Source of the DNA: an uncultured Paracoccaceae bacterium
Lineage (GTDB): Bacteria; Pseudomonadota; Alphaproteobacteria; Rhodobacterales; Rhodobacteraceae
Direction: 5' to 3'
DNA: 64,000 bases
Assembly (NCBI GenBank): GCA_947499725.1
Contig: CANMPK010000001.1
Coordinates: 930,001 to 994,000, forward strand
The notes under the pieces are model-generated. The model was not told the DNA's origin. It was given only the letters and a program-made list of their open reading frames with translations, and did not search any database. Positions 1-64,000 of the stretch are shown here, piece by piece; position 1 is the stretch's first letter; every line of letters begins with the position of its first letter. The position numbers and the translations under genes were made by a program.

Positions 1-1
1 C

Positions 2-868
2 GTGATGGTCATGTCCGAGGACCAAGCAGCGCGGCAAGACATTCGTCCGCTACGCATCGGCTTGCTCAATCTGATGCCGAAAAAGATCCAGACAGAGAAC
101 CAATTCGCCCGCCTCATCGGCGCGACGGCTCTGCAGATCGAACTCTCGCTGATCCGCATGAGCGAGCATCAAACCAAAAACACCGCCGCCGAACATATGG
201 CTGAATTCTACCGCCCGTTTTCCGAAGTGAAAGCGACTGGCGAGAAATTTGACGGCCTCATCATCACCGGCGCCCCAATCGAACACCTCGACTTTGAAGA
301 GGTCACCTATTGGAAAGAACTCTGCGAGGTCTTTGACTGGACAGAAACCCACGTGCATTCCACCTTCGGCGTCTGCTGGGGCGGCATGGCGATGATCAAC
401 TATTTCCAAGGCGTGAAAAAGCACCTGCTGGATCACAAAGCCTTCGGCTGTTTCCGCCACAGCAATCTAGACGCCTCCAGCCATTACCTGCGCGGCTTCT
501 CCGATGATTGCGTGATCCCGGTCAGCCGCTGGACGGAAATGAAGCAAGACGAGATTGCCAGCAAGCCGGGCCTGAAAACCCTGCTGTCTAGCGAGGATTC
601 CGGCCCTGCTTTGGTGGAAGACACAGATCGCCAAAACCTCTATCTTTTCAATCACTTCGAATACGACAGTGAAACGCTGAAACAAGAATATGATCGCGAT
701 GTGGCCAATGGCACTCCCATTAATGTGCCAGTGAACTACTATCCTAATAACGATCCAAGCCAACCGCCGATGAACCGCTGGCGCAGCCATGCACATCTGC
801 TCTACGGCAACTGGATCACTGAAGTTTACGAAACCACACATTACGACATGAGCAAAATTGGCAGTTAA
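2..868 (+). CDS. metA: MetA-family homoserine O-acyltransferase, probably acetyltransferase (5' partial)
   Basis: Activates homoserine for methionine synthesis. The window opens inside the gene: compared with E. coli MetA the first 19 or so residues are missing, so the GTG at base 2 is only the first visible codon. Visible landmarks (numbered from base 2) are LNLMPKK at about 22-28, TGAP at about 89-92, the nucleophile in GVCWGG (Cys125) and HFEYD near 220, which carries the His/Glu of the active site. The residue after TGAPI is Glu94, at the position of E. coli Gly111. Glu there is known to favour acetyl-CoA over succinyl-CoA, so the product is probably O-acetylhomoserine. The stop overlaps the next gene by 11 bp. 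Confidence 0.93.
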
Positions 869-1805
869 ACTGTTTATCACACTGATCTTCCTGCTGGGCG
901 CCGTCGCGGCGCTCACGCTCTACAAAGCCCGCCAGAACGAGGCGCGGGCCAGTGCCGCTTTCCCGCCTGAAGGCGAGATCATCCAGATCGACGGCCAAGA
1001 CATGCATGTTTTCGTGACAGGCAGCGGCCCTGATCTGGTGCTGATCCACGGCGCTTCTGGGAATATCCGCGATTTCACCTTTTCCATGGTCGATCAACTC
1101 GCCGCCGACTTCCGCGTCATCGTGATCGATCGCCCGGGCCTTGGCTATTCCGCCCCTATGGATCAGCCCACGCTCAAACGCCAAGCAGAGATCTTGCAGA
1201 AAACAGCCGCCCATGTGGGCGCGACCAAACCCATCGTGCTAGGCCAAAGCTACGGCGGATCAGTCGCCTTAGCTTGGGCAGCATACGATCCAGACAGCCT
1301 GTCAGCACTGGTGCCCGTGGCAACACCCTCCCTCCCTTGGACAAGCCCGCTCAGCACCTTTTACAAAATCACATCCCATCCTGTGCTTGGCCCGCTTGTC
1401 ATCCCCCTGCTCACCGCATGGGTGCCCAGCAGTAAAGTCACCTCCGAGGTGGAAAGCGTCTTCGCCCCCCAAGCCGCACCAAAAGGATATGCCGATCACT
1501 TCGGCCCGGGCCTTACCCTGCGCCGCAGTTCCTTGCGCGCCAACGCCCTGCAACGCGCGGGCTTATTGGATGAAATCATCGCGCTTCAGCCGCATCTCAA
1601 TGCAATCTCCGTGCCCATCGAGTTGGTCCATGGGGATGCCGACACAACGGTGGGCATAGAAATCCACTCTCGCCCGCTATCCAAGCAGCTCGATCACTCC
1701 AACCTGACCGTTCTGAAAGGCATCGGCCACATGCCCCACCACAGCGCAGAACGTGACGTGATCGCCGCAATCCACCGCGCCGCAGAACGCGCTGCATTGC
1801 ACTAA
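858..1805 (+). CDS. Membrane-anchored alpha/beta hydrolase
   Basis: A 315-residue alpha/beta-hydrolase fold protein. It starts with a hydrophobic segment (about residues 4-22) preceded by one Lys, so it is probably an N-terminally anchored or exported protein. Catalytic landmarks are LIHGASGN (oxyanion region, about 62-69), GQSYGG with nucleophile Ser131, GDAD near 260 and a late GIGHMPHH supplying the His. The start is a TTG inside the end of metA; no in-frame ATG lies before the hydrophobic segment, and no good ribosome site is visible, so translational coupling to metA is likely. The substrate cannot be inferred. Confidence 0.85.
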
Positions 1806-1846
1806 GCGCGCCGCATCGCCATATTAAGAAAAAGTGGAGATCTTTC

Positions 1847-2716
1847 ATGCAGCTACCCTTTGATGGTGCCATCAGCGCGTTTTACAAAGACACCGCCCCA
1901 TCCGAGGTGCGCACAGCCATCGATACAGCCGAAAAAGGCCAGATCATCGATACAGGCTACCCCTATGACAGCCGCCAAAAGCGCAAGTCTTACGAGGCTG
2001 ACATGGCCGCGCTACAAATCGAGCTCGCCAAAATGCAGGCCGACGCGAAAGCCACCGGCAAACGCATCGCCATCGTCTTTGAAGGCCGCGATGCAGCGGG
2101 CAAAGGCGGCACCATCAAACGCTTCCGCGAAAACCTAAACCCGCGCAACGCCCGCGTCGTAGCGCTATCTAAACCCACAGAAACCGAAAGTACCCAGTGG
2201 TATTTCCAGCGCTATGTGAAACACATGCCTGCCGCCGGAGAGATCGTTTTCTTTGACCGCAGCTGGTACAACCGCGGCGTTGTCGAAAAGGTCTTTGGCT
2301 TCTGCGACGATACACAGCGCGACAGTTTCTTCAATCAAGTCAATGACTTCGAAAAGATGATGGTGGATGACGGGATCATCCTCATCAAATTCTGGCTCAA
2401 CGTCGGCCGCGCCGAACAACTGCGCCGCTTCATGGCCCGCGAAAGCGATCCACTCAAGCAATGGAAGCTCAGCTGGATTGATGTGGAAGGCCTGAAAAAA
2501 TGGGACGACTACTCCCAAGCCATAGCGGAAACCTTTGCCCAAAGTAACAACACAAGCGCCCCTTGGGCAGTCGTGCGCAGCGACGACAAACGCCGCGCGC
2601 GCCTCAATGCCATCCGCCATGTGTTGCACAAAGTGGATTACGCTGGGAAAGACAGTGCCGCCATCGGCACTTGTGATGCCAAAATCTGCGGCGGAACGGA
2701 CATCTGGAATGCCTAA
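1847..2716 (+). CDS. ppk2: Polyphosphate kinase 2 (PPK2)
   Basis: PPK2-family kinase that transfers phosphate between polyphosphate and nucleoside di- or monophosphates in the cytoplasm. The single PPK2 domain has a Walker A loop [10 protein letters not shown] (79-88), a Walker B/lid segment DRSWYNR (137-143) and the family pattern KFWL-N near 180. Length (289 aa) fits one-domain PPK2. GGAG lies 8 bases before the ATG. Whether it makes GTP/ATP from NDP (class I) or acts on NMP cannot be settled by eye; the layout suggests class I. The stop overlaps the following TetR gene by 8 bp. Confidence 0.93.
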
Positions 2717-3326
2717 ACGCGGCTATCACCACGGCAACCTACGCCAAGCCTTGGTCGAGGCGGCCCTTACGCTGATCGAAGCAAAAGGCCCAACAGGCTT
2801 CACCCTGTCCGAGGCCGCTAAAACCGCAGGCGTGACCCCCGCCGCCGTCTATCGCCATTTCGAAGGCCGCGAAGACTTGATCGCCGAAGCCGCCCGCCAA
2901 GGCTATGAAATCTTCGCCGACCTCATGCAATTCGCTTACGACAAAGGCCAACCCTCAGCCTTGGCCAGCTTCGAAGCCACAGGCCGCGCCTATCTGGCTT
3001 TCGCCCGCAAATATCCCGGCCACTACATCGCGATGTTTGAAAGCGGCATCTCAGTCAATCGCACCCCAGAACTCGCCGCCGTCGCAGGCCGCGCACGCGG
3101 CGTGATGGAACAAGCCGCAGCCGATCTGTCAGAACATATCCCACCGGAAAAACGCCCTCCGGCCAGCATGTTCTCAGCTCATATCTGGGCCATGAGCCAC
3201 GGCGTCGTCGAACTCTTCGCGCGCAACTCCCCCGGAACCCAAAGCCCGTTTCCACCGGAAGACCTGCTCGAAACCGGCATCGGCGTCTACCTGCGTGGCC
3301 TTGGCCTGATCAAACCAGACGCGTAA
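2709..3326 (+). CDS. TetR-family transcriptional regulator
   Basis: A 205-residue regulator. The N-terminal helix-turn-helix (about residues 31-52, with the TetR hallmark [13 protein letters not shown]) is followed by an all-helical ligand domain. The reading frame is open further upstream, but the ATG at 2709 gives the typical MPKRGYHHG-type start and overlaps the ppk2 stop by 8 bp, so it is probably co-transcribed with ppk2. The ligand and targets are unknown; the ppk2 operon itself is a plausible target. Confidence 0.9.
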
Positions 3327-3339
3327 AGCCAACGAAGAA

Positions 3340-3461
3340 GGGGCGCTGCCCCCTGAGCTGAATTGCAAGCAATTCACCCCATTCCCCCGAGGTATTTTTT
3401 CCAAGAAGAAATAGGCTTCTCATTGGCCTAAATACCTTGGGGGTTTGGGGGCAAAGCCCCC
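3340..3461. repeat. Intergenic GC-rich palindromic repeat element
   Basis: Between the tetR stop and the rpsI terminator there are three nested inverted repeats: GGGGCGCTGCCCC (3340-3352), arms CCCCCGAGGTATTT (3384-3397) and AAATACCTTGGGGG (3430-3443) with one mismatch, and GGGGGCAAAGCCCCC (3447-3461). This layout resembles intergenic palindromes scattered in Rhodobacteraceae genomes. It may also act as the tetR transcription terminator, although no clean T-run follows. Confidence 0.6.
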
Positions 3462-3471
3462 ATCAATAAAC

Positions 3472-3506
3472 CAAAAGCAAAAAGGGCCACCCGAAGGCAG
3501 CCCTTT
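3472..3506 (-). terminator. Rho-independent terminator of rplM-rpsI
   Basis: On the minus strand, just after rpsI, GGGCTGCC-TTCG-GGTGGCCC forms a tetraloop hairpin (two G-U pairs) followed by TTTTTGCTTTT. Confidence 0.8.
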
Positions 3507-3528
3507 CCGTATAAATATCCAGCAGCGA

Positions 3529-4017
3529 TTAACGCTTGGAGAACTGGAAGGAACGACGCGCTTTGCGGCGACCGAACTTCTTACGTTCAACAACACGAGA
3601 GTCGCGTGTCAGGAAGCCAGCAGCTTTCAATGCGCCGCGCAGGGATGGTTCATAAAGCTGCAGAGCTTTAGAAATACCGTGCTTCACCGCACCCGCCTGA
3701 CCAGACAGACCGCCACCTTTAACAGTTGCGTATACGTCGAATTCACCTTCAACGCCTGCAACAGTGAAAGGCTGCGCCAGGATCATTTGCAGAACCGGAC
3801 GTGCGAAATATTCGTTCATTGGCTTGCCGTTTACTTCGACCTTGCCAGAACCTGGCTTGATCCAAACACGTGCAACAGCGTCTTTACGCTTACCAGTCGC
3901 ATAAGAGCGACCCAGCTCGTCACGAACTGGCTCACGAGGTGCCGCGTCCAGAACAACAGCTTCTTCGCCACCTGCAACTGCGGACAGCTCTTCAAGAGAA
4001 TTGATTTGATCAGCCAT
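3529..4017 (-). CDS. rpsI: 30S ribosomal protein S9
   Basis: Small-subunit ribosomal protein uS9. The 162 residues end in the diagnostic basic tail [17 protein letters not shown] that reaches into the decoding centre. The core carries [17 protein letters not shown] and the [17 protein letters not shown] block. The N-terminal ~35 acidic residues are an extension seen in alphaproteobacteria. It follows rplM by 3 bp in the standard L13-S9 operon. Confidence 0.98.
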
Positions 4018-4020
4018 TGT

Positions 4021-4482
4021 TTAGCTCCGCGTATTCTTGGAGTTCTTGGACTTCACATCCAGAACTTCAGGATCTTGCGCTTCATGTGGGTGCTCTGCAC
4101 CAGCATAAACACGCAGGTTAGTCATGATCTTGCGGCTCAGGCGGTTGCCTGGCAGCATGCGCTTAACAGCAGCAGTCACAACGCGCTCTGGGTACTGACC
4201 TTCCAGGATCTGTTCCGCAGTACGGTTTTTGATGCCGCCTGGGTGGCCTGTGTGCCAGTAATAAGTTTTGTCTGTACGCTTCTTACCAGTCAGCTGAATT
4301 TTGTCAGCGTTGATGATAATCACGTTGTCGCCACAGTCCATGTGAGGCGTGAAAGACGGCTTGTGCTTACCGCGCAGGCGGGTGGCAACGATCGATGCCA
4401 AACGGCCCAGCACCACGCCTTCAGCGTCGATGATGATCCATTTCTTCTCGATGTCTGCCGGAGTAGCAGAAAAGGTTTTCAT
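4021..4482 (-). CDS. rplM: 50S ribosomal protein L13
   Basis: Large-subunit protein uL13, 153 residues. Hallmarks are [17 protein letters not shown] near the N-terminus, the [13 protein letters not shown] block, YWHTGHPGG, and [11 protein letters not shown]. It is the first gene of the rplM-rpsI operon. The upstream 196 bp to the next gene hold its promoter region, where I cannot single out convincing -35/-10 boxes. Confidence 0.98.
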
Positions 4483-4627
4483 GTCGGTCTACCTAAGTTT
4501 GGTTGACAGATGGCCGCTCAAACAGGCTGAGCTGACGCATCAATAAGTGATGGGCGGGTTATAAACACCGCAAAATCACAGTCAAGCGCAACAAACGCGA
4601 AATAACCGTTTGAATTCAGTGAGTTAA

Positions 4628-4668
4628 AAAATAGGTATTATTTTACCCCACAAAAATGCACCTATTTT
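4628..4668 (-). terminator. AT-rich hairpin terminator after the SLAC1/TDT gene
   Basis: Arms AAAATAGGT (4628-4636) and ACCTATTTT (4660-4668) pair perfectly. Read on the minus strand, the second arm runs into six Ts ten bases after the upstream stop codon. Confidence 0.6.
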
Positions 4669-4678
4669 GCGTCATTTC

Positions 4679-5680
4679 TCACTCGGGCTGGAAAAACGCC
4701 CCCCTCAAAAAGGCTTTCACTGTCAAAAACAGCAAGGTTCCCACAATGAAACTTAACACAATCAATGCAATCACCCCAATCCACACATGGGCCAAAGACC
4801 CAGTACGCAGAGCAAACTGAAATGCCGCCGACGACAGCCCCGCCACGGGGAAGCTCAGCGCCCACCACGGCAGCGCGAAAGGCAAGCCGCGAAACTTAGG
4901 CGCTTGGATCAAGACCAGCAGCGCAAAGACAAAGGCCACGCTCATCAAGAACTGCGCAAACCCGTCCAAACCGCCCTGCATGCCCCCTGCCAACTCCAGA
5001 TAGGCCAAAAACCCAACCGCTGGCGGCGCGACCAAAATCACCAAGGTCGGCAGCAATTTACCCGGCATCGGATCGTGAAACATCAGGCGGTTCACCACCA
5101 AGGTCAGCAAGACCACCCAAAAGACCAAACCGCCCGAGAAAAACAACCAAGACAGATGCTCATAGCCCAAAGGCACACCCGCAATCGGCGCAACCACATT
5201 CCCAACCGCTGGTACAAACCACGCAGGGCTCAATTGCGCTGTTTCAAACGACCGGCTGGAAATCCAGCTCGAGATCACCGCCAAGGTCAACGCCCCCTGC
5301 AAAGCCGCGCCAATCGGCCAGATCACCGCCGCAAACCCGGGCGCATCCTGCAAATAGGCCGTGGCCAACAACAGCACAGAAATCGACATGGCCGGAAAGA
5401 ACGCCAGCTTTGGTGGAGTCTTCCATTCCGCGCGGCAGCCTTCAAAAGCAAACACGGCCTTCGCAATATAAAGCCCTGAGACCACACAGAACACCAAGGT
5501 CGCGACAATGCGCAAGCCAACAGCCAAACCATCCAGCCAAGGAACGAAAAGCGCGGCCGACGAGGTCGCCATCGCCCAGCCAAACATCCCCATGACCACC
5601 GCAAACATGGCCACGGGAAAATGCGCAAGCCCTTTCATCAGGCCCGCTTGGCTCATATCTGTCTGCTCTGTCATGATCAT
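4679..5680 (-). CDS. SLAC1/TDT-family anion channel or exporter (TehA-like)
   Basis: A 333-residue integral membrane protein with about ten hydrophobic segments and the TDT/SLAC1 pattern (FPVAMFAVVMGMFG near the N-terminus, SPAWFVPAVGNVV in the middle, FWVVLL). The family includes plant SLAC1 anion channels, bacterial TehA and the yeast sulfite pump Ssu1; the substrate here is unknown. Two ATG codons are possible: 5680, or 5674, which has GGGG at better spacing. It follows a MocR regulator gene by 17 bp, so the regulator probably controls it. Confidence 0.8.
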   Translation of the reverse strand: MIMTEQTDMSQAGLMKGLAHFPVAMFAVVMGMFGWAMATSSAALFVPWLDGLAVGLRIVATLVFCVVSGLYIAKAVFAFEGCRAEWKTPPKLAFFPAMSISVLLLATAYLQDAPGFAAVIWPIGAALQGALTLAVISSWISSRSFETAQLSPAWFVPAVGNVVAPIAGVPLGYEHLSWLFFSGGLVFWVVLLTLVVNRLMFHDPMPGKLLPTLVILVAPPAVGFLAYLELAGGMQGGLDGFAQFLMSVAFVFALLVLIQAPKFRGLPFALPWWALSFPVAGLSSAAFQFALRTGSLAHVWIGVIALIVLSFIVGTLLFLTVKAFLRGAFFQPE

Positions 5681-5697
5681 CGCCCCATATCGTTGAT

Positions 5698-7071
5698 CTA
5701 AGTTGTAAAGCTGCTTGGCGGATTGTCGAGCAAATCACGCACGATCCCAATCCCACGTTCAAACATGGCTGGATCAATCTGCCCATTCATCGCCAAACGC
5801 ACCGCATGCACCGTACGCCCTTCGCGCAAGGTGAATTCATCCGCTGGCCGTATCATCACCCCAGCGGCCTCTGCCGCTTGCGCAAAGGCCGGTGCGCGCC
5901 ACCCATTGGGCAGCTCCACCCAAATGATGGCCACATTACTGCGCCAACGGATCGCATAGCCCCCAAGCTGGTTCACCGCGATCCGCAGATCAGAGTTGAT
6001 CCGCGCCTGCACTTTCTTGGTGATCGCATCCAGTTTCGGATTGCTAATCATATGGGCAAAGACCTCAGCCATCATCGTCGACACACCAAAATGGCTAAAT
6101 TGCACACTCCGCTGCATCTCACCCACCCAGCCTTCCGGCGGCAGAGTGAAGCCAATCCGCAAGGCTGGCGACACAAGCTTAGACGGAGAGCTAATGTACC
6201 ACCCAAAACGGGGCAACAAAGCACGGTACGTTTCTCCGGAATGCTGCCCTGTGTAATAGCAGTCATCATCCAACACGTGGATCTCATGGCGCTGCGCGAT
6301 GGCTGCGATTTCGCGACGTCGCTTAGGAGAGGTCGGACGGGTCGTCGGATTGTTCACTTCAGAGGAGGTACAATACAAATCTGCGCGCGTTGATTGTACC
6401 AACTCCTCAAATGCCGCTGGGTCAGGCCCCTCGCCGTCCCATGGCACGCCAATCACTTTTGCACCGCAAAGCTCGGCCGCTTTGCGAAATCCGGAAAAGG
6501 CAATATCGTCCACCAAAACCACCGGATCACGCGCGCGCAAAACCGATTGCATCACATGTAAAATCGCGTTCTGGCCGCCATGCGTTAGAACCAGATCATC
6601 GGCTTTATAAAATCCTAAAGGTGCATCTTTCATCCAACGCATAAACGCCTGCCTTGCGTTCAGCGTATCGGGGTATTTAGGATATCCCATCAAGCAATTA
6701 GCAGGTATTTCTGCAGAAACACGCCGCATAGCTTGGCGTATCAACTGATCTTGCCCCATGTTCGGCAGCAAGGGGCTGACCAGATCAATAGGTCCAGTTA
6801 ACGCTAGGTCAACCTTCGCCCCAGCACTGGCAGAAACATAGGTGCCGCGCCCCACACCAGCGGTCAAAGTCCCCTCATCCACCAGCACCGAATACGCCCG
6901 TGCAACCGTGCCTGGAGTGATCTTCAAACGAAAGGCCATCTCGCGCACAGGGGGTAGTTTGTCCCCCGACTTCAACTCACCAAGCTCGATGGCTTTCTGC
7001 ACGGACTCGACCAAAGCACGGTACTTCGCCCGACCTGATACAGCCAATTCAGGGTGCCAATTTGTACCCAT
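5698..7071 (-). CDS. MocR-type regulator (GntR HTH fused to aminotransferase-like domain)
   Basis: A 457-residue fusion. Residues 15-80 are a GntR winged helix (KLPPVREMAFRLKITPGTVARAY). From about 95 onward comes a fold-type I PLP domain with NNPTTRPTS, DDDCYYTG (267-274) and the Schiff-base lysine in SSPSKLVSPALRIGF (Lys298). MocR proteins use PLP or an amino-substrate as a signal rather than for transamination. The gene is immediately upstream of, and in line with, the SLAC1/TDT transporter gene, suggesting the signal is related to what that protein moves. Confidence 0.92.
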   Translation of the reverse strand: MGTNWHPELAVSGRAKYRALVESVQKAIELGELKSGDKLPPVREMAFRLKITPGTVARAYSVLVDEGTLTAGVGRGTYVSASAGAKVDLALTGPIDLVSPLLPNMGQDQLIRQAMRRVSAEIPANCLMGYPKYPDTLNARQAFMRWMKDAPLGFYKADDLVLTHGGQNAILHVMQSVLRARDPVVLVDDIAFSGFRKAAELCGAKVIGVPWDGEGPDPAAFEELVQSTRADLYCTSSEVNNPTTRPTSPKRRREIAAIAQRHEIHVLDDDCYYTGQHSGETYRALLPRFGWYISSPSKLVSPALRIGFTLPPEGWVGEMQRSVQFSHFGVSTMMAEVFAHMISNPKLDAITKKVQARINSDLRIAVNQLGGYAIRWRSNVAIIWVELPNGWRAPAFAQAAEAAGVMIRPADEFTLREGRTVHAVRLAMNGQIDPAMFERGIGIVRDLLDNPPSSFTT

Positions 7072-7146
7072 TACAATGTTTTCCTAGACCCAAAATTTGC
7101 GCCAATGTACGCAAAATCCGAGGACCATTCAATGGATATGTATTGA

Positions 7147-7437
7147 TACAATCCTGAGAATTTCCATCTGGTGCACGACTCCCGGTCGGGCTCAGGAAGA
7201 AAGCTTACGCATGCCCCACCCTCTTCCGGACAGCATGCTTTGCCTTTTGGGGGGCCCGCCTTAGTGGTCCAGATGGCTCGACGTCAGTTTCGACAGCCTG
7301 TCTGTTGATATCTGGCGAATACGCTTTCGGTGTCACTCCCGCTTGCGTGGTCGTTCGGCGACCAATTTCTGACGGACGCAAACCCCGTCGAACGTCAGAA
7401 GCGACTTTATAGCCGGGGCTTGCCCCGGCTTTTTTTT
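7147..7437 (+). ncRNA. Candidate structured RNA with its own promoter and terminator
   Basis: This 404-bp gap has no convincing protein gene. On the plus strand a TACAAT -10 element (7147-7152) is followed by several paired segments: CCATCTGG (7164-7171) with CCAGATGG (7269-7276), two GCATGC copies inside that stem, TTCTGACG with CGTCAGAA just before the end, and a strong terminator. The transcript would be about 275 nt. I looked for tmRNA tag codons, RNase P core, SRP and 6S features and found none that convince. The family is unknown. Confidence 0.45.
7411..7437 (+). terminator. Strong Rho-independent terminator
   Basis: AGCCGGGG-CTTG-CCCCGGCT followed by eight Ts. No plus-strand protein gene lies upstream, which is why the preceding 260 bp are proposed as an RNA gene. 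Confidence 0.85.
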
Positions 7438-7475
7438 CACCCAGCACTGTCTCAAGCACTGTCACGAAACCCCAC

Positions 7476-7898
7476 CTAGCCCTTCGGCGGGATCGAATAG
7501 GTCAGGCTCGCCCTTGCCACAGGGGCCTCTTGCCCCTCTGAAAACAGACGCACCTCCGTCACCGACAATGTTTTCCCCAACTTCAAAAGCTCGGCACGCG
7601 CAATCAATCCCACGTCGGCCACAGGTTTGCGCATAAAGTCGATGGAACAGCTTGTGGTCACCGCCAAGGCCTTTGGCCCGATATGCGCCAATGTCGCTGC
7701 ATAGGCAGACACATCCGCCAGCATAAACATGGTCGGCCCCGATACCGTTCCGCCCGGACGCAGGTTTTGATCGCCAATCGGCATGTACATCTCGGTCATC
7801 GCTCCGTCTTGGGCGCGCACTTCAAACAAGCCACGCACTTGCGGAAAGACCTCATTCAGAAAGGCCTGTAGCTGCACTTGATCCATAACTGGCGTCAT
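7476..7898 (-). CDS. PaaI-like hotdog-fold thioesterase
   Basis: A 140-residue single hotdog domain. The motif around residues 45-65 (NLRPGGTVSGPTMFMLADV) is the PaaI/YbgC-type catalytic loop, followed by IDFMRKPV, typical of acyl-CoA thioesterases. A GGGAGGGG ribosome site precedes the ATG. The gene is divergent from an enoyl-CoA-hydratase-like gene 84 bp away, which fits a role in acyl-CoA turnover, but the substrate is unknown. Confidence 0.85.
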   Translation of the reverse strand: MTPVMDQVQLQAFLNEVFPQVRGLFEVRAQDGAMTEMYMPIGDQNLRPGGTVSGPTMFMLADVSAYAATLAHIGPKALAVTTSCSIDFMRKPVADVGLIARAELLKLGKTLSVTEVRLFSEGQEAPVARASLTYSIPPKG

Positions 7899-7982
7899 CT
7901 CATCCCCTCCCAGACACGCGCATTCTTCTTTGCGCTTTGGCCGAATGGGCTTACGCTGCTCTGAATTGTTTGGGAGGGCAAT

Positions 7983-8768
7983 ATGGAAATTCTAAAACGT
8001 TACGACACCCACGGCATCGCGCAGCTCACTTTAAATGACCCCGATCGCCTAAATGCTCTGTCTGATGATATGCTCGCCGCCCTCCAAGGCGCATGTGACA
8101 CCATCGCCCAAGATCCAAACATCCGCGTTGTCATCATAGCAAGCACCGGCAAAGCCTTCTGCGCCGGTCACGACCTTAAAGAAATGACTGCCCTGCGCGA
8201 CACGCCAGACAACGGCCAAAGCGCCTTTCACCACCTCTTTTCCCGCTGCGCCCGCTTTATGCAAACCTTGCAATCGATGCCCCAGCCGGTGATTGCGCAG
8301 GTCAATGGCGTCGCCACAGCCGCCGGATGCCAACTCGTGGCCAGCTGCGATCTCGCCATCGCCTCAGACACCGCCAAGTTCGGCGTCAACGGCATCAACA
8401 TCGGTCTCTTCTGCAGCACGCCCATGGTCGCCCTCAGCCGCATCATGCCGCGCAAGAAAGCGTTTGAGCTTCTCACCACCGGCGATTTCATCTCGGCCCC
8501 ACAAGCGGCAGAGCTTGGCCTAATCAACCAAGCCGTCCCCGCCACAGACCTAGAAACCGCCACACAGGCGATGGCCAGCAAACTCGCCGCCAAACTCGGC
8601 CCAGCCCTGCAGATGGGCAAGAAAGCCTTCTACGACCAAATCGATCTCGCCCCAGCCCATGCCTATGCCAAAGCCTCTAAGGTCATGACCCAAAACATGC
8701 TGCGCGAAGACACCGCCGAAGGAATCGCCGCCTTTCTGGAAAAGCGGCGCCCAAATTGGTCACAATGA
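7983..8768 (+). CDS. Enoyl-CoA hydratase/isomerase-family protein (ECHDC3-like, catalytic Glu residues absent)
   Basis: A 261-residue crotonase-fold protein. The oxyanion-hole strands are present (AFCAGHDLKEM near 58-68 and NGVATAAGCQLVASCDLAIAS near 104-124). At the two positions that carry the hydratase glutamates, Gln replaces the first (GCQL) and Gly appears to replace the second (VNGINIGLFCS). It resembles the ECHDC3 subgroup, whose reaction is not settled. GGGAGGG sits 5 bases before the ATG. I would not call it a classical enoyl-CoA hydratase. Confidence 0.85.
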   Translation: MEILKRYDTHGIAQLTLNDPDRLNALSDDMLAALQGACDTIAQDPNIRVVIIASTGKAFCAGHDLKEMTALRDTPDNGQSAFHHLFSRCARFMQTLQSMPQPVIAQVNGVATAAGCQLVASCDLAIASDTAKFGVNGINIGLFCSTPMVALSRIMPRKKAFELLTTGDFISAPQAAELGLINQAVPATDLETATQAMASKLAAKLGPALQMGKKAFYDQIDLAPAHAYAKASKVMTQNMLREDTAEGIAAFLEKRRPNWSQ

Positions 8769-9204
8769 TCCAAATCCGCCCGCGAATTGTGGCAAAACCA
8801 AGGCAAAACCTTTAAAAAAGGTTAAGGAATTGAGTGATATTCCCCTTAAAACAAAGGGGTTACGCGGGTTTTTGCCCATTTAGGCTATTGTTTCCTATTT
8901 TGTGCCCAACTTTTTCCTAATTTGCTCTAGCGGCAACGAATTTCCCATGTCATAACACAGATATCGCAGCGCAGATCGCGGCGCGGGCAACACGGTGGCA
9001 ACATCATCGCCCACACCACTTAATCCAGACGCGCGACAAAAGACATTGGGTCGCTGAACGGTGGAAGGTCCCTCCAGGGTCAACTCTCTCTGACCTCGAC
9101 ATTCCTGCCTCAGCGACCCAAATGATCTTTTCCCCCACACATAAGCAAGCGGACAAAGCGTAAACCCTCTTTCCAAACCCGCCCATCTGCCCTATGCCGC
9201 CCGC
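8769..9204. other. 436-bp intergenic region, no protein gene seen
   Basis: Contains two short hairpins near the preceding stop (AACCTT/AAGGTT around 8808-8823 and CCCCTT/AAGGGG around 8841-8858) that may end the crotonase-family transcript, and the long hairpin listed at 9046-9121. Reading frames here lack ribosome sites and normal composition. The promoter of trmFO must lie in the last part. Confidence 0.5.
9046..9121. other. Long perfect-ended hairpin, possible small RNA or palindromic element
   Basis: TTGGGTCGCTGA (9046-9057) is exactly complementary to TCAGCGACCCAA (9110-9121). Inside, GGAA/TTCC and AGGTC/GACCT extend the pairing, so the whole 76 bp can fold into one rod. Four Ts follow on either strand, so it could serve as a terminator or be a small RNA. 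It does not carry the conserved SRP RNA apical motif. Confidence 0.4.
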
Positions 9205-10539
9205 ATGACAGAGACATTGCATATCATCGGCGGCGGCATGGCCGGATCAGAGGCAGCTTGGCAAGCGGCCAACATGGGCGTCAAAGTGGTCATCCACGAG
9301 ATGCGCCCAAAGGTCGAAACCTTCGCGCACCGCACTGGCAGCTTGGCCGAGATGGTGTGCTCCAACTCTTTCCGCTCAGATGACGACGAACAAAACGCCG
9401 TCGGCCTGCTGCATTGGGAAATGCGCGCGGCCAACGGGTTGATCATGCAAACCGCTGACAAACACCGCCTGCCTGCGGGCGGCGCTTTGGCGGTAGATCG
9501 TGATCCTTTCGCAGAATCCGTCACGCAGGCGCTGAAAGATCATCCCAATGTCACTGTCGAATATGGCGAAATCACAGAACTGCCCACCGAAGGCCATTGG
9601 ATCATCGCCACTGGCCCACTGACCTCTCAAGGTCTGGGCGCTGCCATCCAAGCCGAAACCGGCGCAGATGCACTTGCCTTCTTTGATGCCATCGCGCCAA
9701 TTGTCTATGCTGAAAGCGTCAACATGGACGTGGCATGGATGCAGTCCCGCTATGACAAAGGCGAAACCGAGGCCGAGCAAAAAGCCTACCTCAACTGCCC
9801 CATGACCAAAGAGCAGCACGAAGCCTTTATCGACGCGCTTCTAGCCGCTGACAAAACCGAATTCCACGAAGGCGAAACCGCTGGCTATTTCGACGGCTGC
9901 CTGCCCATCGAAGTCATGGCCGAACGCGGCCGCGAAACGCTTCGTCATGGCCCGATGAAACCTGTCGGCCTGACAAACGCCCATGATCCAGAAAACAAAC
10001 CCTACGCCGTTGTCCAGCTCCGCCGCGACAACGCGCTTGGCACGCTGTACAACATCGTCGGTTTCCAAACCAAAATGAAATACGGCGCACAGACCGAGGT
10101 GTTCAAAATGATCCCGGGTCTGGAAAACGCCTCCTTCGCGCGCCTTGGCGGTATCCACCGCAACACCTTCATCAACTCGCCCACCCTGCTGGACGATCAG
10201 ATGCGCCTGAAGTCCAAACCGCATATCCGTTTCGCCGGCCAAATCACCGGCGTCGAAGGCTATGTGGAAAGTGCAGCCATGGGTCTGTTGGCAGGCCGTT
10301 TGGCCGCAGCAGAAATTCTGGGCCAAGACTTGCCAACCGCGCCGCTGAACACAGCCATGGGCGCATTGGTGCATCACATCACCGGCGGCGCCGAAGCCAA
10401 GACATTCCAACCGATGAATGTGAACTTCGGATTGTTCCAACCGGTCGAAGGTCTGAAAGGTGGCCGCCGCGGTCGCAAAGATCGCTACAAAGCCTACACC
10501 GATCGCGCCAAAACCGAATGGCAGGCGTGGCTCGACTAA
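9205..10539 (+). CDS. trmFO: Methylenetetrahydrofolate-tRNA-(uracil-5-)-methyltransferase TrmFO
   Basis: Folate- and FAD-dependent enzyme that makes 5-methyluridine at position 54 of tRNAs. The 444 residues begin with the FAD-binding Rossmann motif [13 protein letters not shown] (7-19). The family blocks [10 protein letters not shown] (near 51-60), [14 protein letters not shown] with a conserved Cys near 233, and the C-terminal NVNFGLFQP are present. Length matches the family. The ATG lacks a clear ribosome site. It replaces TrmA, the S-adenosylmethionine-dependent enzyme of E. coli. Confidence 0.95.
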
Positions 10540-10691
10540 GCCCCGCGCAAAGCGCCCCAAAACGAATGTGACATTTCAGCGATTCAAAGGGGCGAATTGC
10601 ACAATTAACAGAACTTCCATAGGCACGCGCTTTGCCTTAACCCTTTGCCCTGCTAATTTGCCCCCAAACACACTCGCAGCGCAGGCGTTTT

Positions 10692-11552
10692 ATGACCTTT
10701 AAAACCCGTTTCGCCCCGTCTCCAACAGGGCCTTTGCATCTGGGCCACGCCTATTCCGCCATACTGGCCTATGAACAAGCCAAGGCCCAAGGCGGCCAAT
10801 TCCTGCTGCGCATTGAAGACATCGATCAATCCCGCTCGCGTCCCCATTGGGAAGCGCAGATTTATGAGGATTTAGAATGGCTTGGCCTGACATGGGAAAC
10901 CCCTGTCATGCGCCAATCTGATCGCACATCAGCCTATCGCGCTGCCTTAGATAAACTGCAAGATCTAGGCCTGCTTTACCCATGCACCTGCCGCCGCGCC
11001 GACATCGAGGCGGCAGCATCCGCTCCTCAAGAAGGCGTTTCGCAATTCGGCCCAGATGGGCGGATCTACCCAGGAACCTGCCGCCATAAAAAGGTTAACG
11101 ACGCAGCGAGCGATGCAGTGCTGCGTTTGAACCTCGAAAAGGCTTTGGATCTTCTTGAAAATCTAACATTTTCAGAAGTTGGCCCGCTGCACGAAGGCAC
11201 ACATAAAATAAACAAATCCAATATGTTACGAGACGTTGGTGATGTTATCTTGCTCAGACGCGGCATGAACAGCAGCTATCACCTGTCTGTGGTGGTCGAT
11301 GACGCAGATCAGGGCATCACACAGGTGACACGCGGCGCAGACCTCTGGGAGGCCACGCAAATTCATGTGGTTTTACAAAGACTTCTGGGTTTTTCCGTGC
11401 CCGCGTATCATCACCATGATTTGATCCGTGACGACGCAGGCAAGCGCCTTGCGAAACGTGACGACGCCAAATCCATCGCCACTTTTCGCGAACAAGGCGC
11501 TAGTCGTTCTGATGTTTATGAAATGATTGGGCGTAAACCATTGGTTCCATAA
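10692..11552 (+). CDS. gluQ: Glutamyl-Q tRNA(Asp) synthetase
   Basis: Truncated GluRS paralogue that attaches glutamate to queuosine in the anticodon of tRNA-Asp. At 286 residues it keeps only the catalytic domain. The class I signature reads RFAPSPTGPLHLGHAYSA (6-23); Zn-binding cysteines appear in YPCTCRRADI and GTCRHK, and a KMSKS-like loop reads KRLAKRDD. There is no anticodon-binding domain, which separates it from GltX. Its 3' end overlaps the convergent hisI by 53 bp. Confidence 0.93.
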   Translation: MTFKTRFAPSPTGPLHLGHAYSAILAYEQAKAQGGQFLLRIEDIDQSRSRPHWEAQIYEDLEWLGLTWETPVMRQSDRTSAYRAALDKLQDLGLLYPCTCRRADIEAAASAPQEGVSQFGPDGRIYPGTCRHKKVNDAASDAVLRLNLEKALDLLENLTFSEVGPLHEGTHKINKSNMLRDVGDVILLRRGMNSSYHLSVVVDDADQGITQVTRGADLWEATQIHVVLQRLLGFSVPAYHHHDLIRDDAGKRLAKRDDAKSIATFREQGASRSDVYEMIGRKPLVP

Positions 11553-11892
11553 GGATTTTTTCCTGACCCTCGTCAACAGAGGTATAGAAACACGTCCGCC
11601 GCATCGTGTGACAGGCCGCCCCTTTTTGGTTCACAAACACCAACAAACAATCGCGATCACAATCAATGCGAAAATCCACCAATTCCTGCGTATGCCCGCT
11701 CGTCTGACCTTTGATCCAAAACGCTTGGCGCGACCGAGACCAATAGGTCACCTGCCGCGTTTCTATTGTCTTTTCAATGGCTTCCGCATTCATCCAAGCC
11801 ATCATCAACACTTCGTTCGTGTCTGCATCCTGCGCAATCGCAGGGATCAAACCGTCTGAGTTGAATTTCAAAGACTCAACATCAAATGTCAT
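11500..11892 (-). CDS. hisI: Phosphoribosyl-AMP cyclohydrolase
   Basis: Third step of histidine synthesis, opening the adenine ring of phosphoribosyl-AMP. The 130 residues contain the Zn/Mg-binding set: YWSRSR and W-KGQTSGH, DCDRDCLLVFVNQ split by two cysteines, and the C-terminal ACHTMRRTCFY. HisE is not fused, as usual in alphaproteobacteria. AAAGGA precedes the ATG. The last 53 bp overlap gluQ on the opposite strand. Confidence 0.95.
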   Translation of the reverse strand: MTFDVESLKFNSDGLIPAIAQDADTNEVLMMAWMNAEAIEKTIETRQVTYWSRSRQAFWIKGQTSGHTQELVDFRIDCDRDCLLVFVNQKGAACHTMRRTCFYTSVDEGQEKILMEPMVYAQSFHKHQND

Positions 11893-11957
11893 GACGAATT
11901 CCTTTGCATCTCTTTGCAGGGCCTCTATCTATGAAAGACAGGAAGAAGGAAACAAAA

Positions 11958-12410
11958 ATGTCCGGTGAAAACGATCTCATCAAGTTGTATTCAGGTCAAA
12001 TCCTTGGCCTTGCAGCCGATATGCCTTTCACCGAACGCTTGTCTGATCCAGATGGAACAGCCAAAAAACGCTCGCCTCTTTGCGGCTCCACGATCACCGT
12101 AGACATCAAGCTAACTGACGGAAAAATAACAGAATTTGGCCAAGACGTAAAAGCCTGCGCCCTTGGGCAAGCAGCGGCTTCTGTCGTTTCACGTAATGTG
12201 ATCGGCTGCACCCGCGCGCAAGTTCAAGCAGGCCGTGACGCTTTGAAAGTCATGCTGCAAGAAGACGGCCCAACCCCAGCTGCGCCTTTTGATGGCCTAG
12301 AGGTTCTGCGCCCTGCCCGCGACTACCGCAATCGCCACGCATCGATCATGCTGTGCTTTGACACAACGCTTGAAGCACTGGATCAAGCCGAACAATCCGC
12401 CTGCGCCTAA
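11958..12410 (+). CDS. IscU/NifU-like iron-sulfur cluster scaffold protein
   Basis: A 150-residue protein of the NifU N-terminal (IscU-like) family. The three scaffold cysteines are recognisable: PLCGSTITVDI, KACALGQAAASVVS, and SIMLCFDTTLEAL near the C-terminus. An upstream in-frame ATG at 11904 exists, but AGGAAGAAGGA lies just before the ATG at 11958, so that start is chosen. It is divergent from hisI. It may supply or store Fe-S clusters; it stands alone here without the suf operon. Confidence 0.85.
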   Translation: MSGENDLIKLYSGQILGLAADMPFTERLSDPDGTAKKRSPLCGSTITVDIKLTDGKITEFGQDVKACALGQAAASVVSRNVIGCTRAQVQAGRDALKVMLQEDGPTPAAPFDGLEVLRPARDYRNRHASIMLCFDTTLEALDQAEQSACA

Positions 12411-12426
12411 CCCCATATCAATAAAC

Positions 12427-12463
12427 AAAAAAACGCCGCACGATCCGGGGGGAAAGTGCGGCG
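12427..12463 (-). terminator. Rho-independent terminator of the SOS small-protein transcript
   Basis: On the minus strand CGCCGCAC (12456-12463 arm) pairs with GTGCGGCG and is followed by seven Ts (12427-12433). It closes the transcript that starts near 12785. Confidence 0.8.
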
Positions 12464-12613
12464 CAGTATGCGTTTTGATGCCAGTGTTCCAAATGGATAT
12501 GTGAGGCAGACCCATCAAGACTTTGGGACAGGCAGTGTCAGTCGAAACGTATAAATTGTGGGGACAGAATACGTAGAACAGCCAACATCAAACGCTAGGC
12601 AGAAGGTAAAAGG

Positions 12614-12736
12614 TTAAGCCATTCCAGGCACATGCAGGGCAACAACCATCATCACAACCAAAGCCCCAGCCCCAATTGCATCTTGCAGCAATGTAGATTG
12701 GGAATTGCGAACCACTGTTTTGATCTGTGTGAACAT
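12614..12736 (-). CDS. 40-residue single-pass membrane protein, predicted SOS-controlled
   Basis: A short gene with a good ribosome site (AGGAG, 6 bases before the ATG). The peptide has a basic, polar N-terminus (MFTQIKTVVRNSQST) and a hydrophobic stretch from about residue 20 to 36 (AIGAGALVVMMVVALHV), so it should sit once in the inner membrane with the N-terminus inside. A TACAAT -10 box, an array of LexA-type sites upstream and a clean terminator downstream frame it as its own transcription unit. I do not recognise a named family. By size, topology and SOS control it recalls SidA, the SOS-induced division inhibitor of Caulobacter, but sequence homology is not claimed. Confidence 0.75.
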   Translation of the reverse strand: MFTQIKTVVRNSQSTLLQDAIGAGALVVMMVVALHVPGMA

Positions 12737-12772
12737 GTTTTGCTCCTGCGCTCAAATCTTTGTTGCTTATTT

Positions 12773-12838
12773 GTTCTCATTTTTCGTTCTCATTGTAAAG
12801 AACTTTTTGAGAACATTTGAGAACATTTCTATGAGAAC
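12773..12838 (-). promoter_or_regulatory. Cluster of LexA-type SOS boxes over the small-protein promoter
   Basis: GAAC-TTTTTGA-GAAC (12800-12814) is an exact GAAC-N7-GAAC direct repeat, the alphaproteobacterial LexA consensus. Further GAAC copies lie at 12821 and 12835, and GTTC copies at 12773 and 12786, giving six half-sites in 66 bp. The site sits just upstream of, and next to, a minus-strand TACAAT -10 box (12792-12797), as expected for repression. Confidence 0.75.
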
Positions 12839-12842
12839 AAAG

Positions 12843-17197
<4,355 letters not shown>

Positions 17198-17238
17198 CTA
17201 TTTATCCATTAGATAAATCGGGGCGCTGGCTGCGTCTA

Positions 17239-17260
17239 GCGCCCTTTGAGCAAAGGGCGC
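17239..17260 (-). terminator. Hairpin just after ctrA
   Basis: GCGCCCTTT and AAAGGGCGC form a 9-10 bp stem with a tiny loop, six bases after the ctrA TAG stop. No T-run follows on the minus strand, so it is terminator-like rather than a certain terminator. Confidence 0.45.
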
Positions 17261-17265
17261 ATTTC

Positions 17266-17985
17266 CTAAGCCTGAAGTGCGATATCAGGGCTGATTTCTG
17301 CCCCATCACCATCTGGATCACGCAGGACATACCCGCGCCCCCAAACCGTTTCGATATAGTTGTCACCCTCTGTCGCCTCACTGAGCTTTTTGCGCAGCTT
17401 ACAAATGAACACATCAATGATCTTAAGTTCCGGTTAGTCCATGCCGCCATAAAGATGGTTTAAAAACATTTCTTTTGTCAGCGTGGTGCCTTTGCGCAGC
17501 GAAAGCAGCTCTAACATTTGATATTCTTTGCCAGTCAGATGAACTGGCGCGCCATCCACATTGGCGGTTTTCGCATCAAGGTTTACAGAAACACGGCCCG
17601 TTTTGATGACGGATTGTGAATGCCCTTTGGAGCGACGAATGATGGCATGAATACGTGCGACCAATTCTTCGCGGTGAAACGGTTTGGTCAGATAATCGTC
17701 TGCCCCGTACCCAAATCCTTTGAGCTTGCTTTCAGTATCGTCTGAGCCGGACAAAATAAGAATGGGCGTATCGATCCGAGCCAAGCGCAATTGGCGCAGC
17801 ACATCGTGCCCCAACATGTCTGGCAAACCGAGGTCTAGTAGAATCAAATCGTAGTCATAAAGCTTTGCTAGATCGATCCCTTCTTCCCCTAAGTCCGTAG
17901 AATAGACGTTTAAGTTCGCATGGGTGAGCATGATTTCAATGCTCTTTGCAGTTGCTGGATCATCTTCAATTAACAAAACACGCAT
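17266..17985 (-). pseudogene. ctrA: Cell-cycle response regulator CtrA, interrupted by an in-frame stop
   Basis: OmpR-class regulator that in alphaproteobacteria controls motility, cell-cycle and gene-transfer functions. The receiver domain is complete (Asp8/Asp9, phospho-acceptor Asp51 in [10 protein letters not shown], Lys101). The winged helix begins, but after LYGGMD the codon is TAA (17434-17436). The same frame continues without a shift through [17 protein letters not shown] and [12 protein letters not shown] to a TAG at 17266, giving the normal ~239 codons. CtrA normally reads DEPELKI here, so one base change GAA to TAA explains it. The 183-residue product would lack the recognition helix and wing. 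It may be a real nonsense allele or a sequencing error. A GGAG site precedes the ATG. Confidence 0.9.
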
Positions 17986-18035
17986 TTAAATCACTCCGGT
18001 CGCAGCAGGGCTTTGGTTACTTCACCCGCAAATTC

Positions 18036-18050
18036 TTAAATTCATATTAA
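18036..18050 (-). promoter_or_regulatory. Perfect CtrA binding box upstream of ctrA
   Basis: TTAA-ATTCATA-TTAA matches the full CtrA consensus TTAA-N7-TTAA, 51 bp before the ctrA start. It implies autoregulation, as known in Caulobacter. A GATTC (GANTC, CcrM methylation type) lies at 18070-18074 just upstream. Confidence 0.75.
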
Positions 18051-18077
18051 AATCTAGATACAGCTAACCGATTCCCT

Positions 18078-18356
18078 TTAAAGTTGTCTATATTTTTGCA
18101 AAGACGTCGTCTTCAAAGCGTCTTCACCGAACTCTTTAATGGCATGTATCCATTGCAAAAACTCTTCTTCCGATAAGTTATATCGCCTCAAAGCTTCTTC
18201 TTGCGTGATCAACCCGTATAAAACTCCACGCACAACCGCAGCCTTACGTGATGCAACCCAACGCCTTGTGTTGGTTGGCGGCAAATCCGATTGGGAGAAC
18301 ACCTGCCCATTCGGTAATGTCACCGTGCGGTGACCATCGATCTTTTTCAAAAACAT
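18078..18356 (-). CDS. sciP: SciP-like CtrA inhibitory protein (DUF1153)
   Basis: A 92-residue DUF1153 helix-turn-helix protein. The family core is clear: LPPTNTRRWVASRKAAVV, then LITQEEALRRYNLSEEEFLQW and a basic tail ending KYRQL. In Caulobacter SciP binds CtrA and blocks activation of its promoters. GGGAAG lies before the ATG at 18356, which is preferred over the upstream ATG at 18392. It sits directly upstream of ctrA on the same strand (92 bp apart) and is intact although ctrA is interrupted. Confidence 0.88.
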   Translation of the reverse strand: MFLKKIDGHRTVTLPNGQVFSQSDLPPTNTRRWVASRKAAVVRGVLYGLITQEEALRRYNLSEEEFLQWIHAIKEFGEDALKTTSLQKYRQL

Positions 18357-18396
18357 CGTATCTTCCCTTTCGTAAGGGTAGACTGACCGCACAGCC

Positions 18397-18410
18397 TTAA
18401 TGAGGTTTAA
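18397..18410 (-). promoter_or_regulatory. Possible imperfect CtrA box upstream of sciP
   Basis: TTAA-TGAGGT-TTAA, with a 6-base rather than 7-base spacer, about 40 bp upstream of the sciP start. CtrA activates sciP in Caulobacter; spacing makes this a weak call. Confidence 0.35.
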
Positions 18411-18478
18411 AACTGGGTCTTGAGAGTAGTTCGGATTTACCTATATTCCTGTCTTTCGTCCCTTAACGGAGATCCGCC

Positions 18479-19624
18479 ATGCCGCTGGATACGAAACACC
18501 CTTTGAACTCTCTTGGATTTGCCAAGCCCCCGTCTGAAACACGGGTTGTTGTGGCTATGTCTGGTGGTGTGGATAGCTCTGTTGTGGCAGCGCAGTTGGC
18601 CGATGAAGGCTATGACGTGGTTGGTGTCACATTGCAGCTGTACGATCATGGTGCCGCTTTGGCCAAGAAAGGCGCGTGCTGTGCTGGGATCGACATTCAT
18701 GACGCACGCCGCGTGGCCGAGGAAAAGGGATTTCCGCATTACGTTTTGGACTATGAGAACATTTTCCAAGACGCGGTGATTGATGAGTTTGCAGATAGCT
18801 ATTTGGCAGGCGCAACGCCTGTGCCCTGTATTCGTTGCAATGAGCGTGTGAAGTTCAAAGACCTGCTGGAGACAGCCAAGGATTTGGACGCGGACTGCAT
18901 GGCGACGGGCCATTACATTCAGCGCATGATGGGCAACAATGGCCCAGAGTTGCATTCAGCAGCGGATGCGCAGCGCGATCAGAGTTATTTCTTGTTTTCA
19001 ACCACGCCTGAGCAATTGGATTACCTGCGTTTTCCATTGGGTCACCTGCCTAACAAAGACGCAACTCGCGCTTTGGCAGCAGAATACGGGCTGGCCGTGG
19101 CGGATAAGCCAGACAGCCAAGACATTTGCTTTGTGCCTAACGGGAACTATGCGCAGGTGATTGAAAAGCTGCGCCCTGGTGCTGCGGAACCGGGCGAGAT
19201 CGTTGATCAAGATGGCAATGTGCGTGGCACGCATAATGGTGTGATCCACTACACGATTGGCCAGCGTCGTGGTTTGGGCATTGGCGGGCTCAGCGAGCCT
19301 GTTTATGTGGTGAAATTGGACGTCGATAAAAAGCAGGTCATCATTGGCCCAAAAGAGATGCTCTCGACCCGGATCGTGCCAGTGCGCGAGATCAACTGGC
19401 TTGGGGATGTCCCCTTTGACAGCAAGGAAGAGTGGCACATGTCTGTAAAAGTGCGCTCTACTCGTCCGCCGCGTGAGGCAATCATTCGACCGACTGGGCC
19501 GACCACTGCCAACGTCGAGCTACTGACACCTGAGGAAGGCGTTTCACCGGGTCAGGCTTGCGTGTTTTACGACAATGATAGCTCTCGCATCTTTGGTGGC
19601 GGCTGGATTTGGCGCGGCGAATAA
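18479..19624 (+). CDS. mnmA: tRNA-specific 2-thiouridylase MnmA
   Basis: Adds sulfur to U34 of tRNA-Lys, -Glu and -Gln using sulfur relayed from a cysteine desulfurase. The 381 residues start with the PP-loop ATPase motif SGGVDSS (28-34); catalytic cysteines lie in PCIRCNE (117/120) and SQDICFVP near 217. GGAG is 8 bases before the ATG. The gene is convergent with lpxB, six bases apart. Confidence 0.96.
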
Positions 19625-19630
19625 AACGCT

Positions 19631-20794
19631 TTAAGCCTCTGACAGACCATCCAAAATAGCACGCGCCGCTTTGACGCCGGCTTCTTCTTGACCTCTTCCG
19701 AGCAAACGCATTGTATCTGTGACCACTTGCTGTTGCGCCGAAGGGTCAGCCAATACATTAAGCACCCCCTGCGCAATGTGATCTGGCTGGCAGGCCTCAC
19801 CGATGAATTCCGGTATGTGCCGTGTGTCTGTTACCAAGTTTGGTAAAGTGACGGTATCGATCAGCAACATGCGCTTCATAATCATACGGCTGATTTTATT
19901 CACATCGTAAGCAATGACCATTGGTGTGCTCGCAGCGCAAAGCTCTAAAGAAACCGTACCTGACGCGGCCACCGCGACATCTGCGGTTTTGAACGCGGAT
20001 CGTTTATGGGCTGCGAAAGTCTCTGCCTCGAGGCCTCGTGGGTCTAAGGTCGTAAGCGAACACGGCTGATCTGCCGTCATTTCTTCGATCATCTCGGCCA
20101 CGGGTGCTGCTGCTGGCAGCACAAACTGAACCTCTGGCCGCGCTTGGCGGATCATGTCGAGGGCTGGTAGGAAAATCGGTAAAAGGCGTGACACCTCGCC
20201 TTTGCGGCTGCCTGGCAAGACCAAAACCATCGGATCATCTGAAATGCGATAATGTGCTTTGAACGCGGCGATCTCTTGATCGTTCGCAACGGGCTCGGCG
20301 ACAACAGGATGCCCCACAAAATCGCAACGCATGCCGTGAGCCTGCATGTAAGGCGGTTCAAACGGTAAAAGCGCGAGGACTTGATCGACGATCCCCGCCA
20401 TCTTCTCTGCGCGTTTTGGGCGCCAAGCCCAGACAGATGGCGCAACATAGTGCACGATGCGTGTGTCGCCAGCCTCGCGCACCAGTTTCGCAACGCGCAG
20501 GCAGAAATCAGGACTATCAATCGTCACAACCACATCTGGTTGAAAGGCGGCGATAGCTTTGGCGCATTCTTTGATGCGGCGTTTCAAGTGAAAGTACTTG
20601 GGCAGGATTTCCACAAGGCCCATGACAGAGAGTTCCTGCATCGGGAACTGGCTGCTCAGTCCTTCGGCCTGCATCAACGAGCCACCGACACCTCGAAATT
20701 CAATATCGGTGGGGCTTTCTGCCTTAAGGCCACGCATCAAAGACGCGCCCAGTTTGTCACCGGACAGCTCGCCTGCGATCACGTAGACCTTCAT
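19631..20794 (-). CDS. lpxB: Lipid-A-disaccharide synthase
   Basis: Glycosyltransferase that joins UDP-diacylglucosamine and lipid X in lipid A synthesis at the inner membrane. The 387 residues carry VIAGELSGDKLGASLM at the N-terminus, VVTIDSPDFCLRVA, APSVWAWRPKRAEK, VLPGSRKGEV and the acceptor/UDP region AASGTVSLELCA. The ATG at 20794 overlaps the lpxI stop (TGATG); a GTG one codon upstream is less likely. It is the last gene of the long envelope cluster. Confidence 0.96.
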   Translation of the reverse strand: MKVYVIAGELSGDKLGASLMRGLKAESPTDIEFRGVGGSLMQAEGLSSQFPMQELSVMGLVEILPKYFHLKRRIKECAKAIAAFQPDVVVTIDSPDFCLRVAKLVREAGDTRIVHYVAPSVWAWRPKRAEKMAGIVDQVLALLPFEPPYMQAHGMRCDFVGHPVVAEPVANDQEIAAFKAHYRISDDPMVLVLPGSRKGEVSRLLPIFLPALDMIRQARPEVQFVLPAAAPVAEMIEEMTADQPCSLTTLDPRGLEAETFAAHKRSAFKTADVAVAASGTVSLELCAASTPMVIAYDVNKISRMIMKRMLLIDTVTLPNLVTDTRHIPEFIGEACQPDHIAQGVLNVLADPSAQQQVVTDTMRLLGRGQEEAGVKAARAILDGLSEA

Positions 20795-21597
20795 CACAGA
20801 TCATCCTGTGCCAGCAGAAAGAGACCATGTTTTTCAACGGCCTTCTCGATCGCACTCCGGTCCAGTAGAAGCACTTTTTCGGCAGCGATCACCAACCCAG
20901 ACAGTCCTGCTTTTGCAACGTTTTCAATCGTTTGGGGGCCGATCGCAGGCATATCGACACGCAAGTCTTGCCCCGCCTTTGGGGCTTTAACGAAAACCCC
21001 CTTGCTGCGGCGCAAATGATCAGGCGTTTGCGCCACAAAACCAAGCAACGCGTCTGTGCCTTGTAGAGTTTCAATGCCCAAACAAAGGCCGGACGCAACC
21101 ACAACGCCCTGCCCCACATCCAGTGGTGCCATGTGCTGCAAGAAGCTGGTTGCTACCTTGATATCAGCTTGTTCTGGATCTTGCGGCATTTCGCCGGCAA
21201 TCAAACCGGCGGACGCGGTCAGCGCGGGCAAGAGGTCATGCGCCCCTACGACTTTGATCCCTTGATCTTCAAAGATTGCAATAATGAAGCGTAGCAAAGC
21301 GTCATCGCCTTGCTGGAAGGCCGCAGCGAGTTTTGGCGCCAATGCCATCATAAAGGGATCAAAGGCGGTTGGGTCCAATTGTGGACGGCTCATGCCGCCT
21401 GCAAAGACAATCTGATCGACGCCCTTCGCCTTCAGATCATCAAACAGGCCACCCAGTTGATCAAACCGATGTTCAATCGCCTTTAGCGAGGGGGCGCGTT
21501 CAACGCCCTTCAAACCAAAGATCAACGCCTGAGGGTGGGCCTGTGCCAGCTTCACCGGCAAGGCCCCAGAAGCTGCGAGGATTGCCAACTGTCCCAT
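20794..21597 (-). CDS. lpxI: UDP-2,3-diacylglucosamine pyrophosphatase LpxI
   Basis: Releases lipid X from UDP-diacylglucosamine, replacing LpxH in many alphaproteobacteria. The 267-residue protein has the LpxI (formerly DUF1009) pattern: LAILAASGALPVKLA at the start, IVFAGGMSRPQL, FRxx-type DDALLRFIIAIFEDQGI and the C-terminal DMPAIGPQTIENVAKAGLSGL. It lies between lpxA (2-bp gap) and lpxB (overlap), as expected for lipid A synthesis. Confidence 0.93.
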   Translation of the reverse strand: MGQLAILAASGALPVKLAQAHPQALIFGLKGVERAPSLKAIEHRFDQLGGLFDDLKAKGVDQIVFAGGMSRPQLDPTAFDPFMMALAPKLAAAFQQGDDALLRFIIAIFEDQGIKVVGAHDLLPALTASAGLIAGEMPQDPEQADIKVATSFLQHMAPLDVGQGVVVASGLCLGIETLQGTDALLGFVAQTPDHLRRSKGVFVKAPKAGQDLRVDMPAIGPQTIENVAKAGLSGLVIAAEKVLLLDRSAIEKAVEKHGLFLLAQDDL

Positions 21598-21599
21598 GA

Positions 21600-22397
21600 T
21601 TATTCCGGCGTTAGGAATGAGCGGTCTGTCTCGCCCAAAATGAAGGAAACGATCTCTTTCACGTGGTCGCCTTCGGCATGTTCGCCAAGACGTTCTGCAC
21701 GGGCCAGAAAAGATCCTTCGCCCTGAGAGAGCGCCTGAAAGGCTGCGCGTAGTTCAGAGATATCAGCGCGCGAGACACCAGAGCGTTTCAAACCAACAAG
21801 GTTCAGCCCATCCAATTTGCCGCGTGGGCCTTGGACCAAACCGTATGGGATCACGTCATTGGTCACCATCGTAACAGCGCCGATAATGGCGCCTTTGCCG
21901 ATACGTACAAACTGATGCACGCCTGACAGACCACCAACAATCACGTCGTCTTCAACGATGCAGTGGCCCGCAATGGCGACAGAGTTCACGAGGATCACAC
22001 GATCACCAATATGCGCATCATGCGCTACGTGGCAGCCTGCCATAAACAGACCGTCATCACCGATCTTTGTCACCCCACCACCGCCTTCGGTGCCAAGGTT
22101 CATGGTCACGTGTTCGCGGATACGGTTGCGCGCGCCAATTACAAGCTTAGAGGCTTCGCCTTTAAACTTAAGATCCTGTGGAATTTCGCCAATCACTGCG
22201 AAGCTGAACACAACAGTATCTTCGCCGATCTCTGTATCGCCACCAACGACGACATGAGACTTAAGCGTGACACGTTCTTTCAGAACAACCTCAGGGCCAA
22301 CCACACAAAACGGGCCTACAACGCATCCCTCTGCGATGGAGGCGCCCTCTTCGATCACGGCGCTTGGATGGATATCTGCCAAAGCTGAAACAGCCAT
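21600..22397 (-). CDS. lpxA: UDP-N-acetylglucosamine acyltransferase
   Basis: First enzyme of lipid A synthesis, adding a hydroxyacyl chain from ACP to UDP-GlcNAc. The 265 residues are mostly left-handed beta-helix hexapeptide repeats (IHPSAVIEEGASIAEGC, then VGPFCVVGPEV and on). The catalytic His lies in MAGCHVAHDAHIGD. The helical C-terminal domain ends in FLARAERLGEHAEG. It follows fabZ by 5 bp. Confidence 0.97.
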   Translation of the reverse strand: MAVSALADIHPSAVIEEGASIAEGCVVGPFCVVGPEVVLKERVTLKSHVVVGGDTEIGEDTVVFSFAVIGEIPQDLKFKGEASKLVIGARNRIREHVTMNLGTEGGGGVTKIGDDGLFMAGCHVAHDAHIGDRVILVNSVAIAGHCIVEDDVIVGGLSGVHQFVRIGKGAIIGAVTMVTNDVIPYGLVQGPRGKLDGLNLVGLKRSGVSRADISELRAAFQALSQGEGSFLARAERLGEHAEGDHVKEIVSFILGETDRSFLTPE

Positions 22398-22402
22398 AGG
22401 AC

Positions 22403-22867
22403 TTACTCCTTCGGCAGTTCCATCATGGCTGTGAATTCGGCCTCTGCTGCCATTTCACCTTCGACTTCAGCCACACCAGAGAACTTCCAAACTTTACCGC
22501 CTGGCTTGCCGCGTGTTGTGGTGAGTTTCATTTCCAATACATCGCCCGGCACAACCATGCGACGGAACTTACATTTATCGATGGCCATGAAGTAGACCTG
22601 CATGTTTTTGTCTTCCATGCCCAGTTCTGTACCCACCATAACAGCAGCGGTTTGCGCCATAGCTTCGATGATTGTGACGCCCGGCATAATCGGATTGCCT
22701 GGGAAATGGCCTTGGAAGTGAGGTTCGTTCATGGTGACGTTTTTGATACCCGTCGCGGTTTGGTAGCCGTCGATATCAATCACTTTGTCCACCAGCAGGA
22801 ATGGGTAACGGTGTGGGATAATTCGTTGAATGCGGTGAATATCAGCGCTTTTTTTCGGCTCGCTCAT
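22403..22867 (-). CDS. fabZ: 3-hydroxyacyl-ACP dehydratase FabZ
   Basis: Hotdog-fold dehydratase of fatty acid elongation, 154 residues. [14 protein letters not shown] and the catalytic segment [23 protein letters not shown] are diagnostic. Located, as usual, immediately upstream of lpxA, balancing phospholipid and lipid A supply. Confidence 0.97.
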
Positions 22868-22949
22868 GAGGGCCTCCTGCGGGTAGGTGTTTCTTTCGTT
22901 CCCTAGTCCCTAGCAATCCAGTTGCCACAGAGCAAGGCGAACAAAGCCT

Positions 22950-23525
22950 TTAGTTCGGGCTTTCATCGATGGCGTTATCAATACTACCATCTTGTAAGAT
23001 CGCGTCAGACAGTTGAAGGGCCCGCTGGGTGACGTCGAGGCTGCTGCGTGAAGCAAAGGCAAATCTTCGCTCTATCACAATACCTGCGCCACGTTCGCTC
23101 ATGATACGCGTCACAATCGGTGAAACTTCAGAAACAAACCTTTCGCGTTCGTCTTGGATGAAGCGAATAATCTCTTGTTCTTTTTCGTTACGTTGGGCGC
23201 GAATTTCTTCAGCGCGCGCATCAAAAGCATCTGCCAAAAGACGAAATTCATCGGCAGGCATGCTATCACGAGCGTCGGTTAGGGATTGTTCTTCTTCTGC
23301 AAGCTCAGCAGCGACTTGTCTGTTCTCAGCGCGCAAAATCGCAGTGCGCGCTTCTTGTTCCGCCAAAACACGTTGGCCAAATAACGAGAGTTCAAACAAA
23401 GTTTCGAAATCGATGACAAGGACTTCGTTACTGAGACCGCCAGAGTTTGTTTGCTGGGCCTGACTCGCGGGTGCCAAAGGCCAAAAACTCATCAACCCAA
23501 CAAACAACGCAAGCGCAAAACGCAT
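22950..23525 (-). CDS. skp: OmpH/Skp-family periplasmic chaperone
   Basis: A 191-residue protein with an N-terminal signal peptide (MRFALALFVGLMSFWPLAPASQA, shown in part by its hydrophobic core, with cleavage probably after SQA), followed by a long charged coiled-coil region (about 60-150) typical of OmpH/Skp. It lies one base after the bamA stop. Skp carries unfolded outer-membrane proteins to the BAM complex. Sequence identity in this family is low, so the call rests on context and layout. Confidence 0.88.
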   Translation of the reverse strand: MRFALALFVGLMSFWPLAPASQAQQTNSGGLSNEVLVIDFETLFELSLFGQRVLAEQEARTAILRAENRQVAAELAEEEQSLTDARDSMPADEFRLLADAFDARAEEIRAQRNEKEQEIIRFIQDERERFVSEVSPIVTRIMSERGAGIVIERRFAFASRSSLDVTQRALQLSDAILQDGSIDNAIDESPN

Positions 23526-23526
23526 T

Positions 23527-25911
23527 TTAGAATTCGGTCCGGATCGTCAGATTGAAGTTCTGCTCTTCGTCAAAATCTTCTTTAACCAACGCTTTGGAGA
23601 AGTTGAATTGAAGCGGACCAATCGGCGTATCCCAGAACAGTGACACACCAACAACATGGCGCAGACTTGCATCTGTAGAAACGATAGAGCTCCCTGCTGC
23701 AGAAGTACTGCCATCAAAGCCCCAAACGGTGCCTACATCATAGAACAAACCGCCAGAGATGCCGTATTCCTCAGGCAGGCCCAAGGGAAACTCTGCTTCG
23801 AAACGTGCAACGGCGAAATACTTACCACCCAGGCCATCGCTTTGGCCTGTACCAGTATTGATTTCCCGAGGACCAAGTCCAAATGGTTGGAAACCACGCA
23901 TCTGATTGCTGCTGAGGTTAAAGCGGTGATGTGCCCGGGAATCGTTATTTGGGGTGTATAGCAAGCCACCTTCTAAAGACGCCCGCAATGTAACGTCGCC
24001 GCTCAGAACTTTTTTCTGAGCCACGGCCTTTGCAGAGGTGCGCACGAATTCAATGTCACCACCAAGTCCACCGATGTCTTGGCTCAGTTCAAATAGCACA
24101 CCGGCATCCGGGTTAAGGCCCGTCACGCGGCTGTCATAGGCGTAGGTATAACCGAGTGAACTAGAGAACAGTTGCCCTCTTGCAGCTTCTGTATCGAATA
24201 CAGAGCCACTAATTGCGCTACCAGAATCCACCGACATCTCGTCAGAATTAAGCGTGTAACGCAATGTCAGACGGCTTCTTTCGCCGGTGCTAAATGCGAC
24301 GAACGGCTCAAATACACCCTGCGTATTTTCGTAACGAAGTTGGCTGAAGGTCAAATCCCGATAAGACCCACTAAAGCCAACCGCCACATCGCGACCCAAG
24401 AAGTTGGGCTCGGTGAAGCTGAGTTCGTAGTTATTTACATCAGGAGATGTGGAAACATTTACGGCAACAGTTTGGCCACGTCCTAGGAAGTTGCGTTCTG
24501 TCAGACCGGCGACCAGACCAAAGCCGGAATCTGTTGAATAGCTACCACCAAAGGTCAAAGAGCCAGTCGGCTGTTCTTCGACGTCAACATCAACGATAAC
24601 TTGATCTTGGCTAGAGCCTTGACGTGCATTGACCTGCGCATCAGCAAAATACCCAAGTGCGCGAATACGCTCTGCGCTTTCGCGGATCTCACGTGGGTTG
24701 AACGGGTCGCCTTCAGCAACTTTGAACTGTTGGCGCACAACGCGGTCCAACGTGGTGGTGTTGCCTTCAATGTCGATACGCTCAACAAATATACGGTCAC
24801 CGCGCACCAATGCATATTCGACATCAAGCGTTAAATCTCGATCATTCCGGGTGATCCGCGGCTCTACACGCACGAAGTCCAAGCCTTCTTTGATGGCAAG
24901 ACGTTCAAGGCGCGCGATCGAGCTTTCAACCAATGACGGAGAGTAAACCACACCAGGGCGAACCTTCAGTGCATCCTGGAACAGCTCGATATCGACCTCA
25001 GGCAAATCACTTGTCGCTGTAACTTCACCAAAGGAAAACTGTTGGCCTTCCTCCAGGTTAAACGTCAAGAAGTACCCATCGCGTTCACGAGCGAGCTCGG
25101 CATTTACGCCGGTGATACGTACATCTACATAGCCACGGGATTGATAGAAATCGGTCAACACCTGACGATCGAAGGCGATACGGTCTTCAACAAGCGTGTC
25201 GCGCTTTACCAAAACGCGCAAAAGCCCTGCTTGTTTGGTTCCCAAGACACGGCGCAGTCGGCGATCACTGAACTTACGGTTGCCTACAAAGCTAAGACGT
25301 TCGATTTCGGCCAGAGAGCCTTCGAATACTTCGAACACAAGGTCGGCACGATTGTCGGAACGACGGATCACACGCGGTGTCACGCGTGCAGCAACGCGGC
25401 CGCTTTCCGCATAAGCATCGGCGATGGCGTTTGCATCTCTTTCAGCCGTCGCAGGATTAAGCACACGGCGGGATTGTGATTCGACGAGCGCTGAAAGCAC
25501 ATCGTCTTTGAGACGACGATTGCCTTCAAAGCGGATCAGGTTGATCGTTGGGAATTCAACCACCTTAATTTCAAGGCGTCCCCCTTGAGGAGAAAGCTCA
25601 ACGCTTTCAAACAAGCCAGAGCCCAAAATGCGCTGATAGGCGTCATTGAGCTGCCCAGCAGTGACAACCTCGCCTCGCGCAATGTCTGCATATGAGGCAA
25701 TCGCAGAATCTTCGATCCTGTTATTCCCCTCGATTACAAGACTATTGATCCGGTAACTCTGCGCCTGTGCTTGGTTGGCAGTCCCAAGTACACCGAGTGA
25801 AACCAAAACTGAAAAAGCAAATGCAGTCCGGCGCAACATACCTTTACGTTGACCATTCGCAGCAGACGCGCCCCAAATGTGCTCGTTCATCAAATCATTC
25901 CCGTCAGACAT
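23527..25911 (-). CDS. bamA: Outer membrane protein assembly factor BamA
   Basis: Central beta-barrel of the BAM complex. The 794 residues have a signal region (hydrophobic core near 28-48, ending NQAQAQ), five POTRA domains (about 52-440; each shows a pattern such as INSLVIEGNNRIED) and a C-terminal 16-strand barrel with FGGSYSTDSGFG and a final LTIRTEF ending in Phe. The ~25-residue stretch before the hydrophobic core is unusually long for a signal peptide; a later ATG (MLRRTAFAF) is an alternative start. Confidence 0.96.
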   Translation of the reverse strand: MSDGNDLMNEHIWGASAANGQRKGMLRRTAFAFSVLVSLGVLGTANQAQAQSYRINSLVIEGNNRIEDSAIASYADIARGEVVTAGQLNDAYQRILGSGLFESVELSPQGGRLEIKVVEFPTINLIRFEGNRRLKDDVLSALVESQSRRVLNPATAERDANAIADAYAESGRVAARVTPRVIRRSDNRADLVFEVFEGSLAEIERLSFVGNRKFSDRRLRRVLGTKQAGLLRVLVKRDTLVEDRIAFDRQVLTDFYQSRGYVDVRITGVNAELARERDGYFLTFNLEEGQQFSFGEVTATSDLPEVDIELFQDALKVRPGVVYSPSLVESSIARLERLAIKEGLDFVRVEPRITRNDRDLTLDVEYALVRGDRIFVERIDIEGNTTTLDRVVRQQFKVAEGDPFNPREIRESAERIRALGYFADAQVNARQGSSQDQVIVDVDVEEQPTGSLTFGGSYSTDSGFGLVAGLTERNFLGRGQTVAVNVSTSPDVNNYELSFTEPNFLGRDVAVGFSGSYRDLTFSQLRYENTQGVFEPFVAFSTGERSRLTLRYTLNSDEMSVDSGSAISGSVFDTEAARGQLFSSSLGYTYAYDSRVTGLNPDAGVLFELSQDIGGLGGDIEFVRTSAKAVAQKKVLSGDVTLRASLEGGLLYTPNNDSRAHHRFNLSSNQMRGFQPFGLGPREINTGTGQSDGLGGKYFAVARFEAEFPLGLPEEYGISGGLFYDVGTVWGFDGSTSAAGSSIVSTDASLRHVVGVSLFWDTPIGPLQFNFSKALVKEDFDEEQNFNLTIRTEF

Positions 25912-25962
25912 CCCAGTTAAAGTTGTGAGTATCGGGATTAACCTTGCTTGTCAAAACAGCAA

Positions 25963-25989
25963 TCCGCGCAACAGCCGGTGATGCGCGGA
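25963..25989. other. Hairpin in the bamA leader
   Basis: TCCGCGCA (25963-25970) pairs with TGCGCGGA (25982-25989) 50 bp upstream of bamA. On the minus strand only a weak T-rich run follows, so it is a possible leaky terminator or leader structure between the small ORF and bamA. Confidence 0.4.
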
Positions 25990-26032
25990 AAAAAGAGACT
26001 TTTTGTAAAGATTATGGGGCGGCTATGTCAGC

Positions 26033-26170
26033 TTACCAGAACAAACCCATCTGACCCAGCTTCGCAGCCACGCCAAGAGAAAGAACAATTGCTACTGGAA
26101 ACAAAACACGTTCCCAGTTCACATCCAGTAGGATGTTCATAGCTTGATATCCATTTTGAAGCGTTTGCAT
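26033..26170 (-). CDS. 45-residue single-pass membrane protein between rseP and bamA
   Basis: A short frame with GGAG six bases before the ATG. The peptide has a polar head (MQTLQNGYQAMNILLDVNW) and one hydrophobic helix (RVLFPVAIVLSLGVAA), then a short tail KLGQMGLFW. An internal ATG would give 35 residues. It is too small to identify by family. Its place between rseP and bamA, on the same strand, suggests an envelope-related role, but that is inference. Confidence 0.55.
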   Translation of the reverse strand: MQTLQNGYQAMNILLDVNWERVLFPVAIVLSLGVAAKLGQMGLFW

Positions 26171-26268
26171 GTGCTGCTCCGTCGATTGTTGTCTTCGTTA
26201 AAAAGGACATACCGAACGATTGGGGCAACAATTGGGCAGCTCCATAAAAAGTTAAGAAATGGAAAGTT

Positions 26269-27618
26269 CTATGGGCAGAAAAGATCGTTGGAAACGCCAA
26301 AGATCATCAAGCTCAAGACGATAAACAAGCCTGCCATCATCAACACTTTCACAACCCCGTCGCTTGGCGGTTTACCGCTTACCGCTTCATAGGCGTGAAA
26401 TACCAAATGCCCGCCATCCAAAACTGGAATCGGGAAAAGGTTCAACAAGCCAATAGCCGTCGACAAAACGGCAATAAACCAAATGAAGTCATCGGTGCCC
26501 TGACTTGCCATTGCGCCAGAGGTTTGCGCAATGCCAATCGGTCCAGACAGGTTGCAGCTGCTAATCGCGCCAGTCACCATGTGGTATAGACCGGAAAGAG
26601 AACCTTGGATGATACGACCAGTTTGGGAAACAGCACCTGTCGCAGCGTCAATAACGCCAACAGCTTCACGCGCAGGGTCAAATGCCAGACCGCCGCGGAT
26701 GCCGATCCGCCATTGGGTTTCAAAACCACCATCAGGCTGCGGCTCATCCACGCGACGAGGGGTCAGATCAAAATCGCTTACGACGCCGTCACGCCACACG
26801 CGCAATGGAATGGTGCGTCCTTCAGAGCTTTCGACAACTGCTTTCAGCTCATGAAAGGCAAAAACATCTTTACCGTCCACACCAACGATAACGTCCCCTG
26901 CTTTCAGGCCTGTTTCATAGGCCGCGCTTTGCGGTGACAGACCGAGAACATGCGGCGGGTAAAGGTGTGGACCAACAGCCTGCACTTCTGCGCCGTTACG
27001 CTCGACCAAATAATCATGAAGGCCTTGCAGTGGTAAATCTTGGATAAAGGTGTTGTTTGCCTCGCCATCGTCAAAGTTAGGCAATGCAGTACCATCAATG
27101 GCCAAGACCACATCGCCTTCTTGTAAGGTGATGCCTTCGAAGGGCATTTCACGCACTTCGCCAACGATCAGCTTCTCACCAACCACGCCTTGGCTAAAGA
27201 TCACCCCAGTGAAAATCAGTATAGACAGAGCAAAGTTAAAAATCGGTCCAGCCGCCACCGTTGCAGCGCGCGCCCAAAGTGGGGCGCCGTGCATTGTACT
27301 GCGCAGCTCGTCTTCCGACAAAGAGGAAATCAGCTCTCCGTCAGCGCCGGCAGACGCGGCATCCGCATCCCCTTTAAACTTCACGAAACCGCCCATCGGA
27401 ATGGCTGCGATTTGCCATTTGGTGCCACGCTTATCGTACCGAGAATAAATAACCGGCCCAAAGCCAAGCGAAAACACATCGGCGTGGATGCCTGACCATC
27501 GGCCTACGATGTAGTGACCGTATTCGTGGATCGCCACGATAACAGACAGCGCCACAATAAAGGCGAGAATGGTGAAAACACCGCTTTGAAAGCTCGGAAG
27601 TAAGGTTGAAATATCCAA
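26269..27618 (-). CDS. rseP: RIP metalloprotease RseP
   Basis: Inner-membrane site-2 protease that cuts anti-sigma factors and other membrane substrates. The 449 residues have the zinc motif HEYGH (31-35) in the first membrane segment, two PDZ-like regions in the middle (PPHVLGLSPQSAAYETGLKAGDVI) and the third zinc ligand in NLFPIPVLDGGHL. It lies between dxr and bamA in the conserved envelope cluster. Confidence 0.96.
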   Translation of the reverse strand: MDISTLLPSFQSGVFTILAFIVALSVIVAIHEYGHYIVGRWSGIHADVFSLGFGPVIYSRYDKRGTKWQIAAIPMGGFVKFKGDADAASAGADGELISSLSEDELRSTMHGAPLWARAATVAAGPIFNFALSILIFTGVIFSQGVVGEKLIVGEVREMPFEGITLQEGDVVLAIDGTALPNFDDGEANNTFIQDLPLQGLHDYLVERNGAEVQAVGPHLYPPHVLGLSPQSAAYETGLKAGDVIVGVDGKDVFAFHELKAVVESSEGRTIPLRVWRDGVVSDFDLTPRRVDEPQPDGGFETQWRIGIRGGLAFDPAREAVGVIDAATGAVSQTGRIIQGSLSGLYHMVTGAISSCNLSGPIGIAQTSGAMASQGTDDFIWFIAVLSTAIGLLNLFPIPVLDGGHLVFHAYEAVSGKPPSDGVVKVLMMAGLFIVLSLMIFGVSNDLFCP

Positions 27619-27624
27619 GTTCGT

Positions 27625-28797
27625 CTACCCTTTGCGCGCCTGTATTTTTTCGTCTGCGACCCGTCTGGCCAATGTGTCAGTTTCTTTGACTGTATCTAAT
27701 GTCATTTCGGCATCAATAAGGCCACTGTCAGCAGAAAGTTGCAAAAGTGTTTCTTCAACCACCGCTGCCATCTCCAGAAAACCGATTTGATGGCCAATGA
27801 AGGCATCCAACGCCTTTTCTTTGGCTGCGTTGAAAATACAACCGGCCATGCCGCCAATCTCCATAACATCCCAAGCCAAACGCAAGGCAGGATAACGCGC
27901 CGGATCGGGGTGACTGAAGTTCAATTGCCCAATGCGCCCTAAATCCAAACGCTCAACTGGCAGGTCTTTGCGATTTGGCCAATGCAAGGCATACCCAATC
28001 GCGTGGCGCATGTCATGTGGACCGACATGAGCCATCATGCCCCCGTCCTTATATCCAACCATTGCGTGAACCAAAGATTCCGGGTGCACGAGCACTTCAA
28101 TTTGCCGTGACGCCACGTCGAAAAACTCTTTTGTTTCAATGACTTCTAACGCCTTATTGAACATTGAAGCGGAATCAATAGTAATCCGTTGTCCCATGTC
28201 CCAATTTGGATGGGTTGCTGCTTGTTCAGGGGTCGCCTTGGTCATTTCGTCAACGGACCAATCGCGGAAAGCGCCACCGCTCGCGGTGATCACGATCCGC
28301 TCAACCGAAGACATATCCTCGCCAACGAGCCCTTGGAAAACAGCCGAATGCTCGCTGTCGACAGGTAATAGCCGTGCGTTATTGGCCTTGGCCGTTTGCA
28401 TCACCAAAGCGCCTGCGGTCACCAAAGACTCTTTATTTGCTAAAGCAAGGGTCGCGCCATTCTTCAGGGCAACCAAGCCCGGTTCTAGGCCAGCTGCGCC
28501 AACAATTGCCGACATAACCCAATCAACAGGTCGTTCAGCAGCCTCTGCAATCGCGTTCTGTCCAGCTGCCGCTATGATGCCTGTCCCGGCCAAAGCCGCT
28601 TTTAAATCTTCCAAACGTTCAGGAAACGCGGTCACTGCAATTTCAGCGTCTAACTCGATCGCGTCATGTGCAAGCTGAGCGATATTTGCCCCGCCTGTCA
28701 GAGCAACAACATCATATGAGGCTTTGTCACGGCGAATAAGATCGATCGTGTTTTGGCCAATCGAGCCGGTTGCTCCGAAAATGGAAACGCGTTTCAT
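27625..28797 (-). CDS. dxr: 1-deoxy-D-xylulose-5-phosphate reductoisomerase
   Basis: Second step of the non-mevalonate isoprenoid pathway, giving methylerythritol phosphate. The 390 residues begin with the NADPH-binding FGATGSIGQNTIDLI, then ANKESLVTAG and the metal-binding VDSEHSAVFQ. The C-terminal domain includes HPNWDMGQRITIDSASM. It supplies precursors for UppS encoded nearby. Confidence 0.97.
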   Translation of the reverse strand: MKRVSIFGATGSIGQNTIDLIRRDKASYDVVALTGGANIAQLAHDAIELDAEIAVTAFPERLEDLKAALAGTGIIAAAGQNAIAEAAERPVDWVMSAIVGAAGLEPGLVALKNGATLALANKESLVTAGALVMQTAKANNARLLPVDSEHSAVFQGLVGEDMSSVERIVITASGGAFRDWSVDEMTKATPEQAATHPNWDMGQRITIDSASMFNKALEVIETKEFFDVASRQIEVLVHPESLVHAMVGYKDGGMMAHVGPHDMRHAIGYALHWPNRKDLPVERLDLGRIGQLNFSHPDPARYPALRLAWDVMEIGGMAGCIFNAAKEKALDAFIGHQIGFLEMAAVVEETLLQLSADSGLIDAEMTLDTVKETDTLARRVADEKIQARKG

Positions 28798-28825
28798 CTA
28801 GACCTCAAATTTCTTGAGCCGCTGT

Positions 28826-29596
28826 TTAACCCAACCGGGCAGGCAAGCCAACCGAGATAGAGACAAGCGCGACAACAAGTGCGGCCGCCATTAAGCCGTC
28901 AAAGCGATCAAGCAAGCCCCCGTGTCCTGGGATAAGGTTACTGCTGTCTTTGATACCGCAGCGACGTTTAATTGCGCTTTCCGCAATATCGCCGAGCTGG
29001 CTGGCAAAGGACATCGCAATGCTTACGACCGCAAGGAAAATCCCACCAAGCGCAAAACCTACAATAGCAGCGGCAACCCACCCTGCTCCAGTCCCCGACC
29101 AGGTTTTCTTTGGGCTGATGGAAGGCCAGAACTTTGGACCACCGAAGATACGGCCAGCAAAATACCCAGCAACATCGGTGACCACGACGACAGCCACCAA
29201 CCAAAGCACCCAATCGACGCCCTTCGTGCTGCGCAACATCAAGAAGCCAGCGCTCGCCAACATCAAGGCAGCGGAATAGAAACCATAAACCAGTTTGTTT
29301 TTGTTCACCTGCGAGGCCCCAGCGATGGCCGGAGCAAGAAGTATTGGCAACATCAGGTTGGCAGGCAGAAAAGGCACCGCAAAAAGAACACCCCCCGCTA
29401 GAGCCCCCATTTGAAACGCAAATGCGCCTTTGCTAGGCGCCATCATGCGGGTCAGTTCCCAGATCATACCGCCGCACAGCGCCGCAGCTAAAATTTGGAA
29501 AACCAAGCCGCCCTGCACCAAAGAGAAAATCCCGACAACGAGCATTACAATGGCCGAAATCACGCGCGCCTTCAGGTCAGACCACTGCGCGCTCAT
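28826..29596 (-). CDS. cdsA: Phosphatidate cytidylyltransferase
   Basis: Makes CDP-diacylglycerol for phospholipid synthesis. A 256-residue membrane protein with about seven hydrophobic segments and the C-terminal CdsA signature SQLGDIAESAIKRRCGIKDSS followed by IPGHGGLLDRFD. Its start overlaps the uppS stop (ATGA type, 4 bp). Confidence 0.95.
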   Translation of the reverse strand: MSAQWSDLKARVISAIVMLVVGIFSLVQGGLVFQILAAALCGGMIWELTRMMAPSKGAFAFQMGALAGGVLFAVPFLPANLMLPILLAPAIAGASQVNKNKLVYGFYSAALMLASAGFLMLRSTKGVDWVLWLVAVVVVTDVAGYFAGRIFGGPKFWPSISPKKTWSGTGAGWVAAAIVGFALGGIFLAVVSIAMSFASQLGDIAESAIKRRCGIKDSSNLIPGHGGLLDRFDGLMAAALVVALVSISVGLPARLG

Positions 29597-30321
29597 GCCG
29601 GAACGGCACCAAACCGGCGATTACGACCGCCAAATGAGGCCACAATTTTAGAGAATTCTTCATCTGAAAAATCAGGCCAAAGCGTATCGATAAATTCGTA
29701 TTCCGCATAGGCGGACTGCCACAGCAAAAAATTAGAAATACGTGCTTCGCCGCTTGTACGGATCACAAGGTCTGGATCTGGTAAAACGTGTGTATCCAGA
29801 TACTTAGGAAGCGTTTCTTCATCTACATCTTCGGGCTTAAGAGTGCCAAGAGCCACGTCCGTGGCGAGCCTCTTCGTGGCGCGTGCGACCTCATCGCGCC
29901 CGCCATAATTGATGGCGATCGTCAAATGCACAACATCATTGTGGGCGGTTAACTCTTCAAGCTCATTCATCAAAGCGACAAGCTTTTTATCGAGCTTTAC
30001 GCGGTCCCCGATAAAGCGGACACGCACACCTTCTTTTTTAAGGTTATTAGCCTCTTTGCGAATGTACTGACGAAACAAGGTCATCAAACCAGAGACTTCG
30101 GATTGGGTTCGTTTCCAATTCTCGGTCGAGAAAGCAAAAATCGTTAAGTACTTTACGCGGAGTGGCTTACAAGCCCGCACGATTTCCTTGACCCGCTTGG
30201 CACCCGCGTGGTGCCCGAACAAACGAGGACGGCCACGGGCCTGTGCCCAACGGCCGTTTCCGTCCATAATGACAGCCACATGCTGCGGCCCAGATTGCGT
30301 GTCCGTTTCACTGGCCATCAT
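29593..30321 (-). CDS. uppS: Undecaprenyl diphosphate synthase (isoprenyl transferase)
   Basis: Cis-prenyltransferase making the C55 carrier for cell-wall and O-antigen units. VAVIMDGNGRWAQ carries the catalytic Asp; HHAGAKRVKEIV, FAFSTENWKR, and the C-terminal DLVIRTSGEARISNFLLWQSAYAE pattern follow. GGAAAG lies about 7 bases before the ATG at 30321; a TTG two codons upstream also opens the frame but is less likely. Confidence 0.96.
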   Translation of the reverse strand: MMASETDTQSGPQHVAVIMDGNGRWAQARGRPRLFGHHAGAKRVKEIVRACKPLRVKYLTIFAFSTENWKRTQSEVSGLMTLFRQYIRKEANNLKKEGVRVRFIGDRVKLDKKLVALMNELEELTAHNDVVHLTIAINYGGRDEVARATKRLATDVALGTLKPEDVDEETLPKYLDTHVLPDPDLVIRTSGEARISNFLLWQSAYAEYEFIDTLWPDFSDEEFSKIVASFGGRNRRFGAVPA

Positions 30322-30336
30322 TACCAACTTTCCAGG

Positions 30337-30900
30337 TTAAACCTGCATGATCTCAGCTTGTTTGTTTTCAAGAGCGTCATCGACCTTTTTAATATAAGAA
30401 TCAGTGAGTTCTTGAACTTCGCCTTCCCAAAGCTTTTGATCGTCCTCGGACATACCATCGCCTTTGGCTTTCTTGATTTGATCCATGCCATCACGACGCA
30501 CGTTGCGCACTGAAACGCGCGCACTTTCAGCATATTGACCAGCCACTTTGCCAAGCTCACGGCGGCGCTCTTCATTCAATTCTGGGATCGGCAGCATGAT
30601 GATGGTGCCGTTCATCTGAGGGTTAATGCCCAAACCAGATTCACGAATGGCTTTTTCAACTTTATTGACGAGCCCTTTGTCCCACACGTTGATCGTTACC
30701 ATACGTGGTTCAGGAACGTTTACGGTACCAACTTGGTTAATTGGCGTCATGGAACCGTAGGCATCGACCATGATTGGCTCTAGCATAGACGCAGACGCAC
30801 GACCTGTACGCAGCGAGGCAAATTCGGTTTTCAGATTGGCCATCGCGCCATCCATGCGGCGTGTCAGGTCATCGGTATCCAGTTCAAATTCTTCAGACAT
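30337..30900 (-). CDS. frr: Ribosome recycling factor
   Basis: Splits post-termination ribosomes together with EF-G. The 187 residues form the family three-helix bundle plus beta domain; [20 protein letters not shown] and the block ending [12 protein letters not shown] are characteristic. It lies between pyrH and uppS, the common order. Confidence 0.97.
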
Positions 30901-30960
30901 GGCGATTCACTCTGCTTCTGTGGGGGCTTTGCCCAAATTCGTTTATTGACCTTAAAGGGT

Positions 30961-31695
30961 TTATTGGACCTTTGTATAGGTCCCTTCCCCGGCGAGGACA
31001 CCGCGGAAGCCACCTGGCTCGTCCAATCCAAAGACGATCAGCGGCAAATTGTTGTCACGCGCCAAAGCGATTGCCGAGGCGTCCATCACTTGCAAGCGTT
31101 TGGCCAAAACATCGTCGTAGCTGACACTGTCATAACGCACGGCGTCGTCATGCTTTTTCGGGTCTTTATCATAAACCCCATCCACACCGTTTTTGCCCAT
31201 AAAGATCGCTTCGCAGGCCATTTCATTGGCACGCAAAGTCGCAGCAGTGTCGGTGGTGAAATATGGGTTACCTGTACCCGCGGCGAAGATACAAACGCGT
31301 TTCTTTTCCAAGTGACGCACGGCGCGGCGGCGAATGTAAGGTTCTGCCACTTCGTCCATGCGAATAGCAGAGATGACGCGCGTAAAGACACCAACTTCTT
31401 CCAAAGCTGATTGTACGCCAAGGGCGTTCATTACGGTTGCGAGCATACCCATGTAGTCTGCCGTGGTGCGTTCCATCCCTTGAGCCGAACCGGAAAGTCC
31501 GCGGAAAATGTTGCCGCCCCCGATGACAAGGCAGATTTCAACGCCGAGATCGTGAACCGACTTAACTTCTTGGGCGATCCGCTGGACTGTCGGTGGGTGC
31601 AGGCCAAAGCCTTGATCGCCCATCAACGCCTCCCCCGAAATTTTTAGCATGACGCGTTTATACTTGGTCTCACTGTCGGGGGATTGCTCTGTCAT
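30961..31695 (-). CDS. pyrH: UMP kinase
   Basis: Hexameric amino-acid-kinase-fold enzyme phosphorylating UMP. The 244 residues show [18 protein letters not shown] at the start, [11 protein letters not shown]-type [12 protein letters not shown], and [16 protein letters not shown]. It leads the pyrH-frr pair and the envelope genes that follow, on the minus strand. Confidence 0.97.
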
Positions 31696-31815
31696 GTTGC
31701 ACTCCGTCTGCGCAAAGTTCTAAATTGTGCGCAAGATGTCTGAAAAACGCCCTATGTTCAATGCGAGATGTTGCATGTTGGGGCAAGTTCTCAGAAAAAA
31801 TACGGAATTTTGTGA

Positions 31816-32703
31816 ATGATAGACTTTCGCGCCCTCTCTGCTGAAACACCCGTTCTGATTGCAGGCCCTACTGCAAGCGGCAAAAGCGCGCTTGCGCTGG
31901 AAATCGCTGCGCGCCAAGGCGGGGTGATTGTAAATGCAGATGCCTTGCAGGTTTATGAGAATTGGCGCGTTCTTTCTGCCCGACCTTCGAAAGAAGATGA
32001 GGCCGAAGCACCGCATGCGTTGTACGGTCACATTGGCAAGACGTCTGCATACTCTTCTGGTCATTGGCTCAGAGAGGTCTCAGAGGTGCTAAAGTCAGCC
32101 GCGCGCCCAATTATCGTAGGGGGGACTGGCCTTTACTTTTCCGCCCTGACCCAAGGCTTGGCGGAGATCCCAGCCACACCAGAAGATATTCGAAACACTG
32201 CAAATGCCCGCGTAAAGGCGGAAGGGTTTGAGGCTTTGCGCAACGAACTTGATGAAGAAACACTTCGGCGTATCGATGTATTGAACCCAATGCGCGTGCA
32301 ACGCGCTTGGGAGGTATTGCAAGCGACAGGTCGACCGCTTTGGCAATGGCAGGACAACACGCCTCCGCCTCTTTTGGACATAACAGATGCTGCACCTTTC
32401 GTTTTCGATGTGGATAAAGAGTGGCTCAATGCGCGGATATCACGCCGGTTTTCCTTGATGCTTGAGGGCGGCGCGCTTGACGAAGCCCAAAGCAACTTGG
32501 CAGACTGGGACCCAACGCTGCCATCCTCCAAGGCAATCGGCGCACCAGAATTGATCGCCTATCTCCAAGGCGCACTTACTCTGGAGGAAGCCGCAGAGAA
32601 GTCTACAATCGCCACTCGGCAATATGCCAAACGCCAACGCACATGGTTTAAGAGCCGGATGAAGGACTGGGTGAAAATTGAGGCGAGTACATCTCAACCC
32701 TAG
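31816..32703 (+). CDS. miaA: tRNA dimethylallyltransferase
   Basis: Adds an isopentenyl group to A37 of tRNAs reading UNN codons. The 295 residues have the P-loop GPTASGKS (17-24), then [12 protein letters not shown], the [14 protein letters not shown] block and the C-terminal basic stretch [16 protein letters not shown]. Codon position in the expected D-A-L-Q form is slightly different from the usual DSMQVY. Divergent from pyrH. Confidence 0.93.
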
Positions 32704-32790
32704 ATTTCCATCAATTTCTCAATCTTTTTCATTGTTTTGAGCATGAAAACCCCCATAATATTTCACAAATAGAAACTTTTTGGCAAATCA

Positions 32791-33588
32791 ATGAATTCAG
32801 ATCAAGTTCGGGTATTGACGATTGCCCAGCTCGCCGCTGGTGTTTCAGGCGCCCTTGAGCAAATGCATGTTCAGGACGGCAACCTGCTGCTTTGGACAAC
32901 GCGCGGACAAGGGGTGATAACACTTCATGGCGTTAGGCATGGTTTTAGCGCCCACAATGCAATCTTCTTACCTGCGGAAAAGATTTGGGCCGCTGACTTT
33001 GGTCGTCAAACGCTTGGTCAGGCTATTTTCATCCCCCAGACGGTGGCGAATGCCTTCCCCCCAGACACACTCATTTTGCGCGTTCAAGACAGCTTGGCAC
33101 AAAGCGAACTGACGGGCTTGATTGAGGATATGCGGCGCGAGATTCTCCAAGACCGCCCCTTTCAACAAGAGGCGCTGTCAGCCCGTGCAAACCTACTTGC
33201 GATTTGGCTTCGCCGACAAGCAGAGACAATGGAGCGCCCCAAAAGGCGCAAAGCCGCCGAAAGACTGGTGAACAGGTTCTGTGACTTAGCTGCGTTTCAT
33301 CATCGTTCAGGGATGAATATGGCTGATTATGCTGAGATGCTTGAAGTTACGCCAACCCATCTAACACGCGTTTGCCGGCAAACGGCGGGCATGACGGCCG
33401 CAGACATTTTGGTTCAATGCACCGTATTTGAAACCAAAAAAATGCTCACGACTGAAAAGATTAGCTTTAAAGCCATTTCCGAGAGTTTGGGATTTGCCAG
33501 CCCCGCTTATTTCACACGTTTCGTTCAGCAACATTGCGGTGCGACGCCGACTGAAATTCGCAAGAGATCAAACGTTAAAAGTATTTAG
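32791..33588 (+). CDS. AraC-family transcriptional regulator
   Basis: A 265-residue regulator. The N-terminal half is a cupin-like sensor with no clear ligand motif. The C-terminal ~100 residues carry two helix-turn-helix units (MNMADYAEMLEVTPTHLTRVCR and FKAISESLGFASPAYFTRFVQQ). There is no catabolic gene next to it, so its target is unknown; miaA upstream is unlikely to be related. Confidence 0.9.
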   Translation: MNSDQVRVLTIAQLAAGVSGALEQMHVQDGNLLLWTTRGQGVITLHGVRHGFSAHNAIFLPAEKIWAADFGRQTLGQAIFIPQTVANAFPPDTLILRVQDSLAQSELTGLIEDMRREILQDRPFQQEALSARANLLAIWLRRQAETMERPKRRKAAERLVNRFCDLAAFHHRSGMNMADYAEMLEVTPTHLTRVCRQTAGMTAADILVQCTVFETKKMLTTEKISFKAISESLGFASPAYFTRFVQQHCGATPTEIRKRSNVKSI

Positions 33589-33625
33589 TTTCAGATCACT
33601 AAGACTGAAAGTTAATTAAGAAAAA

Positions 33626-34231
33626 TCAACTTCCCCAAATGATTTTAACATAGTTTTGGGTTTCTTTGTACGGTGGTATGCCATTGTATTTCCGAACAGC
33701 CCCAGGCCCAGCGTTATAAGCGGCCAATGCCAAACGCCATGAGCGAAACTCTCTGTATTGTTCAGCGAGATATCGCGCGCCGCCTTCTAAGTTTTGCTGA
33801 GGATCGTCTGGATTAACTCCAAGATATCGAGCGGTATCCGGCATCAGTTGAGCAAGGCCTCGCGCACCAGCATGTGACACCGCGCCAGGGTTCCAACCAC
33901 TTTCCTGCTGTACAAGACGCAAGAAAAGGTCGACCGGAATTTTGTGTTTAGAAGCTGCGTCACGCGCCATGTCCAAATAAACACCGCGATATTTGCCCTG
34001 ATAGGATTTGGTCGTAGCGCCCCATTTTGTTGGCGTATTCACCTTCGGTGGCTGCAACCTAATCGAGCTATTATATTGCTCTGAAGCGCGGTCATCCAAA
34101 ACATTCAACTGGCTTTTGAAAAGCGAATTGCGTGACTTACCTCCGATGATGTCAGTAGCCGAGGCAGTCCCCGCAAGGACAATTGGCAGACCCATTGCCC
34201 CCACCAATAACATGGCTCTTCTTCTTGTCAT
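33626..34231 (-). CDS. Lytic transglycosylase (SLT, goose-lysozyme-like)
   Basis: A 201-residue secreted muramidase-type protein. A basic signal segment [18 protein letters not shown] is followed by a linker, then the SLT domain from about residue 95 with the catalytic Glu in [30 protein letters not shown] and [24 protein letters not shown] lies before the ATG at 34231; the frame continues upstream but without signal sequence or ribosome site, so the longer form is rejected. It cleaves peptidoglycan in the periplasm. Confidence 0.92.
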
Positions 34232-34407
34232 CGACACGCTGCCCCTTTGAACGTTAAGCGAAATATAACGATGTCGAATGTAATTTAAAGGCCATCGCAA
34301 AAGGAAACTCGCTGCGCGCAAGTTTCTGCTGGCCTTCTGGTGCCGAGAATGGTGTAACCTTGCGCAAACGAAGTTAGATTCAAACAGTTTCAAAGGGGGG
34401 TCGCAGA

Positions 34408-34935
34408 ATGGCCGGTTCACTAAACAAAGTTATGTTGATTGGCAATTTGGGTCGCGATCCAGAGGTACGTTCTTTCCAGAACGGCGGCAAAGTGTGCAAC
34501 CTGCGTATTGCCACCAGTGAAACTTGGAAAGACCGCAACACTGGCGAGCGTCGCGAACGCACAGAATGGCATTCTGTCGCTGTGTTTAGCGAAGGTTTGG
34601 TTCGTGTCTGCGAGCAGTTTTTGCGCAAGGGTTCTAAAGTTTACATCGAAGGCCAATTGCAAACACGCAAATGGCAAGACCAATCCGGTCAAGATCGCTA
34701 CAGCACCGAGATTGTTTTGCAAGGTTTCGGCAGCACGCTGACTATGCTGGACGGTCGCGGTGAAGGCGGCGGCGGCAGCCAAGGTGGCGGTTATGGCGGA
34801 GGTCAAGGCGGTGGCTTTGGTGGTCAAGGTGGCGGCTACGACAGTGGACAGCAAGGTGGCGGCAGCTACGGCGGCGGTCAAGGTGGCGGCCAGAGCACGC
34901 CTTCACGTGACCTCGACGACGAAATTCCATTCTAA
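34408..34935 (+). CDS. ssb: Single-stranded DNA-binding protein
   Basis: A 175-residue SSB. The OB fold (about 1-110) starts [20 protein letters not shown] and includes TEWHSVAVF; the linker is glycine- and glutamine-rich, and the tail ends DLDDEIPF, the acidic tip that binds repair and replication partners. AAGGGGGG lies 7 bases before the ATG. No clear LexA box is seen upstream. Confidence 0.98.
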
Positions 34936-34954
34936 GCCGACACATCGGCACGAC

Positions 34955-34987
34955 ACAAAAAAGCCCCGCATTTGCGGGGCTTTTCTT
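34955..34987. terminator. Bidirectional terminator between ssb and aroB
   Basis: AGCCCCGCA-TTT-GCGGGGCT flanked by an A-run before and TTTTCTTTT after; it serves the convergent ssb and aroB transcripts. Confidence 0.85.
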
Positions 34988-35010
34988 TTGAACCTAAAAG
35001 TTGGCGCGAC

Positions 35011-36120
35011 CTAACGCGCCTCCAAAGCATCCTGAATAACTTTGATAACAGCATCTTTTGGAACATCAGCAGTCACAAAGGCCTCGCCGATTGAACGCGC
35101 TAGGATAAAGCGCAGCTGCCCATCAACGACCTTCTTATCTTGCCCCATCAAATCAACCAGATCTTCTGCCGAAGGCAACTCTCCGTCAATGTCAGCCAGA
35201 TCGGTTTTCATGCCCATCTCTTTCAGGTGCGCGCGAACACGACTAGGGTCTTCCTGAGAGCACAGCCCTAGTCGAGAAGACAGTTCGAAGGCCAAAGCGC
35301 ATCCAACAGCAACACCTTCTCCGTGCAATAGACGATCCGAGTAACCTGTTGCAGCTTCAAGTGCATGACAGAACGTATGCCCCAGATTGAGCAAAGCGCG
35401 ATCCCCCTGCTCTGTCTCATCGCGCATCACGATTTCGGCTTTCATCTCGCAAGAACGTTTCACCGCAGCAATCCGAGCAGCTTGATCACCAGCGGCAGCT
35501 TTCGGGCCATTTTCTTCGAGCCACTCAAAGAACTTGGCATCTCCAAGCATGCCGTATTTCACGACTTCACCGTAGCCTGACAGGAAGTCACGCTTTGTCA
35601 TGCTGTCCAGCACATCAACATCAGCCAAAACCAAAGCAGGTTGGTGAAACGCCCCAATCAAATTTTTACCTTGCGGCGCATTGATACCAGTTTTGCCGCC
35701 AACGGAACTATCGACCTGCGCCAGCAATGAGGTTGGGATTTGTACGAAACCAACGCCTCGGCGCAGTGTCGCGGCAGCAAAACCTGTCAGGTCACCAATC
35801 ACACCGCCGCCCAAAGCGATCACAAGATCTTTGCGCTCTACTTTTTGAGCGAGAAGCCATTCAACGGTTTGCTCGAAAAAGGGCCAGCTTTTGGTCTTTT
35901 CACCCGCAGGCAAAACCAAAGCATCGCTTTCAATGCCTGCTGCCTTCAGCCCGGCTTGCAAAGACGCTAGGTGCAAAGGCGCGACGTTCTCTTCGGTTAC
36001 GATCATCATTCGTTTGCGATCAGAAACCTGAGAGATCAGCTCTCCGGCACGCGCCAAAAGTCCTGGACCAATGTGAATGTCGTATTCGCGCCCTTTCAGG
36101 CCAACGTGAACGGTTTCCAT
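35011..36120 (-). CDS. aroB: 3-dehydroquinate synthase
   Basis: Second enzyme of the shikimate pathway, NAD- and metal-dependent. The 369 residues show VIALGGGVIGDLTGFAAATLRRG, the block QIPTSLLAQVDSSVGGKTG, and the metal ligands in ALLNLGHTFCHALE and LLHGEGVAVG. It follows aroK by 3 bp. Confidence 0.97.
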   Translation of the reverse strand: METVHVGLKGREYDIHIGPGLLARAGELISQVSDRKRMMIVTEENVAPLHLASLQAGLKAAGIESDALVLPAGEKTKSWPFFEQTVEWLLAQKVERKDLVIALGGGVIGDLTGFAAATLRRGVGFVQIPTSLLAQVDSSVGGKTGINAPQGKNLIGAFHQPALVLADVDVLDSMTKRDFLSGYGEVVKYGMLGDAKFFEWLEENGPKAAAGDQAARIAAVKRSCEMKAEIVMRDETEQGDRALLNLGHTFCHALEAATGYSDRLLHGEGVAVGCALAFELSSRLGLCSQEDPSRVRAHLKEMGMKTDLADIDGELPSAEDLVDLMGQDKKVVDGQLRFILARSIGEAFVTADVPKDAVIKVIQDALEAR

Positions 36121-36123
36121 GAT

Positions 36124-36660
36124 CTAAGCCTCTAGAACGTCAGGGCGAGATAACAATGCTTTCACAACACGATCCGCCATATTTTCAATTGAATAAGATG
36201 AATGCGACTCTACCGATAGATCCGCCATGCTATAGACTGGCACACGCGCATCGTAGATTTCGGTCAGCGTGGCTTTAGGATCTGCTGTCCGTAGCAGAGG
36301 CCGTGTATCTTTATGCTTCACCCTTTGCCAAAGCAGTTCAAGACCTGCATCGAGCCAAACCGAAACCCCTTTGTCGCTAATTAACTTACGGTTATGTTCC
36401 GCAAGAAATGCGCCGCCGCCGGTCGAAAGAATACCGCATTCGTTTTCAAGCAAACGATCAATCACTTGGGTTTCTTTGTCACGAAAAAAGGGTTCACCGT
36501 CGCGTTCGAAGATTTCTGCGATCGACATATTAGCGGCTTGTACAATCTCGGCATCGGAATCCAGAAAAGGCACATCTAACTTTTCTGCCAATGCGCGCCC
36601 AACAGCGGTTTTGCCTGCGCCCATCATACCAACCATGACAACAGTTTTTTTTAGTTTCAT
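36124..36660 (-). CDS. aroK: Shikimate kinase
   Basis: Phosphorylates shikimate. The 178 residues have Walker A GMMGAGKT (11-18), DSDAEIV, FERDGEPFFRDKE, STGGGAF and DTRPLLRT. The frame is open to 36834, but the ATG at 36660 gives the family start (MKLKKTVVMVGMMG). It forms an aroK-aroB operon. Confidence 0.96.
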   Translation of the reverse strand: MKLKKTVVMVGMMGAGKTAVGRALAEKLDVPFLDSDAEIVQAANMSIAEIFERDGEPFFRDKETQVIDRLLENECGILSTGGGAFLAEHNRKLISDKGVSVWLDAGLELLWQRVKHKDTRPLLRTADPKATLTEIYDARVPVYSMADLSVESHSSYSIENMADRVVKALLSRPDVLEA

Positions 36661-36796
36661 GCTATCACTTCGCCTTGTTCGCGAAAACTTGACCGAAATT
36701 CCGGCCAAAATCCGCCTTTTCGAATTGAATGACGTGATATTCCGGAAAAGGCCAGCTATAAAGTATAAAACAACAGGCAAAATTTCGAGGAAAGCT

Positions 36797-36946
36797 ATGG
36801 GCAAGCTCTTTCGGGCAATATTTTTCCTAATCATTCTAACGACGATTGGTTTGATTGGTTATGCCTACTTGGGTCCAATTTTTGGGGCAGATTTTTCCGC
36901 CCCACAACGCGAAGTCCGCGAGACGGTACCGCTGGATGCAAACTAA
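36797..36946 (+). CDS. Small single-pass membrane protein (49 aa)
   Basis: GAGG six bases before the ATG. One hydrophobic helix (about residues 5-24, FRAIFFLIILTTIGLIGYAY) after two basic residues; the C-terminal half is polar (APQREVRETVPLDAN) and would face the periplasm. Its end overlaps the next gene by 11 bp and that gene overlaps xerD, so the three are an operon. Family not recognised. Confidence 0.7.
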   Translation: MGKLFRAIFFLIILTTIGLIGYAYLGPIFGADFSAPQREVRETVPLDAN

Positions 36947-38456
36947 GACCAAATATGCATTAGGTCTTTGGCTGGGACTCGCCAGCATTGCACAGGCTCA
37001 AGAAACGGCCCCTCTTTCAGCCATTGACTGGCTCGGCCAAGTCCCGACGGTGAAAGTTGAAATCGCTCCGAACGAACCACCTGTTGCTGATGCTGGCAAT
37101 GTTCCGGATATTGAAGTCGGAGAGTTAAACGCCCCAGGGAAAGAGGCTGTCGGCCTTTTGCCAAGTAATGTGACAGGCCTTCCTGCGACGTTGTGGCAAG
37201 AAAGCTATTCCGAAGTTCTTGCAACCCAACTCAAAGCGCAGTCCGCCGAAGCATTGCCCGCTATGCAAGCCTTGCTTTACACCCTACTTTTGGCAGAGGC
37301 GAACCCTCCGATTAGCGGTAACGCGACAAAGCAAACCGACACATTATTGCTCGCCCGAATTGATAAGTTAATTGAACTCGGAGCGCTGGATCAGGCAAAT
37401 GCACTCATAACGCTTGCAAATGCCTCGACACCCGCACTTTTTGAAAGGTGGCTGGATGTCACTCTTTTGATTGGCGAGGAAGATCGCGCTTGTCAGGCAC
37501 AAAATGAGGCCCCGCATCTCACCCCTGACTTTGGCACGCGGATTTTCTGCCTTGCCAGAGAAGGCGCTTGGCAATCGGCCGCGGTCACCTTGAACACTGT
37601 GAAATCTCTAGATCTTGTTTCAAAAGAAACCTCAGATCTGCTGTTGCGCTTTCTCGATCCAGAAGTATTTGAGGAAGAACCTTTGTTGGTTGCAGTGAGC
37701 AGCCCTTCGCCTCTGCATTTCAGACTTTACGAAGCGATTGGAGAGCCCCTTTCAACCCGTAACCTGCCCCGCGCTTTTGCGCATTCAGATCTGCTGGAAA
37801 CCTCGGGTTGGAAAGCTCGGCTGGATGCGGCTGAACGCTTGGCACGCGTTGGGGCGATCCCTGAAAACCGTCTCTTTGGAGTATACGGTGAAGGCAGGCC
37901 TTCTGCATCTGGTATGATTTGGGACCGTGTGTCTGCATTTCAAAAGTTTGACCGTGCATTTCAACAAAACGACACTGATCTTATCGAAAAAACCTTACCG
38001 AACGCTTGGCTGGCCATGAAAGACGCCAGGGTAGAAGTATTGTTTGCGCGAAAGTTTGCGGCAGATTTGGAAAAGCTGCAATTTTCGGAAAAAAACACAC
38101 AACTTTTGCGAGAAATCTTGCTACTCTCTCCTCTTTATGAGAGCGTCACATCCATAGATGAAACTGATTTTTTAATAGGCCTTGCCAAGGGACAACCTCC
38201 AAAGAATGACACGGACCCGGTTCGCCAAGCGATCGCAGATGCCTTTCACGGCTCTGGAGTGCCCCAAACCCTGTCCAATCACTTGGCTCGCGGCCAACTA
38301 GGTAGCGTGATTTTGCAAGCAATGACTTTATTTTCCAAAGGGGCCGATGGAGATTTGGCCTCACTCACCAACGCCCTCGCCACATTTAGAGCAGTTGGGT
38401 TAGAAGACACCGCGCGCAGAGCCGCCCTGCAAGTGCTTTTGTTGGAGCGCGACTAA
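36936..38456 (+). CDS. Secreted or periplasmic protein of unknown function
   Basis: A 506-residue protein with a signal peptide (MQTKTKYALGLWLGLASIA, cut probably near QAQ). The remainder is helix-rich with many Leu/Ala/Glu and no obvious catalytic motif, reminiscent of repeat-type solenoid proteins. The ATG at 36936 lies within the end of the small membrane protein gene; a longer frame from 36855 lacks the signal. The stop overlaps the xerD ATG by one base. Function unknown; physical linkage to a small membrane protein suggests a shared envelope role. Confidence 0.8.
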   Translation: MQTKTKYALGLWLGLASIAQAQETAPLSAIDWLGQVPTVKVEIAPNEPPVADAGNVPDIEVGELNAPGKEAVGLLPSNVTGLPATLWQESYSEVLATQLKAQSAEALPAMQALLYTLLLAEANPPISGNATKQTDTLLLARIDKLIELGALDQANALITLANASTPALFERWLDVTLLIGEEDRACQAQNEAPHLTPDFGTRIFCLAREGAWQSAAVTLNTVKSLDLVSKETSDLLLRFLDPEVFEEEPLLVAVSSPSPLHFRLYEAIGEPLSTRNLPRAFAHSDLLETSGWKARLDAAERLARVGAIPENRLFGVYGEGRPSASGMIWDRVSAFQKFDRAFQQNDTDLIEKTLPNAWLAMKDARVEVLFARKFAADLEKLQFSEKNTQLLREILLLSPLYESVTSIDETDFLIGLAKGQPPKNDTDPVRQAIADAFHGSGVPQTLSNHLARGQLGSVILQAMTLFSKGADGDLASLTNALATFRAVGLEDTARRAALQVLLLERD

Positions 38457-39385
38457 TGAGCAGTAATTCTTGGATTTCTACATTTCTTGAAGCGCAATCA
38501 GCTGAGCTGGGTGCTGCAACAAATACCCAATTGGCCTATGCGCGCGATCTCAAGAATTTTGCAGAATGGCTTGGTGACCAAAAGTTGGAACTAAAAGAAG
38601 TCGCCCGTGCTGATATTGAGAACTATTTGGTTCACTGCGATCTTCAAGGATTGGCGAAATCAACCCGCGCGCGTCGACTTTCCGCTATTAAGCAACTTTA
38701 CCGATTTACTTTTGATGAAGGCTGGACTGATACAAACCCAGCTATTCAGATCAAAGGCCCAGGCCAAGATAAACGGTTGCCCAAAACGTTGGACGTTACA
38801 GAGGTCGACAAACTCATTTCCGCAGCGCGAGCCTCTGGCCGTAATCCAAAGGACAAAGCTCGCAACATTTGTTTGATGGAGCTTCTCTACGCAACTGGGA
38901 TGCGCGTTTCAGAGCTGGTCACCCTACCCGTCAGTGCAACACGCGGTGATCCCCGTATGTTGTTGATCATGGGTAAAGGTGGCAAAGAACGTATGGTTCC
39001 GCTTTCCCCAGCCGCGCGAGAAGCTCTGGTGAGTTGGCTTGAAATTCGCGACAGGGCTGAAGCGCTGAGAAAAAATGATGGGCATGCAGAATCTCGTTTT
39101 CTCTTTCCAAGCCGCGGGAAACTGGGTCACCTGACCCGCCATAGATTTTACGCATTGATCAAAGAGTTTGCAGTGTCAGGAGGGGTCGATCCCGATAAAG
39201 TCACACCTCACACGTTGCGGCATGCTTTCGCGACACACCTGTTGGCGAACGGAGCCGACCTGCGCTCTATCCAAGTTTTGCTGGGCCATGCTGATGTCGC
39301 GACAACAGAGATCTACACGCATGTTCTAGACGAACGCTTGAAAGAATTGGTCCTGGATCACCACCCACTATCGAAATCTAGCTAA
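38456..39385 (+). CDS. xerD: Tyrosine recombinase XerD
   Basis: Resolves chromosome dimers at dif together with XerC. The 309 residues have the SAM-like N-terminal core domain (about 1-105) and the catalytic domain with Arg150 (TGMRVSEL), Lys near 174, HTLRH (His252, Arg255), His278 (LLGHAD) and the nucleophile Tyr287 (TTEIYTHV). Chosen over XerC by its overall match; XerC and XerD are hard to separate by eye. The stop overlaps the convergent next gene by 4 bp. Confidence 0.9.
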   Translation: MSSNSWISTFLEAQSAELGAATNTQLAYARDLKNFAEWLGDQKLELKEVARADIENYLVHCDLQGLAKSTRARRLSAIKQLYRFTFDEGWTDTNPAIQIKGPGQDKRLPKTLDVTEVDKLISAARASGRNPKDKARNICLMELLYATGMRVSELVTLPVSATRGDPRMLLIMGKGGKERMVPLSPAAREALVSWLEIRDRAEALRKNDGHAESRFLFPSRGKLGHLTRHRFYALIKEFAVSGGVDPDKVTPHTLRHAFATHLLANGADLRSIQVLLGHADVATTEIYTHVLDERLKELVLDHHPLSKSS

Positions 39386-40188
39386 GTCTTGCGCTTTAGT
39401 GACGCTGGCAGAACGTCTTCGGATGGCCAATACCCAGTTTGAAGCGCTTCGTGATAGCCCTGAACTAAGCCAACCCTTTGCATCGAAGTTTGTGCAGCAT
39501 GCGCGTCGTATGACAGGTTTTCTATGCTTAGGTCTTTGGCAGAAAGTCTCACATATTGCGTTGTCGTTTGCCCTGAATTTGCAGGCATGCCGAGCGCCCC
39601 AGCGTTGATCCACAGTTTGCCCTTGATCGTTTTCGTAAAGGCTAATCCACTGTGTCCAGATACAACGCCATCAATGGTGCCAACCTGATGTTCAATTGCC
39701 GCGATTTCTTCTGCAAAGACAGCATCATCACTCACGGACCAAATAAAACGGCTGGTGTTTGTAAAGCCGCCATGGATCACTGCGAAGCGGCGCGATGCAT
39801 GCGTGAAGATCGCCAAATCCGGCAAGCTCCCCATCCAATCGCATTGCTCTGGCGTGACTTCTTTTGAGGCATGGGCATACCATCCTGCCGATAGTAAATC
39901 GCATTCTGTCCCGCCTTCAAAGCCGCAGCCACAATCCAGAGCCCCAGCTGCAAGTTGCTTCTCGCAATTGCCGGCGACGATTGGCCAGCCAGCGGATCTT
40001 ACCAACTCAATCGTCTCTTTCGGGAAGGCGCAATAGGCCGCAAGGTCTCCTGTACAGATCACGTTAGATGATGGAATGGCCTGTTCTTCGCACAGCTGTT
40101 GAAAAGCCTGTGTGGCATGCAAATTTGAGTATGGGCCACCGCAAAGCAGCACATCACCTTGTAATTCGCCTAGATCTTGGATCTCCAT
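39382..40188 (-). CDS. Metallophosphoesterase-fold protein with a degenerate first metal motif
   Basis: A 268-residue protein of the calcineurin-like phosphoesterase fold. CTGDLAAYC, VAGNCEKQL, VIHGGF and GHSGLAF follow the family order. The first motif, normally SD-x-HGN, here reads LCGGPYSNLHA, so the Asp and His metal ligands are replaced by Gly and Tyr. It may be inactive or use another metal site. AAGGAAAA precedes the ATG at 40188, preferred over the GTG-type extension to 40209. Confidence 0.7.
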   Translation of the reverse strand: MEIQDLGELQGDVLLCGGPYSNLHATQAFQQLCEEQAIPSSNVICTGDLAAYCAFPKETIELVRSAGWPIVAGNCEKQLAAGALDCGCGFEGGTECDLLSAGWYAHASKEVTPEQCDWMGSLPDLAIFTHASRRFAVIHGGFTNTSRFIWSVSDDAVFAEEIAAIEHQVGTIDGVVSGHSGLAFTKTIKGKLWINAGALGMPANSGQTTTQYVRLSAKDLSIENLSYDAHAAQTSMQRVGLVQGYHEALQTGYWPSEDVLPASLKRKT

Positions 40189-40257
40189 GTGCGCTTTTCC
40201 TTGAACCAACGGCTTCAGAGCCTCATAACGCCATCAGATAAGAGGATAATTTAATCG

Positions 40258-41589
40258 ATGGAAGTCACAACCTTGGGATTGGACACAGCCTTTTGGATTA
40301 CAGCGGGCGCAATTGCAGTGCTTTTGATGTTGTCTGCCTTCTTTTCTGGAAGCGAAACCGCGCTAACGGCCGCAAGCCGAGGTAAACTGCGCAGTCAAGC
40401 AGACAAGGGCAATAAGGGCGCTCAACGAGCTTTGGATGTAACCGAAGATAGCGAACGGTTGATTGGTTCGGTTCTCTTGGGAAACAACTTGGTCAATATC
40501 CTCGCGACGTCTTTGGCCACTGCACTATTCACCCGTGTTTTCGGTGAAGGTGGTGTTGCGCTCGCAACTTTGGTGATGACATTGCTTGTTCTCATTTTTG
40601 CTGAGGTCTTGCCAAAGACCTATGCGATTACGGCTCCTGAAACCGCTGCGTCACGTGTTGCGCGGATTATTGGTGTTTTGGTCACCATTTTTGCACCAAT
40701 CGTGTCGGCGGTGCGCTTGCTGGTGCGTCTGGTCTTGCGTCTCTTTGGTGTAAAAACAGACCCCGATAGCCAAATTCTAGCTGTTCGCGAAGAAATCGCT
40801 GGAGCCATTCAACTCGGCCATAGCGAAGGCATCGTTGAAAAAGAAGATCGCGACCGTATTCTAGGTGCCCTCGACCTGAGTGACCGCATCGTTGAAGAAA
40901 TCATGCTGCACCGTTCTGAGATCGAAATGATCAACAGTGATGATGATCCTACCGACATCTTGACGCAGTGTTTGGAAAGCAATCACACACGGCTGCCTGT
41001 TTACAAAGACGATCCGGAAAACATCATTGGGGTTGTCCATGCAAAAGATTTGCTGCGCAACATCCACGCGCGTGTTTCTAGCGATGAAGTTAGCGCTGGT
41101 GATCTGAGCCAGTTTGATCTGTCCAGCGTGGCTAAGACCCCCTATTTTGTGCCGGATTCAACGTCGTTGGATGATCAAATGCGGCAGTTTTTACGCCGCC
41201 GTAGCCACTTTGCTTTGGTCGTCGATGAATATGGTGCCTTGCGTGGATTGATTACGCTTGAAGACATTCTTGAAGAAATCGTCGGCGAAATTACCGATGA
41301 ATTTGATCCTGCCGCAGAACACCCGATCCGAAAAAGTGAAGACGGGCAGTTTTTGATCGAAGGTGCGATGACAATCCGCGACCTAAACCGTGCGAGCGAT
41401 TGGAACCTGCCTGATGAGGAAGCCAACACCATAGCCGGTTTGGTTATTCACGAAGCACAGTCCATTCCGATTGTCGGACAAGTTTTTGCCTTCCACGGTT
41501 TCCGCTTTGAGGTCATCGAACGCAAAGACAACCGGATCACCCGATTGAAGGTGCGCCCACTAGAAACGATTTCTGCGCCAAGCGAGTAA
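40258..41589 (+). CDS. CNNM/CorC-family protein (DUF21, CBS pair, CorC_HlyC)
   Basis: A 443-residue membrane protein. The DUF21/CNNM transmembrane domain (about 1-190, four hydrophobic segments, FSGSETALTAASRGKL) is followed by paired CBS domains (about 215-350; HRSEIEMI, FALVVDEYGALRGLITLEDILEEIVGEI) and a C-terminal CorC_HlyC transporter-associated domain. Such proteins are linked to magnesium/cobalt export or sensing; old annotations call them hemolysins. Confidence 0.93.
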   Translation: MEVTTLGLDTAFWITAGAIAVLLMLSAFFSGSETALTAASRGKLRSQADKGNKGAQRALDVTEDSERLIGSVLLGNNLVNILATSLATALFTRVFGEGGVALATLVMTLLVLIFAEVLPKTYAITAPETAASRVARIIGVLVTIFAPIVSAVRLLVRLVLRLFGVKTDPDSQILAVREEIAGAIQLGHSEGIVEKEDRDRILGALDLSDRIVEEIMLHRSEIEMINSDDDPTDILTQCLESNHTRLPVYKDDPENIIGVVHAKDLLRNIHARVSSDEVSAGDLSQFDLSSVAKTPYFVPDSTSLDDQMRQFLRRRSHFALVVDEYGALRGLITLEDILEEIVGEITDEFDPAAEHPIRKSEDGQFLIEGAMTIRDLNRASDWNLPDEEANTIAGLVIHEAQSIPIVGQVFAFHGFRFEVIERKDNRITRLKVRPLETISAPSE

Positions 41590-41604
41590 AACTCGCTTGG
41601 AGTA

Positions 41605-42402
41605 TCAGATTTGCTCACGGCTGAATTGACGGGCAAACGTGCTCCGCAGCATTGAACGTGCGGCTGTATAACTACGCTCGATCGGGAATTTCTTTAAGTT
41701 AGGTAGAACAGCTTCGATCGCTTCGTGCGCCTCTTTATTTAGGTGCGACAAACATTCGCTGTCAGGACGCAAGCTTTCTGTCCAAGTGTTGTTCACGCGA
41801 AGCACTTGGTGTTGGTCCAACAGAATGGCTGTCATTTTTGGCACATCTTCCGCGGCAACCTCACTGACACCTTCCATGTGCAACAAATCGGCTGCACGTA
41901 CGAATACTTCCTGAACACCAAACTGCTTTGCAGAACTTGCGCAAGACAAAAGAATTTTTTGACGCCCGCTGACCACCAAGGCTTCATCAGGAACGCCGAT
42001 TTCAACGGTGTCACTTTCGATTCTGATCATGCTTGGTACAGCATCTTTACCCTCGACCTCGCCTACCCAGCGTACCGGCTGAAAACCATTGTCGCGTGTA
42101 AGAACAAGGTCACCTATGGCCAATTCGCCAACCGACTTTGCGCCACGAGAGGTCATAATCTTACCTGAAGCACTCAAGCAGCCAACACCACGCAAATGTG
42201 CGGGTGTAGATGACTGAATCTTTTCGTCTTCGAAACACTGAAACTGAGTTGGCGCTTCGATTGTGTCGCGCGCGGCGACTGGGACTTTAGGTGTAATTGC
42301 TTTTGGTGTTTGTGGGTCTTTGATGTTCAGAAAAATATTGTCATCATAGCTTGCCGCGGCGGCTTCGTTCTGCGCGCGACGGTTCATGAGTTGAATTCGC
42401 AT
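41605..42402 (-). CDS. Hint-domain protein
   Basis: A 265-residue protein. The N-terminal ~70 residues are low complexity; then comes a Hint (hedgehog/intein) domain with GVGCLSASGKIMT (Cys75 at the nucleophile position), SVGELAIGDLVLTRDNGFQPVRWVG, and a later HQVLRVN block. Many roseobacter Hint proteins of this kind are of unknown role, possibly self-processing extracellular proteins. It is divergent from the RTX-Hint gene 281 bp away; no promoter motif stood out in that gap. Confidence 0.8.
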   Translation of the reverse strand: MRIQLMNRRAQNEAAAASYDDNIFLNIKDPQTPKAITPKVPVAARDTIEAPTQFQCFEDEKIQSSTPAHLRGVGCLSASGKIMTSRGAKSVGELAIGDLVLTRDNGFQPVRWVGEVEGKDAVPSMIRIESDTVEIGVPDEALVVSGRQKILLSCASSAKQFGVQEVFVRAADLLHMEGVSEVAAEDVPKMTAILLDQHQVLRVNNTWTESLRPDSECLSHLNKEAHEAIEAVLPNLKKFPIERSYTAARSMLRSTFARQFSREQI

Positions 42403-42683
42403 GTATTAACCTATTACTGCTCACTTTGCCCTCTTCTGCGGGCTTCGGGATTGAGCCAAAGCTAGATTCACAAAAAGGCTGGATTTGGGCGACACAACGT
42501 TCGTTTTGGGAAGCTGTTTGGTCTTTTCCTAGACATGGCAAAAGTAGGGCAAAACCCAAGGCAAGTTGCGCAAAATTGCCTAAGTTACATCAAATCTCGA
42601 ACGCATTAGCCTGTGATACCGACACCAATTACGAGTCAAATCGCGAACTTTGCCGCGATGCTAAACAATAGATCGGGAAAAAA

Positions 42684-45329
42684 ATGCCGGTAACACATAC
42701 ATTCAATTGGGCAGACGCAGGCACCAATGGCGATTACTCTGTTGGCTCCGGTGACACCACTCTCGGCGTTTCTGTAGAGACAACAACTAACTCTGCGGGA
42801 CAAACCGGCTCTATACGTACGATTGGGTCTCCCGCCGAAGAAACCTTTTGGGTTTCAGGCATTACGGAGCCTGTCACGACCACACTGACATTCGATAATC
42901 CAGTTCAGAATATTTCATTCGAATTGTTTGACTTGGACCAAAACACAGGCTCTTGGGATGATCAGGTCACTATCTTGGCAACAGATGCCGCAGGTAACAT
43001 CTTCCCAGTAAGCTACTCAGACTTAGATGGGCTTCATAGCGTCGATGGAAACACTGTTAACGCAGATGGCAACGCAAGCTTTGGCGTAGAAACCAGTGGC
43101 GCTGAAGACTCTGTCACCGTAGATATTGTTGGCCCGATTGTATCTCTCGAAATCACCTTCGAAGATGGCGAAAGTGCCGCGAACACTGGCGTGATCGGCA
43201 TCAGCGAAATTTCCTTTTCCCTTGCCCCAGATGGCTTGGTTGAGGGTACAGCGGCGGCTGAAGTCATTGACCTAGACTACTTGGATGACCCTGAAGGCGA
43301 CCTTGTCACAACCGGTGCAGACACGATCCTAGCTGGTGACGGCGATGATACCGTACGCGCTGAAGCAGGCGATGATCGTGTTCTTGGCGAAGATGGTCAT
43401 GACCTGTTGGTTGGCGGTGAAGGCGATGACACCCTGATTGGCGGCGAGGGCAACGATACTTTGCTCGGCGATGAAGGTGATGATGTTTTCCACGGTGGCG
43501 CGGGCAACGATAGTGTTGAAACCGGCAGCGGCAACGATCTCTTTTATGGCGACGAGGGCGACGACAGAGTCAACGGCGACCTTGGGAATGACACCCTGCA
43601 CGGCGGCACCGGCGACGACTTTTTGCGCGGCAGCTATGGTAACGACGAAATTCACTCAGGTGGCACCGGTGAAGGCGACGACTACCTTTGGGGTGGTTAT
43701 GGCGATGACCGCTTCGTTATTGCTGATGGCTTTGGCAATGATACGATTTCTGGTGAAAGCATCGAAGAAGTTGATGGTGACACCATTGATCTCTCAACGG
43801 TAACCACTGGCGTCACAGTCGACATGACCAGCGGCGCCAATGGGATCGGTTCTTTTACGGACGGCACAGACACCACCGTATTTGAAGAGATCGAGAACAT
43901 TGAACTGTCTGCTGGCCAAGATACGGTTTTACTTGCTGACGGCTCTGGCGCAGACACAGTTTCCGGGTTTGAAGCCCCGACTGACAACGGCGATGGCACA
44001 TATACTCCTGGCGACTTAATCGACGTAAGCGCCATGACCGTTGAGTCTGAATATCCAGTCTCGACGCGGGATGTCGAGGTGACTGAAGATGGTGACGGGA
44101 ATGCCGTGCTTAATTTCCCAGGAGGCGAAACCCTGACGCTTGAAGGCGTCTCCGCGGACGAAATTTCTGATCCAGCCGCACTTGAAGCACTTGGCATTCC
44201 AGCCGCACCTGATGGGATCGTTTCTGGCACTGAAAATAACGACACGTTCAACATCGGCGATTCTGATGAGGACGGTGATCGCATCGACAGTAATGATGCT
44301 GTGTTGCCGGGCACTGAAGGTGACGATGATGTCATCCAGACCTTCGGTGGCGATGACCTCGTGTATTCTGGCGCCGGCGACGACCGGATAGAACTGGGCA
44401 GTGGCAACGATACGGTCCACGCATCGGTCGGGAATGACACGATCTTTGGCGGCGCAGGCGAAGACAGCCTGTATGGTGAAGGCGGCGACGACCATATTTA
44501 TTCTGGCGACGGCGCTGACCATATGAACGGTGGTACGGGAACAGACCGTTTCTACAACCTCAGTGATGGCGACACCGTGTACGGTGGCGAAAGCGAAGGA
44601 GATGCAGACACCATCGACCTGACCGGCGCAGGCCCGCTCCGCGTTATCTATAACGAGTACGAAACAGAATCCGGCACCATCGAGTTCCTTGACGACGATG
44701 GCCTAGTCACTGGGACTGCGACCTTTAAGGAAATCGAAAATATCATTCCTTGTTTCACGCCCGGAACGATGATCTCGACACTTGACGGTTTGCGCGACGT
44801 TGCTGAGCTGAGCAAAGGTGATGTTGTTCTAACACGCGACAACGGTATGCAGGAAATTCAGTGGATCGGCGAACGCGCCCTTTCCGAAGAAGACCTTGCG
44901 GAGATGCCTCATTTGCGTCCGATCTTGATTAAGAAAGGCGCACTTGGAAACGGCCTGCCAGACCGAAACATGATGGTCAGCCCAAATCACCGCGTGCTTA
45001 TCAATGATCCGAAAGCAGAACTGATGCTCGGTGAAGCCGAAGTGCTCGTTGCAGCAAAACACTTGCTTGACCTACCTGGGGTTCGGAAATCTATCGCAAA
45101 TGAAGTGCGCTACATCCACTTCATGTTTGAACGTCATGAGATTGTTTTGTCTGACGGTATGTGGACTGAAAGTTTCCAACCTGGCATGCAAGCCATGGCT
45201 GGACTGGAAAGCGCGCAACGCGAAGAAATCTACACGCTCTTCCCAGAGCTGAAAGCAAACCCGACAGATGTATTCGTGGCGGCGCGTAAAGTGCTGCGCA
45301 AACCAGAAGCGCGGTTGCTACTCAAATAA
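42684..45329 (+). CDS. RTX calcium-binding exoprotein with C-terminal Hint domain
   Basis: An 881-residue acidic protein without signal peptide, expected to use type I secretion. Residues 1-200 form a beta-rich domain; glycine-rich RTX nonapeptides (GGxGxDxLx) lie at about 217-341 and again at about 546-613. Cys690 starts a Hint domain (PCFTPGTMISTLDGLRDV, LSKGDVVLTRDNGMQEIQWIGE, then SPNHRVL). GGGAAAA precedes the ATG. It is likely a surface or released Ca-dependent protein that may self-cleave; the substrate or target is unknown. Confidence 0.9.
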   Translation: MPVTHTFNWADAGTNGDYSVGSGDTTLGVSVETTTNSAGQTGSIRTIGSPAEETFWVSGITEPVTTTLTFDNPVQNISFELFDLDQNTGSWDDQVTILATDAAGNIFPVSYSDLDGLHSVDGNTVNADGNASFGVETSGAEDSVTVDIVGPIVSLEITFEDGESAANTGVIGISEISFSLAPDGLVEGTAAAEVIDLDYLDDPEGDLVTTGADTILAGDGDDTVRAEAGDDRVLGEDGHDLLVGGEGDDTLIGGEGNDTLLGDEGDDVFHGGAGNDSVETGSGNDLFYGDEGDDRVNGDLGNDTLHGGTGDDFLRGSYGNDEIHSGGTGEGDDYLWGGYGDDRFVIADGFGNDTISGESIEEVDGDTIDLSTVTTGVTVDMTSGANGIGSFTDGTDTTVFEEIENIELSAGQDTVLLADGSGADTVSGFEAPTDNGDGTYTPGDLIDVSAMTVESEYPVSTRDVEVTEDGDGNAVLNFPGGETLTLEGVSADEISDPAALEALGIPAAPDGIVSGTENNDTFNIGDSDEDGDRIDSNDAVLPGTEGDDDVIQTFGGDDLVYSGAGDDRIELGSGNDTVHASVGNDTIFGGAGEDSLYGEGGDDHIYSGDGADHMNGGTGTDRFYNLSDGDTVYGGESEGDADTIDLTGAGPLRVIYNEYETESGTIEFLDDDGLVTGTATFKEIENIIPCFTPGTMISTLDGLRDVAELSKGDVVLTRDNGMQEIQWIGERALSEEDLAEMPHLRPILIKKGALGNGLPDRNMMVSPNHRVLINDPKAELMLGEAEVLVAAKHLLDLPGVRKSIANEVRYIHFMFERHEIVLSDGMWTESFQPGMQAMAGLESAQREEIYTLFPELKANPTDVFVAARKVLRKPEARLLLK

Positions 45330-45351
45330 GCTTCAGAAACAAAAAAGAAAA

Positions 45352-45379
45352 AGCGCCGCTTTAAAAGCGGCGCTCTTTT
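45352..45379. terminator. Bidirectional terminator between RTX gene and tRNA-Leu
   Basis: AGCGCCGCT (45352-45360) and AGCGGCGCT (45366-45374) form a stem flanked by A-rich and T-rich runs on both strands, ending the RTX transcript and the minus-strand tRNA transcript. Confidence 0.8.
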
Positions 45380-45421
45380 CTGTGTTAGAACGAAGTCGTT
45401 CAAACGGAACCTGAATTCAGG

Positions 45422-45507
45422 TGGTACCCAAGGCCGGACTCGAACCGGCACGTCCGCTAGGACGGGGGATTTTGAATCCCCTGCGTCTACCATTCCGCCA
45501 CTTGGGC
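45422..45507 (-). tRNA. tRNA-Leu (anticodon CAA)
   Basis: Minus-strand class II tRNA with long variable arm. Acceptor GCCCAAG pairs with CTTGGGT; the anticodon loop TTCAAAA is closed by GGGGA/TCCCC, giving CAA (Leu, reads UUG). The T-loop GGTTCGAGTCC is normal. The CCA end is encoded (45422-45424 on the plus strand read TGG). Confidence 0.93.
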
Positions 45508-45632
45508 ACGTTCGGCTGAGATAGCTAAATGCAGAACTAAGGTCCAGAGACAAAATGCAATTTATTGCTGAAAAATTCCTTGCAGTCTTTTTGCAAAAAC
45601 AGCAATCAATGAGCAAACTTGTGGAGCAACTC

Positions 45633-46211
45633 ATGATCAAAGCCCTTTACGACTGGACGATGCGCCTTGCAGACCATCCACGCGCCATTTGGGCTTTGGC
45701 CTTTATTAGTTTTATTGAAAGCTCTGTCTTTCCAATCCCACCAGACATTTTGATGATCCCTCTTATCCTTGCTGCGCCACATCGTGCTTGGTTGATTGCC
45801 GGGGTCGCTATGATTTCGTCGGTTTTGGGCGGTGTTTTGGGCTATGCCATCGGCGCCTTTGCCTTTGACACGATAGGACAACCAATCCTTGAAGCGCTTG
45901 GCAAAGGGGATGCGGTTTCCGAGTTCAACACACGCTTTAATGACTTTGGCTTCTGGGCAGTGCTTGGCGCTGGGATTACCCCCTTCCCATACAAAGTGAT
46001 CACGATCATGTCCGGCTGGACAGGCATGCCAATCGCAACTTTTGTCGCAACTTCCGTTTTGGCACGCGGTCTGCGATTCTTCATCGTCGCAGCATTGCTT
46101 TGGAAATTTGGTGCGCCAATTCGCACATTCATCGAAAAACGTTTAGGGCTTGTTTTCACAGCATTTGTCGTGTTGCTGTTTGGTGGATTTTTCTTACTAC
46201 GGTACCTCTAA
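45633..46211 (+). CDS. DedA/YqaA-family membrane protein
   Basis: A 192-residue inner-membrane protein of the VTT (SNARE-associated) family, with the pattern FIESSVFPIPPDILMIPL and GYAIGAFAF. The frame opens at 45555, but GGAG lies before the ATG at 45633, giving the usual YqaA length. DedA relatives move or flip lipid carriers. The stop overlaps the dsbB start by one base. Confidence 0.88.
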   Translation: MIKALYDWTMRLADHPRAIWALAFISFIESSVFPIPPDILMIPLILAAPHRAWLIAGVAMISSVLGGVLGYAIGAFAFDTIGQPILEALGKGDAVSEFNTRFNDFGFWAVLGAGITPFPYKVITIMSGWTGMPIATFVATSVLARGLRFFIVAALLWKFGAPIRTFIEKRLGLVFTAFVVLLFGGFFLLRYL

Positions 46212-46675
46212 TGCCCAATCGTCAAACTTTGACTGTGCTTCTCACCTTCGGCTCATTGGCAATGATTTTGGGTGCTTGGGGTTTTCAGTACATTGGCGGC
46301 TATGCGCCTTGTAAAATGTGCTATTGGCAGCGGTATCCGCATATGGCTGCTCTTGCCATCGGTGCGTTGGCCATTGCCAGCAAAGCCCGTTTGTTTGCTT
46401 GGTTGGGTGCTGCGGCTACAGCCACCACAGGTGGTATCGGTGTTTATCATTCAGGTGTTGAACGAAAGCTCTGGGAAGGCCCCTCGACCTGCACGTCATC
46501 TGGAGTCGATGGGCTTAGTAGCGATCAGTTGTTTGATCAAATTATGACCGCTCCGCTCGTGCGTTGTGACGAGATCCCTTGGGACTTGTTTGGTTTCACA
46601 ATGGCCAATTTGAACGCCATGATTTCTTTTGCATTTGCAGGCGCTTGGCTTTGGGTTGCTTTGCGTAAAGACTAA
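46211..46675 (+). CDS. dsbB: Disulfide bond formation protein DsbB
   Basis: Inner-membrane quinone-linked oxidase for DsbA. The 154 residues have four hydrophobic segments; the first redox pair is CKMC (Cys34/Cys37, in YAPCKMCYWQR) and the second is Cys94 and Cys119. The start overlaps the DedA stop (TAATG), so the two are translationally coupled. The frame extends upstream to 46100 but that part is not hydrophobic in the family pattern. Confidence 0.92.
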   Translation: MPNRQTLTVLLTFGSLAMILGAWGFQYIGGYAPCKMCYWQRYPHMAALAIGALAIASKARLFAWLGAAATATTGGIGVYHSGVERKLWEGPSTCTSSGVDGLSSDQLFDQIMTAPLVRCDEIPWDLFGFTMANLNAMISFAFAGAWLWVALRKD

Positions 46676-47097
46676 CCAGATTTCTTGGTGGCCAACAAAA
46701 GGTTGGTTTCGCTATTCGCGACACCTTCAAAGTTGCGAATTTGTGCCAGTATTGAATCAAAGCTTTCCAGGCTTTCGGTTCCGATCTCAACGATCAAGTC
46801 CCAACGCCCATTTGTTGAATGCACGGCGCGAACCGCAGGAATTCCGCTAAGTTGACGGGTGATACGCCCTGCCCCACGTCCTTGAATGCCGATCATCATG
46901 AGCCCGCGGACCGGATCCTGTTGAACATCTTCTTTCACCACAACAGAAAAACCGATGATATCCCCGCGCGCTTGCAGCCGTTCAATTCGCGTGCGCACAG
47001 TCGTCCGCGAGGCCCCTAAAAGCAGGGCCAAATCAGACAAAGCGGCGCGCGCATCATGACGTAGTGCTGAAATCAGCCGTCTATCCAAATCATCCAT
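46672..47097 (-). CDS. Lrp/AsnC-family regulator
   Basis: A 141-residue regulator. N-terminal winged helix (DLDRRLISALRHDARAALSDLA, ASRTTVRTRIERL) and C-terminal RAM ligand domain (GRWDLIVEIGTESLESFDSIL). It is divergent from the arginase gene with 117 bp between, and so likely controls arginine/ornithine use. The end overlaps dsbB by 4 bp. Confidence 0.93.
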   Translation of the reverse strand: MDDLDRRLISALRHDARAALSDLALLLGASRTTVRTRIERLQARGDIIGFSVVVKEDVQQDPVRGLMMIGIQGRGAGRITRQLSGIPAVRAVHSTNGRWDLIVEIGTESLESFDSILAQIRNFEGVANSETNLLLATKKSG

Positions 47098-47214
47098 TTC
47101 GAAACCTCAGTAAGTCAATTTGATCAATTTGCCGACATATTGCGCAGTTTTATGGATCAAACTCAAGTCAAAACGCAGTCAAACTGAGCTCAAGACAATT
47201 GATAGAGGCTGAAA
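47098..47214. promoter_or_regulatory. Divergent Lrp-arginase control region
   Basis: The gap is rich in short repeats around TCAA-TTTGATCAATTTG (near 47115-47130) and several TCAAA/AAACT segments. An Lrp-type operator is likely, but I cannot fix the exact box. Confidence 0.45.
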
Positions 47215-48141
47215 ATGACTGGAAAGACCTGTATTCTTGTTGGCGTGCCAATGGACAGCGGAAAGCGCAGACGCGGCTGCGTGATGGGGCCGGATAGCTA
47301 TCGCACTGCGGGCCTAGAAGAGAGGCTCACTGAGCTTGGCCATCGTGTCATTGATCTGGGCAATCTACAAAGCTCCGCAGTAGACCAAGCTGCGCCAAGC
47401 GATCATATCCATGCTTGGGCTGAGACAGTTGGCTGGACAGAAACCATCGCCCTTGCCGCAGAAAACGCAATGTGTCACGGGACGCCAATCTTTTTGGGCG
47501 GTGACCACAGCCTAGCTGCCGGTTCTGTGCTTGGCGTAAGTCGATTTGCGGCCAAGCAGGACCGGAAACAATTTCTATTGTGGCTCGATGCGCATAGTGA
47601 CTTCCACACGCCATCATCCACATCTACGGGTCACCTGCATGGCACGCCTGTCGCCTACCTCACTGGGAAATCCGGTTTTGAGGGCTTTCCAACCGTAGAA
47701 ACGCCGATCCCTGAAGAAAACGTCTGCGTCATCGGGTTGCGTTCAGTTGATTTGGCAGAGCGTGAGGCTTTGCAAGCATCGAAAATCAAGCGCCATGATA
47801 TGCGCGACATTGACGAAACCGGCATTGCGAAACCTTTATCCGCTTTCCTTCAAAAAGTCGCCTCTGCGGGTGGCATGCTACACGTTTCTTTAGACGTCGA
47901 TTTCTTGGACCCGCTCATCGCTCCCGCTGTTGGAACCACAGTGCCCGGTGGCGCAACAGAACGCGAAGCCCATTTGGTCATGGAAATGCTCTGCGATTCA
48001 GGCCTGATGACGTCATTGGATTTGGTTGAGCTGAACCCATTCTTGGATGAGCGCGGGCGAACAGCCTCTTTGATGGTGGATCTGGCCGCTTCGTCTTTTG
48101 GTCGCCGCATCTTTGATCGCCCGACCCGAAGCTTCACCTGA
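47215..48141 (+). CDS. rocF: Arginase
   Basis: Hydrolyses arginine to ornithine and urea with a binuclear Mn centre. The 308 residues have the metal motifs GGDHSLA, DAHSDFHTPSS and SLDVDFLDP. It is followed by ornithine cyclodeaminase, so the operon would turn arginine into proline; Lrp lies divergently upstream. Confidence 0.94.
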   Translation: MTGKTCILVGVPMDSGKRRRGCVMGPDSYRTAGLEERLTELGHRVIDLGNLQSSAVDQAAPSDHIHAWAETVGWTETIALAAENAMCHGTPIFLGGDHSLAAGSVLGVSRFAAKQDRKQFLLWLDAHSDFHTPSSTSTGHLHGTPVAYLTGKSGFEGFPTVETPIPEENVCVIGLRSVDLAEREALQASKIKRHDMRDIDETGIAKPLSAFLQKVASAGGMLHVSLDVDFLDPLIAPAVGTTVPGGATEREAHLVMEMLCDSGLMTSLDLVELNPFLDERGRTASLMVDLAASSFGRRIFDRPTRSFT

Positions 48142-48188
48142 CCCCAATAGCCCCCTTAAAAAAACAGAATGATAAAAGGATAACTTCA

Positions 48189-49238
48189 ATGAGCTCACCA
48201 TCTGAAAAAGCCTTGGTCCCGTTTGTAAGCGTAGAACACATGATGCAACTGGTGCATCACATCGGAATTGAGTCTGCCCTGCGCGAATTGGCGGACTATG
48301 TGGAAGATGATTTCAAACGTTGGGATCAGTTCGACAAGACCCCGCGAGTCGCGTCCCACTCTGACGTCGGCGTCATTGAATTGATGCCAACAAGCGACGG
48401 TGAAGCTTACGGGTTTAAGTATGTAAACGGCCATCCAAAGAACACTTCCGAGGGCTTACAAACCGTGACAGCCTTTGGCCTGTTGGCAGATGTCTATACG
48501 GGTTACCCGGTCCTGTTAACTGAAATGACATTGCTTACAGCCCTGCGCACGGCGGCGACTTCTGCAATGGTTGCAAAGCATCTTGCTCCAAAGGGTGCAG
48601 ACACAATGGCGATGATCGGCAATGGGGCGCAATCGGAATTCCAGACTCTTGCTATGAAAGCGATCGTCGGAATTAAAGCGGTTCGTCTTTACGATGTAGA
48701 TCCTGCAGCATCCGAAAAATGTGCGCGTAACCTATCTGGATTGAGCGTAGACGTAACCGTTTGCAAAACGCCAGAAGAGGCCATTCAAGGCGCGCAAATC
48801 CTGACCACCTGCACGGCAGACAAACGCAATGCGACAATCCTGTCGGACAATATGGTTGGCTCTGGAGTGCACATCAACGCGATTGGCGGTGACTGCCCAG
48901 GAAAGACAGAACTCGCTGCAGGCATTCTGGACCGCGCCAATGTATTCGTAGAATTCCCCGAGCAGACCCGCATTGAAGGTGAAATTCAGCAAATGCCTCA
49001 GGATTTCCCAGTCACTGAAGTCTGGGAAGTTATCACAGGTAAGAAGAAGGGTCGCGTCGATGACAAGCAAATCACCCTATTCGACGGTGTGGGCTTTGCG
49101 ATCGAAGATTTTTCAGCGCTGCGTTTCATAAGGGACAAAGTCAAAGACACCCCTTACCAAACCAAACTCGATATGTTGGCTGATCCAGACGATCCACGAG
49201 ACCTCTTTGGAATGCTATCTCGCGCAAAGGAAGATTAA
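48189..49238 (+). CDS. ocd: Ornithine cyclodeaminase
   Basis: Converts ornithine directly to proline and ammonia with bound NAD. The 349 residues have the mu-crystallin/OCD fold: GFKYVNGHPKNT, LTALRTAATSAMVAKHLA, NAD-binding IGNGAQSEFQ, and AIGGDCPGKTEL with the catalytic Asp. It is 47 bp after arginase in the same operon. Confidence 0.95.
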   Translation: MSSPSEKALVPFVSVEHMMQLVHHIGIESALRELADYVEDDFKRWDQFDKTPRVASHSDVGVIELMPTSDGEAYGFKYVNGHPKNTSEGLQTVTAFGLLADVYTGYPVLLTEMTLLTALRTAATSAMVAKHLAPKGADTMAMIGNGAQSEFQTLAMKAIVGIKAVRLYDVDPAASEKCARNLSGLSVDVTVCKTPEEAIQGAQILTTCTADKRNATILSDNMVGSGVHINAIGGDCPGKTELAAGILDRANVFVEFPEQTRIEGEIQQMPQDFPVTEVWEVITGKKKGRVDDKQITLFDGVGFAIEDFSALRFIRDKVKDTPYQTKLDMLADPDDPRDLFGMLSRAKED

Positions 49239-49241
49239 CCC

Positions 49242-49826
49242 CTAAGCGTCGAGCTCTGTGTCCCAATAAAGAAAATCGACCCAGCTTTCGTGCAGGTGAT
49301 TTGGCGGGAACTTGCGCCCCATATTCAGCAACTCGCTGGCCTCTGGCTGGCGAGGCGGCTTGCGCAGGCTCATATTTGCTTGGCGTAGGCTTTTGGAACC
49401 TTTCTTGAGGTTACACGGGCTACAGGCCGCAACCACATTTTGCCAGCTTGTCACGCCACCTGCGGCGCGCGGAATAACATGGTCAAAGGTCAGATCGCCC
49501 TTCGCGCCGCAGTACTGGCAGCAAAATTCATCCCGTAAAAAAAGATTAAAGCGCGTGAAGGCCACGCGCTTTACTGGTTTTACGTAATCTCGAAGAACGA
49601 CAACTGACGGTATCCGTATCTCGGTGCTTGGGCTGCGCGCGATCTCGTCATATTCAGCGACAATATCAACCCGATCCATATACACCGCTTTGACTGCGTC
49701 CTGCCAAGGCCACAGAGATAAAGGATAATAGGAAAGCGGCCTATAATCCGCGTTCAACACCAATGCAGGATGCTGTTTCAACCCACCGGGTTGATGCACA
49801 AACTCTGATCTGAAATCGCCATCCAT
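49242..49826 (-). CDS. HNH endonuclease
   Basis: A 194-residue HNH protein. Zinc-knuckle cysteines (CQYCGAK) precede the HNH core DHVIPRAAGGVTSW, then ACSPCNLKKG with the second cysteine pair. Proteins of this layout are widespread housekeeping genes in alphaproteobacteria; the role (repair, mobile defence or other) is unknown. It is convergent with ocd, 3 bp apart. Confidence 0.88.
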   Translation of the reverse strand: MDGDFRSEFVHQPGGLKQHPALVLNADYRPLSYYPLSLWPWQDAVKAVYMDRVDIVAEYDEIARSPSTEIRIPSVVVLRDYVKPVKRVAFTRFNLFLRDEFCCQYCGAKGDLTFDHVIPRAAGGVTSWQNVVAACSPCNLKKGSKSLRQANMSLRKPPRQPEASELLNMGRKFPPNHLHESWVDFLYWDTELDA

Positions 49827-49869
49827 TTGGGACTCTACCTCCGCCCAACTGCCTGATTTTCCAGCATTC

Positions 49870-49887
49870 GGGCGGGACGTCCCGCCC
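49870..49887. repeat. Perfect 18-bp palindrome
   Basis: GGGCGGGACGTCCCGCCC, 44 bp upstream of the HNH gene and after the esterase gene. It could be a regulator site or a weak terminator. Confidence 0.5.
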
Positions 49888-50001
49888 AGCTCTACTCATA
49901 CTATATATCGCGGCAGAAACTTGGCAACCCCCACGATCTATGAAGTTTGAGTGAAGAGCTAAAGCGATTCCGTAACGGGACTATGACAGGTGACTATGGG
50001 C

Positions 50002-50667
50002 TCAGAGCCCAAGCTTATCGCGCATAAACGCAAGCGCGACACTCAAGCCATCCTGCGCAATTCCATGCGCCGTGCCCTTCATGATATGAGCATAGACATC
50101 CTGAAATCCTGCGCCTTGCAGCGCTTCAGCAGCTTGCGGCAAAGATTCCACAGGTACGACATCATCTTGATCTCCATGAACCAACAGAATTGGCGGACGG
50201 CTAACAGTTTCATCAGCCAAAAGCTCTGGCGCAAGCAAACGGCCTGAAAAGGCAACAACACCTGCGAACTCATCTTCACGCCGCGGCGCGACATGAAGGC
50301 TCATCATCGTACCTTGAGAGAAACCAAAAAGAACAACCTGCTCTGGCAGGACATCTTCGTCGACCATCATCGCATCCAAAAACGCATTCAGATCTTCAAC
50401 TGCGGCCAGCATACCGCGTTCGCTCTCTTCCTCGGAGCTGCCGTCGATCCAAGGGATCGGGAACCATTGCAGTCCCATCGGCATGCCAGGGATAGTTTCT
50501 GGAGCGTCAGGTGCTAAAAACAATGTGTCTGGCAAGTGTTCCGCCAAAGGATCGGCCAGTCCGATCAAATCCTGACCGTTGGCGCCATAGCCGTGTAGAA
50601 ATACGACGACAGATCGAACGTCGCCAGAAATTGGCTCTTTGCGCAATGCGTTGAGTACCCGAGTCAT
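50002..50667 (-). CDS. Phospholipase/carboxylesterase family hydrolase
   Basis: A 221-residue alpha/beta hydrolase of the acyl-protein thioesterase-like group. FLHGYGANGQDL forms the oxyanion region, GFSQGT holds Ser117, HGDQDDVVP the Asp and GTAHGI the His. The ATG at 50667 overlaps the glycosylase stop (ATGA); the longer frame from 50745 reads through the preceding gene. Substrate unknown. Confidence 0.9.
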   Translation of the reverse strand: MTRVLNALRKEPISGDVRSVVVFLHGYGANGQDLIGLADPLAEHLPDTLFLAPDAPETIPGMPMGLQWFPIPWIDGSSEEESERGMLAAVEDLNAFLDAMMVDEDVLPEQVVLFGFSQGTMMSLHVAPRREDEFAGVVAFSGRLLAPELLADETVSRPPILLVHGDQDDVVPVESLPQAAEALQGAGFQDVYAHIMKGTAHGIAQDGLSVALAFMRDKLGL

Positions 50668-51311
50668 AGGATGCCTTCCCTCTCTTTTGCCACATGGTAG
50701 TAGGCCCACAAGAGCCGCGCTGCAACCGCTCGCCACGGCGCCCAATCTTCAGCCATTATGCGAAGTTGTTTTTCTGTTGGACGTTGGTTCAGTTTAAACA
50801 GCACGCGTGCGCTTTCTTGCAGCGCTAAATCTCCAGGGGCAAAGACATCCGCGCGACCCAGACTGAACATCGCATAGATCTCGGCGGTCCAAACCCCAAT
50901 GCCGCTAACCTGCGTGAGTTGCGAAACTATTTCTGATGTAGATTTAACCCGTAGAGCACTGAAATCAATACGACTTTCCGCCAATGACTTTGCGTATTTC
51001 ACTTTCTGGCGGCTTAGTCCTGCAGATCTCAGCTCGTCCTCAGTTGCCCACATGACTTTACGTGGCCCGGTCAACTTGGCATCTTTCAAGCGTTTCCAAA
51101 TCGCTCGCGCAGCGGCGACGCTAACCTGCTGGCTCACTATTGCTTGTAATAAAGCTTCAAAACCATCTTTTCGCAAACGTAATGGCAATGGGCCGGTTTC
51201 CTTTAGCGCAAAAGCGAATTCAGGCACGTCTTGCGCCAAATGGGCGGCGCCTTCATTGATGCAGGCGTTAGAATGAATGATCCGTTCTTGCACGAAATGC
51301 CCCTTATACAC
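50664..51311 (-). CDS. DNA-3-methyladenine glycosylase, AlkA-like
   Basis: A 215-residue HhH-GPD glycosylase that removes alkylated bases. The helix-hairpin-helix LTQVSGIGVWTAEIYAMF (about 132-149) is followed by the catalytic Asp161 in VFAPGDLALQ. It has no 4Fe-4S Cys cluster, which fits AlkA rather than Nth. Coupled to the esterase gene by ATGA overlap. Confidence 0.9.
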   Translation of the reverse strand: MYKGHFVQERIIHSNACINEGAAHLAQDVPEFAFALKETGPLPLRLRKDGFEALLQAIVSQQVSVAAARAIWKRLKDAKLTGPRKVMWATEDELRSAGLSRQKVKYAKSLAESRIDFSALRVKSTSEIVSQLTQVSGIGVWTAEIYAMFSLGRADVFAPGDLALQESARVLFKLNQRPTEKQLRIMAEDWAPWRAVAARLLWAYYHVAKEREGIL

Positions 51312-51445
51312 TTGCTCGCATAGAAGCGTCCTGCCCTAGACCTGTCAAATCCGTTTCTTGCGCAAATGAGATTGTGATCGCGACATACTCTGTTTTTGGA
51401 AAACCTCTCTTTCCAAACGTTGCTTAGATCGTTAGCCATTTGACC

Positions 51446-52663
51446 ATGACCCAAATGATTGATGACCGCCGCGCAAAGCGCACTATTCTTATTCTGGTGC
51501 TCGCGCAGGCGATTATCGGGGCGCAAATGCCAATGATCTTCACCATTGGCGGTTTGGCTGGACAGTCTTTGGCGTCTAACCCATGTTTTGCAACCTTACC
51601 GATCTCTTTGATCGTTTTAGGTTCCATGCTGTCTGCAACGCCTTTGTCGGCTATCATGCAAAAATTTGGCCGCAGAGCGGGCTTTTTGGTTGGTGCAGCG
51701 GCGGGCACTATGGGGGCCCTCGTTGGGGCCTATGGTCTGGCGCAGGGCAGTTTTGCCCTCTTTCTTGTCGGAAGCTTGCTTACCGGTGTCTACATGAGTG
51801 CCCACGGTTTTTACCGATTTGCCGCCGCAGATTCCGCCTCGGATGCATTCCGCCCTAAAGCGATTTCTTACGTTATGGCGGGTGGCCTAGCCGCGGCGAT
51901 CATTGGACCACAAATCGTCAAGGTCACATCAGATGCTATGGTTGTACCCTTCATGGGCACCTATGCAGCGGTGATTGGATTAAACATCATCGGCGCGATT
52001 TTGTTTCTGTTCATCGACATTCCTAAGCCAGCTCAAACCTCTGACACAGGCGACACCGGCCGCACGCGTTGGGAAATGCTGATGACCCCTCGCATCGCTG
52101 TCGCCATTATCTGTGCAACTGTGTCTTATGCATTGATGAACCTCATGATGACCTCGACCCCACTTGCGGTGGTTGGCTGTGGTTACACCCAGAACAACGC
52201 CGCAGATATCGTGAGCGGACATGTCTTTGCGATGTTCGCCCCGTCTTTCTTTACTGGCCATCTGATTGCACGCTTTGGCGTTGAAAAGATCATCGGAGCC
52301 GGCTTGATCATTCTCGCGCTGGCTGGTGGGGTCGCGATGCAAGGCGTTGATTTAGAAAACTTCTTTATCGCCTTGATCCTTCTAGGGATTGGTTGGAACT
52401 TTGGCTTTATCGGCGCGACAACCATGCTCGCCAACGCCCATACCCCTCAAGAGCGCGGCAAAATTCAGGGCCTGAATGATCTGATCGTCTTTGGCGGCGT
52501 CACCATGGCTTCGTTGGCGTCAGGTGGACTGATGAACTGTTCGGGAGGAACCGCGACAGAAGGTTGGCTGGCGGTCAACTTGGCAATGGGTCCCTTCCTT
52601 GTTCTGGCAGGCGGTGTGTTGATTTGGCTGGCTTTACGCCCCAAAACACAAACGGCGCCCTAA
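51446..52663 (+). CDS. Major facilitator superfamily transporter
   Basis: A 405-residue membrane protein with about twelve hydrophobic segments and the MFS loop pattern GRRAGFLVGAAAGTMGALVG between segments 2 and 3. An ATG at 51446 is preferred to the TTG two codons earlier. Substrate unknown. Divergent from the glycosylase-esterase operon. Confidence 0.87.
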   Translation: MTQMIDDRRAKRTILILVLAQAIIGAQMPMIFTIGGLAGQSLASNPCFATLPISLIVLGSMLSATPLSAIMQKFGRRAGFLVGAAAGTMGALVGAYGLAQGSFALFLVGSLLTGVYMSAHGFYRFAAADSASDAFRPKAISYVMAGGLAAAIIGPQIVKVTSDAMVVPFMGTYAAVIGLNIIGAILFLFIDIPKPAQTSDTGDTGRTRWEMLMTPRIAVAIICATVSYALMNLMMTSTPLAVVGCGYTQNNAADIVSGHVFAMFAPSFFTGHLIARFGVEKIIGAGLIILALAGGVAMQGVDLENFFIALILLGIGWNFGFIGATTMLANAHTPQERGKIQGLNDLIVFGGVTMASLASGGLMNCSGGTATEGWLAVNLAMGPFLVLAGGVLIWLALRPKTQTAP

Positions 52664-52672
52664 AGGCGCCGT
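52652..52672. terminator. Terminator between the MFS gene and the Gfo/Idh/MocA gene
   Basis: ACGGCGCC and GGCGCCGT pair around a loop that contains the MFS stop codon; TTGCTTTAATCTT follows. The convergent Gfo/Idh/MocA gene ends 24 bp later. Confidence 0.65.
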
Positions 52673-52696
52673 TGCTTTAATCTTGCAAACTTTATT

Positions 52697-53791
52697 TCAG
52701 TCGTAGCTGATTGTTTGACCTTTGATCGCGCTGTCTTGCGCCAAAAGGCCCATTTTCACAGCGTGCAAGCCGTCCATCAATGAAACCTCAGGCGTGCCAC
52801 CATTGCGCACAACATCAAGAAACTTGGCATGTTGATAGAAGGTGGAACCGTTGTGATCACCTGCATCCAGGATCGTCGGATCAACAGGAATTTCCACGGT
52901 TTGTGGCCCTTTTGGGCTTCGCGGGCTGATGATGACCTGTGACACAGGCGGCTCGCCCAAATGGGTTGGCCAAAAACGGCCAGGGCCAGGCACAAACGCT
53001 TCGATCTTGCCTTCAGGACCAACGACGCTGATCTCTTCTTGGTACTTGCTGCCTTCGGCATACATGCACAATTCTAGCATCGCGCGTGCGCCATTGGCGA
53101 AATCAACAATCACATAGGCACTGTCCCAGATATCAGATGCCTTACCATCGTAAAGCTCGTCCAAGTGGTTCACCTCTTGTCCCGCAGAGGACATGATCCG
53201 CACCGGATCAGACCCCACAATCAAACGCATAAGATCAAAGAAGTGACAGCATTTTTCGACCAGCGTGCCACCAGAGTTCTTGTTGAAACGGTTCCAATTG
53301 CCAACCTTCTCTAAGAAGGGAAAGCGATGCTCGCGAATGGTCAGCATTTTAACGCCACCCGTCGCCTGCTGAACTTGCTCCAACAAGGTTTGGATCGGAG
53401 GCATATAGCGATACTCCATCGCGATCCAAATTGGCGCTGGGTAGGTCTCTTTGAAAGCCCGCAGTTTTTCTTCATCTGTGGGATCAGTGAACAGAGGCTT
53501 TTCCATCAACAATGGCAATGGATTGCGCGCAGCAATGATCTCGAGCTGAGGGACATGCATATGGTTCGGGCTGACAACCAACAAGCAATCCAGATCATCA
53601 CGATCCAAAAGCTCTTCGAGGCTGTTACAGAGTACTGCATTCGGCTCGATCGCCTTGGCTGCATTGGCCATAATATCGTCTGGCTCAAAAATCGCAGCAA
53701 CACGCGCGTTTTCTAGCAGAGCAATGTTACGCATATGCTCTTGCCCCATCATGCCGCAGCCGATGATGCCATATTTGATGTCACGGGTCAT
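52697..53791 (-). CDS. Gfo/Idh/MocA-fold protein, candidate NAD-dependent sulfoquinovosidase (GH188)
   Basis: A 364-residue two-domain protein. The Rossmann half carries GIIGCGMMG (8-16) and the family EKP (97-99); the C-terminal half carries SGGTLVEKCCHFFDL with His183. By fold alone it is a sugar dehydrogenase. By context (GntR, LLM monooxygenase, aldo/keto reductase, flavin reductase) it fits the NAD-dependent sulfoquinovosidases of family GH188, reported in roseobacters whose clusters lack a classical GH31 enzyme. No other glycosidase is present here. It follows gntR by 10 bp. The glycosidase call is inference; the fold is certain. Confidence 0.75.
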   Translation of the reverse strand: MTRDIKYGIIGCGMMGQEHMRNIALLENARVAAIFEPDDIMANAAKAIEPNAVLCNSLEELLDRDDLDCLLVVSPNHMHVPQLEIIAARNPLPLLMEKPLFTDPTDEEKLRAFKETYPAPIWIAMEYRYMPPIQTLLEQVQQATGGVKMLTIREHRFPFLEKVGNWNRFNKNSGGTLVEKCCHFFDLMRLIVGSDPVRIMSSAGQEVNHLDELYDGKASDIWDSAYVIVDFANGARAMLELCMYAEGSKYQEEISVVGPEGKIEAFVPGPGRFWPTHLGEPPVSQVIISPRSPKGPQTVEIPVDPTILDAGDHNGSTFYQHAKFLDVVRNGGTPEVSLMDGLHAVKMGLLAQDSAIKGQTISYD

Positions 53792-53801
53792 ATAGTGCTC
53801 C

Positions 53802-54506
53802 TCATTTCAAGCGCTGCACGTACAGCGCTTGATCCGTGTCAAACCAAGTGCGGGAAAATTCGATCGGTCGGTCTTTGTCAGACCAGCTCAATCGTTCCAC
53901 AAATCCTACTGTGTCGCCGGGGCGTTTTGTGAAATTGTCAGGCGCCCAAGCCGGTACTTTCGCGACGCTGACCCGATCCTCAGCGCGCGAAATCCAGAAC
54001 CCAAGGTTCTTTTGATAATAGTGATAGAGAGAGTCCGAAAGGTTCGCAGAATCGACCTTCCCAACCGAATCGTCGAGCCAAATTTCCTCGGTCGCGATAA
54101 TTGTGTCATTCAAATAGCGCAGGCGACGGATACACGTCGCGTGATCTGAATAGCCAAAGCTTGGCAAATCTGATGGCTTTTTCTGAGCTTCAACAGACAG
54201 AATATCAGCCCGTGGCAAACCACCGCCTTCGTGCAACTCAAGGCGGAACATACCATATACGCTATCGCGCACCTGACCTGTTTTAATATAGTTTCCAGAT
54301 CCCTGAATTCTTTCAAGGAGGCCTTTTTTTGTAAGCTCTGACAGCGCCTTTCGCAATGTACCAACAGAGGTATTCAACCCTGCAGCCATTTCCCGCTCGG
54401 GTGGCAAACGCTCCCCTTCCATCAGGCGGCCAGCGGCGATGTCGCGTATGATCAACTCTGCGATTTGCACGTAAACCGGCAATGAGTTTCTGTTTCGATT
54501 ATTCAC
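53802..54506 (-). CDS. GntR-family regulator with UTRA domain
   Basis: A 234-residue HutC-type regulator. Winged helix at about 5-72 (LPVYVQIAELIIRDIAAG, REMAAGLNTSVGTLRKAL) and a UTRA ligand domain at about 90-230. The start is a GTG at 54506 with GAGGA seven bases upstream; the frame runs on to 54599 but without a site. It heads the gntR-Gfo operon and is divergent from the monooxygenase operon, so it probably controls both. The ligand may be sulfoquinovose or a derivative. Confidence 0.88.
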   Translation of the reverse strand: MNNRNRNSLPVYVQIAELIIRDIAAGRLMEGERLPPEREMAAGLNTSVGTLRKALSELTKKGLLERIQGSGNYIKTGQVRDSVYGMFRLELHEGGGLPRADILSVEAQKKPSDLPSFGYSDHATCIRRLRYLNDTIIATEEIWLDDSVGKVDSANLSDSLYHYYQKNLGFWISRAEDRVSVAKVPAWAPDNFTKRPGDTVGFVERLSWSDKDRPIEFSRTWFDTDQALYVQRLK

Positions 54507-54614
54507 GAATTTTCCTCGGAGTGGTCTTGGTGATCTGATAATTGATGCACCATTGATCCATATTTGCGACGATGTTACCCAAGTAGTGAGTGAACACAAC
54601 CCAAAGGTTTGAAA
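54507..54614. promoter_or_regulatory. Divergent control region of the putative sulfoquinovose cluster
   Basis: Between gntR and the monooxygenase gene. ATTGATGCACC (54541-54551) and ATTGATCCATA (54552-54562) form a near direct repeat, and TGGTG at 54528-54532 faces CACCA at 54548-54552. One or both could be the GntR operator. Confidence 0.45.
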
Positions 54615-55772
54615 ATGACAGTTGTCCCAATTACATCCCCAGATCTGGATGCTGCAGAGGTTTCTTGGTTCTCAGCACTGTGTTCGGACGACTATCAATT
54701 TTTGGGTGTACCGGACGGCGATTTACGATCCTCTTGGGATCATTGTTCAAACATTGTGAAGACAGCCGAAGAGCAAGGGTTCCGAAATATCCTATGCCCT
54801 TCTTCTTATCAGGTTGGCCAAGACACGCTGTCATTCGTAGCCGGCTGCGCACCGATCACGGATAAAATCAACCTACTGGCAGCGGTACGTTGTGGAGAAA
54901 TGCAACCGATCATGTTGGCGCGCACTGTCGCAACGCTGGACCACATGCTGAAGGGTCGCTTGACGATCAATATCATCAGCTCTGATTTTCCAGGCCAAAA
55001 AGAAGACAGCGCCTATCGCTACCAACGTTCCCGCGAAGTGGTTCAGATCCTTAAACAGGCTTGGACGCAGGACGAAATCAACCACCACGGTGAGGTTTAT
55101 AACTTCGAAGGCCTGACCACCGATCCAGTAAAGCCTTACCAGCAGAATGGCGGCCCTTTGCTGTATTTCGGTGGCTATTCCCCATCCGCGCTAGAGCTTT
55201 GCGGCGAACATTGCGATGTTTATCTGATGTGGCCTGAAAAGATGGAAGAGCTCGAAGGGCGTATGAAAGCCGTGAACGCGGTGGCAGAAAAGTATGAGCG
55301 GACACTCGACTATGGTCTACGTGTACACATGATCGTGCGAGACACCGAACAAGAAGCCAAGGAATACGCAGAATACATCGTTAGCAAGCTGGATGACGAA
55401 TATGGCCGCATGATCCGCGATCGCGCTTTGGACAGCACGTCTTTGGGCGTCAGCCATCAAGCCAAGAACCGCGAACTGGCAGATAAATACGGCTATATCG
55501 AACCAAACCTTTGGACAGGCGTTGGCCGTGCCCGCTCTGGCTGTGGCGCTGCCCTTGTCGGCTCGACCGATCAAGTTATGTCGAAAATCGAAGGTTACCA
55601 GAAAATGGGCATGCGCGCCTTTATTTTCTCTGGCTATCCTCACCTAGAAGAAGCAAAACACTTTGGCGCACGCATCCTTCCAAACATGAAGACGTGCTCG
55701 CTGCCACATGAATACGGCCGTGTACCGGCTGACACACCACAAACACCTCTTGGCAACGGAGTTCGCCGCTAA
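54615..55772 (+). CDS. LLM-class flavin-dependent monooxygenase, probable sulfoquinovose monooxygenase (SmoC-like)
   Basis: A 385-residue FMNH2-dependent oxygenase of the SsuD type (luciferase-like TIM barrel). WFSALCSDDYQFLGVPDG, GRLTINIISSDFPGQ, YLMWPEKMEEL and RARSGCGAALVGS are landmarks that agree with my recollection of sulfoquinovose monooxygenases better than SsuD. It would use reduced flavin from the reductase two genes on to release sulfite and leave 6-oxoglucose. AAAGG lies upstream of the ATG; a TTG two codons earlier is less likely. The stop overlaps the next ATG. Confidence 0.82.
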   Translation: MTVVPITSPDLDAAEVSWFSALCSDDYQFLGVPDGDLRSSWDHCSNIVKTAEEQGFRNILCPSSYQVGQDTLSFVAGCAPITDKINLLAAVRCGEMQPIMLARTVATLDHMLKGRLTINIISSDFPGQKEDSAYRYQRSREVVQILKQAWTQDEINHHGEVYNFEGLTTDPVKPYQQNGGPLLYFGGYSPSALELCGEHCDVYLMWPEKMEELEGRMKAVNAVAEKYERTLDYGLRVHMIVRDTEQEAKEYAEYIVSKLDDEYGRMIRDRALDSTSLGVSHQAKNRELADKYGYIEPNLWTGVGRARSGCGAALVGSTDQVMSKIEGYQKMGMRAFIFSGYPHLEEAKHFGARILPNMKTCSLPHEYGRVPADTPQTPLGNGVRR

Positions 55773-56662
55773 TGGACCGCATTACACTATCCCCATCTCT
55801 GGAAATGAGCCGCATCGTTTATGGCATGTGGCGCCTCGGAGATGACAGCGACACCTCCGCAAGCCATGTCGAAGCGAAAATCCAGTCTTGTCTGGATCAA
55901 GGCATCACAACGTTTGACCAAGCCGATATCTACGGCGATTACGGTGCAGAAGCCGTTCTGGGTGGCGCACTAAAAGCCAACCCCTTCCTTCGCGAGAAGA
56001 TGGAGATCGTGACCAAATGCGATATCGTTGCACCATGTGGTCGCTACGCTGATGCGAAGGTGAAGCACTACGATACGTCCCGCGCGCATATTGAGAAATC
56101 CGTTGATATCTCTCTGTCTGAAATGGGCATTGATCATATCGACTTGCTGCTGATCCACCGTCCTGATCCATTCATGGACCACAATGAAACCGGTGCAGCG
56201 CTGGATGATCTGATGGCCTCTGGAAAGGTTGGCAACATTGGTGTGTCTAACTTCCGTCCTTGGGATTGGGAGCTGCTGCAATCAGGTATGAAAAACAAGT
56301 TGGTCACGAACCAGATCGAGATCAGCCTTTCTGAGATTTCCCCATTCACTAACGGCGATTTGGCGTTCCACCAAAAGCAAGGCGATGCGATCATGGCATG
56401 GTCCCCACTTGGTGGCGGCAGCTTGATTGGCGATACCGGCAAAGTTGGTGCAGTTTTGGATGATGTGGCCAACGCATTTGGCGTTGATCGTGCAGCCGTT
56501 GCTGTTGCATTCCTTCTGGCACACCCTGCGAAGATCTTGCCTGTTATGGGCACGAACAACCTTGCACGTATTGCAACAATCTCTGATGCTTTGAAGGTGA
56601 AGCTAGACCGCGAAACATGGTTCCGCTTGTATGAAGCATCTTTGGGTCACGAGGTTGCATAA
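55772..56662 (+). CDS. Aldo/keto reductase, probable 6-oxoglucose reductase (SmoB-like)
   Basis: A 296-residue (beta/alpha)8 reductase close to E. coli YdhF. The tetrad is Asp49, Tyr54 (ADIYGDYG), Lys82 (VTKCD) and His129 (LLLIHRPDP). In the sulfo-SMO route this enzyme reduces the 6-oxoglucose left by the monooxygenase to glucose with NADPH. Both ends overlap neighbouring genes (TAATG), so the three are tightly coupled. Confidence 0.85.
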   Translation: MDRITLSPSLEMSRIVYGMWRLGDDSDTSASHVEAKIQSCLDQGITTFDQADIYGDYGAEAVLGGALKANPFLREKMEIVTKCDIVAPCGRYADAKVKHYDTSRAHIEKSVDISLSEMGIDHIDLLLIHRPDPFMDHNETGAALDDLMASGKVGNIGVSNFRPWDWELLQSGMKNKLVTNQIEISLSEISPFTNGDLAFHQKQGDAIMAWSPLGGGSLIGDTGKVGAVLDDVANAFGVDRAAVAVAFLLAHPAKILPVMGTNNLARIATISDALKVKLDRETWFRLYEASLGHEVA

Positions 56663-57177
56663 TGAATATGGTCACCCCAACAACGTCAGCAAGCTTTCAG
56701 CCGAATTCTGAAAATACTCGCATTTTACGAGATGCCTTCGGGCGTTTCGCAACCGGCGTGACTGTGGTGACCGCACCTTCTTCGGATGGCCCTGTTGGCA
56801 TCACAGCCAATAGTTTCTCTTCCGTATCTTTGGACCCAGCTTTGGTATTGTGGTCCCCTGCAAAAGAATCCAACCGCTACAAATACTTCACAGAAGCACA
56901 GCATTTTGCCATCCATATTCTGGCCGCAGATCAGCAAGACATTTGCATGAACTTTGTGAAGAATGCCTTTGCTTTGAAGGACGTGCCCCATCACTACAAT
57001 GAAAATGATGTACCGTTGATTGACGGTTGCTTGGCACGGTTTGAATGTTCATTGGTCAATGTGATTGAAGCCGGTGACCATGCTGTCGTTTTAGGACAAG
57101 TGCATCAAGCAGAGCTGCGCGATGGCGATCCCCTCGCCTTCTTCGGTGGGTCTTTCGGATCTTTCAGCGCGTCTTAA
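56662..57177 (+). CDS. FMN reductase of a two-component monooxygenase (SmoA-like)
   Basis: A 171-residue flavin reductase-like domain protein (HpaC/FRP type): FGRFATGVTVVTAPS, GITANSFSSVSLDPALVLWSPAKES and HYNENDVPLIDGCLARFECS are family features. It would deliver reduced FMN to the monooxygenase encoded upstream. The gene ends the operon; the ABC ATPase gene faces it, 9 bp away. Confidence 0.88.
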   Translation: MNMVTPTTSASFQPNSENTRILRDAFGRFATGVTVVTAPSSDGPVGITANSFSSVSLDPALVLWSPAKESNRYKYFTEAQHFAIHILAADQQDICMNFVKNAFALKDVPHHYNENDVPLIDGCLARFECSLVNVIEAGDHAVVLGQVHQAELRDGDPLAFFGGSFGSFSAS

Positions 57178-57186
57178 ACGTCTGAC

Positions 57187-58278
57187 TTAGCCAACTGACG
57201 GAAACACAAAGCACCGATCACGACGCAAAGCGATCCAAAGCCGCGTTCCAGGTTTCGGCAGGAATACATTTGGCACGATGGCTTTCATCGGACTGCCGTC
57301 ATGTTCCATATCAAATTCTACTAAGCTCTCTGTCCCCATAAAGCGAGAACGTGCCACTACACCAACAGCGGACTGGCCATGCTTTGGGTTCGGCGCAGGT
57401 GCGTTGCCCCCGCGGTAGAAATCTAGATGCAAATGCTGCGGGCGGATCACAATGTCCACCTGCGTGCCCTGCTCTACGCCTGGTGTTAAGAATTGGCCAA
57501 ACGCCGTATCGGTTAGTGCGCCGTTGCTTGTGCCTTCAATGACATTTACATCACTGAAAAACGCCATCGCTGCGCGATCCACGGGCGCGTGGTAAATATT
57601 GTAGGGAGAGCCCTGCTGAACGATCTCGCCGTCACGCATCAGCGCGATCTGATCCGCCATACGCAAAGCCTCTTCCGGTTCATGCGTTACAAGCAGAACA
57701 GCAGTATCTTCCTCTTTCAGCAAGGCAAGCGTCTGATCACGGATATCGTCACGCAAGCGGTTATCAAGACCAGAGAACGGCTCATCCATCAACATAATAC
57801 GAGGGCGCGGCGCCAAGGCACGCGCCAATGCGACACGCTGTTGCTCGCCACCTGACAGAACATGTGGAAATTCATCAATCGCCCAAAGAAGACCAACCTT
57901 TTCCAAAAGTTCTTCAACGCGTGCACGTTTCTGGGCTTTGTCCATCAAGCCAAAGGCAACGTTATCGGCGACCGAAAGATGCGGGAACAAAGCAAAATCT
58001 TGAAACATCAAGCCAATGTGTCGACGTTCCGGAGGAATGCGGAAATGCGTATCGCAGATCAGCTTGCCATCTACATAGATCTCGCCGCTGTCCTGCATAT
58101 CAACGCCCGCGATCATACGCAGCGTTGTGGACTTACCGCAACCAGACGGGCCAAGCAAACATGTCACCTGCCCCGGCTCAATCGACAAAGACACCCCGTT
58201 CACCACTGTCCGATCACCAAACTGGCGCATCAGGTTTCGAATTTCCAAACGAGGTGGCGTTTGTGTCGTGGTCGTCAA
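57187..58278 (-). CDS. ABC transporter ATP-binding protein (FbpC/PotA-like, without a permease nearby)
   Basis: A 363-residue ATPase with Walker A GPSGCGKST, signature LSGGEQQRVALARA, Walker B IMLMDEPFSGLD and His in THEPEE. A C-terminal TOBE-like domain starts near residue 285. No permease or binding protein is next to it; it follows a sodium/solute symporter gene by 68 bp. Its partner is unknown. The cluster suggests a link to sulfosugar uptake or another solute. Confidence 0.88.
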   Translation of the reverse strand: MTTTTQTPPRLEIRNLMRQFGDRTVVNGVSLSIEPGQVTCLLGPSGCGKSTTLRMIAGVDMQDSGEIYVDGKLICDTHFRIPPERRHIGLMFQDFALFPHLSVADNVAFGLMDKAQKRARVEELLEKVGLLWAIDEFPHVLSGGEQQRVALARALAPRPRIMLMDEPFSGLDNRLRDDIRDQTLALLKEEDTAVLLVTHEPEEALRMADQIALMRDGEIVQQGSPYNIYHAPVDRAAMAFFSDVNVIEGTSNGALTDTAFGQFLTPGVEQGTQVDIVIRPQHLHLDFYRGGNAPAPNPKHGQSAVGVVARSRFMGTESLVEFDMEHDGSPMKAIVPNVFLPKPGTRLWIALRRDRCFVFPSVG

Positions 58279-58346
58279 AGTCAGGGCTGCCTTATGCCAA
58301 GCCCGATGAAAACCATCGGGTTTCGCAGGATGTAGCAGCCCCGCCC

Positions 58347-59720
58347 TTAGCCTTCAACCCTGCGGGCACCCGCAAGAACCGCAACAAAACCAACAACCAA
58401 CACAACGATGCAGATTTGCAGCAATTGCTCATACTTATGACCTTCGACAAGCAAGCGCGCGATCGCTTCATTTCCACGGAAGAAATAAGCCGCAGCCCCA
58501 AGCATAGCCGCTGCAAAGCTGATCATATAAGCCCATAGTGCGACTTTACGATTACCGATCAAAGCCACTACGATCACTGGTGTTAAGAACATCGATGCGG
58601 TGCCTGTCACAGCGACAGCGTCAAACAGCGATTGGTTGCCCCAAAGCGTCAAAGCGCCACCAGCCACAGCGAAAACGACCATCGCCAGACGTCCACCGTT
58701 CAAAGTTTTCGGGGCCAAGCGAAGTTCTTCTACAACCAATCGTGCGGCAGAAGACAGGGCGCTGTCCAGTGTAGATAAAGCCGACACCAGCAAAGACACA
58801 AGCAACAGAATGAACACCCAAACCGGCAAAATATTCGCCCATGTGCCGATCAATTCGCCCTGATACTCTGCACCATCTAAAGCAGCCTGAATGCCAAAGA
58901 ATCCAAATGCGATGATGCACAGCGCTGAAATCCAAAACGCGTGAATAAAGCTCTTACGTGTCGTGTCTTCGTCGGCGATGAAACCGCGATCCATCATCAC
59001 TGGATCATGCACTGGATAAGAAAACACCTGCAAAAACGCGACCAGCAAAAGGATCCAGCCGTTGTAAGATCCAGCTGTGCCCTGTGCTGTTACAATAGCA
59101 CCGAAATCAAAGCCCGGAGTTGCCACAAGCGCAACAAAGGCGACTGCGAAAACCACTAAGAAAACAGACATTTGCAGCACGTCCGTACGCAAGGCAGCAC
59201 TTAGCCCGCCCCAAGCAGAGTAGATCAAAGCCAACAGACCGACGCCCACAATCGAAGCGATTTCGACCCACGCGACATCTGGAACAGCAGCGGTGAAAAT
59301 CAAACCAACAACAATCAAGTTCGCGAAGACTTCTGAAAGCAAGCGCAGCGCGATAACAACATTGTACGCGGTTGTACCAACGCCACCAAATTCATCTGAT
59401 AACCATGTTTGAACCGAACGTGCGCCCTTGGCGCGCAAGCGACCGACAATAAAGCCCCCTGTTAAAAAGGACCCGTAATAAGCGGCGTAAGCAAGAACCC
59501 CTGCAAATCCATAAAAGAAGCCAAGGATCGCAGCATTCATTAGCGACCGAGCAAAAATCCAAGTTGTGACTTGGCTTAGAACCAAAGTCCAAAGCCCGGG
59601 GGCTCGTCCCTCTGCGGACATCCCGCCGAAAAAGCCTTCTACACTTGCGCGACGTGGCGCCACATAAAGGCTAGCGAGAATAATAAATGCGAAGATCGCA
59701 ATAACGGCTGTTGCTTGCAT
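58347..59720 (-). CDS. Sodium:solute symporter (SSS family)
   Basis: A 457-residue membrane protein with about thirteen hydrophobic segments and the SSS pattern (FGGMSAEGRAPGLWTLVLSQVTTWIF, LIYSAWGGLSAALRTDVLQM, LVSALSTLDSALSSAARLVVEE). Placed beside the putative sulfoquinovose genes, it is the best candidate for sulfoquinovose or sulfoquinovosyl glycerol uptake. Substrate is inference. Confidence 0.85.
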   Translation of the reverse strand: MQATAVIAIFAFIILASLYVAPRRASVEGFFGGMSAEGRAPGLWTLVLSQVTTWIFARSLMNAAILGFFYGFAGVLAYAAYYGSFLTGGFIVGRLRAKGARSVQTWLSDEFGGVGTTAYNVVIALRLLSEVFANLIVVGLIFTAAVPDVAWVEIASIVGVGLLALIYSAWGGLSAALRTDVLQMSVFLVVFAVAFVALVATPGFDFGAIVTAQGTAGSYNGWILLLVAFLQVFSYPVHDPVMMDRGFIADEDTTRKSFIHAFWISALCIIAFGFFGIQAALDGAEYQGELIGTWANILPVWVFILLLVSLLVSALSTLDSALSSAARLVVEELRLAPKTLNGGRLAMVVFAVAGGALTLWGNQSLFDAVAVTGTASMFLTPVIVVALIGNRKVALWAYMISFAAAMLGAAAYFFRGNEAIARLLVEGHKYEQLLQICIVVLVVGFVAVLAGARRVEG

Positions 59721-59817
59721 GATATGCCCCTGAAAGAGTTCGTCTAAACCGCTCTAGCAGCAAGTTTTTTACAAAACGAGCTTTCGCTGACCTCCCCACG
59801 TGATTGTGAAAAGCCGA

Positions 59818-60945
59818 CTAGTCTAAAGCCAGATCAAATTCCGCTTCGCCGAGAGGTTTGCCATTCACTTGAATGACCAACTTGTGCCGCCCCTCGTACA
59901 GTCGAAATGTGGTCGCATTGGCTTTTAGAACATGGCGTTTTGCAAATAGGATTGGCTTACCTGCGGCCAAATTGGTCTGCTTTAACTTAAAGACCTTTGG
60001 CGAGGTTGATCCATTTTGGCGAACAAAATGAATTTGGTAATCGACAATAACCGGAGTCTTTTCTTTTGCACTCAGTGCAACCTCAAACTCCAAGGCCTCC
60101 CCGCCTTTGATGTGCTCTGATTTAAGCTTAAGACCTTCAAGGTGTACGTCAGCATCGTATTTGAAACCAAGCAGCTCTAATGCGCCTTGATGACCTTGCT
60201 TGATCAAACCTCGCAACGCATGACGCGTCATCCAATCCATTTCTTTCGCGTTCTGACGCCCTTCATCACGCCACTTCGCGAGTGTTTGAACCACAACATC
60301 GGGATCACTTTTTGATATATCATTCAGATGGTTAGAAACCGATCTTGTCACAAAACGCGTTTGATCAGCATAAAGCGCATCAAGGTAAGGCAATGGCGTG
60401 TCCTGAGAAATTTCCAATTTCTTCGCCCAAGGCAATTTGGGTCTTAGCCCCTCGCTGACCAAGCGACGCACATGGTAGTTTTCATCTTCCGCCCAAAGCT
60501 TCATGCGCGCCAATGTGTCGTCCGGCCACTGGTTAATGAAAGGACGAATATAAAACTCCATCGAGAACCGCTGCGTTGCCTCATACAACAGATCAAGCGC
60601 CTCTTCGTGATGGTTTTCAAGCCCGTGCCTTACGGCAAGAACCCCCGGAACCGTATGAACAAAACTGCCGAAATCGTCATCTTTCAGCAAAGGATTCAAC
60701 TTTTCCGGCATGGCTTCCTTCAACTGAGAGGCCATCGTCGAAAAGTCTTCTGCAAGATAAGGCTCGAGACAATCCGCGATCCATTCAATGCGCTGCATGA
60801 ACTCGCGCTCTGGAAAGCCCGACAGAACCTTTGAAACAAAAACGTCTTGATCAAACCCTTCGATGGCAGCGGCATACTCCGCTGCCAGCCGCCCAACACT
60901 TTCCGCGTTAAAGGTTTGGTCCGCCAGAGAAAATCCTTGCGCCAT
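59818..60945 (-). CDS. DNA alkylation repair protein, AlkC-like with C-terminal Ig-like domain
   Basis: A 375-residue protein. Residues 1-255 are helical HEAT-like repeats (SFVHTVPGVLAVRHGLENH, MKLWAEDENYHVRRLVSEGLRPKLPW) as in the AlkC/AlkD non-base-flipping glycosylases. Residues about 275-375 are beta-rich (GGEALEFEVALSA), matching the Ig-like DNA-binding domain of some AlkC. The ATG at 60945 lies 2 bp after the SDR stop, so they share a transcript. It should remove 3-methyl adducts. Confidence 0.82.
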   Translation of the reverse strand: MAQGFSLADQTFNAESVGRLAAEYAAAIEGFDQDVFVSKVLSGFPEREFMQRIEWIADCLEPYLAEDFSTMASQLKEAMPEKLNPLLKDDDFGSFVHTVPGVLAVRHGLENHHEEALDLLYEATQRFSMEFYIRPFINQWPDDTLARMKLWAEDENYHVRRLVSEGLRPKLPWAKKLEISQDTPLPYLDALYADQTRFVTRSVSNHLNDISKSDPDVVVQTLAKWRDEGRQNAKEMDWMTRHALRGLIKQGHQGALELLGFKYDADVHLEGLKLKSEHIKGGEALEFEVALSAKEKTPVIVDYQIHFVRQNGSTSPKVFKLKQTNLAAGKPILFAKRHVLKANATTFRLYEGRHKLVIQVNGKPLGEAEFDLALD

Positions 60946-60947
60946 AC

Positions 60948-61727
60948 TTACAAGGTCGCGTTCATAGCGCCGCCATCCAACAGGATGTTTTGCCCAACCA
61001 TAAAACCTGCATGCTGAGAACACATAAAGGCACAAGTCGCCCCAAACTCTTGGCGTGTCCCATAGCGGCGCGCCGGTATACCACCTTCGCGATTGGCTTT
61101 CGCCTCTTCCAAGCTGATGTCCTGCGCCTTGCTGACCGCCGCATCAAGAGAGGCTGCGCGATCAGTGGCATGAATACCTGGCAAAAGGTTATTAATATTC
61201 ACACCATGTTCCGCAACTTGACGAGACGTGCCGGCCACGTATCCCGTCAACCCAGCCCGTGCAGAGTTAGAGAGACCTAGGATAGGAATCGGCGCCTTCA
61301 CAGAACCAGACGTGATATTGACCACACGCCCCCACCCCTTTGCCATCATGCCAGGCAGCAAAGCTTTCATCAAAGCAATCGGTGCTAACATGTTTGCATC
61401 CAATGCTTTGATAAAGTCATCGCGATCCCAATCGGACCACATTCCAGGAGGCGGCCCACCCGCGTTTGTGACAAGAATATCAACGCCTTGCGCCACATCC
61501 AAAACTTTAGCTTGCCCGTCAGTTGTTGTCACATCTGCTGAAACAGTTTGCACAGAAACACCAAAACGCGCTCGAATATCGGCAGCAGAAGCTTCAAGCG
61601 CGTCGCTCCCGCGCGCATTCATCACCAAATCCACACCTGCTTCAGCCAAAGCTTCTGCACAGCCAAGGCCCAAACCTTTGGAACTTGCGCATACCAGTGC
61701 TTTTTTCCCCGTGATTCCCAGGTCCAT
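60948..61727 (-). CDS. SDR-family oxidoreductase
   Basis: A 259-residue short-chain dehydrogenase-fold protein. The cofactor motif ASSKGLGLGCAEAL and the NAGG block are present. Where the catalytic YxxxK is expected, after the TSGS segment, the sequence reads GLSNSARAGLTG, so Tyr is replaced by Ser (or Leu) and Lys by Arg or Ala. The subgroup is known but its chemistry is unclear. It is the first gene of an SDR-alkC operon. Confidence 0.85.
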   Translation of the reverse strand: MDLGITGKKALVCASSKGLGLGCAEALAEAGVDLVMNARGSDALEASAADIRARFGVSVQTVSADVTTTDGQAKVLDVAQGVDILVTNAGGPPPGMWSDWDRDDFIKALDANMLAPIALMKALLPGMMAKGWGRVVNITSGSVKAPIPILGLSNSARAGLTGYVAGTSRQVAEHGVNINNLLPGIHATDRAASLDAAVSKAQDISLEEAKANREGGIPARRYGTRQEFGATCAFMCSQHAGFMVGQNILLDGGAMNATL

Positions 61728-61859
61728 AAATTGTCTCCTATATTTGCGGGTAACATCACCGGTTTTTCATTCATACGCCAGTAAAATGCCGAAACCCGTC
61801 CAACATGTTGCCATATTTTGCCAGCATACAGAGCGCAGACATACTAAAGGACAACTTCC

Positions 61860-62882
61860 ATGACCCCTGTGGTTCCGCATCAAGATACGCACGGCCAACA
61901 GCTTCCCGTGTACCGCGCAGCAAACTTTACTGTTGTGAACGGCGCAAACTTGGGTGACGAAATCTCTTTCGCGGCGGAGCTGATCCTTGATGACGTTTAC
62001 GAGCTTTCCGAAGGTGCCTATCAATCCGCACTTGCATTCGAAGCATCAGGTGATGGCAAGTTCAAAATTGCCCCCCAATCCTCAACGGGTGTCGCTGGCG
62101 CCGACCTCTTTCTAGATTGCTTCGTGACATTGATGCCTCAGCATGGCGAAACCGTAGAAGCCATGATCCTGGTGGAAGTCACGCCAGATGGAAATATCCG
62201 AGATATTTACCTGCATGCGTTGGCCCCTCTTGCGCCAAAAACACCTTATTCTCTGGTCGGCATGGATCAGAACTACGCCCAACATCGCATGGCTTTGATG
62301 GGCTGCGTTTCCTTTACACGGGGCACAAGCATTACAACAGCAACGGGCGAGCAAAAGCCTATTGAAGAACTGCAAGTGGGCGACCGCGTATTAACGCGCG
62401 ACTCCGGCATTCAGGAAATTCGTTGGGTTGGGCGTTCTACAGTTCGTGCGACCGGTCCATTTGCGCCAATCGTGATTTCCGCGGGGGCGATGAACAATCT
62501 AAACGATCTGACTGTGAATCCGGATCACCGCCTTTTTGTTTACCAGCGTGAAGACGCTGTGGGAGCAGGCCAAGCAGAGATTATGGTGAAAGCCCGCTAC
62601 CTCGTGAATGACGAAACTGTTTATGTTCAAGACGGCGGATTTATCGAATATTTTCAATTACTTTTCGACAACCATGAAATCATCTTCGCAGAGGGAATTG
62701 CTGCCGAAACCATGATGGTGACGTCGGCAACCAAACCGGTTTTGCCGAAATCCTTGAGCGAAAAATTTGACCAGACGCAACCAGGCCTGACGCATGTGAA
62801 GCCAATTGCGCTGGACGTGAACGAAAGCCTGCTCATACATGATGACGCGGCTTCTCTTCTTCGTCGCGCATCAACACGTTAA
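61860..62882 (+). CDS. Hint-domain protein with Ser at the nucleophile position
   Basis: A 340-residue protein. The N-terminal ~145 residues form a beta-rich domain (unknown); then a Hint domain begins GCVSFTRGTSITTATGEQ, with IEELQVGDRVLTRDSGIQEIRWVGR and NPDHRLFV. At the first residue, where Hint proteins usually have Cys, the aligned residue is Ser151 (SFTRGT versus CFTPGT in the RTX protein). GGACAACTTCC precedes the ATG. No signal peptide is seen. Confidence 0.82.
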   Translation: MTPVVPHQDTHGQQLPVYRAANFTVVNGANLGDEISFAAELILDDVYELSEGAYQSALAFEASGDGKFKIAPQSSTGVAGADLFLDCFVTLMPQHGETVEAMILVEVTPDGNIRDIYLHALAPLAPKTPYSLVGMDQNYAQHRMALMGCVSFTRGTSITTATGEQKPIEELQVGDRVLTRDSGIQEIRWVGRSTVRATGPFAPIVISAGAMNNLNDLTVNPDHRLFVYQREDAVGAGQAEIMVKARYLVNDETVYVQDGGFIEYFQLLFDNHEIIFAEGIAAETMMVTSATKPVLPKSLSEKFDQTQPGLTHVKPIALDVNESLLIHDDAASLLRRASTR

Positions 62883-62932
62883 GCCGCGCTGATCTATTGC
62901 GCGACGCGCCTGCGGGCGATATACGCGCGCTC

Positions 62933-64000
62933 ATGTTAGACACCGCATCAAACCGCCCCGAATTGCCGCCCGAAGTGGCACGCCGCCGCACCTTTGCGAT
63001 CATTTCGCACCCGGATGCTGGTAAGACAACGCTGACAGAAAAGTTCCTTCTGTATGGTGGTGCGATTCAAATGGCTGGACAGGTGCGCGCAAAAGGTGAA
63101 GCCCGCCGGACACGTTCTGACTTTATGAAGATGGAACAAGATCGCGGCATTTCTGTTTCGGCCTCCGCAATGTCCTTTGATTTCGAAGGTTACCGTTTCA
63201 ATCTGGTGGACACACCGGGCCACAGCGACTTTTCCGAAGATACCTATCGCACGCTGACAGCAGTTGATGCGGCTGTCATGGTGATTGACGGTGCGAAAGG
63301 TGTTGAAAGCCAAACGCAAAAACTGTTCGAAGTCTGCCGTCTACGCGACCTGCCGATCCTGACGTTCTGTAACAAAATGGATCGCGAGAGCCGCGATACA
63401 TTTGAGATCATTGACGAAATTCAAGAGAACCTTGCGATTGATGTCACCCCAGCCTCGTGGCCAATCGGTGTCGGCCGTGACTTCGTTGGCTGCTACGATT
63501 TGCTGCGTGACCGCCTTGAATTGATGGACCGCGCTGATCGAAACAAAGTTGCGGAAAGTATCGAAATTTCCGGCTTGGACGATCCAAAGCTAAAAGAGCA
63601 TGTTCCAGCTGAACTGCTCGAAAAGTTCTTGGAAGAAGTTGAAATGGCAAAAGAACTGATGCCCACTCTCGACCCGCAAGCTGTACTCGAAGGCCACATG
63701 ACCCCGATTTGGTTCGGTTCAGCGATTAACTCTTTTGGTGTTCAAGAATTGATGCACGGTATCAGCAACTTTGGCCCGGAACCGCAGGTACAAAAAGCTG
63801 AGCCTCGCTCGATTGCGCCAGAAGAAAAGAAAGTCACAGGTTTTGTGTTTAAAGTCCAAGCGAATATGGACCCAAAGCACCGCGACCGTGTTGCCTTTGT
63901 ACGAATGGCATCAGGCCACTTTAAACGCGGCATGAAACTGACCCATGTGCGTACGAAAAAGCCGATGGCCATCAGCAACCCCGTTCTCTTCCTTGCCTCA
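62933..64000 (+). CDS. prfC: Peptide chain release factor 3 (3' partial)
   Basis: GTPase that recycles RF1 and RF2 from the ribosome. The frame is open from the ATG at 62933 to the window end (356 codons). It shows the P-loop SHPDAGKT (25-32), the switch region GISVSASAMSF, DTPGHSDF and NKMDRESRD. The family is about 530 residues long, so the C-terminal third is missing because the window ends. It is a clear prfC and not EF-G. Confidence 0.96.
   Translation, partial: MLDTASNRPELPPEVARRRTFAIISHPDAGKTTLTEKFLLYGGAIQMAGQVRAKGEARRTRSDFMKMEQDRGISVSASAMSFDFEGYRFNLVDTPGHSDFSEDTYRTLTAVDAAVMVIDGAKGVESQTQKLFEVCRLRDLPILTFCNKMDRESRDTFEIIDEIQENLAIDVTPASWPIGVGRDFVGCYDLLRDRLELMDRADRNKVAESIEISGLDDPKLKEHVPAELLEKFLEEVEMAKELMPTLDPQAVLEGHMTPIWFGSAINSFGVQELMHGISNFGPEPQVQKAEPRSIAPEEKKVTGFVFKVQANMDPKHRDRVAFVRMASGHFKRGMKLTHVRTKKPMAISNPVLFLAS

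Follow-up and report, generated by a model that had tools for sequence, protein, structure and literature searches.

Organization of the ctrA locus

The stretch of DNA analysed, 64,000 nucleotides in length and hereafter called the window, corresponds to G000:C1:930001-994000 in a genome assembly (G000) of 3.15 Mb in 14 contigs, which is 99.91 % complete with 0 % contamination. The minus strand of the window contains a reading frame of 239 codons for the response regulator CtrA (17266-17985), in which a TAA at codon 184 (17434-17436, minus strand; TTA on the plus strand) is the sole premature stop. The open reading frame ending at this codon (17434..17985, minus strand) codes for 183 amino acids followed by TAA, has the C-terminal end ...HLYGGMD and covers the receiver together with the beginning of the winged-helix domain. 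The rest of the frame (recognition helix, wing and tail; 17266..17433, minus strand) is open to its own terminal stop at 17266-17268, and its translation, read with X at the stop and down to position 17272, reaches ...GYVLRDP without a further stop.

A preliminary description of the locus had reported an in-frame TAA in a ctrA frame that is otherwise intact on either side. Both points were confirmed by the sequence, the list of open reading frames and the translation. It had also derived the stop from GAA by one base change. A single change is plausible, but its exact path is not established, since both glutamate codons are used among the congeners and the nearest of these (G005) has the other one at position 184.

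A search of the genome found the ctrA stretch once, with 100 % identity, on contig C1 (1.35 Mb). A second CtrA ortholog was looked for in G000 and rejected, the next response regulator among the matches listed for this genome having E 3.1e-24.

The open frame directly upstream of ctrA (18078..18392, minus strand) is sciP, coding for a CtrA inhibitor (NF051866 CtrAInhibSciP, PF06627); it scores 117.8 bits against NF051866, for which the cut-off is 100, over positions 2-90 of 90. The frame downstream of ctrA (14930..17182, minus strand, 750 aa) we take to be ligA, and that at 18479..19624 (plus strand, 381 aa) is presumably mnmA. A CtrA-box-like site, TTAA-N7-TTAA, is located upstream of ctrA, 65 bases before the start codon (18036..18050, minus strand), and a perfect TTAA-N7-TTAA was present within 160 bp upstream of ctrA in 7 of the 9 genomes of the genus. 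Autoregulation of ctrA has been reported for KLH11 (PMC3692519).

ChpT was found in all nine genomes of the genus. The CckA-like kinase of Cognatishimia activa CECT 5113 (G006) has NF046020 and NF046026 as its best models, both under their cut-offs, and its residues 187-758 have a match with 54 % identity in G000 (C1:754263-755984), within an open frame of 690 codons (C1:753936-756005). The predicted partners for phosphorylation through CckA and ChpT, and the predicted box for TTAA-N7-TTAA(C) binding, are thus both present.

Predicted properties of the truncated protein

The product of 183 amino acids matches the response regulator receiver domain PF00072 at residues 3-112 (91.6 bits). The winged-helix domain PF00486 (Trans_reg_C) is matched only at positions 1-37 of 77, compared with 1-77 in the CtrA of G005, and positions 49-77 match the piece beyond the stop (17269-17412). 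The best family for the product is NF045991 (CtrA, Rhodobacterales), of which positions 1-183 of 224 are matched and 184-224 are missing; the score of 325 bits, which is that of the truncated product, is below the cut-off of 350. Judged by its locus and sequence, the 183-aa ORF is a truncated ctrA allele and not a working member of the family. From knowledge of the winged-helix fold, we place the recognition helix and the wing beyond the stop. The earlier proposal that the receiver is kept while recognition helix and wing are lost is supported by the extent of the two domain matches.

Among solved structures, those nearest to the CtrA of G005 are that of the CtrA receiver (4qpj) and those of complete OmpR-type regulators, for example 1kgs, which aligns with G005 CtrA past the stop position and as far as residue 223. 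According to the list of open reading frames, a re-start at GTG 17412 would yield a piece of 48 residues, which, by the same knowledge of the fold, presumably begins inside the recognition helix.

ctrA in related genomes

Conservation of CtrA across the alphaproteobacteria is described as almost universal (PMC9836097). Comparison with the closest relatives had been suggested as a check in the preliminary description: in the genus of C. activa (nine genomes) ctrA was intact in all eight congeners, with a glutamate codon at position 184 in each, and the same stop, looked for in these relatives, was absent from all eight. The congener frames have 239 or 240 codons, recognition helix included, and the encoded proteins are 88-97 % identical to the window protein over 183 residues (n = 8). 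The nearest congener, G005, has 97 % identity over the 183 residues and 82 % in DNA. In C. activa CECT 5113 the full frame with the recognition helix is present, whereas in the window the frame is truncated. Among named loci, the best 80 of 588 matches, a sample biased towards intact copies, all contained the compared 22-residue segment, and none had an ORF shorter than 225 aa.

Between G000 and G005, pN was 0.019 and pS 0.70 for codons 1-183, and 0.037 and 0.75, respectively, for codons 185-222 (Nei-Gojobori). The approximately twofold higher pN after the stop is based on 3.2 changes, and the intact pair G005-G006 tilts likewise (0.069 after and 0.048 before the stop position). In the other pairs listed pN was 0.014-0.068 before and 0-0.069 after this position, so the G000-G005 values are within the range of intact pairs. 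The low pN/pS on both sides of the stop indicates that constraint held on both until recently. Since synonymous change is saturated, this comparison can place the stop no more exactly than at some time since the divergence from G005, and probably a late one. With intact relatives, one lesion and no clear relaxation of constraint, the frame has the features of a young pseudogene.

Flagellar genes and other premature stops

Three flagellin matches are located on contig C5 of G000, where FlgK, hook/rod proteins, FlgH, MotB and FlhA are also encoded by open frames (1 of 10 proteins was without a match), as is a FliK-like protein just under its cut-off. Of 74 ORFs on the flagellar contig of G005, 48 were matched on C5, with a single one flagged, for a stop near the N-terminus in a match of 51 % identity. 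When the comparison was turned round, flags were raised for 4 of 48, either on the G005 side or where a stretch ends. No clear decay was seen in the flagellar genes compared, as would be expected if the ctrA allele were very young, and equally if the allele did not exist.

Other stops were rare in the 80 matches to ORFs of relatives in four sets (36 + 18 + 10 + 16, partly overlapping), from stretches representing a small part of the genome. Clear mid-gene stops were found in only two genes, ctrA and the gene after ghsA described below, both belonging to the CtrA/GTA system. One further match had stops at residues 8 and 34 and was open after these, probably reflecting a difference in start site; in three others short coverage was the sole reason for a flag. 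The stretches compared gave no sign of widespread decay or of sequencing noise.

The gene transfer agent

The HK97-type capsid family PF05065 gave strong matches in 6 of the 8 congeners and a weak one in G007, and was absent from G000 and G001. In G005 the gene transfer agent (GTA) cluster is at approximately 17.5-31.6 kb of contig C16, and it is missing from G000, where the left flank ends at C1:525818 and the match on the right starts at 526326, with collinear flanks. Apart from two short flank ORFs, the only ORF of the G005 cluster matched in G000 (E 1e-8, identity over 45 %) was the last gene (GTA_TIM, Phage-tail_3, Rcc01698_C), which is reduced to residues 199-1305 of 1314 and, truncated at its 5' end, is open over 1092 codons (G000:C1:526305-529580). 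A remnant at the syntenic site, with the capsid and other head-side genes gone, identifies a decayed RcGTA-like GTA.

The head-spike locus of G000 is located approximately 15 kb from this gap. Its ghsA (spike base; NF048002, RCAP_Rcc01079 family) is open. The following gene (G000:C1:511275-512474), which we take to be ghsB, has an in-frame TAA at codon 136 (C1:511680), a position without a stop in G005 and G001. By position, in the place of rcc01080, and by its SASA domain, it is a putative ortholog of rcc01080, described as the head spike fibre of RcGTA (PMC10218006).

Most of the GTA cluster is likewise gone from the congener G001 (C1 ~2643700-2647200), in which ctrA is intact. What G001 retains is at least two genes at the left of the cluster and the final 108 residues of the last gene. 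The deletions of G000 and G001 differ, so the two losses are independent. Loss of the GTA as a consequence of the ctrA stop is therefore not supported; the link between the stop and the GTA loss is one of association, in a single genome, and is not causal. The preliminary description had suggested looking for decay of known CtrA targets, and the outcome was divided: most of the GTA cluster was gone, but the flagellar genes compared were not visibly decayed.

Broken ctrA genes in the Rhodobacteraceae

The family sample consisted of 395 genomes, each at least 90 % complete. In 373 of these CtrA was matched with an E of 1e-60 or lower (372 with a second query). One genome, G251, has three such CtrA-like matches, most others having one. 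Seven of the 373 CtrA-bearing genomes, the window genome included, carry a firmly broken ctrA, and the seven belong to seven genera. The breaks comprise two nonsense codons, one frameshift, two transposase-bearing insertions, one probable insertion and one prophage of 47 kb. Besides the TAA of the window, there is a TAG at codon 123 in G256 and a frameshift near codon 166 in G226. In G014 an element carrying a DDE transposase stands in place of the codons before approximately 118, and the 5' part of ctrA was not found at E 1e-30. In G346 the gene is split near codon 124 over two contigs, the ends of which carry HTH_Tnp_1 and rve transposase pieces. In G110 the C-terminus is altered beyond codon 201, not far from where the contig ends, and the break is probably an insertion.

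In G116, ctrA is split at codon 179 (C1:627833-675694), with the second part 47,167 bases away and followed by ligA. The insert carries integrase, portal, terminase, head and tape-measure genes and is a prophage, and a 7-base stretch is common to both junctions. With a prophage inside the gene, lysogeny itself may act as an off-switch for CtrA, reversible by excision. Phage-borne ctrA was also looked for, and the one match was to MT839622.1, an unannotated 4-kb record labelled Bacteriophage sp., with 71 % identity to half of the ctrA ORF at the end of the record, which is perhaps mislabelled host DNA.

The count of seven is a lower bound, as stops and frameshifts could be read for 308 of the 373 genomes with CtrA (229 + 79 more; 20 of the 308 were read with the 183-residue query plus open-frame length) and the screen for truncation, made by match score, was incomplete. 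For this screen, 13 genomes with low scores or flags were picked by eye. Six were firmly broken (G256, G226, G116, G110, G346 and G014), five (G332, G012, G208, G025 and G252) were stop-free over 225-232 residues, and in G344 and G360 ctrA is cut by contig ends. The seven do not include these last two, nor G030, which has a frameshift and falls below the limit for completeness. G110, cut at codon 201, still scored 2.2e-117, and low scorers such as G410 (7.6e-118), G378, G084 and G358 were left out of the screen. The seven in 373 are a count for ctrA alone, and an excess of breakage is not claimed.

The GTA capsid was present in 326 of the 395 family genomes. It was absent (E 1e-60) from 2 of the 7 genomes with broken ctrA and from 46 of the 366 other CtrA-bearing genomes (p = 0.22, Fisher tests ignoring kinship; the GTA status of single genomes was read by eye), and family-wide tracking of GTA loss by ctrA breakage was rejected. 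With GTA loss alongside an intact ctrA in G001 as well, GTA decay is no proof of the stop.

In 22 of the 395 genomes there was no CtrA match at E 1e-60, and 21 of these also lacked the GTA capsid at E 1e-60. They are G022, G060, G089, G118, G128, G135, G158, G180, G182, G187, G198, G213, G220, G231, G233, G283, G314, G369, G393, G396 and two more; two of the 22 (G399 and G412) were identified by inference. The capsid was kept by one CtrA-less genome (G198) compared with 325 of the 373 CtrA-bearing ones, kinship being ignored.

Discussion

The locus is best explained, as we hold with considerable confidence, by a real and young loss-of-function allele, a nonsense mutation in the only ctrA gene of a marine bacterium related to Cognatishimia. 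It is most likely that the allele is real and that it is young. Its youth is indicated by the constraint still apparent on both halves of the frame, by the presence of the CtrA box, and by the open frames of sciP, chpT, the cckA-like gene and the flagellar genes identified. Translation would end after residue 183 and give at most the receiver and half of the winged helix. Such a protein could still be phosphorylated via CckA and ChpT and, from its domain anatomy, would be unable to bind CtrA boxes.

The consequences for the cell can be predicted from published ctrA mutants. The gene is described as essential in Caulobacter and dispensable in knock-outs of Rhodobacterales (PMC4046655, PMC3692519); KLH11, TM1040 and R. 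capsulatus can do without it, and in D. shibae it has been deleted (PMC3692519, PMC4046655, PMC8116508), in agreement with the preliminary description, which had called ctrA dispensable in several members of the order. Loss of ctrA is reported to stop swimming in KLH11 and to lower flagellar gene expression in D. shibae, and the GTA cluster of R. capsulatus is reported to be under CtrA control (PMC3692519, PMC4046655, PMC8116508). By comparison with these ctrA-null relatives, the strain should live, with its CtrA-dependent genes, above all those for flagella, not switched on. Like the ctrA-null Ruegeria KLH11, Dinoroseobacter shibae and Rhodobacter capsulatus, it would represent a viable group from which CtrA function has been removed. 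Unlike the laboratory nulls, which were engineered, the allele here is found in a public assembly and leaves a truncated receiver.

The stop is found in a lineage that separately dismantled its GTA. Pseudogenisation and loss of GTAs have been described in several alphaproteobacterial lineages, which are read there as cheaters (PMC10883770). As in those lost systems, a GTA deletion and a pseudogenised GTA-side gene occur here in one genome; unlike in the losses described in that source, the GTA activator ctrA is broken too, an association for which there was no counterpart family-wide.

Two origins can be considered within the preferred reading of a real and young nonsense allele. The wild strain may have been intact, the allele having arisen and spread in culture while the strain was being isolated or kept, given that CtrA-driven swimming and differentiation carry a growth cost; this we consider possible, with the balance somewhat against it. 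The apparent youth of the allele and the breaks in seven genera by different mechanisms fit this origin, and differentiation has been called a burden for population growth (PMC4046655). Against it, ctrA mutants of KLH11 are reported to have grown like the wild type in the laboratory (PMC3692519), so no growth advantage was seen there. Alternatively, ctrA may have been lost under selection by phages that need CtrA, with the ctrA nulls as survivors. R. capsulatus with ctrA deleted is reported to resist phage Jorvik, which makes phages one plausible selective force, and several temperate phages of alphaproteobacteria are said to have regulatory regions to which CtrA binds (PMC10589892). The recurrence of ctrA breakage across genera would also be in line with phage selection. 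However, there was no sign of phage contact in the parts of the window examined, and we know of no CtrA-dependent phage of the host species. Selection by phages is rated as the less likely origin, and as rather unlikely by itself.

A base-call or assembly error, with ctrA intact in the living strain, is improbable. The lesion is a single codon, known from the assembled sequence, in a frame conserved past the stop, as an error would also leave it. Against an error stand the rarity of other stops in the matches to relatives and the restriction of the clear mid-gene stops to two genes of the CtrA/GTA system. It is very unlikely that the protein of 183 residues is itself functional, as a phosphate sink for ChpT or another regulator. 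Its receiver is complete and conserved, but in a cell without full-length CtrA there is no CtrA to inhibit, the conserved part beyond the stop argues for youth and not for a settled new role, and the other broken copies end at different places. Read-through of UAA to give full-length CtrA might be suggested by the fact that two genes of the genome have an in-frame TAA with the frame open beyond it. It is most improbable, since a suppressor tRNA was rejected by the absence of anticodon TTA from the 44 tRNA matches of the genome, all typed by ARAGORN, and the gene after ghsA itself terminates in TAA.

Searches of the open-licence PMC literature brought up no description of ctrA broken naturally in a member of the Rhodobacterales, nor of a prophage inserted in the gene. 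Taken together with the young nonsense allele of the window, the breaks in the family allow a bolder reading, less likely than not, in which ctrA is a recurrent knock-out target, hit independently in at least seven Rhodobacteraceae genera, the loss of which pays under some condition in nature or in culture, with lysogeny as in G116 as a possible off-switch. Escape from CtrA-dependent phages, or relief from the cost of swimming and differentiation, could be the payoff.

Loss of motility or of the GTA could belong to the sequenced isolate and not to the species. With its only ctrA broken in a lineage with a dismantled GTA, the organism is possibly a natural counterpart of the ctrA knock-outs. 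The recurrent breakage of ctrA is the part deserving a properly controlled survey, as the count in the family raises the question of whether loss is more frequent for ctrA than for genes like it and what, in that case, selects for it.
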